From the NCBI RefSeq assembly GCF_029589435.1, contig NZ_JARRAG010000002.1, forward strand, positions 3,906,001 through 3,970,000: a stretch of 64,000 nt of DNA, given 5' to 3'. Shown here one piece after another: positions 1 to 64,000 of this stretch. The stretch's first letter is position 1. Each line of letters begins with the position of its first letter. Source of the DNA: Paludisphaera mucosa. Its GTDB lineage: Bacteria > Planctomycetota > Planctomycetia > Isosphaerales > Isosphaeraceae. The position numbers were made by a program, and so were the translations under genes. A model generated the notes under the pieces. It had not been told where the DNA came from and made no database searches. It saw only the letters and a list, made by a program, of their open reading frames with translations.

Positions 1-394
1 GGATCGCCAGCCGTGGCTTCCAGCTCAGGCTGACGCGGTCGTCGATGAAGCCCACGACCATCATGATCGTCGCCAGGCCCAGGATCAGCGCCAGCTCGCC
101 GGCCCGCTCCCGCAGGCCGTTGGCGTGGCGCGCCACGCCAACGGGCAGGCTGTCGCCGCTGAGCAGGACGACGGCACCGCACGCGCCCAGGACGAGGACG
201 ACCGCCAGCCAGATCGCCACGCCCCCGCCCAGGGGCACCGGCGCCGCGTGCCCCTTGTGGCCCCCCGGCCGGTCCAGCAGCCCCCATCGCGGGGCCATCC
301 GCCGCGCCACCCCGCCGAAGCCCGCGCACAGCACGAACGCCGCCGCGGCCAGGACCGAGCCGAACGTCATCAACAGGCGGAGGTCGTCGGTCAT
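1..394 (-). CDS. WecA/MraY-type glycosyl-1-phosphate transferase, N-terminal part
   Basis: The gene runs off the left edge, so only about 131 N-terminal codons are visible, starting at the ATG complementary to 392-394. The protein is an integral membrane protein: hydrophobic segments lie at about 8-28, 58-80 and 101-118. The motif RWGLLDRPGGHKGH (36-49) followed by PLGGG and the acidic pair in GFIDDR (116-121) are typical of the glycosyltransferase family 4 group (WecA, TagO, MraY). These enzymes move a sugar-1-phosphate from a UDP-sugar onto undecaprenyl phosphate at the inner membrane to start polymer synthesis. The DRPGGHKGH form resembles WecA/TagO more than MraY. It is the third gene of a minus-strand run behind proS, 169 bases after the small membrane gene. 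The exact sugar cannot be told from this fragment. Confidence 0.85.
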   Translation of the reverse strand, partial: MTDDLRLLMTFGSVLAAAAFVLCAGFGGVARRMAPRWGLLDRPGGHKGHAAPVPLGGGVAIWLAVVLVLGACGAVVLLSGDSLPVGVARHANGLRERAGELALILGLATIMMVVGFIDDRVSLSWKPRLAI

Positions 395-507
395 GGGGCG
401 GCACCGTGGAGGCGTCGGGGCGAACGAGGGGGGCCATCAAGGCGGAAGAGGCGTGGAGTGCGGGACGGACGGGACGCTTCGAACTCCGACGGGTCTCGGG
501 CTCGTCT

Positions 508-555
508 CCCCCTCATCCGGCCCTCCGGGCCACCTTCCCCCGCGAAGGGGGAAGG
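508..555. repeat. Dispersed palindromic repeat, copy A
   Basis: A CCCTCATCCGGCC arm and a GGGCC half are followed by the hairpin CTTCCCCC-gcga-AGGGGGAAG. It lies in the gap between the small membrane gene and the transferase gene. Compared with the copies near 5.9-6.1 kb, the stem carries a T to C change on one side and the matching A to G change on the other, so pairing is kept. This is the only copy not in a convergent gap. Confidence 0.75.
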
Positions 556-563
556 GCGTCGGT

Positions 564-845
564 TCAGGATTCCGACTTCGGACGATCCTCGTCCCGGGTC
601 GGCCGGAGGAGCCAGAGGCGGACGGTCAGGCAGGCGACGAGGCAGGCCGAGAACAGGACGAGGAGGACCGCCGCCCCGGCCCACTCGACGGGGCGGTCGG
701 GCGGCCAGCCCCGGCGCTCGCCGCCGGCGAGCAGCAGGGCCAGGCCGAACGGGCCGGCGAACGACACCAGCGTCATCGCGCCGAGCAGGACGTACGCGGA
801 CCGCAGCGCCGGGGCCGCGGGCCGGTTCGGGGGCGGCTCGGTCAT
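564..845 (-). CDS. Small two-helix membrane protein coupled to proS
   Basis: A 93-residue protein of unknown function. After a proline-rich start (MTEPPPN) it has two hydrophobic helices at about 17-41 and 55-75 and a charged C-terminal tail (RPTRDEDRPKSES). Its ATG overlaps the proS stop as ATGA, a four-base overlap that suggests translational coupling. This is why I place the start at 845 and not at the further upstream in-frame ATG, which would lie deep inside proS. I recognise no family. Confidence 0.65.
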   Translation of the reverse strand: MTEPPPNRPAAPALRSAYVLLGAMTLVSFAGPFGLALLLAGGERRGWPPDRPVEWAGAAVLLVLFSACLVACLTVRLWLLRPTRDEDRPKSES

Positions 846-2620
846 GACGACTTCGCGGCTTCGCGCTTCGAGCGGTTGACGAGGCACGTGTTGTGGTGCT
901 TCTCCTCGGCGGCCTTCAGCTCGGCCAGGATCGAGTCGCCGGCGGTCTCCAGGGGGAGGCTCTGGGCCTCGGTCTCGTGCCGCCACTTGATCTCGATCTT
1001 GCCCTCCTTCAGCCCGCGCTCGCCGATGACGACCCGCAGCGGGACGCCGATCAGGTCGACGTCCTTGAACTTGAACCCCGGGCGCTGGTCGCGGTCGTCG
1101 AGGATCACGTCATAGCCGGCGGCGACGAGCTTCTTCTCGATCGACTCGGCCGCGGCCATGACGGCCGCGTCCTTGACCGAGAGCGGCACGACGGCCACCT
1201 GGTACGGGGCCAGGTTCAGCGGCCAGATGATGCCGTTGGCGTCGTGGCCGGCCTCCACGGCCGCCGCGACGATCCGGTTCACGCCGATGCCGTAGCAGCC
1301 CATGATGATCGGGATCTCGACCCCCTTCTCGTCGAGGTACGAGGCCCCCATCGCCTTGGAATACTTCGTCCCCAGCTTGAAGACGTGGCCGATCTCCAGG
1401 CCCGCCTTCACGACCATCGCCGCGCCGCAGCGGGGGCAGGGGTCGCCGTCGTCGGCGTTGCGGAGGTCGGCCAGGCGGTCGAGCTTGAAGTCGCGGCCGG
1501 GGACGACGCCCGTCAGGTGGACGTCGACCTCGTTGCCGCCGACCACGATCGTCTCCATCGCCGCGACCGCCTTGTCGACGATCAGGGGGATTTGGATCGC
1601 GACCGGACCCAGGAACCCGATCGGGGCCCCCGTCGCCTTCTGGATCGAGTCGGCGTCGGCCGGGGCGAGGGTCGTCGCGCCAAAGGCCCGGCGGACCTTG
1701 GCCTCGTTGGCCTCGTGGTCGCCCCGAAGCAGGATCGCGACCGGCTTGCCGTCGGCGAGGTAGACCAGCAGCTTGCCCGAGGTCGGCTCGGCGACCTTGA
1801 GGAAGGCGCAGACGTCGCGGATCGTCTTCCGGCCCGGCGTCCGGACGGCCTCGTAGGCCGGGGCGTCGGCGGCGATCGTCCGGGCGGGGGCGTCGGCGAC
1901 CGCGCCGACCTCGGCCTTCTCCTGGTTGGCCGCGTAGCCGCAGGCGAGGCACTGGATGACCTTGTCCTCGCCGGTGGAGCAGGGGACCATGAACTCGTGC
2001 GAGGCGTCGCCGCCGATCGGGCCCGACTCGGCCTCGACGACCACGTACGGCAGGCCGCAGCGGTCGAAGGTCCGGCAGTAGGCCTCGTACATGGCGTCGT
2101 AGCTGGCGTTGAGCTGGTCGACGTCGGCGTCGAAGCTGTACGCGTCCTTCATCAGGAACTCGCGGGTCCGGAGGATCCCGAACCGCGGCCGGGGCTCGTC
2201 GCGGAACTTGGTCTGGATCTGGTAGAGCGTGATCGGCAGCTGCTTGTACGAGCTGATCAGGTCGCGGACGAGGTCGGTGACGACTTCCTCGTGCGTGGGG
2301 CCGAGGGCCATGTGGTGGCCGCCGCTGATCGTCAGCTTCATCAGGAGGTCGCCGAAGGTCTCGAACCGGCCCGACTCCTTCCACAGCTCGATCGGCTGGA
2401 GGGCGGGCATCAGCAGTTCGAACGCGCCGGCGGCGTCCATCTCCTCGCGGATGATGGCCTCGGCCTTCTTCAGGACGCGCAGGCCCAGCGGCAGGTACGT
2501 ATACGCCCCGGCCCCGAGCTGGCGGATCATGCCGGCCCGCATGAGCAGGATGTGGCTGGGCGCGACGGCGTCGGCCGGGGTTTCCTTGAGCGTCGGGATC
2601 AGGGCGCTGGACCACCGCAC
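842..2620 (-). CDS. proS: Prolyl-tRNA synthetase, bacterial type with editing domain
   Basis: A class II aminoacyl-tRNA synthetase that charges tRNA-Pro in the cytoplasm. It is 592 residues from the GTG at 2618-2620, which has GGAGGT seven bases upstream. The N-terminus then reads RWSSALIPTLKETPADA, matching the family start. A longer ATG frame adds 47 low-complexity residues and is unlikely. Visible landmarks are GPTHEEV (107-113), class II motif 2 around FRDEPRPRFG (139-148) followed by RTREF, and motif 3 near MGCYGIGVNR. About 180 residues between motifs 2 and 3 match the INS editing domain that removes Ala-tRNA-Pro. The anticodon-binding domain is C-terminal (DDRDQRPGFKFKD). The length is close to the 572 residues of the E. 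coli enzyme. Confidence 0.97.
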   Translation of the reverse strand: MRWSSALIPTLKETPADAVAPSHILLMRAGMIRQLGAGAYTYLPLGLRVLKKAEAIIREEMDAAGAFELLMPALQPIELWKESGRFETFGDLLMKLTISGGHHMALGPTHEEVVTDLVRDLISSYKQLPITLYQIQTKFRDEPRPRFGILRTREFLMKDAYSFDADVDQLNASYDAMYEAYCRTFDRCGLPYVVVEAESGPIGGDASHEFMVPCSTGEDKVIQCLACGYAANQEKAEVGAVADAPARTIAADAPAYEAVRTPGRKTIRDVCAFLKVAEPTSGKLLVYLADGKPVAILLRGDHEANEAKVRRAFGATTLAPADADSIQKATGAPIGFLGPVAIQIPLIVDKAVAAMETIVVGGNEVDVHLTGVVPGRDFKLDRLADLRNADDGDPCPRCGAAMVVKAGLEIGHVFKLGTKYSKAMGASYLDEKGVEIPIIMGCYGIGVNRIVAAAVEAGHDANGIIWPLNLAPYQVAVVPLSVKDAAVMAAAESIEKKLVAAGYDVILDDRDQRPGFKFKDVDLIGVPLRVVIGERGLKEGKIEIKWRHETEAQSLPLETAGDSILAELKAAEEKHHNTCLVNRSKREAAKSS

Positions 2621-2765
2621 GGCGCGTACCTCCGGGAATCGGGCGGACAGGGGCGGAATCGTCCCGAGCAGTCTACCAGATGGAGGCGGGGGAGGAGAGA
2701 TGGGTTCGGCGGGCGTCCCCGCCCCGGAACGACGGGGGTGAGCCGCGAGTCGCATCCGCACGACG

Positions 2766-3167
2766 TCAGGCTCGTCTCGCGGCGAGGACTTCGAGCATCA
2801 GCACGCCGGCCGCCGCCAGTTGCCAGGCGATCCAGAGGAACGCCCACAGGACGACGCCGGACGGGGCCGCCGACCACACCTTGACGAGATAAGGTACACC
2901 CTCGTTCCAGGTCGCGAAGATCAGGAGGAGGTCCGTCAGCAGCGTCGCCGTCGCGACCCACGCGAGGAGCGGCCTGCGAGATCCTCGCGGCGAGGCCAGG
3001 GCCACCCCGAAAGCGGGCACGAGAAGGACGCCGACGGCCGAGAAACCCGCGGAGACCCAGCCGTGGCCGCCTCCCACGAGGCGGAAGGCCGCCGCCGCGA
3101 CGCCGCAGCCGTAGACGAGTCCCAGGAAACCCAGGCCGATCGTGTAGAGGAGCCACCGGTCGGTCAT
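2766..3167 (-). CDS. Four-helix membrane protein of unknown function
   Basis: A 133-residue, strongly hydrophobic protein with four predicted membrane spans at about 5-28, 37-58, 67-85 and 101-125, and only short loops. I chose the start MTDRWLLYTIG because the first helix begins straight after it; an upstream in-frame start adds 18 polar residues with no better ribosome site. It lies 145 bases upstream of proS on the same strand. No family motif is recognised. Confidence 0.6.
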   Translation of the reverse strand: MTDRWLLYTIGLGFLGLVYGCGVAAAAFRLVGGGHGWVSAGFSAVGVLLVPAFGVALASPRGSRRPLLAWVATATLLTDLLLIFATWNEGVPYLVKVWSAAPSGVVLWAFLWIAWQLAAAGVLMLEVLAARRA

Positions 3168-3607
3168 ATCACCACTCACTCTGATGTCGGGGCGGCCGAC
3201 GGCGTCGGTCGTTCTGTTCACTGTAAACGAGAGTGCTTATCCCGTCACATCGGGGGGATCCGCCCGGCCCAACCCCCCTCGCGCACGGAGCCCGCGGACG
3301 AACAGGCCCATTCGGCGCGACTCGGCCGTCCGGGGCGCACGGCGCGACTCGCGTGACGCGAACTCGGGGCGCGAGGAACGGGGATTTCGCGGAGACGGCG
3401 GGGCGGCGGCGGGACGATGTTGAGACCAACGAGAGGTTCGCGCGTCCCGTGGCCGCGTGCGGCGCGGCGGCGTGGGACGCCGGCGATCCGGTCCGACCGT
3501 AATTTCCGTGCCCCGCGACGGTTCAACCGAGAATGAAGGCCGAGGCGCGGCGGAGGCCCCCATCGATCGGGGCCCTTCGAGCCGCCCGGGCCGCAGGGAG
3601 GTGTTCG
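3168..3607. other. Divergent intergenic region
   Basis: About 440 bases between the divergent four-helix protein and the LEPR/CARDB gene. It holds a short AT-richer stretch near 3216-3245 (TTCTGTTCACTGTAAAC) that may contain promoters, but I cannot assign clear -35/-10 boxes. Frames that stay open here are rich in Arg, Ala, Gly and Pro, as expected by chance at this GC content. No RNA gene or repeat is seen. Confidence 0.5.
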
Positions 3608-4738
3608 GTGGTGTCAAGGGATTCACTCCGCGCGCGGCAGGCTCGTCGAGCGCTCCGCCGGACCGGGACGGCCGCGCCGGAGCGGCTGGAAGACCGGCAG
3701 TTGATGGCATATACCTCGCTGGGCTTCTCGGTCGCCGACCTGGCGATCTCGGGCGAGTCCGCGCCGACGGCCGCCTGGGGCGGGACGCTGACGATCCAGG
3801 TCACGCTAAGGAACCTGGGCGCCAGCACGATCGTCGAGCCGACGTCGCTCGTCCCCGCGACCCAGGTGCAGATCGGCCCCGACGGCGCGGTCGTGCCCTC
3901 GTACTACACGCCGAGCCAGGCCGACGCCCCGGACTCGACGATCGCCGTCTACCTCGTGCCCAAGGGCAAGGGCCCCGCCGGCGGGCTGCAGATCGGCACG
4001 ATCGACGCCCCGGCGCTCTCGCAGAACAACATCGAGCAGTTCCAGTCGACCCTGACGCTCCCCGCGCAGCCCGCCGGGTTCGCGGCCTCGGGGAACTACA
4101 CGATCCGCCTGGTCGCCAACGCCGACCGCTCGGTGCTGGAGTCGAACTACCGCAACAACGTCAGCGCCCCGCTGAACGTCAAGCTGCTGCCGGCCCCGGC
4201 GCTCTCGGCGCTCCGCGTCACCGCGTTCGACGTCCCGGACGGCCTCTCGCCCGGCGACACGATCGCCCCGTACATCCAGGTCTCCAACCTGGGCAACGGG
4301 GCGCTGACGTCGGACGTCCAGGTCGCCGTGGTGGCCTCGACCTCGCCCGACTTCAACCTGGGCAGCTCGATCGTCTCGATCTACACGATCAACGGCGGGA
4401 TCCCCGGGCTCAGCTCGGTCCCGCTCCCGAACGCCGCCCGCCACGGCCGGGGCTTCCGCGCCCTGCAGAACAGCGGCATCATCACGCCGCGGTCGAACGT
4501 CGCCACGATCCAGGGGGCCAACGCGACCCTGCCGACGAGCCCGAGCACCTACTATATCGGCGTCGTGATCGACCCCTTCAACCAGCTGAACCTGCCGAAC
4601 CAGCCCGCGAACCGCCTGGAGCTGGTGAAGACGGTCACGACGACCGCCAACCCGCTGTCGCCGACCGGCGTCTCGGGCTCCCCGGGCGCCTTCGACTTCC
4701 AGACCCCGCCCGACGGCGTGGCGATCGGGATCATCTGA
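3608..4738 (+). CDS. Exported surface protein with LEPR-type motif and CARDB-like domains
   Basis: A 376-residue protein from the GTG at 3608, which has AGGGAGG six bases upstream. An ATG-type start at 3533 adds 25 residues and lacks such a site. The N-terminus is basic and carries PERLEDRQLM (25-34), the LEPR-xLL-type signature of planctomycete cell-surface or secreted proteins. It is followed by two beta-rich repeats resembling CARDB adhesion modules. Each has the order LSVADLAISG or LRVTAFDV, then GDT, then IQVT/IQVSNLG, then a hydrophobic strand with SNYRNN or NQPANR. There are no catalytic motifs. A role in the cell envelope or extracellular adhesion is inferred. The gene stands alone and is transcribed away from the four-helix protein. 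Confidence 0.75.
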   Translation: MVSRDSLRARQARRALRRTGTAAPERLEDRQLMAYTSLGFSVADLAISGESAPTAAWGGTLTIQVTLRNLGASTIVEPTSLVPATQVQIGPDGAVVPSYYTPSQADAPDSTIAVYLVPKGKGPAGGLQIGTIDAPALSQNNIEQFQSTLTLPAQPAGFAASGNYTIRLVANADRSVLESNYRNNVSAPLNVKLLPAPALSALRVTAFDVPDGLSPGDTIAPYIQVSNLGNGALTSDVQVAVVASTSPDFNLGSSIVSIYTINGGIPGLSSVPLPNAARHGRGFRALQNSGIITPRSNVATIQGANATLPTSPSTYYIGVVIDPFNQLNLPNQPANRLELVKTVTTTANPLSPTGVSGSPGAFDFQTPPDGVAIGII

Positions 4739-4895
4739 GACGGACGGCGTGACGGTGCGGGGCGGGGCGGGGGCGGGGTGCCGCCCTTGACCCCGCTCCG
4801 CCGGGGCTCCTAGAATCGACCCCGTGTCGCGGCGCCCCGCCCCGCCCGGCGTTTCCGCCCCCGTCCCCGCCCCCCGAGCCGAGCCCATCCATCCC

Positions 4896-5894
4896 ATGAG
4901 CCGTCGCTACGTCAACCAACTTTCGCACGGGGACTCGGTCGACGAGGCGTTCCTGGTCGCGGACAAGCAGCTCCGCGCCAACCGCCAGGGCAACCTGTAC
5001 CTCCAGCTCGAACTCCGCGACAAGACGGGCAGCGTCGGCGCGCGGCTCTGGAATGCGACCGAGGAGCTGGCGCGCACCTTCGAGCCCGGCGACTACCTGC
5101 TGGTCCGGGGCAAGACGCAGATCTTCCAGGGCTCGCTGCAGATCATCCTGACCCACCTCGACGTCCTCGACCCGACCCGCGTCGAGCCCGAGGACTTCCT
5201 GCCCCAGAGCTCGCAGAACGTCGCCAAGCTGTTCAACCGCCTCCGCGAGCTGCTGCTGGCGATGCACGAGCCCCACCTGCGGGCCCTGGTCGAGTGCTTC
5301 CTGATCGACGAGGAGTTCGTGGCGAAGTTCACCGCCGCCCCCGCCGGCATCAAGAACCACCACGCCTACCAGGGGGGCCTGCTGGAGCACGTCGTCAACA
5401 TCCTCAACGTCGCCGACCGGATCCTGGAGTTCTACCCCGAGGTCGATCGCGACCTGCTCCTCACCGGGGTCTTCCTGCACGACATCGGCAAGATCGAGGA
5501 GCTGTCGTACGAGCGGTCGTTCGCCTACACCGACGAGGGCCAGCTCGTCGGCCACCTCGTCATGGGGGTCGAGATGCTCCGCGACAAGGTCGAGCGCACC
5601 GCCGACCTGACAGGCGAGCCGTTCCCCCCCGAATTGCTGCTGCGGCTCAAGCACATGATCGTCAGCCACCACGGCGCCCTCGAGTACGGCAGCCCCAAGC
5701 TGCCGATGACGCTGGAGGCGGTCGCCCTGCACTACCTGGACAACCTCGACGCCAAGATCCACACCTTCGGCCGCGAGATCCGGGACGACCCCGTCCGCGA
5801 ATCCACCTGGACCCCCTTCCAGCAGAGCCTCGGCCGCCGCCTGTTCAAGGGGACCACCGCCCGCGACACCCCCGAGGGGACCGACGAGGCCTGA
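4896..5894 (+). CDS. YhaM-type 3'-5' exoribonuclease (OB fold plus HD domain)
   Basis: A 332-residue cytoplasmic protein. An N-terminal OB-fold nucleic-acid-binding domain (about 13-90, with LRDKTGSVGARLWN) precedes an HD phosphohydrolase-type domain with HHAYQGGLLEH (155-165) and LHDIGK (194-199), then a later SHHG. This order matches YhaM/CBF1 exonucleases, which degrade RNA from the 3' end. I took the ATG at 4896 (MSRRYVNQLSHGD), since residues before it in the longer GTG frame are only Pro/Ala/Arg. No strong ribosome site precedes either start. It ends just before an inverted pair of palindromic repeats in a convergent gap. The family call is firm; the substrate is inferred from the family. 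Confidence 0.88.
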   Translation: MSRRYVNQLSHGDSVDEAFLVADKQLRANRQGNLYLQLELRDKTGSVGARLWNATEELARTFEPGDYLLVRGKTQIFQGSLQIILTHLDVLDPTRVEPEDFLPQSSQNVAKLFNRLRELLLAMHEPHLRALVECFLIDEEFVAKFTAAPAGIKNHHAYQGGLLEHVVNILNVADRILEFYPEVDRDLLLTGVFLHDIGKIEELSYERSFAYTDEGQLVGHLVMGVEMLRDKVERTADLTGEPFPPELLLRLKHMIVSHHGALEYGSPKLPMTLEAVALHYLDNLDAKIHTFGREIRDDPVRESTWTPFQQSLGRRLFKGTTARDTPEGTDEA

Positions 5895-5920
5895 GCCTCG
5901 CCTCTCCGACCGCTGCCATC

Positions 5921-5967
5921 CACCTTCTCCCCTGGTGGGAGAAGGTGGCCGGAGGCCGGATGAGGGG
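5921..5967. repeat. Dispersed palindromic repeat, copy B
   Basis: The hairpin CCTTCTCCC-ctggt-GGGAGAAGG is followed by a short GGCC-gga-GGCC hairpin and the tail GGATGAGGGG. It begins 27 bases after the exoribonuclease stop. It is an almost exact reverse complement of copy C at 6042-6089, so the two could also pair as a large stem with a loop of about 75 bases. The site is the gap between two convergent genes. Confidence 0.85.
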
Positions 5968-6041
5968 CTCCTCATGCGAGACCGGCCCATCGCATTCCAC
6001 GAAGTCGCGCCGGCCTCGAAGTCCGAGGCCCCGATGGGGTC

Positions 6042-6089
6042 CCCCTCATCCGGCCCTGAGGGCCACCTTCTCCCACCAGGGGAGAAGGG
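6042..6089. repeat. Dispersed palindromic repeat, copy C
   Basis: Inverted partner of copy B. It reads CCCTCATCCGGCC, GGGCC, then CCTTCTCCC-accag-GGGAGAAGG. It ends 34 bases before the stop codon of the convergent ceramidase-like gene. Together with B it could act as a two-way transcript end or mRNA-stabilising structure; that role is inferred only from its position. Confidence 0.85.
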
Positions 6090-6122
6090 TGATGTGCGGC
6101 GAATTAGCCATGCGGCGGTCGG

Positions 6123-7580
6123 TCATTCGGGCCAGAGGGCGTTGATCAGCTCGACCGTCCGGTCGCTGAGCACCTGCCCCCCTTCGGGGCCGACCTCGTT
6201 GCTCTCGGCGATGGCGCTGTAGCCGCCGCCGCGGACGGCGGGCTCGGTGGGGAGGTACGAGCCCGGCCCGGCGAGCTGGATCAGGAAGGTCTGCAGGGCT
6301 CGGCTGCGGGCCTTCATCTGGATGCCGTACTGGGTGTACAGCTCGAACGGGTTGGTGGCGATGGCGACGTCGCCGAGGCGGAGGACGTGAAGCTCCATCG
6401 TGTAGGGCGAAGTCGAGCCGGCCTCCTGCTTGCGGCGGCGGTCCACGACGTCCTGGTGCCAGAGCATGAGCCGGCGATGGGCCGGATTCCTGGAGAGCTC
6501 CTCGACCTTCGCCGCGGCCGAGGCGGCGTCGGCCTCGGTGACGATCCGCAGCGGGAGTTCGAGGCGATCGACCTTGTGGACCAGCGGCGCCCCGGCGACC
6601 TGCTCTTGCCGGGCCCCCTCGTACGCCTCTTCCCAGGCGGCGACGACCCTCGCGGCCAGCTCCTCCAGCCGGGAGCGCCTGCGAAGGGCCCGCATGCGGT
6701 CCTCGGCGCGCTTGCGGTACATCAGGTGGGGCGACTGGTCGCCCGCCGCGCCGGTCCAACCGAGAACGACGAGGTCGGCGCCGTGCTTGGCGTGCAGGGC
6801 CTCGCGGATCTGGTGCCAGAAGTCGGCGTTCAACGAGGACTCGCCCTCGACCTCCTGGGCCGGGCAGGCGACGTTGACGGCCGTCGCCCGGAGCTTGCCC
6901 TCGGCGTCCCAGACGAAGAGGACCTCGACGCCCTGGTCCTCGGGGCCCTCGATGCCCCGGAAATCGGCCTTCTCGGTCGGCCCGTACATCACCGCGCGGC
7001 CGTCGGCGTAGACGGATCGCCGGTTCTGGGCGATCACGGCGTGCCCCAGGCCCCAGCCGACCTTGCTCGGCTTCCGCGCCTCCCACGCCTGGACGGCCGC
7101 GTCGGCCACGCGCTCGGCGAGGAACGCGATGTACTCGCCCGGCTGGACCACGCCGTCCTTGGGGATCTCGTAGTTCCCTTCCTCGACCACTGGCGCGGTG
7201 TGGGTGTGGGTCGCGCTCAGGATCAACTTCCGGTCGTCAAATCCGGGGATCCGCCGCCGGACGTGCACTCGGGCCTTGTCGAGGACCGGGTGCGGGATCG
7301 CGACCAGGTCGCAGGCGACCAGGATCGCCTGGTCGAGGACTTTCTCGCCGTCGCGCGATTCCAACGCCAAGGCCGCCGCGACGACGGGGCTCGCCACCTC
7401 GCGCGAGATCCGCGTGTGCATCTGCCCGGAGAGCGCGACCGGCCGATCGGGGGTGATGCCGACCACGGCCGCCCCCGCGTGCAGCTCGCTCGCCGAGACG
7501 GCCGGTGCGACTCCGAACGCCGTCAACCCGGCGAGCACCAAGCCCGCGCGGAATGCGCATACCGCTGTCGTGATCTTCAT
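6123..7580 (-). CDS. Secreted neutral/alkaline ceramidase-like protein
   Basis: 485 residues from the ATG at 7578-7580, with AGGGA about eight bases upstream. A signal peptide (about 1-31) ends near APAVSASE. The early motif GITPD (41-45) and the HTH zinc-site-like SATHTHTAPVV (122-132) match the N-terminal domain of neutral, non-lysosomal ceramidases, which split N-acyl-sphingosine. Further family-like segments are the GWTGAAGDQSP region in the middle and NPFELYTQYG near the end. At 485 residues it is shorter than full ceramidases of about 650-700, so it is probably the planctomycete one-domain form without the C-terminal immunoglobulin-like part. The substrate is uncertain. It is convergent with the exoribonuclease and divergent from rnr. 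Confidence 0.75.
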   Translation of the reverse strand: MKITTAVCAFRAGLVLAGLTAFGVAPAVSASELHAGAAVVGITPDRPVALSGQMHTRISREVASPVVAAALALESRDGEKVLDQAILVACDLVAIPHPVLDKARVHVRRRIPGFDDRKLILSATHTHTAPVVEEGNYEIPKDGVVQPGEYIAFLAERVADAAVQAWEARKPSKVGWGLGHAVIAQNRRSVYADGRAVMYGPTEKADFRGIEGPEDQGVEVLFVWDAEGKLRATAVNVACPAQEVEGESSLNADFWHQIREALHAKHGADLVVLGWTGAAGDQSPHLMYRKRAEDRMRALRRRSRLEELAARVVAAWEEAYEGARQEQVAGAPLVHKVDRLELPLRIVTEADAASAAAKVEELSRNPAHRRLMLWHQDVVDRRRKQEAGSTSPYTMELHVLRLGDVAIATNPFELYTQYGIQMKARSRALQTFLIQLAGPGSYLPTEPAVRGGGYSAIAESNEVGPEGGQVLSDRTVELINALWPE

Positions 7581-7801
7581 GCGTTCGTCCCTGCATCGGT
7601 AGGAGGTCGTGCCCGGGCCGCTCGGCTGGGGAGGGCGCCGAGGGCGACCGACCCGTTGTAAACGCACGGCCGGACCCACGCAAGCTTCGCACGGGTCGGC
7701 GTCGGGACGGCCGGGATCGTCGGCGTGGAAGCGCCGGGGATGGTATCCTATGGGGAAAGTCGCCCGATCGTCTTCAGAATGCGCCCGAGGTCGTCGCCAT
7801 C

Positions 7802-10093
7802 ATGTCCAGATACACCGAACTCGTGCTGAAGCTCGTGGCGGAGCCGTCCTACAAGCCCCGGACCCTCAAGTCCATCTCGAAGCAGCTCAAGATCGAGCCC
7901 GACGACTACCCGACCTTCCGGGCCGAGATCAAGGGCCTGATCCGAGAGGGCAAGCTCGACGTCGCCCGCGACAAGTCGCTGTCGAAGGCCGAGACCGCGG
8001 GCGCGATCATCGGCCTCTTCCGGCGGTCGGCGAAGGGGTTCGGCTTCGTCCGGCCCCACGGCGCGAACGTCAAGGGCGACCAGATCTACATCCCGGCCGA
8101 CGCCGCCGGCGACGCGTCCAGCGGCGACGAGGTGGCGGTCAAGATCACCAAGAAGGCCCGCGGCGAGGGGATGAACGACGAGGGCCGCGTCATCCAGATC
8201 GTCGCCCGGGCCAGCCGCGGGTTCGTCGGCACGTACCGCGAGGAGGCGGGCTCCGCCTTCGTCAAGGTCGACGGCACGACCTTCAACGACCCCATCTACG
8301 TCGGCGACCCCGGCGCGAAGGGGGCCAAGCCCGGCGACAAGGTGGCGCTCGAGATCGTCCGCTACCCCTCCCCGTCCACCCCGGGCGAGGGCGTCGTCAC
8401 CGAGATCCTCGGCGAGCGCGGGGCCCCCGGCGTCGACACGCTGACCGTGATCCGCGCGTTCAACATCCCCGACGTCTTCCCCGACTCGGCGCTCGACCAG
8501 GCCCGCGAGCTGGCGAAGGGGTTCCACGAGGACGACGTCGCCGGCCGCGAGGACCTCCGCGAGGTCCTGACCGTCACCATCGACCCGGCCACCGCCCGCG
8601 ACTTCGACGACGCCATCTCGCTCTCGCGCGACGAGAAGGGCTACTGGTCGCTGGGCGTCCACATCGCCGACGTCTCCCACTTCGTCCGGCCGGGCTCGGA
8701 GATCGACGACGTCGCCCGCAAGCGGGGGACCAGCGTGTACCTCCCCGACCGCGTCATCCCGATGCTCCCCGAGGTCCTCTCCAACAGCCTCGCCAGCCTC
8801 CAGGCCCACCACACCCGCTACACCGTGAGCGCCTTCCTGGAGTACGACGCCGACGGCGTCCGGACGTCGAAGCGGTTCGCCCGCACGGCGATCAAGGTCG
8901 ACCACCGCTTCACCTACGAGCAGGCCTACGCCGTGATGCGCGACCCCCAGGGCGTGCACGAAGGGGTGTCGCCCGAGGTCGTGAAGATGGTCGTCGAGAT
9001 GCTCGAGCTGGCGATGATCCTGCGCCGCCGCCGCTTCGCCCGCGGGGCCCTGGAACTGAGCCTCCCCGAGGTCGAGATCGAGCTGGACGACCTGGGCAAG
9101 GTCTCGGGCGCGCACCTGGCGGTGAACGACGAGAGCCACCAGGTCATCGAGGACTTCATGCTGGCCGCGAACGAGGCGGCGGCCTCGCACCTGACCGAGA
9201 ACCACGCCGGCTTCCTGCGCCGCGTCCACCCCGACCCCGAGCCGACCAAGCTCGCCGAGTTCGCCGAGTTCGCCCGCAGCCTGGAGTTCCAGATCGACCT
9301 GCCCCAGAGCCGCTTCGAACTCCAGCGCGTGCTCGACGAGTCGAAGGGGAAGCCCGAGGAATACGCCATCCACTACGGCCTGCTGCGCAGCCTCAAGCAG
9401 GCCGTCTACACGCCCGAGCAAGAGACCCACTACGCCCTGGCCAGCGACGACTACTGCCACTTCACCTCGCCCATCCGCCGCTATCCCGACCTGCAGGTCC
9501 ACCGCCAGATCACCGCCCTGCTGGAAGGCAAGAAGCCCCGCAGCAACCTCGACGAGCTGGCCATGCTCGCCGAGCACTGCACCCGCACCGAGCGCCGGGC
9601 CGAGACCGCCGAGCGCGAGCTGATCCGCGTCAAGCTTCTGACCCACCTGGAAGGGCGGATCGGCGAGGCCTTCCACGCGATCGTGGTGGGCGTCGAGGAC
9701 TTCGGCCTCTTCTGCCGACTCGTCGAGCTGCCCGTCGAGGGCCTGATCCACGTCACCAGCCTGGCCGACGACTATTACTACCTGGAGGCCGGCACCCACA
9801 CCCTGATCGGCCGTCGCGCCGGCACCCGCCACCGGCTGGGCGACCGGATCGAGGTCCGGGTCGCCCACGTCGACGTCGACCGCCGCGAGCTGGACCTCGT
9901 CCTCGCCGACACCCCCGTCTCGCGCACCCGTTCCGGCAGGAACCCCGCGCGACGCCTGCCCGGCGAGCCCGCACCGCCGCGTCCGGAGCGGGCCCCCCGC
10001 GAGGGCGACGGCGACGCCCGCGGCGGCCCGCGCAAGAAGCGGCCCGCCAAGCCCACGAAGGCTCGCAAGAGCCCCAAGAAACGGAAGTCCTAA
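7802..10093 (+). CDS. rnr: Ribonuclease R
   Basis: A 763-residue processive 3'-5' exoribonuclease able to degrade structured RNA. The order is an N-terminal winged-helix-like region (1-60), cold-shock OB folds (KGFGFVRPHG at 78-87), the RNB catalytic domain with DPATARDFDDAISL (261-274, acidic residues D261, D267, D269, D270), and an S1 domain at about 618-700 (GVEDFGLFCRL). It ends in a Lys/Arg/Pro-rich tail (about 705-763, ending RKSPKKRKS), as in other RNase R proteins. The length fits the family (E. coli 813). Only a weak upstream GAGG precedes the ATG. It stands alone, divergent from the ceramidase-like gene. Confidence 0.96.
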   Translation: MSRYTELVLKLVAEPSYKPRTLKSISKQLKIEPDDYPTFRAEIKGLIREGKLDVARDKSLSKAETAGAIIGLFRRSAKGFGFVRPHGANVKGDQIYIPADAAGDASSGDEVAVKITKKARGEGMNDEGRVIQIVARASRGFVGTYREEAGSAFVKVDGTTFNDPIYVGDPGAKGAKPGDKVALEIVRYPSPSTPGEGVVTEILGERGAPGVDTLTVIRAFNIPDVFPDSALDQARELAKGFHEDDVAGREDLREVLTVTIDPATARDFDDAISLSRDEKGYWSLGVHIADVSHFVRPGSEIDDVARKRGTSVYLPDRVIPMLPEVLSNSLASLQAHHTRYTVSAFLEYDADGVRTSKRFARTAIKVDHRFTYEQAYAVMRDPQGVHEGVSPEVVKMVVEMLELAMILRRRRFARGALELSLPEVEIELDDLGKVSGAHLAVNDESHQVIEDFMLAANEAAASHLTENHAGFLRRVHPDPEPTKLAEFAEFARSLEFQIDLPQSRFELQRVLDESKGKPEEYAIHYGLLRSLKQAVYTPEQETHYALASDDYCHFTSPIRRYPDLQVHRQITALLEGKKPRSNLDELAMLAEHCTRTERRAETAERELIRVKLLTHLEGRIGEAFHAIVVGVEDFGLFCRLVELPVEGLIHVTSLADDYYYLEAGTHTLIGRRAGTRHRLGDRIEVRVAHVDVDRRELDLVLADTPVSRTRSGRNPARRLPGEPAPPRPERAPREGDGDARGGPRKKRPAKPTKARKSPKKRKS

Positions 10094-10134
10094 GGCGAAG
10101 CGGCGGACGAGGTTCGCCGTGCCCGGAGGGCCCC

Positions 10135-10169
10135 GCGCGGGCGATTTGAGCTTCCCAAAACGCCCGCGC
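10135..10169. other. Inverted repeat after rnr
   Basis: A nine-base perfect stem, GCGCGGGCG at 10135-10143 and CGCCCGCGC at 10161-10169, with a 17-base loop, 41 bases after the rnr stop. There is no T-run, so it is not a classical intrinsic terminator. It could still end or protect the rnr transcript, or be chance at this GC content. Confidence 0.4.
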
Positions 10170-10257
10170 CGGCGACAATCCCTCAAGGACGGGCCGCTCG
10201 ACGCCGATGTTGGACGGAATGGCGATGGCGAAGTCTCTGCGAGCACGGAGGTGCGCT

Positions 10258-11337
10258 TTGAATCGCTGGCTGAATCTTGTTATGTGTGGATGCATCGGCT
10301 GGGGCGTCCTGGGGGAAGAGGCTGCGAACGGGCAGGCGGTCAGCCGCGAACGCGACGTCTCGATCACCGGCCCCGGCGGGCGGACGATCGAACGTCGGAC
10401 GTCGGTCGAGCGGAGCCCGGGGCACGTCGACCGCCAGCTGCAGATCAGCCGACCGGGCGGCACCCTGGAGCGCAGCGTCCACGCGTCGGCCGGCCCGGCG
10501 TTCCGGGGCGGGCCGGGCTTCCGACCGGGCCCCGGCCCCCGATTCGGGCCGCCCCCGCCCTGGTACGGGCCTCCTCGTTCGGGCCCCGGCGTCTGGCCGG
10601 CGGTGTCGTTCGGGCTGGGAGCGCTGACCGGCGCCGCCATCGCCGCGCCGATCGCCCGCGCGACGGCCCCCTCGGTCGTGGTCGTCGACCAGCCCGCCTT
10701 CGTGGCCGCGCCGGCGGTGATCGCCGCGCCCCCGACGGTCGTGGTCGAGCAGCCGGCCGTCATCGACCCGCTCGACCCCGTGGCGCTGGCCGCCCAGCGC
10801 CTCCAGAGCGTCCACGGCGGCACTCGTCGCGAGGGCGCCCAGTCGCTGGGCCTGCTGGGCGACCCCCGGGGCGTCCCGCCGCTGGTCGACGCCCTCAAGA
10901 ACGACTGGAACACGAGCGTCCGAGTCGCCGCCGCCGAGTCGCTCGGCCAGATCGGCGGGCCGGAGGCCGAGGCCGTCCTGGGTCGCTGCGTCGTCTACGA
11001 GAAGAAGGACTCCGTCCGCGACGCCGCCGCCCAGGCCCTGCAAGTCGCCCGCGCCAGGGACGCCGCCATCGCCGCCTCGGCCCCGCCGGTCGCCACCGAG
11101 ACCGTCATCGAATCCCGCGTCGAGCCCCTGCCGCGCACGGCCTCGGCCGCCCCGCGCCGGGTCGTCCCCAAGCCCCCCGCACCCGCCCCGGCGCGGCCCT
11201 CGGCCTGGCGTCCCAAGGTCCAGGCCGAGACCCCGTCCCAGGCGATCCCTCTCGAAGGCCCCGACGACCAGGATTCGGCCGCGCCCGCCGCCGGCGATCG
11301 CGTCCCGCCCCCGCCCCCGTCGCCGGTCCCGGGCTGA
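10258..11337 (+). CDS. Exported HEAT-repeat protein with Gly/Pro-rich linker
   Basis: I place the start at the TTG at 10258, because GGAGGT lies five bases upstream and the product then begins directly with a signal-peptide-like segment (NRWLNLVMCGCIGWGVLG). In-frame ATGs at 10207, 10219 and 10225 are possible but lack a ribosome site. The protein is 359 residues: signal peptide, a Gly/Pro/Phe-rich stretch (FRGGPGFRPGPGPRFGPPPP), a hydrophobic Ala-rich segment (WPAVSFGLGALTGAAIAAPI), then about two HEAT/PBS-lyase-type repeats (REGAQSLGLLGDPRGVPPLV and VRVAAAESLGQIGGPEA), and a Pro/Ala-rich tail. The HEAT part suggests protein binding outside the cytoplasm; no partner is known. Confidence 0.7.
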   Translation: MNRWLNLVMCGCIGWGVLGEEAANGQAVSRERDVSITGPGGRTIERRTSVERSPGHVDRQLQISRPGGTLERSVHASAGPAFRGGPGFRPGPGPRFGPPPPWYGPPRSGPGVWPAVSFGLGALTGAAIAAPIARATAPSVVVVDQPAFVAAPAVIAAPPTVVVEQPAVIDPLDPVALAAQRLQSVHGGTRREGAQSLGLLGDPRGVPPLVDALKNDWNTSVRVAAAESLGQIGGPEAEAVLGRCVVYEKKDSVRDAAAQALQVARARDAAIAASAPPVATETVIESRVEPLPRTASAAPRRVVPKPPAPAPARPSAWRPKVQAETPSQAIPLEGPDDQDSAAPAAGDRVPPPPPSPVPG

Positions 11338-11352
11338 GCCCGGGGGGCGACC

Positions 11353-12387
11353 GTGAGAATCCTCGGCCGCGCCGCCTGGCTCCTCGTCGCAACGACCTCG
11401 GGCCTCGCGGGCGCGACCTGGGCTGAGGAGGCGCGGCCGGACCTTCCCGACTCGGTCGCCTTCCGCCTTCCCGACGATGCGGGGGTGAGGCACCACGTCG
11501 CGAAGTCGGCCGGGTGGCTCGTCGGCCACGTCGCGACGATCTCCCGGCCGGTCGAGGACGACCGGCTTCGCGTCATCGCCTGGAAGGATCCGACGCTCGC
11601 CCCCGAGGATCCGAACCGGCTGGCGGGCTATCTCATCACCGACGCGCTCTGGGCCTCGCGGGCGCTGCGGCCCTTCGACCCCGACGCGGCGGGCGCGATG
11701 GAGCGGAGCCTGCACGCCCTGGGCTGGCCGGGGAACGGGCTCCATGAGGTGTTGTTCCACCCGGTCGACCGGATGCTCCACCGCCCCGACGACGCGGACT
11801 TCGTCCACGGCCGTTCGCTGGGCGTCTTCGCCATCGACGGCGGGCGGAGCGTCGACGTCCGGGTCCTGGGCCAGCGCTGGGATCCGGACTTCGAGGCGGG
11901 CCACCCGAGGCTCTTCGCGGAGCACGCCGCCTACCAGGCCCTGCACGAGTTCTGGAAGGGGGACGAGGCGGCGGCCCGTCGCCGGATCCTGGGGATCGTC
12001 CGGGACGACCGGGCGACCGATCGCGACGACCGGATCTTCTGGGATGGCGAGGCCGGCATCCTCGTCGATCAGGCCGGCCGGGAGGACTGGCACCGCTTCC
12101 AACGGGGCGAGCGTCCGACCGGCCGCCACGCCTCGTTCAAGCTGGGCGTCCTCCTGTACGCGATCCGCCTGACGGGCGTGGAAGCGGAAGTCGGGCCGCC
12201 GCTCGAAGGGATGAAGCGCCGGCTGTGGTCGGCCCGGCGCGAGGACGGCGGGGTCGCCCACTTCGTAGAGGTCCGCCGCGGCGGGCAAGGGGAGCCCGCC
12301 CGCAGCGGCGCCACGGGCGAGGCGACGGCGATCGCGATCCTCTCCGAGACGATCCAGCCGGCGGTCAGTAGGCGTCCGCCGAGATGA
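11353..12387 (+). CDS. Exported protein of unknown function
   Basis: A 344-residue protein starting at a GTG with GGGGGGCGA upstream, only 15 bases after the HEAT-repeat gene, so the two are probably co-transcribed. Residues 1-24 form a signal peptide ([19 protein letters not shown], then WAEE). The mature part is rich in Asp, Arg and Trp, with blocks such as [30 protein letters not shown] and [16 protein letters not shown]. These have the helical rhythm of alpha/alpha-barrel glycan-processing proteins, but I see no diagnostic motif and assign no function. Its last 23 bases overlap the end of the convergent DUF1559 gene. Confidence 0.65.
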
Positions 12388-13330
12388 TCTCGCCCCCGGC
12401 GCGGGTCGCGAGCGCCTGCCAGGGGATGGGGTTGATGGCGCTCTTGATGAAGCGGACCGAGCCGTCGACGAGCACGGCGTTCACGCCGCCGGGATGGTAG
12501 CTCCAGTAGTCCTCCACATGGGCCTGCGGGTCGTTCGGGGTCCGCGCGCCGTCTTCCGTTCCGGCGGGGCCGAGGATCATCGTGAACGCCTCCTCCGGGT
12601 CGACCTGGAATTTGTCGGTCCCGCCCTCGACCGACGAGGTGGTGAACAGCCATCCGCCGACGGCCCGGCCGGTCCAGGTGACGTAGCTCAGATTGTGGCT
12701 GCGCTCGCTCACCGCGATCGTGTTGCTCGCGCCGTCGGTCACGCCGGCGAAGCTGATCTTGCTGTTGCGGAAGAACATCCCCGCCCCACGCCCGGGGGCG
12801 TCGCCGATCTCGCCGACGCCGAACATGCCGACGTAGTTCGCGCAGCCGACCGTGTACATCGTCTGCGTGTTCGCCTCGTTCCGCACGGGCACGGTGACGG
12901 GCGTCGAATCGGAAGGGCAGAGGTACGCGCCGACGCGAAGGTATTGCGATGTCAGGTTGTGGGGCTGGGTCAGGGTGAAGTTGAAGTTGATCGAGTCGAA
13001 CAACGCCCGCTGCTCGACTTGCGGGAGGATGAAGCTGGCCCATCCCCAACCGGGGCCGATGTCGTCCTCGGCCGTGCCTGCGTCGCCGGAGTCCCGCTTG
13101 TAGAAGCTGGAATAGCCCGGCGGAAAGACGCCGTGCGAGTCGTTGTAGTTGTGCAGCGCCAGGCCGATCTGCTTCAGGTTGTTGACGCACTGCGCTCGCC
13201 GGGCCGCTTCGCGCGCCGACTGCACGGCGGGGAGCAGCAGGGCGATCAGGACCGCGATGATCGCGATCACGACCAACAATTCGATCAGTGTGAAACCCCG
13301 GCCGGGACGGATCTGCCGATTCCGAATCAT
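12365..13330 (-). CDS. DUF1559 protein with type IV pilin-like leader
   Basis: A 321-residue protein of the large planctomycete DUF1559 family. It starts at an ATG with AGGAG eight bases upstream. The N-terminus has the prepilin cleavage and helix motif [14 protein letters not shown] (12-25), then [19 protein letters not shown] and [19 protein letters not shown]. The C-terminus has the usual [19 protein letters not shown] block. The prepilin-type N-terminus implies processing by a PilD-like peptidase and anchoring in the membrane or a pseudopilus-like structure. The function is unknown, though planctomycete genomes carry many paralogues. It overlaps the convergent gene by 23 bases. Confidence 0.95.
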
Positions 13331-13605
13331 CGATGGAAACTCCTGAAATCAAATGAATGTGGACGCATCGGCGCGCGACGCGACGTCGGCGCAGGGATGA
13401 GGATGCAATCGGGCCCAGCCCCCCGCGCCGGTGCGCGGCCGGGGGCCTTTGCGAGTCCTCCGGACGGGGCGCGGGCGAGAGCCGCCGCGACGCGGGTCCG
13501 GAGGGGGACGTCAGGGGTCGCGCAGCACGTCAAAGTGCGTGGGCGGCCCCGGAGGGCGAAGACGCGGAGATGGGGCGCTCAGGGCGCGCAAAGGCCCCGC
13601 GAAGA

Positions 13606-13950
13606 TCAGGCGTGGAGCGGCGGCGCGCGGGGCGCGGAGGGGGCGTCGACCGCCTGCGAGATGACGAGCGGCGGCTCGTCGGGCGGGAGGATCGCCAGGA
13701 CCTCGACGAAGTTCGAATCGGTCGCGTCGAGATGGAGCGGCGTCTGGGCCTGCAGATTGCAGACGGGGCAGTCGTGCGACCCTTCGGGCGTCGACGTGTT
13801 CGAGTCGGGCGTGGACCCGTCGCGGCCGATCGCCTGGAAGGCCTCATGTCCGAGGCCGGGGAGCGCGTGCAGGGCCGGCCCGGCGATCGTGACGAATCCG
13901 TACACGACCGCGAAGAGGTTCAGCAGGATCCGTCGGGATCGCGCCGGCAT
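13606..13950 (-). CDS. Small exported protein with a CPVC motif
   Basis: A 114-residue protein with GGGGAG upstream of the ATG. A basic start ([10 protein letters not shown]) and a hydrophobic segment to about residue 32 ([21 protein letters not shown]) form a signal peptide or anchor. It carries [11 protein letters not shown] near residue 59, a CxxC motif that could bind metal or be redox-active. The layout resembles small DUF2946-like envelope proteins, but similarity is too slight to name it. It stands between the DUF1559 and DUF1015 genes on the same strand, with gaps of about 275 and 180 bases. Confidence 0.55.
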
Positions 13951-14131
13951 GAGAGAAACGGCTCCCCTGCGATCCGGCCGGGAAGGGCGATGCGCCCGCT
14001 CGGCCCAGGATGCGCCGATCCAGTCTGCCTGAAGCGTCCCCGCGCCGTCAATCGAGATCGCGTGACGTTTCCAGGCGGGCGCGGCTTGCGGCCGGCGGCG
14101 GGACGGGGAGGGCCCCCGTCCCGCGCGGTCG

Positions 14132-15433
<1,302 letters not shown>

Positions 15434-16050
15434 GGGGAGCTTTTCCTTGGAATGAGGAGGGAAGGCTGGGGATGGGGTCGCGGGCCCCTGACGATCCGAG
15501 GCGGGCGATCCGACGGCTGCCGGGCCCGGCCCCCGAATGACTCCGTCGGCTCGTCGGCGAGCCTCTCGACGGCGACGGCCTCGCCGATCCATCTGGTGCA
15601 GGTCGCCCGCCCGGAGACGTGGGCCCGGGTCGACGCGTCGAAACGCATCGCGTCGGTCCTGGACGACGCCGACGCGGGGCCTTGTCGACCCCCCCCTGCC
15701 GCAGGCGCGGGTTCGTGGGCCGCAGCCCGCGCCCCCGACGCGGCCGCCGGCCGATCCAACATGATCCACGGATGCGACCTCGGCGTTGCGGCCGGGCGAT
15801 GAGAGGGCTTCGACCGGAGAAGAGTAAGACGTTAGCACACGCGTGCGCCCGAATCAACCGCGGCTCCGAGCGGGCCCGGACGCGTGGAAGCTCAATTCCG
15901 GGGTCGGGACGACCGTTCCCGGGCGGCTCCGACCAGGACGTCCGATTCCACCTCGACTTGCCGCCGGGGCGCGGGGATTCTACAATGAACCGCTCCAGAA
16001 TTCGGTCGTGGAACGGAGCCTAGCCTCCAACCAACAAACGACACCGTCTC
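15434..16050. other. Long divergent gap upstream of the ahcY riboswitch
   Basis: About 620 bases between the DUF1015 gene and the riboswitch. Open frames here are short, Arg/Pro-rich and overlap each other on both strands, so I call none. A slightly AT-richer stretch at 15815-15845 (AGAGTAAGACGTTAGCACAC) could belong to a promoter. No tRNA-like sequence is seen. Confidence 0.45.
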
Positions 16051-16131
16051 GTCGAGGGGCGCTGCGACGGCACGCATCGGCGTTCCTGCCAGGCTCGACG
16101 GGGTGGAGATTACGTCCGTGCAACGGCGCCC
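16051..16131 (+). promoter_or_regulatory. S-adenosylhomocysteine (SAH) riboswitch upstream of ahcY
   Basis: The sequence matches the SAH riboswitch core. Helix P1 is GTCGAG (16051-16056) with CTCGAC (16094-16099). The conserved GGGGCGCTGCGAC follows the 5' strand, and TGCCAGGCTCGAC carries the 3' strand. After a linker, AACGGCGCCC (16122-16131) supplies GCGCCC (16126-16131), which pairs with GGGCGC (16057-16062) to form the pseudoknot. The ahcY ribosome site (AAGGAGA) starts 12 bases further on. SAH riboswitches bind SAH and raise expression of SAH-recycling genes; here the gene is ahcY, the expected target. Motif, pairing and target all agree. Confidence 0.92.
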
Positions 16132-16157
16132 GTTCATCGTTTAAGGAGACTTTGAAC

Positions 16158-17594
<1,437 letters not shown>

Positions 17595-17618
17595 TCGGTC
17601 GCGATCGACGATCCTCGG

Positions 17619-17652
17619 CGGCAGGGAGCCTCGCTCCCTGCCGCTTCCTTTT
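17619..17652 (+). terminator. Intrinsic terminator after ahcY
   Basis: An 11-base-pair perfect stem, CGGCAGGGAGC (17619-17629) and GCTCCCTGCCG (17633-17643), with loop CTC, is followed by the T-rich CTTCCTTTTC. It begins 24 bases after the ahcY stop. Stem strength and pyrimidine tail fit a rho-independent terminator. Confidence 0.85.
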
Positions 17653-17795
17653 CGAAGGCCGCCCGGCCGACGCGAGGGCGAATGGGCCTCGGCGATCCCT
17701 CCTGGTTTTGACCGCCCTCGGGGCCGCCGGGTAAGATGGTCGGGCTTTCGTCGATCCACCGTCTTCCAACCTCAGCCCGAGGGAGCCTCCCCGCC

Positions 17796-18362
17796 GTGGT
17801 GCCCGCCAAGGATTTCAAGCGTCGGATGGTCGTCGAGATCGACGGCGCGCCGCACATGATCGAGCAGATCCAGGTCCAGACGCCGTCCGCTCGGGGCGCG
17901 GCGACGCTGTACAAGATCAAGGCCCGCAACCTCAAGACCAAGAACCGCGTCGAGAAGGCCTACCGCGGGACCGACGCCCTCAACGAGTCGAGCTTCGAGC
18001 GCAAGCCGATCCAGTTCCTCTACCGGGACGCCGACGAGCTGCATTTCATGGACTCGGGCGACTTCTCCCAGTTCTCGTTCCGGGCCGACGACCTGGCCGA
18101 CCAGCTCCCCTTCATGACCGAGAACATGGCCGGGGTCGAGGCGCTCGTCGTCGACGAGGAGATCATCGCCATCGACCTGCCGGACACGGTCGAGATGGCC
18201 ATCGTCGAGACCGCCCCCGGCGTCCGCGGGAACTCGGCGACCGGCCGGACCAAGCCGGCCACGCTCGCGACCGGGCACGTCGTGCAGGTCCCGGAGCACA
18301 CCGAGCCCGGGATCCTCGTCCGGGTCGACACCCGCACCGGCGAATACCTCGGCCGAGTTTGA
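17796..18362 (+). CDS. efpL: Elongation factor P paralogue, EfpL/YeiP type
   Basis: A 188-residue three-domain EF-P-like protein from the GTG at 17796, with GAGGGAG ten bases upstream. EF-P proteins bind the ribosome and relieve stalling at difficult peptide bonds. The loop that enters the peptidyl-transferase centre reads TPSARGAATLYK (29-40), matching YeiP/EfpL (E. coli SPTARGAATLYK) and not canonical EF-P, which has PGKG with a modified lysine. The tip residue is Arg33, so no lysine modification is expected. Later segments (PQ/PDTVEMAIVETAPGVRG, then TKPATLATG and VQVPEHTEPG) also follow YeiP. Normal EF-P is presumably encoded elsewhere in the genome. Confidence 0.9.
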   Translation: MVPAKDFKRRMVVEIDGAPHMIEQIQVQTPSARGAATLYKIKARNLKTKNRVEKAYRGTDALNESSFERKPIQFLYRDADELHFMDSGDFSQFSFRADDLADQLPFMTENMAGVEALVVDEEIIAIDLPDTVEMAIVETAPGVRGNSATGRTKPATLATGHVVQVPEHTEPGILVRVDTRTGEYLGRV

Positions 18363-18860
18363 GGCCGCCCCCGCAAGGACCTCGCAGCCGGCCTCGCCGC
18401 CGCGGACGGCGGGGTCTCGCCGACCCGTCGACTGGCCCCAGGGCGTCAGAACCGCCGTCGCGGGCCGGCGGAATCGGCGCGAATAGGGGCCGGGTGGAAA
18501 ACGTCTGTTAAACTGAAGGGTGATGAGACGGATCCGGACGCGGGCTCGACGTCCCCGCCAGATCCCCTCACCCGACGTGATCCACGGCCGCTGAGCTCCG
18601 ATCTGATCCGAATCCGTCCGCCGAGGGCCGGATGGCCGCGAAGGCCTCCACCGGGCCCGACGGACGCGCCGGTTGTCACGGTTATCGATTATCGCGAGGT
18701 CACCACACGATCTTTCCGGGACGACGATCAACCTGAGCCGTGTCCGCGACCGTGCGAAGCGACGCCCCGCCCCCCCGGAGGCCCGCTTCGACCACCACGA
18801 TCGCGAGAACGGCCGCGGCGTGCGGCTCTCCCGGGCCACTCGAACGGAAGGGCGTTTCCC
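18363..18860. other. Intergenic region between efpL and the Gly/Met-repeat gene
   Basis: About 500 bases with no convincing gene. A moderately AT-rich stretch at 18672-18712, containing the short direct repeat TTATCGATTATCG, could include a promoter for the downstream gene. No hairpin with a T-run, tRNA or repeat-family copy is seen. Confidence 0.4.
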
Positions 18861-20363
18861 ATGTCCACATCTCGGTTGCACGTACGTCTGCTCGCCGGGG
18901 GATTGCTCCTGGCGTCGTCGTCGGTCGTCCCGGCGACCGCCGACGACCCGAAGGCCCCGACCAAACCCCAGACAACCCCCGATTCCGCCCCGGCCAAGGC
19001 CGAGGCCGAAATTCCGGCCGTGAACCTGCTCGAGGCCATGCGCGACGGCCTCGTCGACGTCGAGGCCGAAGGCCGCGGCGACGGCCGCATGACCATGACC
19101 GTCACCAACAAGTCCAAGCGTCAGCTTAACGTCGTCCTCCCGCCCGGCCTCGTCGCTCAGGGCGTCACCGGCCAGATGGGCGGCATGGGCGGCATGGGCG
19201 GCGGTATGCGTGGCGGCGGCACCATGCCCCCGATGATGGGCATGATGATGCTCGCTCGGCTCATCATGTCGCTCTGCGGCGACTACGACAGCTGGGATCA
19301 GCGAAGCCTGGCCACCGGTATGATGGGCGGCATGGGTGGCATGGGCGGCGGCATGGGCGGCGGTATGGGTGGCATGGGCGGCGGTATGGGTGGCATGGGC
19401 GGCGGCATGCGGTCCGTCCCCCCGACGGGCCTCCCGTACGCTTCGCTCAAGCCCGGCCAGACCCGCAAGCTGCCGACCCGCCTGGTGAGCCTGAACAGCC
19501 CCGACGCCGACGGCGCGCTCCGGCTGCCGGCCGAGGGCGAGAAGCTGGAGATCGGCGACATCTCGCAGATCAACGGCGACGCCCGCGTCCAGAAGGCCCT
19601 CAAGCGGCTCTCCGCCGAGAAGGCCCCCGAGTCGATCACCCAGATGGTGATGTGGCGGGTGGCCCAGGGCCTGGAGTGGGACGTGATCGCCCAGCTCGCC
19701 GAGAAGTGGGGCAACCCTTATGAGCTGACCCTGGCCCAGAACTTCGTCGACAAGCTCGACACCGTGGGCGACGACGAGACGGGCGTTTTGCTCTTCCAGG
19801 TCGACGCCAAGGGCGCCGAGGCTGAGGCGACCGCCGCCGAGGTGACCAAGGTCCTCAAGGACAAGCCGGTCCTGGGCCTCTGGGCCCGCGAAGGCGTGCC
19901 GACCGAGCCCGAAGGCCCGTCGGTCGCCTGCCGCATCCGCATCGAGGGCAAGGAAGCGACCGTCCAGGTCGCGTCCAGCAACAGCACGGCCGAGTCGTGG
20001 GTCCCCTTCGGCAAGTTCACCCTGCCGATCACCGAGAAGGACGGCAAGGTCGACTCCGCCGCGTTCGCCGACGAGCTGGCCGGCGGCGTCCTCAACCGCC
20101 TGGTCCGCACCCAGCTCTCCAAGGGCGACCGGGTGAAGGGCAAGCCGACCTTCAAGGTCCGCATCGACAACGCCTCGCCGCTGGTCCTCAACGGCCTGGC
20201 GATCGCGGGCCTCGAGAAGGGCGACGACCAGCCCAAGGAACTGTCCGGCATCAGCATCTCGCCGCGGCGGAGCATGACCGTCCCCGCGACCGAGGAAGTC
20301 GTCAAGGAGCTGGGCCTGAAGAAGGGCGTCCGCGTCACGGCCGCCGACCTCAGCGGGCTTTGA
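18861..20363 (+). CDS. Exported protein with Gly/Met repeat tract
   Basis: A 500-residue protein of unknown function. A signal peptide (about 1-27, ending VVPATADD) is followed by a short Pro/Ala linker and a domain around residues 50-95 (MTMTVTNKSKRQLNVVLPPG), where the conserved-looking TNKS and LPPG suggest a beta fold. Two Gly/Met tracts follow, the second (about residues 155-183) built of GGMGGMGGG units. The rest (190-500) is an ordinary soluble domain with few Cys. The upstream gap is long, so it likely has its own promoter. The Met-rich tract could bind copper or be a flexible spacer; nothing here decides. It is convergent with the lipoprotein gene. Confidence 0.75.
   Translation: MSTSRLHVRLLAGGLLLASSSVVPATADDPKAPTKPQTTPDSAPAKAEAEIPAVNLLEAMRDGLVDVEAEGRGDGRMTMTVTNKSKRQLNVVLPPGLVAQGVTGQMGGMGGMGGGMRGGGTMPPMMGMMMLARLIMSLCGDYDSWDQRSLATGMMGGMGGMGGGMGGGMGGMGGGMGGMGGGMRSVPPTGLPYASLKPGQTRKLPTRLVSLNSPDADGALRLPAEGEKLEIGDISQINGDARVQKALKRLSAEKAPESITQMVMWRVAQGLEWDVIAQLAEKWGNPYELTLAQNFVDKLDTVGDDETGVLLFQVDAKGAEAEATAAEVTKVLKDKPVLGLWAREGVPTEPEGPSVACRIRIEGKEATVQVASSNSTAESWVPFGKFTLPITEKDGKVDSAAFADELAGGVLNRLVRTQLSKGDRVKGKPTFKVRIDNASPLVLNGLAIAGLEKGDDQPKELSGISISPRRSMTVPATEEVVKELGLKKGVRVTAADLSGL
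19323..19409 (+). repeat. In-frame GGMGG-coding tandem repeat
   Basis: Tandem nine- and twelve-base units of the type ATGGGCGGC and ATGGGTGGC, coding MGG/MGGG repeats inside the exported protein. A shorter related tract lies at 19177-19218. Synonymous GGC/GGT differences between units indicate some age. Such tracts can change length by slippage. Confidence 0.8.
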
Positions 20364-20397
20364 TCCCGATCGACGATCGCTGAACGACCGATCGCCG

Positions 20398-20434
20398 ACC
20401 GCCCGCCGTGGACCTCGCGTCCCCGGCGGGCGGT
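20398..20434. terminator. Hairpin in a convergent gap
   Basis: A ten-base perfect stem, ACCGCCCGCC (20398-20407) and GGCGGGCGGT (20425-20434), with a 17-base loop, sits between the convergent ends of the Gly/Met-repeat gene (20363) and the lipoprotein gene (20457). It has no clear T-run on either side. A role as a two-way terminator is likely but inferred. Confidence 0.5.
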
Positions 20435-20456
20435 TCGCATTCCGGGCGGGCGAATC

Positions 20457-20888
20457 TCAGGTGTTCATGAACAGGATGTACAACCGGTTCGCCTTCCGAT
20501 CGACCCAGATCCGGTAGTACGAGCCGTCGTTGGGGTCGGGGTCGCGATAGTACAGCTCGGGCAGCTTCTCGATCGCCTCCTGGTCCCACCAGGAGAAGGG
20601 GCCGGGGGCCGCGATTCGTCCGAATTCCACGCCCTTCGCGGCGGGTTTGAGGCCGGCGTTGGCGATGAGCGCGTCGAGGAAGGGCTTCTCGGCGGGCGAC
20701 AGGACCCAGAGGAACTGGGGGTCCTTGTAGGAGTCGCTGTAGTAATGCAGGACCGTAACGCCCTTCGGGAGCGGCGTCTTGTAGGTCCGCTCCAACGACT
20801 CGCCGGGGGGCGTGTAGCACCCCGAGACGCCGAGGGCGAGGAGGGCGAGGATCGCGGCCGCGATCGAGACGCGAGGCGGGAAGCACAT
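20457..20888 (-). CDS. Lipoprotein of unknown function
   Basis: A 143-residue protein. The signal sequence ends in a lipobox (ALLALGVSGC, Cys24), so it should be lipidated and anchored in a membrane. The mature part is small and rich in Tyr, Trp and Pro (VLHYYSDSYKDPQFLWVLSP, then YYRDPDPNDGSYYRIW). I recognise no family. A GGAG lies just upstream of the ATG. It is the last gene of a long minus-strand run from 27 kb, 50 bases after the BtuF-like gene. Confidence 0.75.
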   Translation of the reverse strand: MCFPPRVSIAAAILALLALGVSGCYTPPGESLERTYKTPLPKGVTVLHYYSDSYKDPQFLWVLSPAEKPFLDALIANAGLKPAAKGVEFGRIAAPGPFSWWDQEAIEKLPELYYRDPDPNDGSYYRIWVDRKANRLYILFMNT

Positions 20889-20938
20889 GCTCCGGGCTCC
20901 TCCGGGACGCGGGGCGACGGGTCTCCGAAGGACCGAGT

Positions 20939-21862
20939 CTACGGCCGGTCGGCTCGCGACTGCAATCGCCAGCCCTCGCCCTCGGGGGGCGCCAGGTCGA
21001 GGCACGACCCGGGATGGATCGCCGCCGCCGCGATCCGCAGGCTTGTCTCCAGCCGGGGGCCCGGCCGCGAGAAGAAGGCCGAGCCGTCGATCACCGCGAC
21101 CCGGCCCTCGCGGACCGCCGGCAGGCCCCGCCATTCGGGACGGTCGGCGACGGCCATCAGCTCGTGCTCGGCGCGGCCGAGCGGGAACCCGCAGGGCGAG
21201 AGCAGGACGACGTCGGGACGGGCCGCGGCGACCTCGTCCCAGGCGACCCGGCGCGAGGCTTCGCCGGCCGCGCCGATCACCTCGACGCCCCCCGCCAGTG
21301 CCACGATCTCGGGGTTCCAGTGGCCGGAACTGAACGGCGGGTCGGTCCATTCGAGCAGCAGGACGCGAGGCTTCGGCCGGTCCGGCCCGAGTCGGTCGGC
21401 GATCGTCCGGGCCGTCGCCTCGAAGCCGGCGACGAGCGCCTCGGCCTCTTCGCGACGGTCGATCAGCTCGCCGACCCGGCGGAACATGGCGAAGACCCCG
21501 GCGAGCGACCGCGGGTCGACGCTCTCGACCTGCGGATCTCCGGGCAGCCGCGCCGCGGATCGGCGGACGACGGCCTCGTTGACGGCGCAGACGTCGCATT
21601 GCTCCTGCGTCAGGATCAGGTCGGGGGCGGCGGCGGCGAGCCGAACCTCGTCGAGCGTGTACAGGCCGCCCTGTTGCGACGCGACCATCGCGTCGATCGC
21701 GGCGCTCGAGGCGTCGGTCGGGATCGCGCTCCGCGTCAGCCAGGGGAGCGTCTCGACGCCCTCGGGAAAGTCGCACTCGTGGGTCACGCCCACGAGGTCC
21801 GCGCGACGGCCCAGGGCGCAGACGAGTTCCGTGAGCGAGGGGAGCAGGCTGACGATCCGCAT
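20939..21862 (-). CDS. BtuF-like cobalamin/metal-chelate-binding protein
   Basis: A 307-residue protein of the periplasmic-binding-protein fold used for vitamin B12 and iron chelates. The start MRIVSLLPSLTELVCALG and the following LVGVTHECDFPEGV closely follow the BtuF-like family; the central helix region and EWTDPPFSSGHWNPEIVALAGG also fit. No signal peptide is visible, as in many members of this subgroup, so it may be cytoplasmic or use an unusual export route. No permease or ATPase of a BtuCD type is nearby. Ligand binding is inferred from family only. Confidence 0.8.
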   Translation of the reverse strand: MRIVSLLPSLTELVCALGRRADLVGVTHECDFPEGVETLPWLTRSAIPTDASSAAIDAMVASQQGGLYTLDEVRLAAAAPDLILTQEQCDVCAVNEAVVRRSAARLPGDPQVESVDPRSLAGVFAMFRRVGELIDRREEAEALVAGFEATARTIADRLGPDRPKPRVLLLEWTDPPFSSGHWNPEIVALAGGVEVIGAAGEASRRVAWDEVAAARPDVVLLSPCGFPLGRAEHELMAVADRPEWRGLPAVREGRVAVIDGSAFFSRPGPRLETSLRIAAAAIHPGSCLDLAPPEGEGWRLQSRADRP

Positions 21863-21878
21863 GGCTGGTCTTCTTCGG

Positions 21879-22304
21879 CTATTTGAACGTGAACGTGAGC
21901 TTCAGCAAGACGCCGTTGAGCTTGGTCTTCCCCTCGGCGTCCTTGTCGTACCAGATCACGGCCGTCCCCGTGCCGGGCAGGCCGACGACGCCCAGCGGGA
22001 ACGTCGGCGATTCAAGCCGCGTGCCGGGGATTTTGAGGGCCTTGTCCTGCTGCTCGCTGGCGATGCTCTCCATCCGGTCCATCAGGTAGGCCTGGGTGAA
22101 CCTGGAGAGCTGATCCAGGTCGAGCCTGAGGAGCGAGCCGGTCTCGGGCTTGCAGAGCTTGCGGATCTCCTGCTTGACGACGAACCCCGGGCTCAGGTCG
22201 TACGCCAGGCCGGCGCCGGCGGGGATCGGCCGGAGCCCCTGGGTCTCCGCGAGCTTGTTCAGTCCGGCGCTCAGGATCCCGCCGGTGATGTCGCACTTGC
22301 CCAT
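21879..22304 (-). CDS. Protein of unknown function
   Basis: A 141-residue protein with a good ribosome site (GGGAGG eight bases before the ATG). It lies only 16 bases upstream of the BtuF-like gene, so they are probably co-transcribed. It begins MGKCDITGGILSAGLNKLAE and ends in a Lys/Phe-rich strand (LKLTFTFK). There is no signal peptide or membrane helix. I recognise no domain. Confidence 0.6.
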   Translation of the reverse strand: MGKCDITGGILSAGLNKLAETQGLRPIPAGAGLAYDLSPGFVVKQEIRKLCKPETGSLLRLDLDQLSRFTQAYLMDRMESIASEQQDKALKIPGTRLESPTFPLGVVGLPGTGTAVIWYDKDAEGKTKLNGVLLKLTFTFK

Positions 22305-22465
22305 CGCCGCATCCTCCCTCGATCGAAGTGGTGCTCTCCCGGGCCGTTTCCTCCCCGCGACTTCGAGGCCGTCTCGTCGTCTAGAAAACGGCGCGGGCCG
22401 GCTCCGTGACGGCGCGAGACTCAGCTTGGTCGCGAGGTCGTACCGTCACGCCCGGTCGGCGGGCG

Positions 22466-23704
22466 TCACTTCGGCGGCTTGACCTTCGTGGTGGGGCCGA
22501 CGGAGACGATGGTCATGGGCCAGAGGGGCCATTCGCGGACGAGGCGGCGGACCTGGTCGAGCGAGACCTTGGAGAAAGACTCCAGCTCGTGCTCGACGGG
22601 CAGGTAGGCGCGGCGGTAGACCCAGTGGAAGCCCAGCGAGGCCAGCCGGCCCATGGGCCGCTCGCTGCGGAGGACCGAGCGGGCGAGCACCTTGTTCTTG
22701 GCCTGGCTCAGCTCGGCCTCGGTGACGCCTTGCTCCATCACGCCGCGGTAGACCTTGGCGACCCGGGCGAGGTTGGCCTGGACGTCCCCGGGCTCGCACG
22801 AGAGGAACGAGTAGAAGCCGCCGGCCTGGTTGTAGTCCTGGTAGCTCATCTCGGCGCCGTCGGCGTAGCCGGGGTCGATCAGGGCCCAGTAGAGCTGCGA
22901 GCTGGTGTGGTCGCCCAGGATCGTCGCCAGCAGGTGCGCGGCGTAGCGATCCTCGCTCTCCAGCGGGGGCCCGTCGCTGACGCCGACGACCGTCTGCTGC
23001 TGGTCCTCCTCGCGGAGGATGGCCTCGAACGCGCGGCAGCCCTGGACGGGGTCGGCGCGGCGGGTGGGGTGGTCGCCGGTCCAGGCCCGGCAGTGGTCGG
23101 CGGCCAGGCCGACGAGCTGGTCCCAGTCGCCCTTGCCGGCGAAGCCCAGGACGATGTTGGCGGGGCTGTAGCGGCTGGCGAAGTAGGCCCGCATGTCCTC
23201 GGCCTTCATCGCGGTGATCGAGTCGACCGTCCCGAGGATGCTGTTCCCCAGCGGGTGCTTGCCGAAGTGGGCGGCCTTGGCGGCCTCGTAGGCGACCGAC
23301 ATGGGGTTGTCGAGGTACATCCGGATCTCTTCGATGATGACCTTCTTCTCGGTCTCGAAGTCGTCCTCGCGGAGGGTGGGGCGGAGGATGTCGGCCAGGA
23401 CGTCGAAGGCCCTGGGCAGGTACTCGGGCAGGCAGGTGAAGTGGTAGAAGGTGTCTTCCTCGGACGTCTGCGCGTTGTGCTTGGCGCCGACCCGGTCGAA
23501 GTCCTTGTTGACGGTCAGGGCGTCGCGGCGGGCGGTCCCCTTGAACGTCATGTGCTCCAGGAAGTGCGAGACGCCGGCCAGCTCGGGCGTCTCGTCGCGG
23601 CTGCCCGCCTTGACGAAGAACCCGGCGGCGATCGAGTGCGCGTCGTCGTTCAGCTCGGCGATGACTTCCAGGCCGTTGTCGAGCGTCGTGTGGTGGAATC
23701 GCAT
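22466..23704 (-). CDS. M16 family zinc peptidase, catalytic member
   Basis: A 412-residue insulinase/processing-peptidase-type protein. The inverted zinc motif HFLEH (47-51) is intact, with the distal glutamate in KKVIIEEIRMY (E125/E126). The N-terminus (HHTTLDNGLEVIAELN) and the C-terminal QAKNKVLARSVLRSE also fit M16. No signal peptide is visible. It lies 25 bases downstream of a second M16-like gene that lacks the zinc motif. M16 enzymes often work as a pair of one active and one inactive subunit, so a heterodimer is likely. Confidence 0.93.
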   Translation of the reverse strand: MRFHHTTLDNGLEVIAELNDDAHSIAAGFFVKAGSRDETPELAGVSHFLEHMTFKGTARRDALTVNKDFDRVGAKHNAQTSEEDTFYHFTCLPEYLPRAFDVLADILRPTLREDDFETEKKVIIEEIRMYLDNPMSVAYEAAKAAHFGKHPLGNSILGTVDSITAMKAEDMRAYFASRYSPANIVLGFAGKGDWDQLVGLAADHCRAWTGDHPTRRADPVQGCRAFEAILREEDQQQTVVGVSDGPPLESEDRYAAHLLATILGDHTSSQLYWALIDPGYADGAEMSYQDYNQAGGFYSFLSCEPGDVQANLARVAKVYRGVMEQGVTEAELSQAKNKVLARSVLRSERPMGRLASLGFHWVYRRAYLPVEHELESFSKVSLDQVRRLVREWPLWPMTIVSVGPTTKVKPPK

Positions 23705-23729
23705 CGGGTCGGGTCTCCGCCTCTCCCGT

Positions 23730-24998
23730 TCAGGACGGGATGTTGACGTCCAGGGGGGTCGGGCCGAGCGTCAGGATGGTCAGGTCTTCGAGGTTCAGGA
23801 GCGTCCTGGCGTAGTCGGAGACCGACTCGGGGGTCAGGGCGTCGAGCTCGCGGGCGATCTCGTCGAGCGTGCGGACCCGGCCGAGGAAGTACCAGTCGGA
23901 GGCCAAGGCGTTCGACCGGCTCATGCTCGACTCCTGGGCCATGATGAGCGAGCTCTTGAGGCCCGCGCGCATGGTCTCCAGCTCCTCGAAGTCGACGCCC
24001 CCGACCGCCAGGCGGCGGAACTCGGCGAGCATGACGTCGAGGGTCTCCTGGGCCCGCTCGGTCGAGGTGCCGGCGTAGCTGAGCATGGCCCCCCGCTCGC
24101 GCTGGCCCTCGTAGCTGGCGTAGACCGAGTAGCAGAGCCCGCGCTTCTCGCGGACCTCGGTGAAGAGCCGGGCGGACGAGTAGCCGCCGAGGATGGCGAC
24201 GGCGGCCCGGGCGCGGTAGTAGTCGTCGCCGGCGACGGTCGCGGCGGGCGCGGCCATGGCGATCTGGATCTGCTGGGTCTCGCGCGTGATGTGGTCGAGC
24301 CGCGGGCCGGCCGGGCGCTCGACGAGCCGGGGCTCGGGGCGCGACTTCCAGCCGCCGAACAGGCCGTCGACGGCGTCGCGCAGGCGGGGCCAGTCGATCG
24401 CGCCGGCGACGCCCAGGATCGCGCCGTTGGGCCGGTAGGCGGCCTCGTGGAAGGCCCGCAGCTTGGCCGGCGTGATCCGGGCGACGTCCTCGGCCGAGCC
24501 CGGCGAGGGCCGGCCCCAGGGCTCGGGGAAGTGCCGCTTGCGAAGCTCGTAGATGACCTTCGAGCCGGGGTCGTCCTCCAGGCTCCTCAGGTTCTGCAGG
24601 CAGAGGGCGCGGATCGGCTCCACCTCCTGCTCGTCGAGCCGGGGCCGCTGCACGACGTCGGCGATGATCTCCAGGGCGGGGATCAGGTTGGCGCCCAGGG
24701 TGGCCGCGGCGTAGCTGGTGTGCAGCGTCTGCGCGCTCTCGGAGTGGCTGACGCCCAGGTTGTCGAGCGCGTTGAGCAGCTCGCGGCTGTCGCGGGGGCC
24801 CGCGCCGCGCATCAGCCATTCGCAGGCCATGCTGGCCGCGCCGCCGCCGGAGTCGAGCCCCTCGGCCGCCTCGTAGGCCGCGCCGGCGGGGATGAGCAGG
24901 GTGAACGAGGCCGACTGGACGCCGGGCATCGCCTCGGCGACGAGCACCAGGCCGTTGGGGTACTCGTGCTGCTGGATCGTCGCGGTTGGCGCCGGCAC
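23730..24998 (-). CDS. M16 family peptidase-like protein without the zinc motif
   Basis: A 422-residue M16 homologue, starting at a GTG with GAGGGAA a few bases upstream. The fold is evident from HEYPNGLVLVAEAM at the start and FTEVREKRGLCYSVYASYEG near residue 290, the R/Y substrate-binding region of the second half. At the place of HxxEH it reads MACEWLMRGAG, so zinc binding is lost. It is probably the non-catalytic partner of the downstream M16 gene, 25 bases away. Confidence 0.9.
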   Translation of the reverse strand: MPAPTATIQQHEYPNGLVLVAEAMPGVQSASFTLLIPAGAAYEAAEGLDSGGGAASMACEWLMRGAGPRDSRELLNALDNLGVSHSESAQTLHTSYAAATLGANLIPALEIIADVVQRPRLDEQEVEPIRALCLQNLRSLEDDPGSKVIYELRKRHFPEPWGRPSPGSAEDVARITPAKLRAFHEAAYRPNGAILGVAGAIDWPRLRDAVDGLFGGWKSRPEPRLVERPAGPRLDHITRETQQIQIAMAAPAATVAGDDYYRARAAVAILGGYSSARLFTEVREKRGLCYSVYASYEGQRERGAMLSYAGTSTERAQETLDVMLAEFRRLAVGGVDFEELETMRAGLKSSLIMAQESSMSRSNALASDWYFLGRVRTLDEIARELDALTPESVSDYARTLLNLEDLTILTLGPTPLDVNIPS

Positions 24999-25202
24999 GG
25001 CGTTCCCTCGATTCCGGACGACGCCCCCCGCCTCCTGCGGACGCCGGGCGTCGCTCCGTCCTGATGTTGGAATGTCCCGGCCGGGGGCCGATCCCCCGAC
25101 GCGACTCCGCGCGGCGACGACGTCCCCGGGCCCCCTCGCATGGGCCTCTCCGAGGATACCCGGACTGGACCCGAGGCGGAAGCATGCTCCCGCGCGACGG
25201 CC

Positions 25203-25733
25203 TCAGCCGTCCACGGCCTTGTACAGGGTCTTCGCCTTGCGGAAGCCCAGGGCGCGGTAGAGCTGCACGGCCGAGCGGTTCTCGGCGGTCACCTCGAGGT
25301 ACGCGCGGCGGAGGCCCGCCTGGTGGAAGCCCCAGAGCGCGCGGTTGACCAGCGCCCGGCCCAGGCCCAGGCCGCGGTAGGCCGGCAGCACCCCGACGTT
25401 CTGGATCGCGCCGATGGGGCCGTAGTCGATGACCCCCTGGATCGTCCCCACGTAGCCGTCGGGGCAGGCGATGAGCCAGGTCGACGCCGGCAGGAAGCCC
25501 GGCTTGCGGCGGATCTCGCGCATCAGCCGCAGGCAGCCCTGGCGGTCGCCCAGGCAGGGGAAGACCGCCGCGTCGATCGCGTCGCGGAAGCTCTGGTACT
25601 TCACCTCGGCGTGATCGGGCAGCAGGGCCTCGTCCCAGGGCGACCAGAAATAGTGGCCGGGCAGCGGCGGCGACAGGTTCGACCCGTCGAGGTCCATCTC
25701 CATGCGCAGGCGTTTGTAGTACGTGATGGCCAT
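25203..25733 (-). CDS. GNAT family N-acetyltransferase
   Basis: A 176-residue protein. The acetyl-CoA-binding motif is clear: IQNVGVLPAYRGLGLGRALVNRAL, with R/Q-x-x-G-x-G/A as YRGLGLGRA, followed by AYLEVTAENRSAVQLYRALGF, as in RimI-like enzymes. I start at MAITYYKRLRM, because the longer frame adds only an Arg-rich lead. The acceptor is unknown. It stands 136 bases downstream of ahpD, on the same strand. Confidence 0.88.
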   Translation of the reverse strand: MAITYYKRLRMEMDLDGSNLSPPLPGHYFWSPWDEALLPDHAEVKYQSFRDAIDAAVFPCLGDRQGCLRLMREIRRKPGFLPASTWLIACPDGYVGTIQGVIDYGPIGAIQNVGVLPAYRGLGLGRALVNRALWGFHQAGLRRAYLEVTAENRSAVQLYRALGFRKAKTLYKAVDG

Positions 25734-25870
25734 GTGAAGCCCGAGAATCCGCCGGCCCTCGCGACGCGACCCGGACGCCCGGGCCCGAATCGGCCGCCCA
25801 CGACGAGCCATTCTAGGTGCCGCGTCGGGGGCGGTCAATCAAAGCCGGCGAGGCGGCCGCGAGACTCCGG

Positions 25871-26410
25871 TCAGCCGACGGCCGCGGGCGTCTCGGCGGC
25901 GGTCGCGATCAGGAATCCGTTGACCACCGCGGCGATCCGGACCGCCTGGTGGACGCGGTCCTCGGTGTAGCCCTCGGCGAGCAGGCTCTGCTCGTGGGCC
26001 TTGATGCACATCTCGCAGCCGGCCAGCACGGCGCAGGCCATCGAGGCCAGCTCGAACAGGCCCTTGGTCGTCGCCGGCTTGCCCATCCGGCTCATCCGCA
26101 GGCCGGCCTGGCGCTGCGAGTAGCTGGGCTTGCCGATCATGTGGCGGAAGCGGTAGTAGACCGTGTTCATCCCCATGATCGCGGCCGAGGCGCGGGCGTC
26201 GGCGATCGCCGCGGGCGTCAGGTGGTCGGCCCCGGCGGTCGTCAGGGCCTCGACCAGCTCGCCGGCCCGCAGGAAGTACGCCGACGCCAGCGCCACGGCC
26301 CAGCGCTCGACGGGCAGCAGGTCGCCGGAGTCCAGCACGTTCCCCAGGTTCAGCCTCAGGTCCTTGGTGTCGTCGCCGAGCAGGGACTTCAAATCGTCGA
26401 GGGATCGCAT
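25871..26410 (-). CDS. ahpD: Alkyl hydroperoxidase AhpD
   Basis: A 179-residue AhpD/CMD-fold protein. The redox site ACAVLAGCEMCIKAHE holds the catalytic CxxC (C132, C135) and the conserved His139. AhpD reduces AhpC, passing electrons to it in place of AhpF, and has weak peroxidase activity itself. It lies 78 bases downstream of ahpC on the same strand, and both are divergent from oxyR, so this is a peroxide-stress operon. No AhpF is seen. Confidence 0.93.
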   Translation of the reverse strand: MRSLDDLKSLLGDDTKDLRLNLGNVLDSGDLLPVERWAVALASAYFLRAGELVEALTTAGADHLTPAAIADARASAAIMGMNTVYYRFRHMIGKPSYSQRQAGLRMSRMGKPATTKGLFELASMACAVLAGCEMCIKAHEQSLLAEGYTEDRVHQAVRIAAVVNGFLIATAAETPAAVG

Positions 26411-26488
26411 GTCGGTTCGATGCTCCGATGGGGGAGGGCGGCCGGCGGGGCGGGTTCCGGCCCCGCCGGCGAGGCTTCGCGGCGGGGG

Positions 26489-27016
26489 TCAGGCCTGGAT
26501 GGTGGCCTCGCCCTTCTTCCAGTTGCAGGGGCAGAGCTCGTCGGACTGCACGGCGTCCAGCACGCGGATGACCTCGTCGACGTTGCGGCCGACGTTGCCG
26601 TTGTAGGCCGCCGCCCACTGGATGACGCCGTTGGGGTCGACCAGGAACGTCGCGCGGTTGGCGTAGCCCTCGACCGGGTCGCAGATCCCCAGCGCCGGCG
26701 CGAGCTTCTGCGCGGCGATCAGCGGGTAGCCCAGGTCGTGCAGGTCGTCGTGGTCCTTGCACCAGGCCAGGTGCGAGAACTCGTTGTCGGTGCTGCCGCC
26801 CACCACCTCGGCGTCGCGGTCCTTGAAGTCCTCGAGCCGGCGGCTGAACTCGACCAGCTCGGTCGGGCAGACGAACGTGAAATCCTTGGGGTAGAAGAAG
26901 TAGACCACCCACTTGCCCTGGAACTGCTCGCTGCTGAGCGTCAGCAGGGCCTCCGGTCCGCTGCCCAGGCTCGCCTTCACCGTGAATTCCGGGAACTTGT
27001 CGCCGACGGTCAACAT
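26489..27016 (-). CDS. ahpC: Peroxiredoxin AhpC
   Basis: A 175-residue peroxiredoxin that reduces hydrogen peroxide, organic peroxides and peroxynitrite. The peroxidatic cysteine is in FYPKDFTFVCPTE (C50). Near the end, DELCPCNW holds two candidate resolving cysteines (C162, C164), where most AhpC proteins have one. With AhpD downstream, the pair resembles the mycobacterial AhpC/AhpD system. It is divergent from oxyR across a 222-base gap with an AT-rich palindrome, so OxyR control is likely. Confidence 0.94.
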   Translation of the reverse strand: MLTVGDKFPEFTVKASLGSGPEALLTLSSEQFQGKWVVYFFYPKDFTFVCPTELVEFSRRLEDFKDRDAEVVGGSTDNEFSHLAWCKDHDDLHDLGYPLIAAQKLAPALGICDPVEGYANRATFLVDPNGVIQWAAAYNGNVGRNVDEVIRVLDAVQSDELCPCNWKKGEATIQA

Positions 27017-27191
27017 TTCGAGGGGTCTCCAAAAGGGGTGGGATTTCGGGCGTCCCGCTGGCGGGGACGGGCTTCGGGAGCGGGGTTTCGAGGCCGAAAT
27101 TCGGCGACGAATCAGCGACTGCGGGCCGAGAGCGTCCTCGGCGGCCGCCGGCTCGTCCGTCCGGCCTACTCGTCATGTTAAGGGTTCCGCC

Positions 27192-27220
27192 CTATAATTC
27201 AATAAGTCGAATCGCTATAG
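27192..27220. promoter_or_regulatory. AT-rich palindrome between ahpC and oxyR, likely OxyR operator
   Basis: Nested inverted repeats: CTATA (27192-27196) with TATAG (27216-27220), and inside them ATTC (27197-27200) with GAAT (27209-27212). The stretch is strongly AT-rich in a 70% GC setting. It lies 19 bases upstream of the oxyR ATG and 176 bases upstream of the ahpC start. The ATAG/CTAT halves resemble the quarter-sites of OxyR boxes, and LysR-type regulators usually bind in such divergent gaps. Binding is inferred from position and symmetry. Confidence 0.6.
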
Positions 27221-27238
27221 ACGCCATAAGGATTGATT

Positions 27239-28189
27239 ATGGAAATCCAGCAGCTCCGGATGTTCCTGAAAGTCGCCGAGCAGGCGAGTTTCACGAAGGC
27301 CGCGCGCGACTGCGGGGTGAGCCAGCCGGCGATCAGCCAGCAGGTCGCGAAGCTGGAGACGACGCTGGGGCGGCCCCTGTTCGAACGCCAGGGGAGGCAG
27401 GTGGCCCTGACCGAGGCGGGCGAGATGTTGCGGCGGCGGGCCTTGCAGATCGTCTCGCTCGTGGACGACACGGCGCGGCTGCTCCGCGACGACGGCGAGA
27501 CGGGCAAGATCGTGGTCTCGGCGATCCCGACGATCGCCCCCTACCTGATGCCGGGCCTGCTCGACGCCTTCCACGGCGGCCATCCCCAGGCGAGGCTCGA
27601 AGTGAACGAGGAGGTGACCGACGTCATCCTCAGGCGCTGCGCCCTGGGGGAGATCGACGTCGGCGTTTTGGCGCTGCCGGCCTCGCGCGGGTATCTGCGG
27701 TTCGAGACCCTGTTCGAGGAGGAGCTGCTGCTGGTGACGGCGGCCGACCACCCGCTCGTCGGCCGCGGGCGGGTCGAGCTGGACGACCTCCGCGACCTGC
27801 CGTTCGTCCTTTTGGACGAGGCGCATTGCCTGTCGGACGACATCCGGGGGTTCTGCCGCCGCCGCCTCTTCCAGCCCGTGACGACGGGCCGCGTCAGCCA
27901 GCTCGCGACGGTCCAGGAGCTGGTGGCGCAGGGCTTCGGGATCTCGCTCATCCCCGAGATGGCCGTCCGCCCCGACCCCGACGCCCGCCTTCGCTACCGC
28001 TCGCTCGACGGCGAGAAGCCGTTCCGCACCGTCACCGCCTGCTGGAACCCCGACCGCTACCAGTCGCGGCTGATGCTCAGCTTCCTGGAGACGGTGAAGC
28101 ACGGCCGCGACCGAAACCGCCGCTCGGGCGGCGCGGTCGCGGCCGGCGACGGGCTCAGGCCGAGCCCTTCAGCGACGCCATGTCGATGA
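27239..28189 (+). CDS. oxyR: OxyR, peroxide-sensing LysR-type regulator
   Basis: A 316-residue LysR-type regulator from the ATG at 27239, with AAGGA six bases upstream. The winged-helix DNA-binding domain is at 1-60 (AEQASFTKAARDCGVSQPAI). The peroxide switch is conserved: C197 in DEAHCLSD and C206 in IRGFC, nine residues apart as in E. coli OxyR (C199 and C208). On oxidation these form a disulfide and the protein activates peroxide defence genes. It is divergent from ahpC-ahpD. Its last 35 bases overlap the convergent alcohol dehydrogenase gene, and its C-terminus extends somewhat beyond the usual end. Confidence 0.93.
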   Translation: MEIQQLRMFLKVAEQASFTKAARDCGVSQPAISQQVAKLETTLGRPLFERQGRQVALTEAGEMLRRRALQIVSLVDDTARLLRDDGETGKIVVSAIPTIAPYLMPGLLDAFHGGHPQARLEVNEEVTDVILRRCALGEIDVGVLALPASRGYLRFETLFEEELLLVTAADHPLVGRGRVELDDLRDLPFVLLDEAHCLSDDIRGFCRRRLFQPVTTGRVSQLATVQELVAQGFGISLIPEMAVRPDPDARLRYRSLDGEKPFRTVTACWNPDRYQSRLMLSFLETVKHGRDRNRRSGGAVAAGDGLRPSPSATPCR

Positions 28190-29213
28190 CGAACCGATAC
28201 CGCACGTCCCCCTTGAGCAGGCGGTCGTAGGCGGACTCGACGTCCTGGATCTCGATGAGTTCGACGTCGCAGGTGATGCCGCGATCCGCGCAGAAGTCGA
28301 GCATCTCCTGGGTCTCGGGGATGCCGCCGATGGCCGAGCCGGCGAAGTTGCGGCGGGGCAGGATCAGGTTGAACGCCGCGACGGGCAGGGGGTGCTCCGG
28401 GGCGCCGACGAGGGTCAGGGTGCCGTCGAGCTTCAGGAGCTGCAGGTAGGCGTTGATGTCGTGCTGGGCCGAGACGCAGTCGAGGATGAAGTCGAAGCTG
28501 CGCGCCTGCGCGGCCATCGCGTCGGGGTCCTTCGAGACGACCACCTCGGCCGCTCCGAAGCGTTTGGCGTCCTCGGCCTTCTCGGGCGAGGTCGTGAACA
28601 GGACGACGTGCGCCCCGAAGGCGTGCGCGAGCTTCACCCCCATGTGGCCGAGCCCGCCCAGGCCGACGACGCCCACCTTCTGGCCGGGTCCGACCTTCCA
28701 GTGCCGCAAGGGCGAATACGTCGTGATCCCCGCGCAGAGCAGGGGGGCGGTCGCGGCCAGGTCCTTCACCTTGTCGGAGATCTTCAGGACGAACGCCTCG
28801 TCGACGACGACGTTCTCGGAATAGCCGCCGTAGGTGATGCTGCCGAGGTGCTCGTCGGGGCTGTTGTAGGTGAAGATCGTCCCGCCGACGTCGCAGTATT
28901 GCTCGAACCCCGCCCGGCAGCTCGGGCAGGTGCGGCACGAGTCGACCATGCAGCCGACGGCGGCCAGGTCCCCCTCCTTGAACTTCTTCACCGCCGAGCC
29001 GACCTTCGCGACCCGGCCCAGGATCTCGTGGCCCGGCACGCACGGGTAGACCGTGTTGCCCCACTCGTTGCGGACCTGGTGCAGGTCGGAGTGGCATACG
29101 CCGCAGTAGAGGATGTCGATGACGACGTCGGTCGGCAGGGGGTCGCGACGGTTCAGCGAGAAGGGCGAGAGGGGGGAATCGGCGGAGCGCGTGGCGAAGG
29201 CTTTGGTGCTCAT
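28155..29213 (-). CDS. Zinc-dependent NAD(P) alcohol dehydrogenase (YahK/cinnamyl-alcohol type)
   Basis: A 352-residue medium-chain dehydrogenase. The catalytic zinc site is CGVCHSDLH (C37) with GHE (H62). The structural zinc loop has four cysteines in the block ending SCRTCPSCRAGFEQYC. The cofactor fold is VGLGGLGHMG. This pattern is that of the YahK/CAD group, which reduces aldehydes, usually with NADPH. Position beside oxyR may mean a role in aldehyde stress, but only weakly so. It overlaps the end of oxyR by 35 bases. Confidence 0.92.
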   Translation of the reverse strand: MSTKAFATRSADSPLSPFSLNRRDPLPTDVVIDILYCGVCHSDLHQVRNEWGNTVYPCVPGHEILGRVAKVGSAVKKFKEGDLAAVGCMVDSCRTCPSCRAGFEQYCDVGGTIFTYNSPDEHLGSITYGGYSENVVVDEAFVLKISDKVKDLAATAPLLCAGITTYSPLRHWKVGPGQKVGVVGLGGLGHMGVKLAHAFGAHVVLFTTSPEKAEDAKRFGAAEVVVSKDPDAMAAQARSFDFILDCVSAQHDINAYLQLLKLDGTLTLVGAPEHPLPVAAFNLILPRRNFAGSAIGGIPETQEMLDFCADRGITCDVELIEIQDVESAYDRLLKGDVRYRFVIDMASLKGSA

Positions 29214-29321
29214 TCGGGGGATCCTGGGCCGGAGGGCGACGCCCCGTCGCGATGGGACGCGCGGGGCTGCGGGCTGCGGGAGCCCGTTTCAGACCGCATT
29301 GTAAGAGCCCGCGGCCCCGAG

Positions 29322-29990
29322 TCAAAGCGACCCGACGTCGACGACGGCGAGGCCCTCGTCGGTCAGCTCGAGCACGATCGGCCGATTCGCGGGCCGATAA
29401 TCCTCGCCCAGGTACGAGGCGTTCGCGAACGTCGTCGGGCCGATCCGGTAGACGCCGTAGCCCGAATGGATGTGGCCCGCGACGGCCAGGCGGGGCCGCA
29501 CCGACTCGATCCGCCGCAAGAGGCTCGGCGACCCGACGGGTCCCCGCGGCGTGGGGTCGCCGTGGCCGAACGGCGGGCCGTGCAGGAGGAGCACGTCGGT
29601 CCCTCCGGGGATCAGGTCCCACTTCGCGGCCAGGTCCTCCTCGTCGAGGTTGAACGCCCAGTCGAAGAACGTCGGCTGCCACGGCGAGCCCCAGATCGCG
29701 AGCCCGCCGCAGGTCGTCCCCGAGTCTTGCAGATACGTCCAGCGCAGGGGGACGTCGAAGGTCGCCGCGCCCTCCTGGAAGACGAAATCGTGGTTGCCCG
29801 CCACCCCCACGACGGTCGTCTTCGCCGGCAGCCCCTCCAGCCAGGCCCGGAAGCTCGCGTCGAGCCAGCGGCGGCCCCGTTCCGGCCGGTGGGCCCGCAG
29901 CGGCACGAGGTCGCCGGCGAGCAGGAGGAGGTCGCAGTCGGGGATGACGGGGAGGTGGCCGTGCAGGTCGGCGGTGCAGCAGATCCTCAT
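29322..29990 (-). CDS. Calcineurin-like metallophosphoesterase
   Basis: A 222-residue protein with the metal-binding set of this superfamily in order: ADLHGH (7-12), AGDLVP, GNHDF, LLHGPP and GHIHSGYG. It has no signal peptide, so it acts in the cytoplasm. The best match is the small phosphoesterase group with a UPF0046-like layout; the substrate is unknown. It lies 108 bases upstream of the alcohol dehydrogenase gene on the same strand. Confidence 0.88.
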   Translation of the reverse strand: MRICCTADLHGHLPVIPDCDLLLLAGDLVPLRAHRPERGRRWLDASFRAWLEGLPAKTTVVGVAGNHDFVFQEGAATFDVPLRWTYLQDSGTTCGGLAIWGSPWQPTFFDWAFNLDEEDLAAKWDLIPGGTDVLLLHGPPFGHGDPTPRGPVGSPSLLRRIESVRPRLAVAGHIHSGYGVYRIGPTTFANASYLGEDYRPANRPIVLELTDEGLAVVDVGSL

Positions 29991-30129
29991 GTCGTCGCCT
30001 TCCTCGTCGTCCGTCTCGAACGGCGTTTCGAGATTGCGGCCGAGGCGGGGCCCCCCGGCGGGACCACGTCGCGTCGCCGCCGGAGGCCCCGGCGACCCGA
30101 CCGCGGGGGAGGCTCGGCCGCGACCATGG

Positions 30130-30960
30130 TCACCGCGAGGCGTCGCGTCCGGGGGGCCGGGCGGGCGGCCCGTCCGGCCTGGTCGGACGGGCCTCGACGC
30201 GGCTCCAGAAGGCGTCGTCGACGGCGGGCTCGAATTCCTTGAGCCGCGCCTTCATGCGGGCGACCTTCCGGGCCAGGATCGGATCGAGCCCGGCGCGGCG
30301 GGCGACCTCGCGGGGGGCGACGAGCAGGCGGGCGAAGACCTCGGCCTTGTCCTCCTCGACGCCGGCCGTGGCGTAGGTCGTGAGGAACCCGGGGTGCTTG
30401 TCGGTGAAGAGCGAGCCGAGGGCGTCGCCCTGCACGTCCTTCCCGCCGGGCCCGTAGCGGAACCCGGGCGGGTTGAGGGCGGCCCAGGCGTCGTCGCGGT
30501 AGACCTCGCCGTCGTCGCGGTAGTCGACCAGGTGGAAGAACTCGTGGTGGATCGCCGTGCGCTGATACGTCGGGCTGTAGTCGCCCCGGGCGACGTCCAG
30601 GTAGAGGGCGTCGTGCCAGAAGTCGGGGATCGCCCCGCGGAGCTGGCCGTCGAACGCCAGGCCGGACCCGAGGACGACCCGCTTGAGCCTCGACCGCCGC
30701 ACGAGGGCCGGCGGATAGACGGCGAACTCCTCGGCGAAGAGCGCGGCGAACCGGGCCGTCGCGTCGCCGCTCGGCCGGGCCGTGATCGGCCCGAACGGGG
30801 TCTCGACGCGGAGGTCGGCGGTCCGGCCGACGACCTCGATCCCGGCCGCGGCGGCCAGGCGGTCGAGGCCCTGGCCCGTGATCGGGGCCTCGCCCTCCGC
30901 GACGGCCGCGGCGGCCCCCGACGAGGCCAGGACGGCGAGCAGGAAGATCATCGATCGCAT
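30130..30960 (-). CDS. Putative secreted zinc metallopeptidase
   Basis: A 276-residue protein with a signal peptide (about 1-21, ending AAAAVAEG). It contains HEFFHLVD at 139-146, a gluzincin-type HExxH motif, and a later EEDKAEVFARLL that could give the third ligand. The overall layout resembles the putative zinc-binding metallopeptidase groups found in Bacteroidetes and Planctomycetes. No pro-domain is evident. The tail is Pro/Arg-rich. Peptidase activity is inferred from the motif only. Confidence 0.65.
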   Translation of the reverse strand: MRSMIFLLAVLASSGAAAAVAEGEAPITGQGLDRLAAAAGIEVVGRTADLRVETPFGPITARPSGDATARFAALFAEEFAVYPPALVRRSRLKRVVLGSGLAFDGQLRGAIPDFWHDALYLDVARGDYSPTYQRTAIHHEFFHLVDYRDDGEVYRDDAWAALNPPGFRYGPGGKDVQGDALGSLFTDKHPGFLTTYATAGVEEDKAEVFARLLVAPREVARRAGLDPILARKVARMKARLKEFEPAVDDAFWSRVEARPTRPDGPPARPPGRDASR

Positions 30961-31175
30961 GGCCGGTCCCTCGGGATCCTGGGCGGCGCGTCGCCGCCCT
31001 CGCTTCGAATGTAACTCACCCGCCGGCCCGGGGGGAACTCGGCCCGGCCCGTCGCTTCGGGCGGCCTCGCGAAATCAGGGAAGACGTCGCGACCCCGGGG
31101 CGGGTACGATGATCCGCTTCGATCGGCCGTCGGGCCGTCCCGGTTCGTCCCCAGAGATAAGGGCGTCGCGTCGCT

Positions 31176-32264
<1,089 letters not shown>

Positions 32265-32675
32265 TCCGACCTTGATAACGGACCCGGGGCGAGGGACGCC
32301 GGCCGGCGGCCCCGCCCCGCGAGCCTGCGCGGAGGCCGGCTTCGATCGGGTCCGGTTGGGTTCGTCGGCCGCCAGTCGGGCGGGCGAACCGTCGTCGGAA
32401 CACCTTATATTTCCGAAACTTGCGCCCGGACCGGCCAGACGCCGATTGGGTTCGATCGTTCAAATCGCATCATCGTTTTCGTGGCCTCCGCGGGCGAGGG
32501 ACGTCGGCCGCACGGCGAAGGCCCCCTCGGCGCGCGACGGCCCCCAAGAGAGCATGCTCACGTTTGCGACTTGCGTACGAGGAATCCGACGACTTCGTCC
32601 TTCTCCCCTCGTGGGAGAAGAAGGATCCGCCCGGGGGATGCTGGGGCGTGGGCTCGTCAGGGCCTATCAGCCGGC
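32265..32675. other. Gap after ychF
   Basis: About 410 bases. It contains a lower-GC stretch near 32400-32420 (CACCTTATATTTCCGAAAC) and a decayed copy of the palindromic repeat at 32599-32645. Open frames here are short and Arg/Pro-rich; I call none. Confidence 0.45.
32599..32645. repeat. Dispersed palindromic repeat, decayed copy D
   Basis: The hairpin CTTCTCCC-ctcgt-GGGAGAAG (32600-32620) is intact, but the GGCC hairpin and GGATGAGGGG tail are changed to a GGATCCGCCCGGGGGATG-like sequence. It lies between the convergent ends of ychF (32264) and the unknown gene at 32676. Confidence 0.6.
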
Positions 32676-33227
32676 CTATTCCACGAGCCAAGCCGGCACG
32701 ATGGACAGGGAGGCTAGGAGATCGTCGTCCGTCTGGAGGCTGCCGACGACCTCTCGGAGTACGATGATTACAGCCTGCTCGGTCAATTCCTGCGAGGCTG
32801 TCAGGGCCTCATGAAGCCGGTCGACGAACTGATCGTACTCGTCGAATTGCTGCGGGCCGGCGGCCGTCAGGTGACGACCCAGACGGCCGCCATCGGGCAG
32901 GGAATAACCGTAGAGTTCGAAGCGGTCGGCGTGGATGACGAACGGCGGCGGGCCGCCGGGAGGTGTGAGCCATCGGCCGAACAGATCGCCCATGGACCAG
33001 AGGTCCGACCACTCGATGAAATGGACGACCGGTGGAAAGAGCGAGTTGGCACGCAGCCGGTCGGCGAAGGCGTCCACCTGGACGCGGACGCTCGAAGGCC
33101 ACTGATCGTTGGACCATTCTTCGGGCTCAGCGGTTTGGCGTGCAGCAGCCCACCCCTGCAGACGCCGTAAGATCACGTCCGCCGCGATGCCGCCGACTTT
33201 CGCGATCGTGATCCGTTGCGTCGCCAA
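32676..33227 (-). CDS. Protein of unknown function
   Basis: A 183-residue protein, likely starting at the TTG at 33227 (MATQRITIAKVGGIAAD...), after a GAGAGG-type site; the longer ATG frame adds 67 residues of Arg-rich, low-quality sequence. The body has balanced composition, with aromatic blocks (VVHFIEWSDLWSMGDLFGRW, FVIHADRFELYGYSLPDGG) and an acidic C-terminus. There is no signal peptide or membrane span. I recognise no family. Base composition is slightly less GC-rich than its neighbours. Confidence 0.6.
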   Translation of the reverse strand: MATQRITIAKVGGIAADVILRRLQGWAAARQTAEPEEWSNDQWPSSVRVQVDAFADRLRANSLFPPVVHFIEWSDLWSMGDLFGRWLTPPGGPPPFVIHADRFELYGYSLPDGGRLGRHLTAAGPQQFDEYDQFVDRLHEALTASQELTEQAVIIVLREVVGSLQTDDDLLASLSIVPAWLVE

Positions 33228-33603
33228 AGTGGACCCGCCTCTCCGCCGTAGAGCTCCAACCGCGACACGTCGGCCTGCTGAGCCGAGCGCCGATCCTATC
33301 AAATTCGGCCTCCCTGATCGACGCTGACCGTCCTCATGCTGATGAGGCTCGGCGTCGTCGAGGAGGGCGGTTTTCGCTGGAGCGGGCATTCGGCTTCGCC
33401 GGAAGCCGCGCTCGATCCAGGGCCTCATCGTCCAGCCCGGCTCGGTACGTCCGATGACAGATTAAGATGGCGCGCCGGCCGGTAATGCCGCCGCCGGGCC
33501 GCCGAGCGATTGCAGACCTGGGGCGGGGGCCGCACAATATTCGGGCGGGCGGGGCGAAGGCCTGGAGTGGCGGGAGACGACGCGGCCTCGACATCGGTGG
33601 TCA
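33228..33603. other. Divergent gap before the ABC-2 cluster
   Basis: About 375 bases between the unknown gene and the first ABC ATPase gene. I see no RNA gene, repeat copy or strong promoter boxes. Stretches on both strands stay open by chance and code Arg/Pro-rich frames. Confidence 0.4.
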
Positions 33604-34515
33604 ATGCTGATCGAGCTGGAAGACCTGACCAAGACGTACGGGGCGGTGACGGCGCTGGCGGGGCTCACGCTCTCGCTCCCCGAGGGGGCCGTGGGGCTGC
33701 TCGGGCCCAACGGGGCGGGCAAGACGACGATGATCCGCAGCCTGCTGGGGCTCGTGCGGGTCGACTCGGGCCGGGGCCGCGTGCTGGGCATGGACATCGC
33801 CCATCAGGCCCTGGAGATCCGCCAGGCGATCGGCTTCGTGCCCGAGGACGAGTGCCTCTTCCCCGCCGTCACGGGCGTGCAGTTCGTCGGCTACGCGGGC
33901 GAGCTGGTCGGGATGTCGCCGCGCGACGCGATCCGCCGCTCGCACGAGGTCCTCGACTACGTCGGCCTGGGCGAGGCCCGCTACCGCCGCGTCGAGTCGT
34001 ACTCGACCGGGATGAAGCAGCGGCTCAAGATCGCCTCGGGGATCGTCCACGACCCGAAGCTCCTGATCCTCGACGAGCCGACCAACGGCATGGACCCGGC
34101 CGGCCGCGAGGAGATCCTCGCCCTCTGCCGCGACCTCTCGCGGTCCAAGGGGATGAACCTGCTCGTCTGCAGCCACCTGCTGCCGGACGTCGAGGCGGTC
34201 TGCGAGTACATCGTCGTCATCGGCCGGGGCAAGCTCCTGGCCGAGGGCCGGCTCGAAGAGTTGAAGAAGCCCCACACCAACGAGTACGAACTGCGGGTCC
34301 GCGGCGACCACGACCGGTTCGCCGGCCTGCTGGCCGGCCGCGGCGTGAGGGCCGAGGCGGTCGACGGCCACCTGCGGGTCGCCCTGCCGGAAGGCGCGGG
34401 GGTGGCGACGCTCTGGGAGGCGGCCGAGGAGGCCTCCGAGCAGATCCGCCTGCTGCGGCCGCGCCGGAGCACGCTGGAAGAGGTCTTCATGCAGGCCGTC
34501 GGGGGGGCGAGCTGA
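33604..34515 (+). CDS. ABC-2 transporter ATP-binding protein
   Basis: A 303-residue ATPase that powers the permease next to it. Walker A is GPNGAGKTT (34-42), the signature is YSTGMKQRLKIA, and Walker B is LLILDEPTNGMD. The C-terminal extension (about 215-303) is typical of ABC-2 exporter ATPases of the CcmA/NatA class. It is translationally coupled to the permease: its TGA overlaps the next ATG (TGATG). Exported substrate unknown. Confidence 0.93.
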   Translation: MLIELEDLTKTYGAVTALAGLTLSLPEGAVGLLGPNGAGKTTMIRSLLGLVRVDSGRGRVLGMDIAHQALEIRQAIGFVPEDECLFPAVTGVQFVGYAGELVGMSPRDAIRRSHEVLDYVGLGEARYRRVESYSTGMKQRLKIASGIVHDPKLLILDEPTNGMDPAGREEILALCRDLSRSKGMNLLVCSHLLPDVEAVCEYIVVIGRGKLLAEGRLEELKKPHTNEYELRVRGDHDRFAGLLAGRGVRAEAVDGHLRVALPEGAGVATLWEAAEEASEQIRLLRPRRSTLEEVFMQAVGGAS

Positions 34516-35612
34516 TGCCGATCCTGGATCAAGGCTACCAGCACTGGGACGGCCGGCTCGCCGGCCACGCCTTGCGCTGGCTGACGATCACGCGCCAGGG
34601 GGTCCGGGCCCAGCTCAAGAACCGCTGGCTGATCACGACGCTGGTCGGGGCCCTCGCCCCCGCGCTGGTGCTGGCGGCCTTCCTGATCCTCTGGGGGCTG
34701 TTCGAGCAGAAGTCGGCGATCCTGACGCCGATCCTCTTCCTCTTCCAGGGCCTTCCCGAGGAGATCAAGGCCGGGCCGAAGGCGTTCCGCACGACGTTCT
34801 GGACGCTCGCCTACGCCCAGTTCTTCCAGGTCCAGCTCTTCTTCAGCTTCCTGCTGGTGATGATCGTGGGCCCGGACCTGATCAGCCAGGACCTGCGGTT
34901 CAACGCGCTGCCGCTGTACCTCTCGCGGCCGCTGCGGCGGGTCGACTACTTCCTGGGGAAGTTCGGCGTGATCGCCGCGTTCCTGCTGGCGGTGACGCTG
35001 GTCCCGGCGGTGCTGGCGTACCTGATCGGGCTGGCCTTCAGCCTCGACCCGGCGATGCTCCGCGACACCTGGCGGGTGCTGGCGGCGTCGGTGGCGATCA
35101 GCCTGATCGTGACGGCCTCGACGGGCCTGCTGATGCTGGCCTTCTCGTCGCTCTCGCGGAACTCCCGATACGTGACGGCGATGTGGGTCGGCGTCTGGAT
35201 GCTCGGCGGCGCCGCGTCCGACGCGCTGCGGTCGGCCGTCGGAAGCGAGTGGGCCCCGCTGGCGTCGTACTCGGCCGACCTCGTCTCGGTGGGCGACGCC
35301 CTCTTCGACACCGACGCCGAATGGACCCGCCTGACCGGGCTGTTCCGGGCCGGCCAGGACGCCGTTCTCAACGGCCCCGGGGGCGGCTCGCGGGGACGTC
35401 CCCGGATGTTCCCCTTCCCATTCGGCCCCCGCCGGCCGCGGATCGATCCACCACCGCCCCCGCCCGACGCGCCGACGCCGCCGGGCCTTGAGAACGATTC
35501 GAAATCGCGACGCCCCGACTGGAGATGGTCGGCCGCCGTGCTGGCGGGCCTGGGCGTGGCGTCGGTGGTCGTCCTGTCCACGCGGGTCCGCTCGCTCGAT
35601 CGACTGAAGTAA
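34515..35612 (+). CDS. ABC-2 type permease
   Basis: A 365-residue membrane protein. Spans lie near 43-66 (ITTLVGALAPALVLAAFLIL), 105-130, 160-180 and 195-220, with a C-terminal span just before the end (SAAVLAGLGVASVVVLS). A Pro/Arg-rich loop (FPFGPRRPRIDPPPPPPD) precedes the last helix. The DLISQDLRFNALPLYLSRPL block is typical of ABC-2 permeases. It shares one base with the upstream ATPase gene and is 18 bases before the second ATPase. Confidence 0.88.
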   Translation: MPILDQGYQHWDGRLAGHALRWLTITRQGVRAQLKNRWLITTLVGALAPALVLAAFLILWGLFEQKSAILTPILFLFQGLPEEIKAGPKAFRTTFWTLAYAQFFQVQLFFSFLLVMIVGPDLISQDLRFNALPLYLSRPLRRVDYFLGKFGVIAAFLLAVTLVPAVLAYLIGLAFSLDPAMLRDTWRVLAASVAISLIVTASTGLLMLAFSSLSRNSRYVTAMWVGVWMLGGAASDALRSAVGSEWAPLASYSADLVSVGDALFDTDAEWTRLTGLFRAGQDAVLNGPGGGSRGRPRMFPFPFGPRRPRIDPPPPPPDAPTPPGLENDSKSRRPDWRWSAAVLAGLGVASVVVLSTRVRSLDRLK

Positions 35613-35630
35613 AGAGGGAGACGACCCGCG

Positions 35631-36581
35631 ATGAGCCCGACGGAGGCGCCCGAAAAGCCGGCGGTGGTCGAGTTCCGATCGACCTCGAAGTGGTACGGCC
35701 AGGTGATCGGGGTGAACAACCTTTCGCTGCGGATCGGCCCCGGCGTGACGGGGCTGCTCGGCCCCAACGGCGCGGGGAAGAGCACGCTGCTGCAACTGGC
35801 GACCGGCCAGCTCCGCCCCAGCCAGGGGGAGGTCCGGGTGCTGGGCGTCCGGCCCTGGAGCAACGCCGGGCTCAACCGCTACATCGGCCTCTGCCCCGAG
35901 CAGGACGCGATGTTCGAGTGGATGACCGGCCGCGGCTTCCTCCGCGCCTGCGGCTCGCTCGCCGGCCTGGGCCGCAAGGCCGCGCGTCAGGCGGCCGACC
36001 GGGTCCTCGAACAGGTCAAGATGACGGCCGCCGCCGACCGCCCGGTCCGGGGCTATTCCAAGGGCATGCGGCAGCGCACGAAGCTCGCCCAGGCGCTCAT
36101 CCACGACCCCCAGGTCCTGTTCCTCGACGAGCCCCTGACGGGCACCGACCCCGTGGCGCGGCACGAGCTGATGGAGCTGGTCGCGGGCCTCGCCAAGCAG
36201 GGGCGGACGATCCTGGTCTCCAGCCACGTCTTGTACGAGGTCCAGACGCTGACGTCGCAGATCGTGCTGATGAACCGGGGCCGGCTCGTCGCGTTCGGCG
36301 ACGTCCGCCAGATCCGCGACCTGATCGACGCCCACCCCCACCGGATCGTCCTCAAAGGGCCCGACCGCCGGGCGCTGGCCGCCAAGCTCGTGCGCTGGGA
36401 CGACGTCGAGGGGGTCGAGCTGCCCCGCGACGAACGCTCCATCGTCGTCGAGACCCGCGCGCCCGACCGCTTCTACCAGCGCCTGCCCCAGCTCGCCCGC
36501 GAGGCCGACGCCCCCATCGAGGAGATCTACTCCGACGACGACAACCTGGAATCCGTCTTCAAGTACCTGGTGAATCCGTGA
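35631..36581 (+). CDS. ABC transporter ATP-binding protein, second ATPase of the cluster
   Basis: A 316-residue ATPase with AGAGGGAG upstream of its ATG. Walker A is GPNGAGKST, the signature is YSKGMRQRTKLA and Walker B is VLFLDEPLTGTD. Like the first ATPase it has a C-terminal extension of the ABC-2 type (DRFYQRLPQLAREAD). It most likely drives the second permease, at 37080, whose gene is separated from it by a small antisense gene. Confidence 0.93.
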   Translation: MSPTEAPEKPAVVEFRSTSKWYGQVIGVNNLSLRIGPGVTGLLGPNGAGKSTLLQLATGQLRPSQGEVRVLGVRPWSNAGLNRYIGLCPEQDAMFEWMTGRGFLRACGSLAGLGRKAARQAADRVLEQVKMTAAADRPVRGYSKGMRQRTKLAQALIHDPQVLFLDEPLTGTDPVARHELMELVAGLAKQGRTILVSSHVLYEVQTLTSQIVLMNRGRLVAFGDVRQIRDLIDAHPHRIVLKGPDRRALAAKLVRWDDVEGVELPRDERSIVVETRAPDRFYQRLPQLAREADAPIEEIYSDDDNLESVFKYLVNP

Positions 36582-36607
36582 GTCTCGCGTCCGCCGCTAC
36601 GAGCCCT

Positions 36608-36916
36608 TCACCGGCGCTGGAGGAAATGGGGGAGGGTCGCTTCCAAAACGACGCCGTCGATCGGCGCTTCGGAGATAGGCCTGTTGCGGAGCCAGGCCCG
36701 GAAGACGCCGATGATCCAGACCACGGACCAGACGATCGCCGGAATGATCAAGCCGAAGACGGTTTCTCGGATGTTCGAGTGCTTGAGTCGGGCGACGAGG
36801 AGGGCGGCGATCACGACCACCGCCATCAACCAGCCGATGCTGCGAAACCGGGCCGACGGTCGAGGCTTGGCGCCGCCTCCCGCCGACTCGACCTGACGGA
36901 TTCGGTCTGCGTCCAT
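36608..36916 (-). CDS. Small two-helix membrane protein, antisense within the ABC cluster
   Basis: A 102-residue protein on the strand opposite to the ABC genes. After a short polar start (MDADRIRQVESAGGG) it has two hydrophobic helices, at about 26-43 (SIGWLMAVVVIAALLVARL) and 52-72 (VFGLIIPAIVWSVVWIIGVF), then a charged tail. Longer in-frame starts add implausible sequence. The regular helix pattern and the lack of a good competing frame support it. Function unknown. Confidence 0.6.
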   Translation of the reverse strand: MDADRIRQVESAGGGAKPRPSARFRSIGWLMAVVVIAALLVARLKHSNIRETVFGLIIPAIVWSVVWIIGVFRAWLRNRPISEAPIDGVVLEATLPHFLQRR

Positions 36917-37079
36917 GGCTTCGACTTTCGTGAGAGGGTGAACGTCCCTCGGGGACCCTGCGGGATGTACGACGAGGCGGCGACGACGTATTCGTCGCAT
37001 CTCGTTCCCTGATTGGCAACGATCTGCGTCCATTTTGCGGCCAGGAACGACGACCCGAGTGCAGGTTTCCGGAGAATCC

Positions 37080-37949
37080 ATGAGCGCCGACGTCGCGACC
37101 TCCAAACCCGTCCCCGCCGCGCCGGCCCCCTGGGCCGAGCCGGTCGCCATCGCGAACCGGCCGTCGCTCGGGGCCCTGGCGACCGTGCTGCGGATCACGG
37201 TCGCCCGCCAGATGCGCGGCAAGCGGATCTGGACCTTCGTCGTGCTGTTCGCCGCGCCGATCGCGATCGCGTTGCTCGTGCGTCGCCATCAGGACCCATA
37301 CGACCCGGCGGACAGCGAGCGGGCCCTGATCTTCGGCCTAATCCCCCAGGCGATCCTGCCGCTGGCGGCGCTGCTGTTCGCGTCGAGCCTGGTGCAGGAC
37401 GACGTGGAGGAGCAGACCCTGACGTACTTCCTGATCCGGCCGATCCCGCGATGGGCGATCTACCTGGTGAAGGTCCTCGGGGCGACGCTCGTCACCTCGG
37501 CGCTGGCCGGCGTCTTCACGGCGGCCGCGATCGTCGCGGTGCGCTCGGGGACGCCGGAGACCGACGCCGCCTCCCTGCTGACGGAGTCCGGCGTGGTGGC
37601 GGGGCTGTCGGCCCTGGCCCTGGCGGCCTACGTCACGATCTTCAGCTTCCTGGGGCTGCTGACGCGCCGGGTGCTGGTGATCGGCGTAGCCTACATCCTG
37701 ATCTTCGAGGGGGTGGTGTCGAGGATCCCGTTCCTCGTTCGGAACGGGACGATCCTGTACCACGTCCGGGTCCTGGCCGTGCGGCTGCTGGGGCTGGACG
37801 GCTCGCCCTGGTCGATCGACCTGGCGCTGGCGCCGAGCGTCGCGACCTCGCTCGCGTCCCTGCTGGGCGCGGCGGGGCTCTTCCTGGCCCTGGGGGCCTG
37901 GATCTTCAGCACGCGTGAATTCCGCGTGAAGACCCCCGAAGGGAGCTGA
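37080..37949 (+). CDS. ABC-2 type permease, second of the cluster
   Basis: A 289-residue membrane protein from the ATG at 37080, with GGAGA five bases upstream. Six hydrophobic spans are visible (starting with IWTFVVLFAAPIAIALLV and ending with GAAGLFLALGAWIF), and the segment DDVEEQTLTYFLIRPIPRWA is the ABC-2 permease signature region. It is probably fed by the ATPase at 35631. A possible hairpin terminator follows. Confidence 0.87.
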   Translation: MSADVATSKPVPAAPAPWAEPVAIANRPSLGALATVLRITVARQMRGKRIWTFVVLFAAPIAIALLVRRHQDPYDPADSERALIFGLIPQAILPLAALLFASSLVQDDVEEQTLTYFLIRPIPRWAIYLVKVLGATLVTSALAGVFTAAAIVAVRSGTPETDAASLLTESGVVAGLSALALAAYVTIFSFLGLLTRRVLVIGVAYILIFEGVVSRIPFLVRNGTILYHVRVLAVRLLGLDGSPWSIDLALAPSVATSLASLLGAAGLFLALGAWIFSTREFRVKTPEGS

Positions 37950-37964
37950 CGGCCCCGCGTCCCG

Positions 37965-37988
37965 CCTCCTCCCGCGATTGGGAGGAGG
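37965..37988. terminator. Hairpin in a convergent gap
   Basis: A nine-base perfect stem, CCTCCTCCC (37965-37973) and GGGAGGAGG (37980-37988), with loop GCGATT, lies 16 bases after the permease stop and before the convergent antitoxin gene. It resembles the first hairpin of the dispersed repeat family in size and base type, but the rest of that repeat is missing. There is no T-run. Confidence 0.55.
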
Positions 37989-38035
37989 ACGCTGGGCGAG
38001 GGCCGGCGGACGGCACGGCTAACGTCACTTCAACA

Positions 38036-38320
38036 TCACACGGCGACCAGGTCGCCTTCCGGCTCTTCGGCGTCGACCCCGGAGGATTCGAGTCCCTGGA
38101 CCAGCGCCCCGAGCTGGAGCGCCAGCAGCCGATCTTCCGGCGTCGCGCCCCGGAGGAGGCTCAGGAAGGCCTCGGCCCCGATCATGACCGCCTTGGGCTT
38201 GCTGTGGATGGTCAGGACGTAGCGGCAATCGGGGTTTTCCAGGCTTTCGAGCACTTTCGGGAGGTCGCGGTGGAGTTCGCGGCTGCCAACGAAGCGAACA
38301 CGAGACGGAGGCATCAGCAT
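38036..38320 (-). CDS. Orphan Phd/YefM-type antitoxin-like protein
   Basis: A 94-residue protein. Its N-terminal half (VRFVGSRELHRDLPKVLESL, then YVLTIHSKPKAVMIGAEAFLSLL) follows the Phd/YefM fold, a small DNA-binding antitoxin in which this region dimerises and represses its own promoter. The C-terminus, which would bind a toxin, is acidic. No Doc, YoeB or PIN-like toxin gene lies on either side: the neighbours are an ABC permease and a protein kinase. It may be a lone regulator or a remnant of a toxin-antitoxin pair. Confidence 0.7.
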   Translation of the reverse strand: MLMPPSRVRFVGSRELHRDLPKVLESLENPDCRYVLTIHSKPKAVMIGAEAFLSLLRGATPEDRLLALQLGALVQGLESSGVDAEEPEGDLVAV

Positions 38321-38521
38321 CCTCGGGGCCGTGGGCGGCCCAGTTGCTAACGGATTGAAGATCAGTGAGGCGGACGGACGGGAGCCGCCTCGGATCGTGG
38401 ACGAAAGGTCTAGTTAAGATATCGGATCGAAGGGGGGGCCGTCAATCGGGGCCCGCTCGTTCCTACGTCGTCGCGGGCCGATTCGTTGGAGGAGTCTCCA
38501 ACAAAGGTCCCGCGTCGGCCG

Positions 38522-40300
38522 TCACTCGGGACGGGCCGCGGCCTTGCCGGCGTCCGGCGCCGGGGCCGGGGCGGGGGCTTCGGGCTTCGGCTCCGGGGCG
38601 GTCGGCGGCGCGGCTTCGGGCGCGGGCCGGGGCTCGGGCATGCCGACCGGCGCGAAGACGTCGGCGAGGTCGGTGAACCGGCCGTACTTCTCGCGGAGCA
38701 TCGCCTGGATGGCGAGCGCCTCTTTGGGTCGGCCGGACTGGATCGCGACGACGGCCCGGCCGACCTGATCCTCGACGAACGCGCGGCGGTCCTGGATCCG
38801 CTTCTCCAGCTCGTCGGCCCGCTTCCGGGCCAGGAGGGCCCAGCGGCGGTCGTCGGGGTCGTCCTCGGCGATCGTGCCGATCATCTCGCGCCAGTAACGC
38901 TCGGCGGCGACCTCGTCGCCCTCGGCCTCGGCCCGCGCGGCCAGGTTGTAGAACGCGGCGAACTGGCGCTCGCCGTTGGTCTGGGGCTGCGAGAACGGGG
39001 TCGGCGTCGGGCTCGCCAGCATCTTCGCCCGGCCCTCGGCCTCGTCCAGCTCGATCTGGTCGCGCCAGGCCTTCGTCCGCTCCCTGTACGGGTGGTCGGG
39101 GAAGCGCGAGTCGAGCGGGTCGATGTACTCGTCGCGGGCGGTGATCCAGTCGGCCCGCCGGGTCGACTCCATGAGCGGGACGGCGTGCTTGTAGAGGTAT
39201 TCCTGGCCCGGCGGCCAGACCCAGTAGGCGATGAAGCCGCCGATCGCGAGCAGGCCCAGGACGAGGCCGCCGATCTCCAGGCGTTCGCGGCTGAACGGGC
39301 CGTCGCCCTCGCCGCCGGCGGCCGGGGCCTTGACGGTCCCCGAGGTCTTCCCCTTCTTCTTGCCGGCCGGCTTGGGCTTCGCCGGCCCCGCGCCCGCCCC
39401 GGCGCGGGTGGGGTTGGCGGCGTCGGTGCCGGCCCCGGGCCAGACCATCGCCACGGGCAGGTTCTTGTCGGCCTTGTCGCGCAGCTCCCGGAGGATCACG
39501 GCGACGGCCTCGGCGTCCCAGGGGCGTTCGGTCGGGCTCTTGGCCATCAGGGCGACGACCAGGTCGTCGAGGACCTTGGGGATCTCCTGGACCTTGGCGC
39601 CGGGGCGCGGGGCGGGCTCGTTGATGTGGCAGTGCATCAGGACGACGGCCGAGGCCCCGCTGAACGGCGGCTGGTTGACGAGCATCTGGTAGAGGAGCGC
39701 GCCCAGGGCGTAGAGGTCGGTCTTGTGGCTGACCGCCGGGGTGCCGCGGATCTGCTCGGGGGCCATGTAGGCGGCCGTGCCCAGGGTCCGCCCGGGGGCC
39801 GTGAGCGCCGTGCGGTCGAGGTCCTTGGCGATGCCGAAGTCGGTCAGCTTGATGCGGCCTTCGGGCGTGACCATCAGGTTCGACGGCTTGAGGTCGCGGT
39901 GCACCACCCCCTGCTGGTGGGCGTAGTGGAGGGCGTCGCAGATCTGGATCCCCAGGTCGACGGCCTCGCGCCAGGGGAGCTCGCCGCGGTCCTGCAGGAC
40001 CTTGTCGAGGGTGGGGCCCTCGACGTACTCCATGGCGAAGTAGTACGTCCCGCGGAACCGGCCGGTGGCGAGCCAGCGGACGATGTTGGGGTGGCGGAAC
40101 TGCTTGATGATCTCGGCTTCGCGGCTGAACCGCTGGAGCAGCTTGGCGTTCTCGGCGACCTCGCCCTGGACGATCTTGACGGCCGCCTTGCGGCCGGTCG
40201 TCTCGTGGGTCGCCTTGAAGACGATGCCCATGGCGCCCGAACCGAGCACCTCTTCGAGGCGGAACGAGCCGAGTTGTTCGCCGATGAAGCCCTGACTCAT
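38522..40300 (-). CDS. Transmembrane Ser/Thr protein kinase (PknB-like)
   Basis: A 592-residue kinase. The cytoplasmic kinase domain spans about 12-272, with the glycine loop GSGAMG (20-25), VAIK-type lysine K42 (AAVKIV), HRDLKPSN (134-141, catalytic D136), DFG at 154-156 and the APEQ motif. A Pro/Lys/Gly-rich linker follows, then one membrane helix at 342-362 and a helical extracellular part with repeated Arg/Glu/Trp stretches. It ends in a Pro/Ala-rich tail. Planctomycetes carry many such kinases. The target is unknown. It lies 115 bases downstream of the glucan phosphorylase gene, on the same strand. Confidence 0.95.
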   Translation of the reverse strand: MSQGFIGEQLGSFRLEEVLGSGAMGIVFKATHETTGRKAAVKIVQGEVAENAKLLQRFSREAEIIKQFRHPNIVRWLATGRFRGTYYFAMEYVEGPTLDKVLQDRGELPWREAVDLGIQICDALHYAHQQGVVHRDLKPSNLMVTPEGRIKLTDFGIAKDLDRTALTAPGRTLGTAAYMAPEQIRGTPAVSHKTDLYALGALLYQMLVNQPPFSGASAVVLMHCHINEPAPRPGAKVQEIPKVLDDLVVALMAKSPTERPWDAEAVAVILRELRDKADKNLPVAMVWPGAGTDAANPTRAGAGAGPAKPKPAGKKKGKTSGTVKAPAAGGEGDGPFSRERLEIGGLVLGLLAIGGFIAYWVWPPGQEYLYKHAVPLMESTRRADWITARDEYIDPLDSRFPDHPYRERTKAWRDQIELDEAEGRAKMLASPTPTPFSQPQTNGERQFAAFYNLAARAEAEGDEVAAERYWREMIGTIAEDDPDDRRWALLARKRADELEKRIQDRRAFVEDQVGRAVVAIQSGRPKEALAIQAMLREKYGRFTDLADVFAPVGMPEPRPAPEAAPPTAPEPKPEAPAPAPAPDAGKAAARPE

Positions 40301-40415
40301 GTGGCCGATCCACCCTCGCCGACGCGCGGCGGCTGGGACGAGAGGGGGCGAGGGGGCCGCGGCGCGGGCCCCGGCCCCCTCGGCACGTGTTCGGGCCCGC
40401 CGCCGGGCGGGCCTT

Positions 40416-42548
40416 CTACTGGCAAGAGCGGCCGCCGGCCGCCGGCAGGTAGCTGCGCTGCACGTAGTCCATGACCATGCGATCGGCGTTGAACTTCCAG
40501 GCCAGGGTGCGGAAGGCGTCCTTCTGGCGGGCGATCCACTTCCGCGGCAGGCCGTCGGCGTCGCGGTCGTAGAAGATCGGCACGACCTGGTTCGTCAGCA
40601 CGTCGATCAGCGAGGCGTGGTCGCGCTCGTCCTGGACCTGGATCGACGCGTGCGTCGTCCCGGCGCCGATCGCGAAGCCGTTGGTGCCATCATACGCCTC
40701 GGCCCACCAGCCGTCGAGGATCGAGAAGTTGAGCGCCCCGTTGAGCACGGCCTTCTCGCCCGAGGTCCCGCTGGCCTCCTGGGGCCGCCGGGGGTTGTTC
40801 AGCCAGACGTCGACCCCCTGCACCAGGTGGCGGGCGACGTTCATGTCGTAGTCCTCGACGAACACGATGTTGCTGCGGAAGCGGTCGTCCCAGGCGTTCT
40901 TGACGATGTACTGGATCAGCTCCTTGCCCATCCGGTCCTCGGGGTGGGCCTTGCCGGCGAAGACGAACTGGATCGGCCGCTGGGCGTTCTTGATGATGTC
41001 GACCATGCGGTCGATGTCCTGCAGCACCAGGCCGGCGCGCTTGTAGGTCGCGAACCGCCGGGCGAAGCCGATCGTCAGCGTGTTGGGGTCGAGGACGGTC
41101 GCGAACCGCTGGAAGTGCGAATCGGGCTCGTCCCGCTTCTTCGCCTGGGCGGCCAGCCGCGCCCGCACGAAGTTGATCAGGCGGGCCTTGAGGACCTGCT
41201 GCGTCTCCCACAGCTCGGCGTCGTCGACCTTGTCGATCGCGCTCCAGGTGTCGGCGTAGCGCTGGCGCTTGGGCCAGTCGACGCCGAGGTGGCGGTTGAA
41301 CAGCATGGACATCTGCGGCGCCACCCAGGTCTGGACGTGGACGCCGTTGGTGATGTGGCCGATCGGCACCTGCTCTTCGGGGACGTTGGCGTACAGCGGG
41401 TGCCACATCCGCCGCGAGACCACGCCGTGCAGCGCGCTGACGCCGTTGGCGTACCGCGACAGCTTGAGCGCCAGCACGGTCATGCAGAACAGCTCGTTGA
41501 GGTCGTGGGGGTAGACCCGGCCCAGCCCCATGAAGTCGTCGTACGAGAGGTTCAGGGCCTCGCGGATCTTGCCCAGGTGCTCCTCGACGAGCTGCGCCGG
41601 GAAGCGGTCGTGGCCGGCGGCGACCGGGGTGTGGGTGGTGAAGACCGTCATCTGCGCGACGTCGCGCTGGACCTCGCCGAACGGCAGGCCGGTCTCCTCC
41701 ATCAGCTCGCGGATCTTCTCGAGCGTGGCGAAGGCGCTGTGGCCCTCGTTGAGGTGGAGGACCGAGGGCCGGATCCCCAGGGCGCGGATCGCGCGGACGC
41801 CGCCGACGCCCAGGAGCAGCTCCTGGCGGATGCGGGTGCGGGCGTCGCCGCCGTAGAGCCGGGCGGTGAGCTGGCGGTCGTTCTCGTTGTTCTCGGCGAC
41901 GTTCGAGTCGAGCAGCAAGAGCAGCGTGCGGCCGACCTCGACCCGCCAGAGTCGCGCGTGGAGCGTGCCGGTCGCGGTCTCGACGGCGATCATGAGCGAG
42001 GTGCCGTCGGCCGCGAGGACCGGCTCGATCGGCAGCTTCTCGGTGTCGGTGTTGAGGTAGCTCTCCTGCTGCCAGCCGTCGGCGTTGAGCGACTGGCGGA
42101 AGTAGCCCTGGTTGTACAGCAGCCCCACGCCGATCAGCGGGATGCCCAGGTCGCTGGCGCTCTTGAGGTGGTCGCCCGCCAGGACGCCGAGGCCGCCGGA
42201 ATAGATCGGCAGGCTCTCGTGCAGGCCGAACTCGGCCGAGAAGTAGGCGACCGGCCGGGCCCGCAGGATCGTGGCGTGGATCGCGCCCCACGAGTCGGCG
42301 GACTTGAGGTACTCGGAGAGCCGCCGGAAGGCGTAGTCGATCCGCGAGTCCAGGGCCATCTCGGCGGCCCGGCGCTCGAGCTGGTCGGCCGGCAGACGCT
42401 GGAGGAACTCGACCGGGTTGTGGTCGACGTCGCGCCAGAGGGTCGGGTCGAGCTCGCGGAACAGGTCGATCACGTTGGCCTGCCAGCACCACCAGAGGTT
42501 GCGGGCGAGCTCCTTGAGCTTGTCGAGGATGTTGCTTTGACCGACCAT
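40416..42548 (-). CDS. glgP: Alpha-glucan phosphorylase
   Basis: A 710-residue GT35 family enzyme that releases glucose-1-phosphate from glycogen-type glucans using pyridoxal phosphate. The start has AGGGGAAAG just upstream. Diagnostic parts are YFSAEFGLHESLPIYSGGLG (about 103-122), HLNEGHSAFATLEK, ITNGVHVQTW, and the PLP site region RRPQEASGTSGEKAVLNGA. The short N-terminus and lack of the long regulatory loops place it in the compact bacterial alpha-glucan phosphorylase subgroup. Glycogen or maltodextrin breakdown is the likely role; no other glycogen genes are near. Confidence 0.95.
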   Translation of the reverse strand: MVGQSNILDKLKELARNLWWCWQANVIDLFRELDPTLWRDVDHNPVEFLQRLPADQLERRAAEMALDSRIDYAFRRLSEYLKSADSWGAIHATILRARPVAYFSAEFGLHESLPIYSGGLGVLAGDHLKSASDLGIPLIGVGLLYNQGYFRQSLNADGWQQESYLNTDTEKLPIEPVLAADGTSLMIAVETATGTLHARLWRVEVGRTLLLLLDSNVAENNENDRQLTARLYGGDARTRIRQELLLGVGGVRAIRALGIRPSVLHLNEGHSAFATLEKIRELMEETGLPFGEVQRDVAQMTVFTTHTPVAAGHDRFPAQLVEEHLGKIREALNLSYDDFMGLGRVYPHDLNELFCMTVLALKLSRYANGVSALHGVVSRRMWHPLYANVPEEQVPIGHITNGVHVQTWVAPQMSMLFNRHLGVDWPKRQRYADTWSAIDKVDDAELWETQQVLKARLINFVRARLAAQAKKRDEPDSHFQRFATVLDPNTLTIGFARRFATYKRAGLVLQDIDRMVDIIKNAQRPIQFVFAGKAHPEDRMGKELIQYIVKNAWDDRFRSNIVFVEDYDMNVARHLVQGVDVWLNNPRRPQEASGTSGEKAVLNGALNFSILDGWWAEAYDGTNGFAIGAGTTHASIQVQDERDHASLIDVLTNQVVPIFYDRDADGLPRKWIARQKDAFRTLAWKFNADRMVMDYVQRSYLPAAGGRSCQ

Positions 42549-42774
42549 GCTTTCCCCTGTGGCGGTTCGTTGTTGCCGGCCGGCCGATCTCCGTTGATCA
42601 CGCCGCGCGAGGGCTCAAGGCGGCCGAAGCCAGATGAGGCCCGGCCGGGAGAGACAACAGTATGGCGTCGACGTGGGCCTTCGCTCAAGGCCCTACGATC
42701 GGCCGCCGCCTCTGGACTCTAGGACGCGTTCGCGATGCATGCGCGGACGGGGCCCGGACTTTCGCCGCGCGCGC

Positions 42775-43359
42775 TCACGCGTCGGCCTCGTCGCCGGCGA
42801 ACCAGTCGTTGACGGCGTCGAACGTGGCCGAGGCCGAGCGGGCGATCGTCGCCTGCACGTCCTCGGTCGTGGCGTAGCCGTCGACGGCCGCGGCGAACGC
42901 CTTCCACATCGGGCCGACGCGGTCGCCGTAGCTCGCGTAGTACGAGCAGCCGCGGCCCGGCGCGAGCCCCAGCGTCGACTCGACGCGCTTGCGGATGTAC
43001 TGGCCCCCCAGCGTCGAGCCCTCCAAAACGTACATCGCCCCCAGGGCCTCGGGCAGGCTGGCGAGCGGCGGCGGCGCCGGGCAACGGGGCACCGCGGCCA
43101 CCTCGGCGTCGGACAACCCCAGCGCCCGCAGGTCGGCCTCCAGGAGCGCGGTCCTCGAGCGCTCGGCGGGGTCGATCCCGATCGCGTCCCAGCCGGCGAG
43201 CGCGGCGAAGGCCTCCTCGACCGGCCGGTGGAAGCCGAGGAAGCGACGGAGGACGCGCGTATAGCCCTCGATCGACTCGGTGGGGCCGTACGACCCCATC
43301 CGCAACTCGACGGCGTCATGGTGGGGACGGGTCAGCTCCTTGAGGCGGGACATCATCAT
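42775..43359 (-). CDS. bphO: Biliverdin-producing heme oxygenase
   Basis: A 194-residue all-helical enzyme that opens heme to biliverdin, iron and CO. It begins with a run of three Met codons (start taken at 43359, with GAGGGAAG upstream). The proximal heme histidine lies in LTRPHHDAVE (H13 or H14), and the distal helix in MYVLEGSTLGGQYIRKRVE. This is the BphO subgroup that commonly sits beside phytochrome genes. Here it is divergent from bphP, so it should supply the phytochrome's chromophore. Confidence 0.93.
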   Translation of the reverse strand: MMMSRLKELTRPHHDAVELRMGSYGPTESIEGYTRVLRRFLGFHRPVEEAFAALAGWDAIGIDPAERSRTALLEADLRALGLSDAEVAAVPRCPAPPPLASLPEALGAMYVLEGSTLGGQYIRKRVESTLGLAPGRGCSYYASYGDRVGPMWKAFAAAVDGYATTEDVQATIARSASATFDAVNDWFAGDEADA

Positions 43360-43662
43360 GGCGCTTCCCTCTCGCTGGGAACATGCGAGCCTCGGACCCT
43401 CGACGCGGCCGCCCGCGTCGAGTCGCATGTGATTGCTGTTTTTCGAGTTAAGATTGCAGGACGAAGCCTTGGCGGGGTTGGCACGGGAAGTGCGGAATGT
43501 CGCCGAGCGATTGCCGATCGCGACGTCCCGCCGGTTGCCGGGGGGATGTCCGGCGCGACCCGAAGGACGCGGCTTGATCATGACCCCCATCCCTCCGTTA
43601 TGCTACATGAATGCGCAGCCCGCGGCGTTCTGCGGGTGGAAGCCGGCGCACGGGGTGGGTCC
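43360..43662. other. Divergent promoter gap between heme oxygenase and phytochrome
   Basis: 303 bases. A marked AT-rich patch at 43426-43456 (GCATGTGATTGCTG, then TTTTTCGAGTTAAGATTGC) stands out and may hold the divergent promoters, but spacing does not fit a standard -35/-10 pair on either strand. An in-frame ATG for the phytochrome also exists at 43600. Confidence 0.5.
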
Positions 43663-45909
43663 ATGATGCACGACCCGGAGGAGGCCGAAACGACGGTCGA
43701 CCTGACGAACTGCGCCGACGAGCCGATCCACGTCCCGGGCCGGATCCAGCCGCACGGGGTCCTGCTCGTGCTCGACGAGCCGGACCTCGTCGTCCGCCAG
43801 GCGAGCGCGAACGCCGGCATGCTGGGCGCGCCTTTGGACGCGGTGCTGGGCGCGCGTTTCGAGGCCCTGGTCGACCCCTCGGAGCGCGAGGAGGTGCGAC
43901 GCTGGCTGCTCTCGGAAGACGTCCACGAGGCGAACCCGCGGCGGATCCGGATCGTCGCCGGGGGCGCGTCGGCGACGTTCGAGGGCCTGGCCCACCGCCA
44001 CCGAGGGCCGCTCATCCTGGAGCTGGAGGATCGCCGCGAAGCCGGCGAGCCGACGACGCCGGACCTGGCGATCGCGGTGCGCCGGGTCATGACCCGCCTG
44101 GAGGCGGCGAAGTCGCTCCAGGAATTCTGCCGGGTCGCCGCGGTCGAGACCCGGGCCCTGACGGGCTTCGAGCGGGTGCTCGTCTATCGCTTCGACGAGG
44201 ACTGGCACGGCCAGGTCTACGCCGAGGACAAGGCCGATTTCCTGACGCCGCTCATGCACCTGCACTTCCCCGCGTCGGACATCCCGGAGCAGGCGAGGCG
44301 GCTGTACAGCGTCAACCGGCTGCGGATGATCGCCGACTCCGACGCCGAGGCGGTCCCGCTCGTGCCCGCGCTCGACCCGGCGACGGGCCGTCCGCTCGAC
44401 CTGAGCTTCGCCGGCCTCCGCGCGGTCTCGCCGATCCACATCCGCTACCTGAAGAACATGGGGACCAAGACCTCGATGTCGTTCTCGCTGATGCGGGACG
44501 GCCGGCTCTGGGGGCTCCTCGGGTGCATGAACTACAGCAAGCCGCTCTACCTCCCGCCGACGCTCCGCAGCGCCTGCGAGTTCCTCGCGGCGCTGGTCTC
44601 GGTCCAGCTCGCGGTGAAGGAGGACGGCGAGGGCAACGAATATCGCACGAAGCTCCAGCAGGTGCGCGAGCGCCTGCTCCAGCGGATGGCCGAGGAGACC
44701 GACCTGGCGCGCGCCCTGGTGGACGACGGCGGCGACCTCCTGGAGCTGACCGGGGCGCGCGGCGCGGCCGTGGTCCAGGAACGCACGTGCGAGACCCTGG
44801 GCGTCACGCCCGACAAGGACCAGGTCATGGCCCTGGTCGACTGGCTGCGGGCCCAGGCCGACGTCGACGTCTTCGCCACCGATTCTCTCCCCAGGATCTT
44901 CCCCGAGGCCCTGGCGTACAAGGACGCGGCCTGCGGGCTGGTCGCGGTCACGACCTCGCGGGCCCAGGGGCGCTACGTCCTCTGGTTCCGCCCCGAGGTC
45001 GTCCAGACCGTCGAATGGGCCGGCGACCCGAGCAAGCCCGTCGAGCCGGGGGGCTCGCTGAGCCCGCGGACGTCGTTCGACCTCTGGAAGGAGGAGGTGC
45101 ACCTCAAGAGCCTCCCCTGGCACCCGGCCGAGGTCGCCGCCGCGCGGGCGCTCCGCGACGCGATCATCGCCGTGGTGGTCCGCCGCGCCGAGGAGCTGAC
45201 CCGGCTGAACGCCGAGCTGGAGCGGAGCAACAACGACCTGGACGCCTTCGCGTTCACGACCTCGCACGACATGAAGGAGCCGCTCCGCGGCATCCACAAC
45301 TACGCCACCTTCCTGATGGAAGACTACGGCGACCGGCTCGACGCCGAGGGGGTGTCGCGGCTGGAGAGCCTCGTCCGTCTCTCCCAGCGCATGGAGGACC
45401 TGGTCGAGTCGATGCTCCGCTACTCGCGGCTGGGGCGGGCCGATCTGGTCTACGAGGAGGTCGACCTGACCGAGCTGGTCGAGGAGGTGGTCGAGCTCCA
45501 CCGGGTGATGCTCGGCGAGAACCACGTGAAGGTGACCGTGCCCCGGCCGCTTCCGACCGTCCGCTGCGACCGCGTGCAGGTGGGCCAGCTCCTGAGCAAC
45601 CTGGTCACCAACGCGATCAAGTACAACGACAGGCCCGAGAGGTCGATCGAGATCGGCTGGCGCGAGCCCGCCGCGCCCGGGGGGCCGGCCGTGTTCTACG
45701 TGAAGGACGACGGCATCGGCATCCCCGAGAAGCACCACCAGAACGTCTTCCGGCTCTTCAAGCGGCTGCACGGCCGCGACAAGTTCGGCGGCGGCACCGG
45801 GGCCGGCCTGACGTTCAGCAAGAAGATCGTCGAGCGCCACGGGGGCGCCATCTGGATCGAGTCGACGCCCGACGAAGGCTCGACGTTCAACTTTACACTC
45901 ACAGGCTGA
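43663..45909 (+). CDS. bphP: Bacteriophytochrome histidine kinase
   Basis: A 748-residue red/far-red photoreceptor kinase. The layout is PAS (about 10-110), GAF (130-300), PHY (310-490), then a histidine kinase (about 520-748). The biliverdin-binding cysteine is C17 in LTNCADEP. The chromophore pocket shows FPASDIPEQAR (D206) and ASPIHIRYL (H259), as expected. The kinase part has its phosphate-accepting His535 in TSHDMKEPLR, an N-box (NLVTNAIKYN) and DDGIGI/GGGTGAGL. The start at 43663 is chosen by the adjacent Met pair and the known N-terminus; 43600 is an alternative. It precedes a response regulator by 14 bases. Confidence 0.95.
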   Translation: MMHDPEEAETTVDLTNCADEPIHVPGRIQPHGVLLVLDEPDLVVRQASANAGMLGAPLDAVLGARFEALVDPSEREEVRRWLLSEDVHEANPRRIRIVAGGASATFEGLAHRHRGPLILELEDRREAGEPTTPDLAIAVRRVMTRLEAAKSLQEFCRVAAVETRALTGFERVLVYRFDEDWHGQVYAEDKADFLTPLMHLHFPASDIPEQARRLYSVNRLRMIADSDAEAVPLVPALDPATGRPLDLSFAGLRAVSPIHIRYLKNMGTKTSMSFSLMRDGRLWGLLGCMNYSKPLYLPPTLRSACEFLAALVSVQLAVKEDGEGNEYRTKLQQVRERLLQRMAEETDLARALVDDGGDLLELTGARGAAVVQERTCETLGVTPDKDQVMALVDWLRAQADVDVFATDSLPRIFPEALAYKDAACGLVAVTTSRAQGRYVLWFRPEVVQTVEWAGDPSKPVEPGGSLSPRTSFDLWKEEVHLKSLPWHPAEVAAARALRDAIIAVVVRRAEELTRLNAELERSNNDLDAFAFTTSHDMKEPLRGIHNYATFLMEDYGDRLDAEGVSRLESLVRLSQRMEDLVESMLRYSRLGRADLVYEEVDLTELVEEVVELHRVMLGENHVKVTVPRPLPTVRCDRVQVGQLLSNLVTNAIKYNDRPERSIEIGWREPAAPGGPAVFYVKDDGIGIPEKHHQNVFRLFKRLHGRDKFGGGTGAGLTFSKKIVERHGGAIWIESTPDEGSTFNFTLTG

Positions 45910-45922
45910 GAAAGGGCCCGGG

Positions 45923-46369
45923 ATGGATTCCAACCAGACGATCCTCGTCGTCGAGGACAGCGACGAGCAGTTCATGGCGGTCCTGCGCGCGTTCCACAAG
46001 TCCCAGATCGTCAACCCCGTCGCGCGCTGCACCGACGGCGACGAGGCCCTGGAATTCCTGTTTCGAACGGGCCGCTTCGCGGGCGAGGCCGAGACGCCGA
46101 TGCCCGCGGTGATCCTGCTCGACCTGAACCTCCCCGGGACCGACGGCCGCGACGTGCTGGAGCGCATCAAGGCCGACGACGAGCTGCGGAAGATCCCGGT
46201 GGTGATCCTGACGACCTCGGAGAACCCCAGCGACATCCAGCTCTGCTACCGCGAGGGCGCGAGCAGCTACATCATCAAGCCGATCCGGTTCGACGACTTC
46301 CTGAAGAAGGTCCGGACGCTGAAGGAATACTGGTTCGAGACCGTGGCCCTGCCGACCGCCTCCGGCTGA
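45923..46369 (+). CDS. Single-domain response regulator (Rcp1-like)
   Basis: A 148-residue protein that is only a receiver domain. The acidic pocket is VVEDSDEQ (9-16), the phosphate acceptor Asp67 is in VILLDLNLPGTDG, and Lys119 is in SSYIIKPIR. Its size and position right behind a phytochrome (14-base gap) match Rcp1, which accepts phosphate from phytochrome Cph1. With no output domain it probably passes the phosphoryl group on, possibly to or from the hybrid kinase that follows 29 bases later. Confidence 0.92.
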   Translation: MDSNQTILVVEDSDEQFMAVLRAFHKSQIVNPVARCTDGDEALEFLFRTGRFAGEAETPMPAVILLDLNLPGTDGRDVLERIKADDELRKIPVVILTTSENPSDIQLCYREGASSYIIKPIRFDDFLKKVRTLKEYWFETVALPTASG

Positions 46370-46398
46370 CGGGGGCGACGGGCCGCGACGAAGCGAGG

Positions 46399-48519
46399 AT
46401 GATCCCCATGGGATGGCAAGAACGGCTCGTGTTGATCGTGGACGACAGCCCGGAGGACCGCGCCGCCATGCGCCGGTTCCTCCGGCAGGATCCCCGCGCG
46501 TCCTACCGATTCCTGGAGGAGTCGACGGGCGCGGAGGGCATGGCCATCGCCCGGTCGGCGGCGCTCGACTGCCTCTTGATCGACTTCTCGCTGCCCGACA
46601 TGGACGGCCTGGAGTTCATCCGCCGGCTGACCGCCGAGACCGGCGGCGCGCCCTTCCCGATCGTCATGCTGACGGGCAAGGGGAGCGAGACCGTGGCCGT
46701 CCAGGCGCTCAAGTGCGGGGCCGAGGACTACGTCGTCAAGGGCCAGTTCGACGCCGCCTCGATCGCCGCGACCGTGGGCGACGCCATCGAGAAGTTCGCC
46801 CTCCGCCCCGGCCGGGAGCGCGAGAAGGTCGAGAAGGAGCGCGACCACCAGCAGGCCCAGGAGGCGATGCGGCTCAAGGAGCGGCTCGTCCTGCTGCTCG
46901 ACGACTCGCCCGAGGACCGCGAGGCGGCGCGCCGCTTCCTCTCCCGCGACCCCCAGCGCTCCTACCGGTTCCTGGAGGCGGGCACCGGCGAGGAGGGCCT
47001 GGGCATCTGCCAGGCCGCCGGCCTCGACTGCGTGCTGCTCGACTACTCGCTGCCCGACATGGACGGCCTGGAGTTCCTGCAAGAGCTGACGACCGGCACC
47101 GCCGTCACCCCGTTCCCCGTGGTGATGATGACCGGCCGCGGCGACGAGTCGATCGCCGTGCAGGCCCTCAAGGCGGGCGCGCAGGACTACCTCATCAAGG
47201 GCCGGTTCGACGACGAGACGCTCCGCCGCACGGTCGACAACGCCATCGCCAGCGTCGTCGACCGCCGCGCCGTCGAACGCCAGCGGATCCGCCTGCTGGA
47301 GCGGCTGGAGCGCGAGGCCCGGATGCGGGCCGACGAGCTGGCCGAGATGGACCGCCGCAAGAACGAGTTCCTGGCCATGCTCGCCCACGAGCTGCGCAAC
47401 CCCCTGGCGCCGATCCGCAGCGCCCTGCACCTGATGTCGCTGCCCGGCGTCGACGGCGAGACGGTCGAGCGGGCCCGCGCCATGGCCCAGCGCCAGGTGG
47501 CGCAGCTCGCCCGCCTGGTGGACGACCTGCTGGAGGTCTCGCGGATCACCCGGGGCAAGATCCAGCTCTGCATCGAGGACGTCGACCTGGCGGGGGTGAT
47601 GACCCGGGTCGCCGAGGCCGTCCGGCCGATCATGGAGCAGCACGACCACGCGCTCGAGGTCGCGCCGCCGGCCGAGCCGATCGTCCTGGCGGCCGACGCG
47701 GCGCGGCTGGAGCAGATCCTCGTCAACCTGCTGAACAACGCCGCCAAGTACACCGAGCACGGCGGCCGCATCTGGCTGACCGCCGAACGCGAGGGCGAGC
47801 GGGCCGCGATCCGGGTCCGCGACAACGGGATCGGCATCGCCCGCGAGATGCTGCCCCTGGTCTTCGACATGTTCGCCCAGGTCGACCGCTCGCTCGACCG
47901 CGCCCAGGGGGGGCTGGGGATCGGCCTGACCCTGGTGCGCACGCTCGCCGAGCTGCACGGCGGGTCGGTCGACGTCGAGAGCGCCGGGCTGGGGCAGGGG
48001 AGCGAGTTCACGGTGCGGCTGCCGATCGCCAAGGCCGGCGAGCGTCCCGCCCGCCTGCTCCCCCGGACCGAGCCCCTCGGCGACGGCGTCGCCGGGGCGT
48101 CGGGCCGGCCGCTGCGGATCCTGGTCGTCGAAGACCACACCGAGGGCGCCGAGATCCTGGCGACCTTGCTCGACCACTGGGGCCACCACGTCGAGGTCGT
48201 CTCGGACGGCGTCAAGGCGCTCGACGCCGTCGCCGCCGACGCGCCCGAGCTGATCCTGATGGACCTGGGCCTGCCCGGCATGGACGGCTTCGAGGTCGCC
48301 CGCCGCGTCCGCGAGCGCCACGGCGAGCGCAGCCCGTTCCTGATCGCCCTGACCGGATACGGCCAGGAGGAGGCCCGCCGCCGGTCGAGCGAGGTCGGCT
48401 TCGACCTGCACCTCGTCAAGCCCGTCGACCCCAAGGAGCTGAGCCGCCTGCTCACCGAGGTCGAATTCGCGGGCGACGGGACGGCGCACCGGGGTGACGG
48501 CCGTCCCGAGGGGTTATAA
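46399..48519 (+). CDS. Hybrid histidine kinase with two N-terminal and one C-terminal receiver domains
   Basis: A 706-residue cytoplasmic protein. Order: receiver 1 (about 9-130, Asp62 in IDFSLPDMDG), receiver 2 (about 162-285, Asp215 in LDYSLPDMDG), a coiled linker, the kinase core with His330 (EFLAMLAHELRNPL), ATPase motifs (NLLNNAAKYTE, DNGIGI, GGLGIGL), and receiver 3 (about 572-690, Asp622 in LMDLGLPGMDG). Receivers 1 and 2 are close copies sharing SYRFLE, LPDMDGLEF and VQALK blocks, which indicates an internal duplication. There is no sensor domain of its own, so input likely comes through the receivers. The start is at 46399 or 46408. Confidence 0.95.
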   Translation: MIPMGWQERLVLIVDDSPEDRAAMRRFLRQDPRASYRFLEESTGAEGMAIARSAALDCLLIDFSLPDMDGLEFIRRLTAETGGAPFPIVMLTGKGSETVAVQALKCGAEDYVVKGQFDAASIAATVGDAIEKFALRPGREREKVEKERDHQQAQEAMRLKERLVLLLDDSPEDREAARRFLSRDPQRSYRFLEAGTGEEGLGICQAAGLDCVLLDYSLPDMDGLEFLQELTTGTAVTPFPVVMMTGRGDESIAVQALKAGAQDYLIKGRFDDETLRRTVDNAIASVVDRRAVERQRIRLLERLEREARMRADELAEMDRRKNEFLAMLAHELRNPLAPIRSALHLMSLPGVDGETVERARAMAQRQVAQLARLVDDLLEVSRITRGKIQLCIEDVDLAGVMTRVAEAVRPIMEQHDHALEVAPPAEPIVLAADAARLEQILVNLLNNAAKYTEHGGRIWLTAEREGERAAIRVRDNGIGIAREMLPLVFDMFAQVDRSLDRAQGGLGIGLTLVRTLAELHGGSVDVESAGLGQGSEFTVRLPIAKAGERPARLLPRTEPLGDGVAGASGRPLRILVVEDHTEGAEILATLLDHWGHHVEVVSDGVKALDAVAADAPELILMDLGLPGMDGFEVARRVRERHGERSPFLIALTGYGQEEARRRSSEVGFDLHLVKPVDPKELSRLLTEVEFAGDGTAHRGDGRPEGL

Positions 48520-48662
48520 TCGACGGGTCGCCGCGCAGGGGGTCGTGCGGCCCCTCATCGCGCGACGTCCCAGGCCGCGCGCCTGGCCCCCCCGGACGGC
48601 CCCCGCCGCAAGGCGACGGCCGGGCCGCCCGAGCCCTCCCCATGGAAAGCCGGGATGACGTC

Positions 48663-50756
48663 ATGAATCGTCGTTTCTTCGCGATCGCGGCCGCCTCGCT
48701 GCTCGCCGCGCCGATCGGCCGGGCCGAAGAGGCCCCGGGCGTGGGCCTCCGTTCCCTCAAGGGGAACCAGGCCACCGTCGCGCCTCTCGCCGGGACGCCC
48801 ACGGGCGTGCGCATCACCTTCCACCCCGCCGAGTGGCCCAACGCCAAGATCGACGCCCCCGAGGGCCGTCCCTGGGACTGGCGCTCCACCGGGACGCTCC
48901 TGCTGGACGTCAAGAACCCCGGCGGCGAGGCCGTCGAGTTCGGCGTGCGCGTCGACGACGACCCGGCGGCCGACGGCGTCCACCATTGCCGGAGCGCCAC
49001 CGGCCGGCTCGACGCCGGCGAGTCGGCCGTCTTCTCGATCGCGCTCGCGAAGGAGGGCCCGATGGCCCTCGGCATGCGGGGGCTCCCCGGCGCGCGCGGC
49101 GAGCGCAGCCTCTCCGCCGGCGGCGACGACGAGCTGAACCTCGGCCACGTCGTCGCCGCCCAGATCTTCGTCCACGCGCCCAAGGGCGACCGGACGCTCG
49201 ACATCCGCTCGGCCCGGCTCGCCGGGGCCGCCGCGATCGCGGGGATCATCGACGAGTTCGGCCAGTTCACCGGCGACGACTGGCCCGGCAAGGTCCATTC
49301 CGAGGCCGACCTGAGGGCCCGCCACAAGGCCGACCTGGCCGACGTCGAGGCCCACCCCGCGCCGGCCGACCGCGACGCCTACGGCGGCTGGAAGTCGGGC
49401 CCGAAGGAGAAGGCCACGGGCTTCTTCCGGACCGCGAAGCGCGACGGCAAGTGGTGGTTCGTCGACCCCGAGGGCGCCCTCTTCTTCTCGCTCGGCGTCG
49501 ACTGCGTGACGGCCGGCGACCACGCCACGATCGTCACCGGCCGCGAGACGATGTTCACCTGGCTCCCGAAGCAGGGGGAGCCGCTGGCCCGCTGCTACGG
49601 CCGGGTCTTCAACGTGCACTCCGGCCCCGTGAAGAAGGGCGAGACGTTCAGCTTCTACAACGCCAACCTCAACCGGGTCTACGGGCCCGAGACCTTCGAG
49701 CCCTGGGCCGACGCGTCGCTCAAGCGGCTGGCCTCGTGGGGCTTCAACACCATCGGCAACTGGTCGGACCGGCGGTTCGCGGGCATGAACCGGATGCCCT
49801 ACGTCGCGACCCTGGGGATCTACGGCGACTTCGCCACGATCTCCAGCGGCTCCGACTACTGGGGACGGATGCGCGACCCCTTCGACCCCAGGTTCGTCGA
49901 GGCCGTGCGGAAGAGCGTCGAGGAGGGCGTGAAGGGGATCAAGGGCGACCCCTGGTGCCTGGGCTACTACGTCGACAACGAGCTGAGCTGGGGCGGCGGC
50001 GGCGACCGCGGCCGGATCGGCCTGGCCCTGGGCGCGCTCGACTCCCCCGCGTCCTCGCCGGCCAAGCGGGCGCTCCTCGATCGCCTGCAGAAGCAGTACG
50101 GCGACGTCGCCCGTCTGAACGCCGCCTGGAAGACGAGCCTCGCGGACTGGAAGGCCCTCGAAGCCCCGTGGAAGCCCTCGGCCGAGGCCGGCTCGTGGAC
50201 GACCGCCTTCCACGACGACCTCCGCGGCTTCGTCAAGGAGATCGCCCGGACCTACTTCAGGACGATCCGCGACGAGCTGAAGAAGGCCGACCCGGAGCAC
50301 CTCTACATGGGCTGCCGGTTCGCCTGGAAGACGCCCGAGGCGATCGCGGCGGCCGGCGAGACCTGCGACGTCGTCAGCTTCAACATCTACGAGCGGAAGG
50401 TCGACCCCAAGGAGTGGGCCGTCCTCGACGCGATCGACAAGCCCGCGATCATCGGCGAATTCCACTTCGGGGCGCTCGACCGGGGGATGTTCCACACCGG
50501 GCTGGTGCCGACGTCGAGCCAGGAGGAGCGCGCGGCGACCTACGCCGGCTACGTGGGGAGCGTGCTGGACCACCCGTCGTTCATCGGCTGCCACTGGTTC
50601 CAGTTCGTCGACGAGCCGACGACCGGCCGCTCGTACGACGGCGAGAACTACAACATCGGCTTCCTCAACGTCGCCGACCTCGCCTATCCCGAGCTGGTCG
50701 CCGCCGCCCGCGCGATCCACGCGCAGGCGTATCCGCGGCGCTCGGGCGCGAAGTAA
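48663..50756 (+). CDS. Secreted GH50-like beta-agarase family glycoside hydrolase
   Basis: A 697-residue protein from the ATG at 48663, which gives a clean signal peptide (NRRFFAIAAASLLAAPIGRA); an ATG seven codons earlier is weaker. The catalytic barrel shows the clan GH-A pattern: the acid/base glutamate in GYYVDNELSWGG (E440) and the nucleophile in AIIGEFHFGA (E599). The VDNELSW form is characteristic of agarase-type GH50 enzymes. The N-terminal about 190 residues form a beta-rich, carbohydrate-binding-like region. A role in breaking down a marine or algal-type polysaccharide is inferred; the true substrate is unknown. Confidence 0.82.
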   Translation: MNRRFFAIAAASLLAAPIGRAEEAPGVGLRSLKGNQATVAPLAGTPTGVRITFHPAEWPNAKIDAPEGRPWDWRSTGTLLLDVKNPGGEAVEFGVRVDDDPAADGVHHCRSATGRLDAGESAVFSIALAKEGPMALGMRGLPGARGERSLSAGGDDELNLGHVVAAQIFVHAPKGDRTLDIRSARLAGAAAIAGIIDEFGQFTGDDWPGKVHSEADLRARHKADLADVEAHPAPADRDAYGGWKSGPKEKATGFFRTAKRDGKWWFVDPEGALFFSLGVDCVTAGDHATIVTGRETMFTWLPKQGEPLARCYGRVFNVHSGPVKKGETFSFYNANLNRVYGPETFEPWADASLKRLASWGFNTIGNWSDRRFAGMNRMPYVATLGIYGDFATISSGSDYWGRMRDPFDPRFVEAVRKSVEEGVKGIKGDPWCLGYYVDNELSWGGGGDRGRIGLALGALDSPASSPAKRALLDRLQKQYGDVARLNAAWKTSLADWKALEAPWKPSAEAGSWTTAFHDDLRGFVKEIARTYFRTIRDELKKADPEHLYMGCRFAWKTPEAIAAAGETCDVVSFNIYERKVDPKEWAVLDAIDKPAIIGEFHFGALDRGMFHTGLVPTSSQEERAATYAGYVGSVLDHPSFIGCHWFQFVDEPTTGRSYDGENYNIGFLNVADLAYPELVAAARAIHAQAYPRRSGAK

Positions 50757-50784
50757 CCCCCACCCTCCCGGAGCGCCCCGCGCC

Positions 50785-51300
50785 ATGATCGAGACGATCC
50801 GGCACGCCCGCTACACGAGCCCGATCGGCGAGCTCCTGCTCGCGACGAAGGGCGATCGCCTGTGCGGCCTGCACATGATCGACGACCCGTCCGACCCCCG
50901 GCTCGCCGCGGCCGGGGGCGGGGACGCGTTCCTCGACGAGATCCGCCAGCAGCTCGACGCCTATTTCGAGGGCCGTTCGCGGGGCTTCCAGACGCCGCTC
51001 TTGCAGGACGGCACGGCCTTCCAGCGGAAGGTCTGGGCCGAGCTGGCGAAGGTGCCGTACGGCGAGACGATCTCGTACGCCGAGCTGGCCCGCCGGGTCG
51101 GCGACCCGAAGGCGTCGCGCGCGGTCGGCGGCGCCAACGGGCGGAACCCGATCGCGGTCATCGTCCCCTGCCACCGCGTGATCGCCGCCGACGGCCGCCT
51201 CGGCGGCTTCGGCGGCGGCCTCGACCGCAAGCTCTGGCTGCTCCAGCACGAGGCCCACGTCGTCGGCCGCGAGGCCCCGGCCCTCTGGACCTCCCGGTAG
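50785..51300 (+). CDS. ogt: Methylated-DNA--protein-cysteine methyltransferase
   Basis: A 171-residue DNA-repair protein that removes O6-alkyl groups from guanine by moving them to its own cysteine. The active site is IVPCHRVI (C129), and the DNA-binding helix-turn-helix with its arginine lies before it in SYAELARRVGDPKASRAVGGANG. It is the short Ogt type without an AraC part. It lies between two genes for secreted proteins, 28 bases after the first, so it may be carried on the same transcript by chance. Confidence 0.96.
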   Translation: MIETIRHARYTSPIGELLLATKGDRLCGLHMIDDPSDPRLAAAGGGDAFLDEIRQQLDAYFEGRSRGFQTPLLQDGTAFQRKVWAELAKVPYGETISYAELARRVGDPKASRAVGGANGRNPIAVIVPCHRVIAADGRLGGFGGGLDRKLWLLQHEAHVVGREAPALWTSR

Positions 51301-51368
51301 AATTCCGGCGCGACTCCGGTCGTCGACGCCGGCGCACCTTGAAGGCCCCCCCCCTCCCGAGGCCCCTC

Positions 51369-53576
51369 ATGACATCCCACCTGCCGAGAATCCTCACCCC
51401 TTGCCTCCTGGCCGCGGTCCTCCTCGCGGCCCCGACCGCCCGGGCGCAGACGCCCGACCCGCGGCAGAAGGAGGAGCGGACCTCCTTCCAGACCGGGGCC
51501 CCCTGGGACGCCGGGCTCCAGCTCCCGGCCGACGTCGCCATGGTCTACGGCATCGGCAAGGACATGCCCGACCGCGTCCGCCAGTGGAAGGAACGCGGCT
51601 ACATCGTCCACCTCATGACGGGCGTCTCGTGGGGCCAGTATCAGGACTACCTCTACGGCCGGTTCGACGGCAAGAACCACGTCGACGAGGCCCAGATGGA
51701 CCGCAACGGCAAGGTCATCTCGCACGGCGGCGACGTCTACTACATGTGCCCCGGCCCCACCTACGGGACCTACCTGGCGCAGAACGTCCTCCGGGCGATC
51801 GACGCCGGGGTCGAGGCGATCCACCTGGAAGAGCCCGAGTTCTGGGCCCGCGCCGGCTACGGCGAGGGCTTCAAGCGCGCCTGGCGCGAGCACTACAAGG
51901 AGGAGTGGCTCCCGCCCCACGAGTCGGCCGACGCCCAGTACCGCGCCTCGAAGCTCAAGTACGTCCTCTACCGCGACGCCCTCCAGCAGATCTTCGACGC
52001 CGTCAAGAAGCGCAACGCCGAGACCGGCAAGCACGTCAAGTGCTACGTCCCCACCCACAGCCTGGTGAACTACGCGCTGTGGAACATCGTCAGCCCCGAG
52101 TCGAGCCTGCTGACGGTCGGCGCCGACGGCTTCATCGCCCAGGTCTGGACCGGCACGGCGCGGTCGCAGAACGTCTACGAGGGGAAGGCCGCCGAGCGCA
52201 CCTTCCAGACGGCCTTCTTCGAGTACGGCTCGATGACCGCGGCCACCCGCGGCAGCAACGGCCGGCTCTGGTTCCTCCACGACCCGATCGAGGACGACCC
52301 CAACCACGCCTGGGACGACTACAAGTCCAACTGGGAATGCACGGTCATCGGCTCGCTCTTCTGGCCCGAGACGACCCGCTATGAGGTCGCGCCCTGGCCC
52401 GAGCGGATCTTCCACGGCAAGTACCCCGCCCCCGGCACGCCCCCCGCGCCTCGCCTCTTCGGCCGTCGCCGCCGCGACGACCCCAACCGCATCCCGATCC
52501 CGGCCGACTACGCGACCGAGCTGATGACGGTGATGAACGCCCTCAACGACATGGATCAGCCCGACCTCGCGTGGGAGTCCGGCACCCGCGGGATCGGCCT
52601 GGTCGTCTCCGACGCCCTGATGTTCCAGCGCGAGGGATTCAAGCCGTCGGACCCGCACCTCGGCAACTTCTTCGGCCTGGCCCTGCCGTGCATCCAGCGC
52701 GGGATCCCCGCCGAGCCGGTGCAGCTCGAGAACCTGCGGACGACCGCCGACCTCGGCCGCTACAAGGTCCTGATGATGACGTACGAGGGCATGAAGCCCA
52801 TGACCGACGCCGCCGACAAGGTGCTGGCGGAGTGGGTCAAGGCGGGCGGCGTCCTGCTGTTCGTCGACGACGACAAGGACCCGTACAACGGCATCCGCTC
52901 GTGGTGGAACGCCCCCGGCGGCCCCGGCTACGCCACGCCCCGCCAGGCCCTCTTCGAGGCCCTCGGCGTCGGCCGCGACGCGAAACCCGGGAGCCACCCC
53001 GTCGGCTCCGGAACGCTCATCTGGGCCGAGGCCAGCCCGGCCGGATTCAGCCACCAGCGCGAGGGCGCGACCGAGGTCCGCAAGCTGATCGAGCAGGCCT
53101 GCGGCGCGGCGAAGCTCGCCTACCACGAGACCAACCACCTGGTCCTCCGCCGCGGCCCGTACGTCGTCGCCGCCGGCCTCGACTCCGCTCCCGGCGAGTC
53201 GCCCTACATCCTCGGCGGGCGGTTCGTCGACCTGTTCGACGCCGGCCTGAAGGTCATCCAGACGGTCAAACTCGACCCGACGCGGCGGTCGCTGCTGCTC
53301 GACCTCGACCGCGTCCCCGCGAAGGGCCCGCGCGTCCTCGCCGCCGCCTGCCGCGTGACCGACGAGGCCCCGAAGGGCGAGGGCCTCTCCTTCTTCGCCC
53401 GCGGCCCGAAGGAGATCACCGCCTCCGTCCGCGTCGCCCTCCCGCACGCGCCGAAGGCCGTCGCCGTCGCCGGCAAGCCCCTCGACGCCGGATCCCAGAC
53501 CTGGGACGAAGCCTCGAAGACGCTCCTCCTGCGCTTCCCCAACTCGGCCGACGCCGTGCAGGTGACGATCGAGTGA
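51369..53576 (+). CDS. Large secreted protein, possible glycoside-hydrolase-like barrel
   Basis: A 735-residue protein with a signal peptide (1-26, ending APTARAQ). The start at 51369 is chosen by this peptide, since the frame stays open well upstream. The N-terminal half resembles a TIM-barrel hydrolase: a strand-and-acid pattern such as GVEAIHLEEPEFWARAGYG, and VKCYVPTHSLVNYALW. A middle domain around residues 370-520 has the look of a class I glutamine-amidotransferase or beta-galactosidase trimerisation fold (YKVLMMTYEGMKPM, LFVDDDKDP). The C-terminus is beta-rich. I cannot assign a family or substrate. Confidence 0.75.
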   Translation: MTSHLPRILTPCLLAAVLLAAPTARAQTPDPRQKEERTSFQTGAPWDAGLQLPADVAMVYGIGKDMPDRVRQWKERGYIVHLMTGVSWGQYQDYLYGRFDGKNHVDEAQMDRNGKVISHGGDVYYMCPGPTYGTYLAQNVLRAIDAGVEAIHLEEPEFWARAGYGEGFKRAWREHYKEEWLPPHESADAQYRASKLKYVLYRDALQQIFDAVKKRNAETGKHVKCYVPTHSLVNYALWNIVSPESSLLTVGADGFIAQVWTGTARSQNVYEGKAAERTFQTAFFEYGSMTAATRGSNGRLWFLHDPIEDDPNHAWDDYKSNWECTVIGSLFWPETTRYEVAPWPERIFHGKYPAPGTPPAPRLFGRRRRDDPNRIPIPADYATELMTVMNALNDMDQPDLAWESGTRGIGLVVSDALMFQREGFKPSDPHLGNFFGLALPCIQRGIPAEPVQLENLRTTADLGRYKVLMMTYEGMKPMTDAADKVLAEWVKAGGVLLFVDDDKDPYNGIRSWWNAPGGPGYATPRQALFEALGVGRDAKPGSHPVGSGTLIWAEASPAGFSHQREGATEVRKLIEQACGAAKLAYHETNHLVLRRGPYVVAAGLDSAPGESPYILGGRFVDLFDAGLKVIQTVKLDPTRRSLLLDLDRVPAKGPRVLAAACRVTDEAPKGEGLSFFARGPKEITASVRVALPHAPKAVAVAGKPLDAGSQTWDEASKTLLLRFPNSADAVQVTIE

Positions 53577-53600
53577 CGCGGTCTCTCAAGCGGAATGAAT

Positions 53601-53645
53601 CCCTTCTCCCCCCGGGAGGAGGTGCCGTGCGGCGGCGGATGAGGG
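53601..53645. repeat. Dispersed palindromic repeat, copy E
   Basis: It carries CCTTCTCCC-cccg-GGAGGAGG followed by a degenerate GGCGGCGGATGAGGG tail. It begins 24 bases after the stop of the secreted protein gene and is inverted relative to copy F at 53705. Confidence 0.7.
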
Positions 53646-53704
53646 TCGTCGGGGTGTCGAGGGAGTTCGGATCTCGGCGAGCATCGGCGACCTCGAAACC
53701 TCAT

Positions 53705-53750
53705 GACCCTCATCCGGCCGTCCCGGCCACGTTCTCCCGGGGGAGAAGGA
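53705..53750. repeat. Dispersed palindromic repeat, copy F
   Basis: It reads ACCCTCATCCGGCC, then CGGCC, then GTTCTCCC-ggg-GGAGAAGGA. It is inverted relative to copy E and ends 17 bases before the stop of the convergent sigma-factor gene. The E/F arrangement repeats that of B/C at 5.9-6.1 kb. Confidence 0.75.
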
Positions 53751-53767
53751 CGCTTCGCCAGCCCTTT

Positions 53768-55630
53768 TCACCGCTTGGTCTTCGGCGCGAGGGCGTCGAG
53801 GCGGTCCAGGATCTCGTCGAGCTTCTCCTCGACGCGACGGAGACGGCGCTCCACAGTCGGAGACGCCGAGATCTGAGCCGCGGGCGCGGGAGTCGGTAGG
53901 GCGGTGGGGGCCCCCATCGGGGGCGGCGTGGATCCGGCGGCGGCCGCCGGTTGGAGGCTGGTCGGGGCGAATCTGCTGTGGTCGATCACCTCGCCGCCGT
54001 TGCGGGTGATCAGGGCCGAGAGGAACGCTCGCCGAATGGGCTGTTTCGGCAGGTGCTGGACGGAGCCGTCGGCCATCCCCAGCGTGTAGCCCCTCGGGTC
54101 GCTGTCCTCCAGGGCGGGAAGCTCGTCGCCGACGGCGAGCAGTTCGCCCGGCCGGGTCCACTCGATGGCGTCCTCGACCACGAGAACCATGGCGGTGTTG
54201 GACGTCCCGTCGGTCACCTCGGTCATCGACACCCCGCGCCCGGTGGGCGGCGGTTCCGGCTGCGCGGGGGCTGGCGCGGCATCGCCCAGAGGGGCGGCCG
54301 CCGCCCCGCCGGGGGTCCCCGCGATCCCGACGGGCCCCCTGCCGGCCGCACCGTCATCCGAGTAGAGAGCCACCCCGCCCCCGAGGCCGGCCGTCGGGGC
54401 CGACGTTGCGGCCTGGGTTCCCGGCGGTCCGAACATCGCCCCCTGGCTGGAGACGCCTCGGAAGCGCGTCTCGCCGGGCGGCGCGGGGATGCCCGGGGTG
54501 TCGAACACGGCCGGCATCCGCGCCAGCAGCGGGCCGTTGTGCGGGCTGTTCCAGGGCTCGTTCAGGCGGAACTGGTTGTAGAGGTCGCCGGCTTCGAGAT
54601 AGGGGAGCAGGGCCACCCGCCAGCTCAGCAGCGGCCGGCCGTCGGCCCCGCGGATCGCCGCCGGGGGGAAGCATTCGTTGGTCGAATAGTAGTTGTGGAG
54701 GGCGAGCAGGATGCGCTTCAGGTTCGCCTCCGACGGCGAGGCCGCGGCGGTCGGCCTCGCCGTCGTTTTCGCCTCGTCCTGCAGCGCCTCGGGCGGATTC
54801 GGGGGCCAGGCGGTGGCGGTGAGGGTCAACAGGCAGAGGCCGCCGGCGAGGGCCAGGCCGGTGAGGATCGGTTTCGCGAGCATGGTCGGTGCGACTCCCT
54901 GGGTCAGGGCCGCGACGGAGGCCGGGATCGCGGCCTTCGCCGTGGTCGCCGCCAGGGTCGCGCGGAGGAGCGTGAAGGACACAGGAGACGCGAACGACTC
55001 GACCGACGACGCCGCCACCAGGGCCGCCGCGGGCGCGACCCCACGCTTGACCAACCGGCCGCGCAGGGCCTCTCTCGCACGCGAGAGGCGGCTCTTGACG
55101 GTGCCGACGGGGCAGGCGAGGCGTCGCGACGCCTCCTGTTCGGAGGCCCCGCCGAGCAGGCAGACGACCAGCACGTCACGCTGGGCGGACGGCAGCCGGG
55201 CCAGCTCGGCGTCGAGGATCGGCAGGACGTCGGACCACTCGGACCGGTGGTCGTCCCGGGCCGGGAGGTCGTCGGTCAGCGGCCGACCCCTGCGCCGGAA
55301 GGCGCGGGCTCGGGCCCTTGAGGCGACGCGGGTGGCGACGCCGTAGAGCCACGGCCCGAGGCGGTCGGGGTCGCGGAGCCGATCGCCCTTGCGAGCCAGG
55401 ACGAGGAAGGTCGCCTGGAAGGCGTCGTCCGCGTCGTGGGGATCGCGCAGGAGCCGCCGGCAAACGCCCCGGACCATCGGCCCGTGGCGCGTCACCAGCG
55501 TCTCGAAGGCGGCCTCGTCGCGCCCCGCCTGGAACCGCTCCAGCAGGTCGCCGTCGCCCGGGGGCTCGACGCCCTGGCGCAGGAGGCGGTCCAGGTCGTG
55601 AACGATCAAGCCCCGGTCGCCCTTGCCCAT
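53768..55630 (-). CDS. ECF sigma factor fused to a membrane-anchored DUF1559-like domain
   Basis: A 620-residue protein. Residues about 30-200 form an ECF sigma-70 factor: region 2 with LVTRHGPMVRGVCRRLL and DADDAFQATFLVLAR (about 45-80), and region 4 with LPSAQRDVLVVCLLGGASE and a helix-turn-helix ending GTVKSRLSRAREALR. A membrane helix follows at about 254-276 (PILTGLALAGGLCLLTLTAT). After it comes a DUF1559-type domain (SEANLKRILLALHNYY at about 300-315, SWRVALLPYLEAGDLYNQF at 336-354, VTDGTSNTAMVLV, and MADGSVQHLP near 520), then a coiled coil (RRVEEKLDEILDRLDAL). So the transcription factor appears tethered to the membrane with a sensor-like part outside. Confidence 0.93.
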   Translation of the reverse strand: MGKGDRGLIVHDLDRLLRQGVEPPGDGDLLERFQAGRDEAAFETLVTRHGPMVRGVCRRLLRDPHDADDAFQATFLVLARKGDRLRDPDRLGPWLYGVATRVASRARARAFRRRGRPLTDDLPARDDHRSEWSDVLPILDAELARLPSAQRDVLVVCLLGGASEQEASRRLACPVGTVKSRLSRAREALRGRLVKRGVAPAAALVAASSVESFASPVSFTLLRATLAATTAKAAIPASVAALTQGVAPTMLAKPILTGLALAGGLCLLTLTATAWPPNPPEALQDEAKTTARPTAAASPSEANLKRILLALHNYYSTNECFPPAAIRGADGRPLLSWRVALLPYLEAGDLYNQFRLNEPWNSPHNGPLLARMPAVFDTPGIPAPPGETRFRGVSSQGAMFGPPGTQAATSAPTAGLGGGVALYSDDGAAGRGPVGIAGTPGGAAAAPLGDAAPAPAQPEPPPTGRGVSMTEVTDGTSNTAMVLVVEDAIEWTRPGELLAVGDELPALEDSDPRGYTLGMADGSVQHLPKQPIRRAFLSALITRNGGEVIDHSRFAPTSLQPAAAAGSTPPPMGAPTALPTPAPAAQISASPTVERRLRRVEEKLDEILDRLDALAPKTKR

Positions 55631-55730
55631 CGTCGGCCCCCGTCGGTCGTTTCGCGTCTACCGAGGTACTGCCGGGTTCCCGCCTCCAGGTTCCATCGAT
55701 TTCGCGAATACCGACCGAGCGAGCCCGGGC

Positions 55731-57083
55731 TCAGCCCAGCGCGTCGGCCGGGTGGGTCCAGGGGGCGCGGTAGGGGCCCTTGAGGAGCCTGGTCGCCTCG
55801 TCGTCGCCGACGACGATCCGCTTCGCGGGGTCGTAGACCACGGGGCGTTTGAGCTGCATGGCCAGGTTCGCCAGCAGGCACGACGAGGTCGAGATGTGGC
55901 CCTGCTCGATGTCGGCGATCGGTCGCGAGCGGTCGGCGATCGAGGCCAGGAAGTTCCGCATGTGCAGCCGCGTGGCGGGGGCGGCGTTCAGCTCGATCTC
56001 GGGCTCGCTCACGTCCTCGGGGTACTTCTCGCGCTCGAAGACGCACTCGAAGTGGAGCGGCTTCCCCTCGCCCTGGGGGATGAAGTCGGCCCGCATCGTG
56101 CTGGCCTTCAGCGTCCCCTTCTCGCCGTAGATCATCAGGGCCCAGGGGTAGTCGGCGTCGGGCGACGTGCCCCAGGTGCGGTGCTGCCAGACCACGTCGA
56201 ACTCGGGGTACTCGAAGGTCGCGGCCTGGGTGTCGGTGATGTTCGACTTGCCGGCCTTCTGCACCAGGATCCCGCCCGTCGAGCTGATCTTCTGGGGCCA
56301 GCCCAGGCCGAGCATCCAGCGCGCGGTGTCGAGCATGTGCACGCACATGTCGCCGGTGATGCCGCTGCCGTACTCGTTGAAGGTCCGCCACCAGCGGACG
56401 TGCGGCAGGCCGTCGTAGGGCCGCAGCGGGGCGGGGCCGGTCCACATCTCGTAGTCGAAGAAGTCGGGGACGGCCGTGACCGGCGGGTCGCCGTTGGCGC
56501 GCATGTGGTAGTAGCAGCAGACCTCGACGTGACCGACCTTGCCGAGCAGGCCGGCGTCGACGACCTGCTTCTTGGCCTCGATCAGGTGCGGCGTGCTCTT
56601 GCGCTGGGTGCCCACCTGGACGACTCGATTGTGCTTGCGCGCCGCGGCCACCATCGCCTCGCCTTCCAGGACGTCGTGGCTGATGGGCTTCTGGACGTAG
56701 ACGTCGGCGCCCGACTCGACGGCGGCGATCATCGCCAGGGCGTGCCAGTGGTCGGGCGTGGCGACCAGGACGATGTCGAGGTCCTTCTCCTTGAGCATCT
56801 CGCGGTAGTCGCCGTAGGTCCTCGGCGTCTTCTTCGAGGGCTGCCGCTGGGCGACCATCTCGGCCGCGTGGGCGACCTGGTTCTTGTCGGGGTCGCAGAG
56901 CGAGACGACCTCGATCGGCGCGACCTGATTGAGCCGGAAGAGGTCCGACTTGCCGTACCAGCCGCAGCCGATCAGGCCGACGCGGCGCGTCTTCTCGTCG
57001 GCCGCCCCGCGCGTGTAGCCCCCGAGCATCGAGGTCGTCAGTCCCGCCGCGCCGATCTTCAGCGCGTCCCGGCGATTGGTCAT
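55731..57083 (-). CDS. Tat-exported Gfo/Idh/MocA family oxidoreductase
   Basis: A 450-residue NAD(P)-binding oxidoreductase-family protein. The start at 57083 has GAGGA upstream and opens a twin-arginine leader (NRRDALKIGAAGLTTSML). The Rossmann motif is GLIGCGWYGKS, the family EKP motif appears as VQKPISHD, and the C-terminal half has the typical sheet with HMLDTARWML. Planctomycetes have many exported members, usually thought to act on sugars. The substrate is unknown. Confidence 0.92.
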   Translation of the reverse strand: MTNRRDALKIGAAGLTTSMLGGYTRGAADEKTRRVGLIGCGWYGKSDLFRLNQVAPIEVVSLCDPDKNQVAHAAEMVAQRQPSKKTPRTYGDYREMLKEKDLDIVLVATPDHWHALAMIAAVESGADVYVQKPISHDVLEGEAMVAAARKHNRVVQVGTQRKSTPHLIEAKKQVVDAGLLGKVGHVEVCCYYHMRANGDPPVTAVPDFFDYEMWTGPAPLRPYDGLPHVRWWRTFNEYGSGITGDMCVHMLDTARWMLGLGWPQKISSTGGILVQKAGKSNITDTQAATFEYPEFDVVWQHRTWGTSPDADYPWALMIYGEKGTLKASTMRADFIPQGEGKPLHFECVFEREKYPEDVSEPEIELNAAPATRLHMRNFLASIADRSRPIADIEQGHISTSSCLLANLAMQLKRPVVYDPAKRIVVGDDEATRLLKGPYRAPWTHPADALG

Positions 57084-57165
57084 CGTGTGGTCCTCGGCAG
57101 AAGAGTGGCCGTCGCGAGTCGGCGGACGGCGGACTCTCCGAGGATCGCACACGACCGACCCCCGT

Positions 57166-58599
57166 TCAACCCGAGCGGGCCGAAGGCGTGCCGATCCGGC
57201 CGGCCGCGCGGCCGGCCGCCTCCTCGCCGCCGCGGATGCACATCGGCACGCCCACGCCGCGCAGCCAGTTGCCGGCCAACTCCAGGCCTTCGAGCGAGCC
57301 GACCCGCTCCTCGATCGCCGCGATCCGCTCCAGGTGGCCCACCTCGTACTGGGGCATCACCTCGCGCCACCGCGAGACGATCGAAAGCTCCGGCCCGCCC
57401 CGGACGCCCAGCAGCGAGGCCAGCTCCGACGAGGCGATCCGCACCAGCTCGGCGTCGTCGGCGTCGACCAGGTCGGGACGCTTCGCCCCCCCCATGAAGA
57501 CGCGGATCAGGACCGACCCCTCGGGGGCGCGGCCGGCGAACTTCACGCTCGAAAAACTCCCCGAGAGGATCGCCCGGTCCTCCGCATAGGGGACGACGAA
57601 GCCGAAGCCGTCGAGCGGGTGCGCGATCTGCTCGCGGCGAAAACCCAGCGAGACGATCACGCTCGACGTCGACGCGATCCCGCCCAGCGATTTCGCCGCC
57701 TCGGGGTCGACGTCCCGCATCAGCCCGGCCGTCGCCTTCGCGGATGTGGCCAAAACGACGGCCCGCGCGGCGATCGTCTCGTCGCCCGCGTCGAGCCGCC
57801 AGCCGTCGCCGTCGCGCCTCAGCCCGCGCGCCGGCGAGTTCGTCCGCAGAGCGCCGGCGGGCAGCCGCGCGACGAGGGCCTCGACCAACTCCGACATCCC
57901 CGCCTCCAGGCCGACGAACAGCCCGTAGCGGGCGCCCGAGCCGCCGGCGTTCTGGCCCCCCTTCGCCCCGGCGGCGCGCATGGCCTTGATCAGGCTCCCC
58001 TCGCGCTGCTCCATCTCCAGGAACCGGGGCATGGTCGCCTTGACGCTCAGGCGCTCGGGGTCGCCGGTGTACATCCCGCCGACCAGGGGCTGGATCAGGC
58101 GCTCGTAGGCCTCGCGGCCGAACCGCCGGCGGGCGAACGAGGCCAGGCTCTCGTCCGAGCCGTCGCCGCGCGGGAGGAAGCGTTCCATCGCCAGCCGGAG
58201 CTTGCCGGAGACGCTGAGGATCCGGGTCCGGACCATCGGCCCGATCTTCGACGGGGCCATGATGATCAGGCCGTCCGGGATCGGCTCCAGCCGCCCTGCG
58301 CGGACCACGAACGACCGCCGATGCCGTTCGTCGGTCTGGATCAGGCGGTCTTCGAGGCCCAGCCGACGGCAGAGGTCGACGCCGCCCGGGACGTTGGTGA
58401 TGAAGCTGTCGGCGCTCGTCTCGACGAGGTAGCCGTCGCGGCGGATCGTCCCCAGCACGCCGCCGGGCCGCTCGCCGGCCTCCAGCACCGCCACGCTCAG
58501 CGCGGGGTCGATCTCGCGGAGGCGGTTCGCCGCCGCCAGGCCGGTGATCCCGCCTCCCACCACCGCCACGTCCACGTCCACGACCGTCTCGTCCCGCAT
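57166..58599 (-). CDS. hemY: Protoporphyrinogen oxidase (HemY type)
   Basis: A 477-residue FAD-dependent enzyme that oxidises protoporphyrinogen (or coproporphyrinogen) in heme synthesis. The FAD-binding motif GGGITGLAAANRL lies at 15-27, and the family continues with LEAGERPGGVLGTIRRDGY (39-57). Middle and end blocks (QPLVGGMYTGDPERLSVKATMPRF, then LAGNWLRGVGVPMCI) are typical of HemY. It is oxygen-using and membrane-associated in many species. It is divergent from a radical SAM/SPASM gene, 136 bases away. Confidence 0.93.
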   Translation of the reverse strand: MRDETVVDVDVAVVGGGITGLAAANRLREIDPALSVAVLEAGERPGGVLGTIRRDGYLVETSADSFITNVPGGVDLCRRLGLEDRLIQTDERHRRSFVVRAGRLEPIPDGLIIMAPSKIGPMVRTRILSVSGKLRLAMERFLPRGDGSDESLASFARRRFGREAYERLIQPLVGGMYTGDPERLSVKATMPRFLEMEQREGSLIKAMRAAGAKGGQNAGGSGARYGLFVGLEAGMSELVEALVARLPAGALRTNSPARGLRRDGDGWRLDAGDETIAARAVVLATSAKATAGLMRDVDPEAAKSLGGIASTSSVIVSLGFRREQIAHPLDGFGFVVPYAEDRAILSGSFSSVKFAGRAPEGSVLIRVFMGGAKRPDLVDADDAELVRIASSELASLLGVRGGPELSIVSRWREVMPQYEVGHLERIAAIEERVGSLEGLELAGNWLRGVGVPMCIRGGEEAAGRAAGRIGTPSARSG

Positions 58600-58735
58600 C
58601 GTCGCCTCGCCGTCGCGCCGCGCCGGGCGGGACGCTCCTTGAGCGCCGGGCCGGGCTCGGCTAGAGTCGGATCAGAGACATCCAGTATACCGAGGTCCTC
58701 CGCCCGGCGCAGGCCGAGGCGGGGACGCCCCCTCC

Positions 58736-59893
58736 ATGAGCCATCCCCACGCCCCCGCGACGTCTGCGGGCGGCCCGCCCCCCGACTGGGCCCGTCGCCG
58801 CAATTTCGACTCCAGCCCGCTGATCGCCTTCTACGAGATCACCCGGGCCTGCGACCTCGTCTGCCTCCACTGCCGGGCCTGCGCCCAGGCGCACGCCGAC
58901 CCGGCCGAGCTGGACACCGCGGCCTCGCTGCGGCTGATCGACCAGCTCGCGAGCTTCCCCGAGCCGCCGTTACTGGTCTTCACCGGCGGCGACCCCCTCA
59001 AGCGGGCCGACCTGTTCGAGCTGATCCGCCACGCGAACGGGATCGGCCTCCAGACGGCCATCACGCCCTCGCCGACGCCCCTGGTCACGGCCGACGCCAT
59101 CCGCCGCCTGAAAGCAGCCGGCATCGGCCGGATGGCCGTGTCGCTCGACGGCGTCGACGCCCCGACCCACGACGCCGTCCGGGGCGTCGCCGGCTCGTTC
59201 GCCATGACCCAGACGATCATGGACGACGCCCGCGAGGCCGGCGTCCCGGTGCAGGTCAACACCACGCTCACGCCGGGGACCTTCGGCCAGCTCGAGGCGA
59301 TCGCCGACCTGCTGGAAGCCCGCGGCATCGCCCTCTGGTCGCTCTTCCTGATCATCCCCGTCGGCCGCGCCACGGCCGACCTGCGGCTCGACGCCGAGCG
59401 CTATGAACAGGCCTTCGCCCGCCTCTGGAAGTTATCGCGTCAGCATTCGTTCATGATCAAGACGACCGAGGGGATGCACTACCGCCGCTACGTCCTCCAG
59501 CGCCGGAAGGAGTCGGGCGGGGCCGAGCCGATGCGGCTCTCGGCCCGGGGCTGGAACGGCGGGCTGCCGGGCGTCAACGACGGCCGCGGCATCCTGTTCG
59601 TCAGCCACGCCGGCCTGATCCACCCCAGCGGCTTCCTGCCCCTGACCTGCGGCATGTTCCCGTTCAACGACGTCGTCGACGTCTACCAGCGCTCGCCCAT
59701 CTTCCGCCGGCTCCGCGACGCCGACTCGTTCGGCGGCAAGTGCGGCGTCTGCGAGTACCGCCACATCTGCGGCGGCAGCCGCGCCCGCGCCTTCGCCGTC
59801 ACCGGCGACCCCTACGCCGCCGAGCCCGACTGCCTCCACATCCCCCGCGCCTGGGACGAAGCCCACGCCGTCGTCCCGCAGCTCGTCGATTGA
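58736..59893 (+). CDS. Radical SAM/SPASM domain protein
   Basis: A 385-residue iron-sulfur enzyme. The radical SAM cluster motif is CDLVCLHC (C39, C43, C46), followed by the glycine motif FTGGDPLKR. The C-terminal SPASM domain has several cysteines (LTCGMFPF, then KCGVCEYRHICGG, then PDCLHIP). The family most resembles TIGR04053-type proteins, which are related to AhbD/NirJ heme-modifying enzymes. Being divergent from hemY, a role in heme or tetrapyrrole chemistry is plausible but inferred; peptide modification is the alternative. Confidence 0.87.
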   Translation: MSHPHAPATSAGGPPPDWARRRNFDSSPLIAFYEITRACDLVCLHCRACAQAHADPAELDTAASLRLIDQLASFPEPPLLVFTGGDPLKRADLFELIRHANGIGLQTAITPSPTPLVTADAIRRLKAAGIGRMAVSLDGVDAPTHDAVRGVAGSFAMTQTIMDDAREAGVPVQVNTTLTPGTFGQLEAIADLLEARGIALWSLFLIIPVGRATADLRLDAERYEQAFARLWKLSRQHSFMIKTTEGMHYRRYVLQRRKESGGAEPMRLSARGWNGGLPGVNDGRGILFVSHAGLIHPSGFLPLTCGMFPFNDVVDVYQRSPIFRRLRDADSFGGKCGVCEYRHICGGSRARAFAVTGDPYAAEPDCLHIPRAWDEAHAVVPQLVD

Positions 59894-60196
59894 CTTCGCC
59901 CGGCTTCGCTTCGGCTTCGACTCGGCTTTCTTCGCGCGCACGACAGAGATCTTATTTTAACGCAAACCCTTGACGCCAATACGTTTGGTTTGGTTTCGGG
60001 CCGCCGTGAATTGGCTTCGTTGGTCGATTTTTTTCTGAAATCGCAATTCCTCGGCGTCTCCCCGCGTTCGTCGGCCGGTGGATCTGGGAGTCCGTCTCAG
60101 ATTAAGAGTGGGCCATGTTCGTCGAATAGGTACGCAAGGGCTCGCGGATGGACGGGCACCCGACCGTCCGTCGCCCCGAATCATCCTGGAGCCGAC
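59894..60196. other. AT-rich gap between radical SAM gene and zinc-ribbon gene
   Basis: About 300 bases with unusually low GC for this genome. The patches CTTATTTTAACGC (59951-59963), TTGACGCCAATACGTTTGG (59970-59988) and GATTTTTTTCTGAAATCGC (60026-60044) stand out. It probably holds the promoter of the downstream zinc-ribbon gene, and perhaps a leader. I cannot place standard -35/-10 boxes with good spacing, and I call no gene here. Confidence 0.5.
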
Positions 60197-60430
60197 ATGA
60201 CCACGCCGAAATGCCCGAAGTGCGCGAAGCCGATGGACGAGGGGTTCACCCTCGACCACACCCACGGCGGCCAGACCGCGGCGCAGTGGGTGGAAGGCCC
60301 GCCGCAATACTCGTTCTGGACGGGTCTCAAGATCAGCGGCCGGGAGAAGCGGCCGATCACGACGTACTGCTGCCCCCGGTGCGGCTTCCTCGAATCCTAC
60401 GCGAAGCCGAGCGAAGACGCGGCCGGTTAA
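60197..60430 (+). CDS. Small zinc-ribbon protein
   Basis: A 77-residue protein with GGAG five bases before the ATG. Two CxxC pairs, CPKC (6-9) and CPRC in the YCCPRCGF block, form a likely zinc ribbon around a soluble core (WVEGPPQYSFWTGLKI). It resembles the DUF6487-type zinc-ribbon proteins. Its function is unknown. Confidence 0.8.
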   Translation: MTTPKCPKCAKPMDEGFTLDHTHGGQTAAQWVEGPPQYSFWTGLKISGREKRPITTYCCPRCGFLESYAKPSEDAAG

Positions 60431-60455
60431 GGCCGGCCGCATCGACGCACGACGG

Positions 60456-60480
60456 CCTTTCCCCCCGCGCGGGGGAAGGC
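60456..60480. repeat. Dispersed palindromic repeat, partial copy G
   Basis: Only the hairpin part remains: CCTTTCCCCC-gcgc-GGGGGAAGG. The stem again shows matched T to C and A to G changes relative to copies B and C. It lies between the convergent ends of the zinc-ribbon gene (60430) and the thioredoxin-like gene (60512). Confidence 0.65.
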
Positions 60481-60511
60481 GTCGGAACGACCACTGCGCG
60501 GTCGGCCGGCG

Positions 60512-61627
60512 TCAGTACGTCCGGCCCAGCTTCGCCACGATGGCGCGGCGGACTTCCAGGGGGTCGATGCCGCCGGAGTGGCGGTAGACGACCTCGCCGC
60601 CGGGGGCGAGGATGATGGTGTAAGGGACGGGGCCGGGCCACTTGGCGTCGAGGGCCTCGGCGAAGGCGTCGCGGTCGGGGGAGTTGAGGATGTAGTTGGT
60701 CGCGGCGACGTGCTTGTCCTTGAGCATCGCCAGCGCCTCGGCCTTCTTGGCGGGGTCGTCGAGGCTGATCGTGACCAGGCGGAAGTTGCGGCCGCGGTAC
60801 ATCCGGTTCATCGTGACCAGCTCGGGAAGCTCCTGCACGCAGGGGCCGCACCAGGTCGCCCAGACGTTGACCACGGTGAACTTGTCGGTCTCGTTCTTCG
60901 CGAGCTTGGCCACGCCGTCCAGCTCGATCGGCTCGATCGTCACGGGCTCGGCGTCCCACTTCGCCAGCGACTTCGCCGCGTCGGCCTGCTTGTCGGCCCA
61001 CTTGGTCGAGCAGCCGAAGACGCGGGTGATCGGCGTCGCGACGGGCGTGCCGGCGAGCACGGCGTCGACGGCGGCGATCGTGTCATGCGACTTGGGAGGC
61101 TTGACCTCGCCGTCGTCGAACCGGCCGTGGTAGCGGAGCTTGCGGTCGGCGTCGAAGACGAAGACGTGCGGCGTCGCGAGCGCGCCGTAGGCCCTGGCGA
61201 CGGCCTGGGTCTCGCCGTCGAACAGGTAGGGATACGAGTACTTGTGGTCGCGGGCCCGGATCTTCATATCCTCGAACGAGTCGCCGAGGTCGGTGTAGCC
61301 CAGCTCGTCGAGGCGGACGGCCTTCGGGTCGTTGGGCGAGATGGCCACCACGGCCGCGCCCTTCGCCTTGTAGTCCTCGTACAGCTTCTCCATCCGCGCC
61401 TCGTAGGCCTGGGCGGTCGGACAATGGTTGCAGGTGAAGACGACCACCAGCGCCTTGGCGTCGGCGTAGTCCTTCAGCGCGTGGTTCTTGCCGTCGACCC
61501 CGGGGAGGTTGAAGTCCGGCGCCGACGCGCCGATGGCCAGCGGCTTCAGGTCGGGCGGGTCGGCGACGGCCCGGGCGCCGGAGCAGGTCAGGAGGCCGAG
61601 GACGAGCGGGACGAGCGTCGATTTCAT
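60512..61627 (-). CDS. Exported protein with two thioredoxin-like domains
   Basis: A 371-residue protein from the ATG at 61627, with a signal peptide (1-22). Domain 1 (about 27-200) is redoxin-like, with FTCNHCPTAQAYEARM (C66, C69), a peroxiredoxin-type variant of the active site. Domain 2 (about 235-371) is TlpA/ResA-like with the classical WCGPC site (C260, C263). A linker helix carrying a lone Cys (FGCSTKWAD) joins them. Such fusions act in envelope thiol chemistry, for example cytochrome c maturation or protection from oxidation. The pairing of the two domains is inferred to be functional. Confidence 0.88.
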   Translation of the reverse strand: MKSTLVPLVLGLLTCSGARAVADPPDLKPLAIGASAPDFNLPGVDGKNHALKDYADAKALVVVFTCNHCPTAQAYEARMEKLYEDYKAKGAAVVAISPNDPKAVRLDELGYTDLGDSFEDMKIRARDHKYSYPYLFDGETQAVARAYGALATPHVFVFDADRKLRYHGRFDDGEVKPPKSHDTIAAVDAVLAGTPVATPITRVFGCSTKWADKQADAAKSLAKWDAEPVTIEPIELDGVAKLAKNETDKFTVVNVWATWCGPCVQELPELVTMNRMYRGRNFRLVTISLDDPAKKAEALAMLKDKHVAATNYILNSPDRDAFAEALDAKWPGPVPYTIILAPGGEVVYRHSGGIDPLEVRRAIVAKLGRTY

Positions 61628-61745
61628 GGCGAGGCGCTCCGGGGGCGTCGTGGCGTCGGTCGCTTCCGCGAGTCGTTCCGAACCGAACCCGCAAGTTGGT
61701 AGTCTGACCGACCCGCGGGCGGGCGACAAGACGTCGCCGCGGCGT

Positions 61746-62291
61746 TCAGGGGTGGGGGCGAGGGTAGGGCATCGGGACCGGGAATCCGGCGGGCGCGGGG
61801 TTCTGACGGAACGCCGCCGGCGAGCCCTGCAGGTCGCGATACGGCCCACGCGGCCCGCCGATCGGGGCGAGGCGGACGTTGAGAGGCTCGCGCGCCACGA
61901 CGCTCCGGGCCGAGACGGCGCCGCCGAGGAAGATCCCCTCGGCCGCGGCGGCGGCCAGCAGCTCGCGATGCACCACCGCGCCGACCTTGCGGGCCTCCGT
62001 CGGGCCTTGCTCGCGCGCCAGATCGACGGCCCTCACGACCACCTCGTAGGCCGGGTACTCCCGCCGCATCATGCCGACCCAGGCCTCGACGGCCGGCGTG
62101 AAATCGCCTTTGCGGACGTCGTAGACCTGGTACTGGAAGGTGGCGATCGGCTGATCGCGTCGGAACCAGGCGACGACCTGGAAGTCCGCCCGCCTCGCCT
62201 CGGCCGCCGCCGGCGGCTGGCCGGCGAGGGCGAGCGGAGTCGCGATCGCCGCCAGGACGATCCAGCCGCAAGCTCGGGTCGCGCGTCGCAT
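61746..62291 (-). CDS. Exported protein of unknown function
   Basis: A 181-residue protein with GGGAGGG upstream of the ATG and a signal peptide (about 1-24, ending LALAGQPPA). The mature part begins with a strand-like FQVVAWFRRDQPIATFQYQVYDVRKGDF and ends in a Pro-rich tail. No family is recognised. It lies upstream of the thioredoxin-like gene, 118 bases away, on the same strand. Confidence 0.6.
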   Translation of the reverse strand: MRRATRACGWIVLAAIATPLALAGQPPAAAEARRADFQVVAWFRRDQPIATFQYQVYDVRKGDFTPAVEAWVGMMRREYPAYEVVVRAVDLAREQGPTEARKVGAVVHRELLAAAAAEGIFLGGAVSARSVVAREPLNVRLAPIGGPRGPYRDLQGSPAAFRQNPAPAGFPVPMPYPRPHP

Positions 62292-62333
62292 GAACGGGCC
62301 CTCCCCCGAGGACCATCTTACGACGGCGGGACC

Positions 62334-62717
62334 TCAGTAGCGCGCCGGATTCTCGCCGACGTCGATGATGCTGCACGCCTGGATCACGTCGAGGCCCAGC
62401 TCCTCGGCCCGCTCGAGCAGCGCGGGGGATTCGGCGCCGGGATTGATCCAGACCTCGTCGGCCGGCCGGCCGGCGAGCTGGTCGAGGATGCGGATCCCGA
62501 CCGCGGGAGGTACGTAGAAGGAGACCCGGTCCAGGGGACCCTCCGGGATCGACGCCAGGTCGGGATAGGCGGGCAGGCCCTCGATCTCGTCGAGCGTCGG
62601 GTTGACCGGGAAGACCTCCCAACCCTGCGCGACGAAGGCGCGGACGGCCTTGTTGCCGAACTTCGAGCGGTCCTGGCTGGCGCCGACGATGGCGATCCTC
62701 GGTCGTGGTGCGGTCAT
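62334..62717 (-). CDS. CoA-binding protein (YccU-like)
   Basis: A 127-residue single-domain Rossmann-fold protein of the CoA-binding family. The core reads RIAIVGASQDRSKFGNKAVR (7-26), then PVNPTLDEIEGLPAYPDLAS, and ends VIQACSIIDVGENP, as in YccU-like proteins. I start at 62717 (MTAPRPRIAIVGAS), with GGAG upstream; the longer frame adds about 110 Arg-rich residues. It lies 42 bases upstream of the exported-protein gene. The role is unknown; the family binds CoA or an acyl-CoA. Confidence 0.87.
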   Translation of the reverse strand: MTAPRPRIAIVGASQDRSKFGNKAVRAFVAQGWEVFPVNPTLDEIEGLPAYPDLASIPEGPLDRVSFYVPPAVGIRILDQLAGRPADEVWINPGAESPALLERAEELGLDVIQACSIIDVGENPARY

Positions 62718-62916
62718 GGCGGGGGCTCCGGCCGGCGAGGGGCCTTTCCTGGGTCGACGAACGAGACGCGGCGCGTCGACGCCGCGCCGCGATGGTCCTC
62801 GCATGAGGACATTGTACGGACGTCTGCGAAGCGTGCGCCGAAACGCATGAAGGGATCGACGAAGCCGGGACCTCGCGACCCGCTCGGCGTCGCGCCGGGA
62901 TCGGTCGGACCAAATC

Positions 62917-63363
62917 TCACCACGATCTCTCATACCGGACCGGGGTATGACCGGTCCCGTCGCCGATCGAGATTCGCCACCAGCGTCGCGAGACGGGGAA
63001 ACGGCAGACGACCCTGGCGACCCGATCCCTCGCGACGCCGCCGGGGAGGCCATAGTCGTGCAGGACGATCCCCTCGCCCTCGAACGCCCAGCGCGAGGCC
63101 AACACGCTCATCCGCCCATCCTTCGAGATGACTTCCTGGAAATACGTCCCGTCCGCGGTCAGGGTCATGCGATCCGCCTCGGGCGCCTCGGCCACGTAGA
63201 CGCCCGGCAGCTCGGCCTGCTCCACGGCCGCGAAGGCCGACGTCAACACGGCCAGGCCGGCGAAGTAGCACGCGACCGAGATCGCGACCAGGGTGAGCAG
63301 CCGGACGGCCTGGCGATGCGCAGGCCGCGACGGGACCCGCGGTCCTGGCGGCGAATCGGCCAT
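62917..63363 (-). CDS. Membrane-anchored protein of unknown function
   Basis: A 148-residue protein with GAGGTGG upstream of the ATG. A basic N-terminus precedes one membrane helix at about 22-46 (LLTLVAISVACYFAGLAVLTSAF). The outer part is beta-rich (LPGVYVAEAPEADRMTLTADGTYFQ, then WAFEGEGIVLHDYGL), resembling small lipocalin-like or repeat-protein modules. No family is recognised. Confidence 0.6.
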   Translation of the reverse strand: MADSPPGPRVPSRPAHRQAVRLLTLVAISVACYFAGLAVLTSAFAAVEQAELPGVYVAEAPEADRMTLTADGTYFQEVISKDGRMSVLASRWAFEGEGIVLHDYGLPGGVARDRVARVVCRFPVSRRWWRISIGDGTGHTPVRYERSW

Positions 63364-63537
63364 GACGCCCCACCTCTCGCTTCTCGACGCGCTCCGTCGC
63401 CCGCGACGGGGCGAAAATCGACGCTGACGTGATTTCGAGGAGTTTGCATAATTGGGGTCGATGGATCAAGTCCTCGCTGCGCGGGGCCGCTCGACGCACC
63501 GCGAGCGACGCCGAGACGGCCGGCCGGAGGAGTCACC

Positions 63538-64000
63538 ATGCTCGAAGACCTGGACCGGGTCGATTGGGCCCGGCTGACGCACGCGTACGGCCCGGCGGGA
63601 GATCTCCCGGCGAAGATCCGAGGACTGGCCTCGCCCGACCCGAAGGCTCGCGAGTCGAGTCGCAACGGGTTGTTCGCCACCATCTTCCACCAGGGGACGC
63701 GCTATCGGGCCAGCGCCCCGGCGGTCCCGTTCCTGTTCGAGGTCCTGGAGGCCCCCGAGACGCCGGAGCGGGACCAGCTCATCGACCTTCTCGTGCACCT
63801 GGCGGTCGGCTATCCGGAGGGCCACCTCCCCGCGGGCTTCGACCCGTCCCGGGCGTTCCCGGAGATCGACGAGCTAGGGGCCGAGGACGACCTCGACGCC
63901 GTCCGGTCCGCCGAGCCGAGCGAGGAGGACGAGTACGAGGCCGGCCGCGGGGCGCTTTGGGCGCGGGACGCCTACCGGGCGGTGCTGGCCCGGCTCGACG
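63538..64000 (+). CDS. HEAT-repeat-like protein, N-terminal part
   Basis: The gene runs off the right edge; 154 codons are visible from the ATG at 63538, which has GGAGG about seven bases upstream. It begins LEDLDRVDWARLTHAYGPAG, with blocks such as DLPAKIRGLASPDPKARESS and APAVPFLFEVLEAPETPERD. These show the helix-turn-helix rhythm of HEAT/ARM-like repeats, and a strongly acidic linker follows. It appears soluble. The function is unknown. Confidence 0.65.
   Translation, partial: MLEDLDRVDWARLTHAYGPAGDLPAKIRGLASPDPKARESSRNGLFATIFHQGTRYRASAPAVPFLFEVLEAPETPERDQLIDLLVHLAVGYPEGHLPAGFDPSRAFPEIDELGAEDDLDAVRSAEPSEEDEYEAGRGALWARDAYRAVLARLD

Follow-up and report, generated by a model that had tools for sequence, protein, structure and literature searches.

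The ahcY locus and its leader

The gene ahcY, encoding adenosylhomocysteinase, was located in a 64-kb stretch of DNA (hereafter the window) from a member of the genus Paludisphaera (Isosphaeraceae), in agreement with the planctomycete host proposed in a first-pass annotation of the sequence. The gene following ahcY encodes elongation factor P, and a DUF1015 gene in the opposite orientation lies upstream of the leader. The identity of the regulated gene as ahcY was confirmed by matches to TIGR00936 and PF05221 (Table 1). The strong terminator claimed to follow it corresponds to a terminator-like hairpin with a folding z of -4.1. The description of ahcY as a one-gene riboswitch unit holds in the window and fails as a general rule, since four relatives carry a second ahcY beside the riboswitched one.

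The leader contains an aptamer for S-adenosylhomocysteine (SAH), which had been placed at 16051-16131. All of its elements were found where they had been described, but its start is at 16048 and not at 16051. The arms GTCGAG (16051-16056) and CTCGAC (16094-16099) form the inner part of a longer, nine-pair P1 helix (16048-16056/16094-16102). The pseudoknot GGGCGC/GCGCCC and the distance of 26 bases between its 3' end and the GTG of ahcY (16158) were recovered as annotated. The search for promoter-like sites returned two, compared with 0.1 expected in shuffles, and in several relatives the position corresponding to the putative promoter upstream of the aptamer is occupied by CTTG...TGGTATGAAT. 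The SD motif GGAGAC was present in 22 of 22 relatives, with the same spacing in most of them. A pairing of this motif with the 5' edge of P1 (GTCTC/GAGAC) fits the window; it was dropped because it is not conserved in relatives.

Some leaders (L003, L004, L007, L013, L016, L018, L019 and L020) contain a hairpin just 5' of P1, between the promoter-like site and the aptamer. Its arms differ among leaders and are complementary (GGCCCG/CGGGCC, GGCTTG/CAAGCC, GTTGAC/GTCAAC); such a hairpin was not evident in the window.

Table 1. Features of the ahcY locus, with positions counted from the first base of the window
Feature	Position	Strand	Evidence and remarks
Promoter-like site TTGCCG-17-TACAAT	15958..15986	+	About 60 bases 5' of the aptamer; putative, from sequence
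P1, 5' strand	16048..16056	+	Rfam alignment; in relatives, both partners differ in 3 of 9 pairs
Pseudoknot 5' strand GGGCGC	16057..16062	+	Pairs with 16126-16131
P2 hairpin	16068..16088	+	C16068-G16088; GGCACGC 16069-16075 with GCGTTCC 16080-16086; one C.U mismatch
Conserved core CCAGG, between P2 and P1 3' strand	16089..16093	+	Invariant in family alignment
P1, 3' strand	16094..16102	+	Alignment; covariation in relatives
Predicted alternative (off) hairpin	16118..16173	+	Encloses ribosome-binding site and GTG, pairs with first ahcY codons; predicted by folding
Conserved AACG and pseudoknot 3' strand GCGCCC (16126-16131)	16122..16131	+	Six pairs standard or G-U in 98 of 98 distinct sequences
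Ribosome-binding site (RBS) AAGGAG	16143..16148	+	9 bases 5' of the start codon
ahcY, adenosylhomocysteinase, 478 aa, GTG start	16158..17594	+	TIGR00936, 616 bits vs 497.6; PF05221
Intrinsic-terminator-like hairpin, 13 pairs (10 G-C), then TCCTTTT	17617..17645	+	Folding z -4.1

Assignment to the SAH riboswitch class

The SAH riboswitch, RF01057, was reportedly described by Wang et al. in 2008. When the Infernal comparison proposed in the first-pass annotation was made as an Rfam scan of the whole window, the full RF01057 model (1-78) matched 16048-16138 on the plus strand with 52.7 bits, 15.7 bits above the gathering score of 37 (E 7.1e-7 over the whole 64 kb, 4.5e-9 for the local stretch). 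RF01057 was the sole Rfam family above its cut-off in the window, and a lax scan of 15900-16300 retrieved nothing besides it up to E 1. One copy of the SAH riboswitch was detected in the 8.2 Mb genome.

Apart from the full-length match, the element shares with RF01057 the helices P1 and P2, the GCUGC..AC and CCAGGCU core segments (model alignment; invariant columns in relatives), a pseudoknot of six pairs between the strand after the 5' arm of P1 and the strand after CAACG, and the position upstream of the SAH-recycling gene ahcY.

Covariation in the ahcY leaders of relatives was analyzed in 22 sequences, 21 from Isosphaeraceae and one from family f101. The structure consisting of P1 and the pseudoknot was paired in 94.0% of cells, compared with 27-46% when the strands were slid. 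Changes on both sides were found in six pairs (16 cells), which was matched by none of 500 shuffles. Among 98 distinct sequences, all six pseudoknot pairs were always standard or G-U. The pair 16058-16130 was G-C in all 50 planctomycetes, as in the window, while the proteobacterial members displayed A-U in 42 of 48 cases and G-U or G-C in the remainder; A-U replaced G-C at the outermost pseudoknot pair of one planctomycete. The helices thus covary as anticipated, and together with the full-length RF01057 match they bear out the class proposed in the first-pass annotation. By these comparisons the element is a genuine SAH riboswitch of the RF01057 family with typical anatomy. A chance match, or an unrelated structured RNA resembling RF01057, has a negligible probability and was discarded, as it is contradicted by the E value over 64 kb and by the dozens of genomes in which the aptamer immediately precedes ahcY.

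It is very improbable that the aptamer has decayed, keeping its sequence while losing the ability to switch. The P2 helix of the window does have one mismatch and the functional status has so far been read from sequence, but the core positions do not vary among 22 relatives despite the divergence of their flanks, and the pseudoknot is retained throughout the 98 distinct sequences. This conservation suggests that the riboswitch is functional. By analogy with the RF01057 class, SAH would be its ligand and the switch would work in the ON direction.

The SAM/SAH riboswitch (RF01727) is, like the SAH riboswitch, a small pseudoknotted RNA that binds SAH in vitro; it occurs only in Rhodobacterales, upstream of metK (PMC2864571), and the window differs in this respect. 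The SAM/SAH class was rejected for the window element because RF01727 matched neither 15900-16300 at E values up to 1 nor the whole window in the Rfam scan. The SAM riboswitch classes share methionine-cycle genes with the SAH riboswitch, and their families gave no match in the window in the Rfam scans.

Distribution of the riboswitch and of AhcY types

SAH riboswitch regulons have been described in Proteobacteria, where metF is part of the ahcY operon in most of the studied lineages (PMC4239095), whereas the window riboswitch precedes ahcY alone. The class is already known, and the host group is one in which SAH riboswitches are little described. A literature search, which covered few subscription papers, found none placing the class in planctomycetes, and the Rfam full alignments may already list the occurrence. 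A class described mainly in Proteobacteria, and according to the first-pass annotation also in Actinobacteria, is hereby extended to a circumscribed set of planctomycetes.

Among the Isosphaeraceae, 22 of 45 genomes carried the riboswitch. The scans of the class and the phylum scored few candidates per genome, and their absences are therefore weaker than their presences: the riboswitch was identified in 53 of 348 genomes of the class (22 Isosphaeraceae, 30 of family f101 and one of family f104), and in a phylum sample of 392 genomes further matches above the cut-off were found only in G313 (family f36), with weak matches in five others.

In family f36, SAH aptamer matches of G313 (45 bits) and G330 (34.9 bits, under the cut-off) are located upstream of metE, encoding a cobalamin-independent methionine synthase (Pfam Meth_synt_1). 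The stretches concerned are L023:1501-1563 and from about 1739 onward, and L024:1501-1561. A second copy of the aptamer in G313 precedes ahcY.

In the relatives of the window, ahcY lies directly 3' of the riboswitch. The AhcYs of the 22 riboswitch-bearing Isosphaeraceae were 88-100% identical to the window AhcY, while those of Isosphaeraceae without the riboswitch were about 43% identical to the window type, and none was found in one incomplete genome. G012 had neither the riboswitch nor a window-type AhcY. In the class scan, a window-type AhcY (79-100%) was encoded in 51 of the 53 riboswitch genomes, the gene being cut by a contig end in the other two; among the 348 genomes, only G512 and G691 encoded a 79% identical AhcY without an aptamer in the leader. 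The riboswitch is patchy in planctomycetes and essentially always accompanies one AhcY type.

Both AhcY types were present in seven Isosphaeraceae genomes. In four of them (G028, G016, G020 and G043; L201-L204) the two distantly related genes, one of them riboswitched, are neighbours separated by 96-276 bases. Three of the four pairs begin with the riboswitch and the window-type gene, and the second ahcY in G028, G016 and G020 could be under the same riboswitch. Genomes with both types adjacent would reveal what the switch adds.

Origin of the riboswitch and ahcY

The nearest AhcYs outside the class were those of the betaproteobacterial Thauera, Azonexus, Azoarcus and Dechloromonas (82-85% identity), which with few exceptions carry the same riboswitch, and those of the Geobacter group, which lack it. 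Three families of the class have the riboswitch, and the distant family f36 has a short form of it, as would be expected if switch and AhcY were ancestral in planctomycetes and mostly lost, with the proteobacteria as receivers or independent keepers. Such vertical inheritance is nevertheless improbable given the AhcY phylogeny. The window-type AhcYs formed a clade (support 100/99) within mostly riboswitch-bearing proteobacterial AhcYs, and a branch supported at 100/98 separated it from most planctomycete AhcYs. A single clade of all planctomycete AhcY rows was rejected (AU p 0.010), and nearly rejected when the f36 rows were left out (p 0.052); the f36 AhcYs joined Sedimenticola and not the window type. 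The placement of the window-type clade inside the Betaproteobacteria was supported at no more than 82/83.

The riboswitch and this AhcY type constitute one cassette, which most likely derives from Proteobacteria related to the present Betaproteobacteria. Joint transfer is indicated by the nesting of this AhcY within betaproteobacterial AhcYs that have the riboswitch, and by its strong difference from the other AhcY of the family. The simplest reading would be that switch and gene were transferred jointly to an ancestor shared by these families, or that they entered more than once, with losses or patchy spread. The narrow distribution in planctomycetes and the nested position argue for a direction from Proteobacteria to planctomycetes. 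In this clean case, a gene and the RNA that regulates it seem to have moved together.

The AhcYs of the Geobacter group (L062, L068, L071, L072 and L079) nest in Rhodocyclaceae-like AhcYs and have no riboswitch match, so that either the gene moved without the switch or the switch was lost. An identical proteobacterial-type AhcY without riboswitch was found in a Candidatus Kuenenia-labelled record and in G122 (L097 and L140), which reflects either transfer or a binning error.

Readout and regulatory mechanism

Control of ahcY is most likely translational, since the pseudoknot and the GTG are separated by 26 bases and no terminator. A hairpin followed by a T-run was searched for between the two and not found in the window, and a terminator in this leader was rejected. 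The long CTCACC...GGTGAG hairpin of RF01057 members in several Betaproteobacteria is also absent from the 26-base link. The translational control proposed in the first-pass annotation fits this arrangement and the competing hairpin predicted over the RBS. With SAH bound, P1, P2 and the pseudoknot would hold the strand 16122-16131 (AACGGCGCCC), the downstream hairpin would not fully form, and the RBS and GTG would be reachable. When SAH is absent, the same strand would join the hairpin 16118-16173, covering the RBS together with the GTG and the codons that follow it. The mechanism is best read as a translational ON switch, with details that are still tentative.

Folded without the pseudoknot, the off hairpin had an MFE of -23.8 and a z of -2.34, and 3 of 200 shuffles were as good. 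Its core, CGTTCA (16131-16136) with TGAACG (16153-16158), was predicted in most of 50 leaders, with a mean stem probability of 0.85 in the free state and 0.62 with the aptamer held. The core stem GTTCA/TGAAC is nearly invariant, and because it hardly varies it has no covariation support. Compared with synonymous recoding of the first codons in 47 genomes, the mean z of the hairpin was -0.45 (p about 0.05, the rows not being independent), and in some leaders, e.g., L010, L160, L163 and L179, it was less stable than the recoded expectation. The predicted hairpin appears heterogeneous and, weakly, only slightly more stable than expected overall. The start codon was more often unpaired in the aptamer than in the free state on average (0.35 to 0.51), and in the window the value fell from 0.36 to 0.03.

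The same riboswitch might instead block early transcription, by Rho or by pausing in the leader, and leave the RBS aside. In the ahcY leader of G459 (L191; G459:C56:22705-22890), the pseudoknot 3' strand doubles as the 5' arm of an intrinsic terminator (CGCCCGCAA..TTGCGGGCGTTTTTT, also written GCGCCCGCAA...TTGCGGGCGTTTTTT) followed by six T. Judged from its sequence, this leader is the transcriptional counterpart of the same strand competition, which places transcriptional control among close relatives. Moreover, the four SD bases did not become more open on folding with the aptamer formed (on average 0.63 unpaired in the free and 0.57 in the aptamer state), nor was there a clear opening in the window. 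The window, however, has no T-run hairpin between aptamer and GTG, and 22 relatives show almost no change in the spacing of pseudoknot, SD motif and start, which leaves transcriptional control a small but real chance. We consider it probable that the window element is an RF01057 member switching on ahcY upon SAH build-up, most likely at translation, within a cassette of proteobacterial origin.

One aptamer is thus combined with differing readouts, an RBS hairpin in the window, a terminator in G459 and long hairpins in Betaproteobacteria. This natural series lends itself to studying how an aptamer can remain constant while its expression platform is exchanged. The proposed joint transfer and rebuilding of the readout merit further study. 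Tentatively, and as a possibility that we would not yet call probable, the cassette may have moved from Proteobacteria to planctomycetes with its core kept and the proteobacterial hairpin dropped, a compact translational switch arising in which the 3' strand of the aptamer pairs with the first codons (GCAAC/GUUGC). Many relatives have GTTGC, complementary to GCAAC of the aptamer, within the first ahcY codons, and the window has GTC there. Valine codons at positions 2-9 were GTT in 34 of 49 cases, compared with 143 of 1567 later in ahcY and, in a small control, one of 17 at positions 2-9 across 28 other genes of the window.
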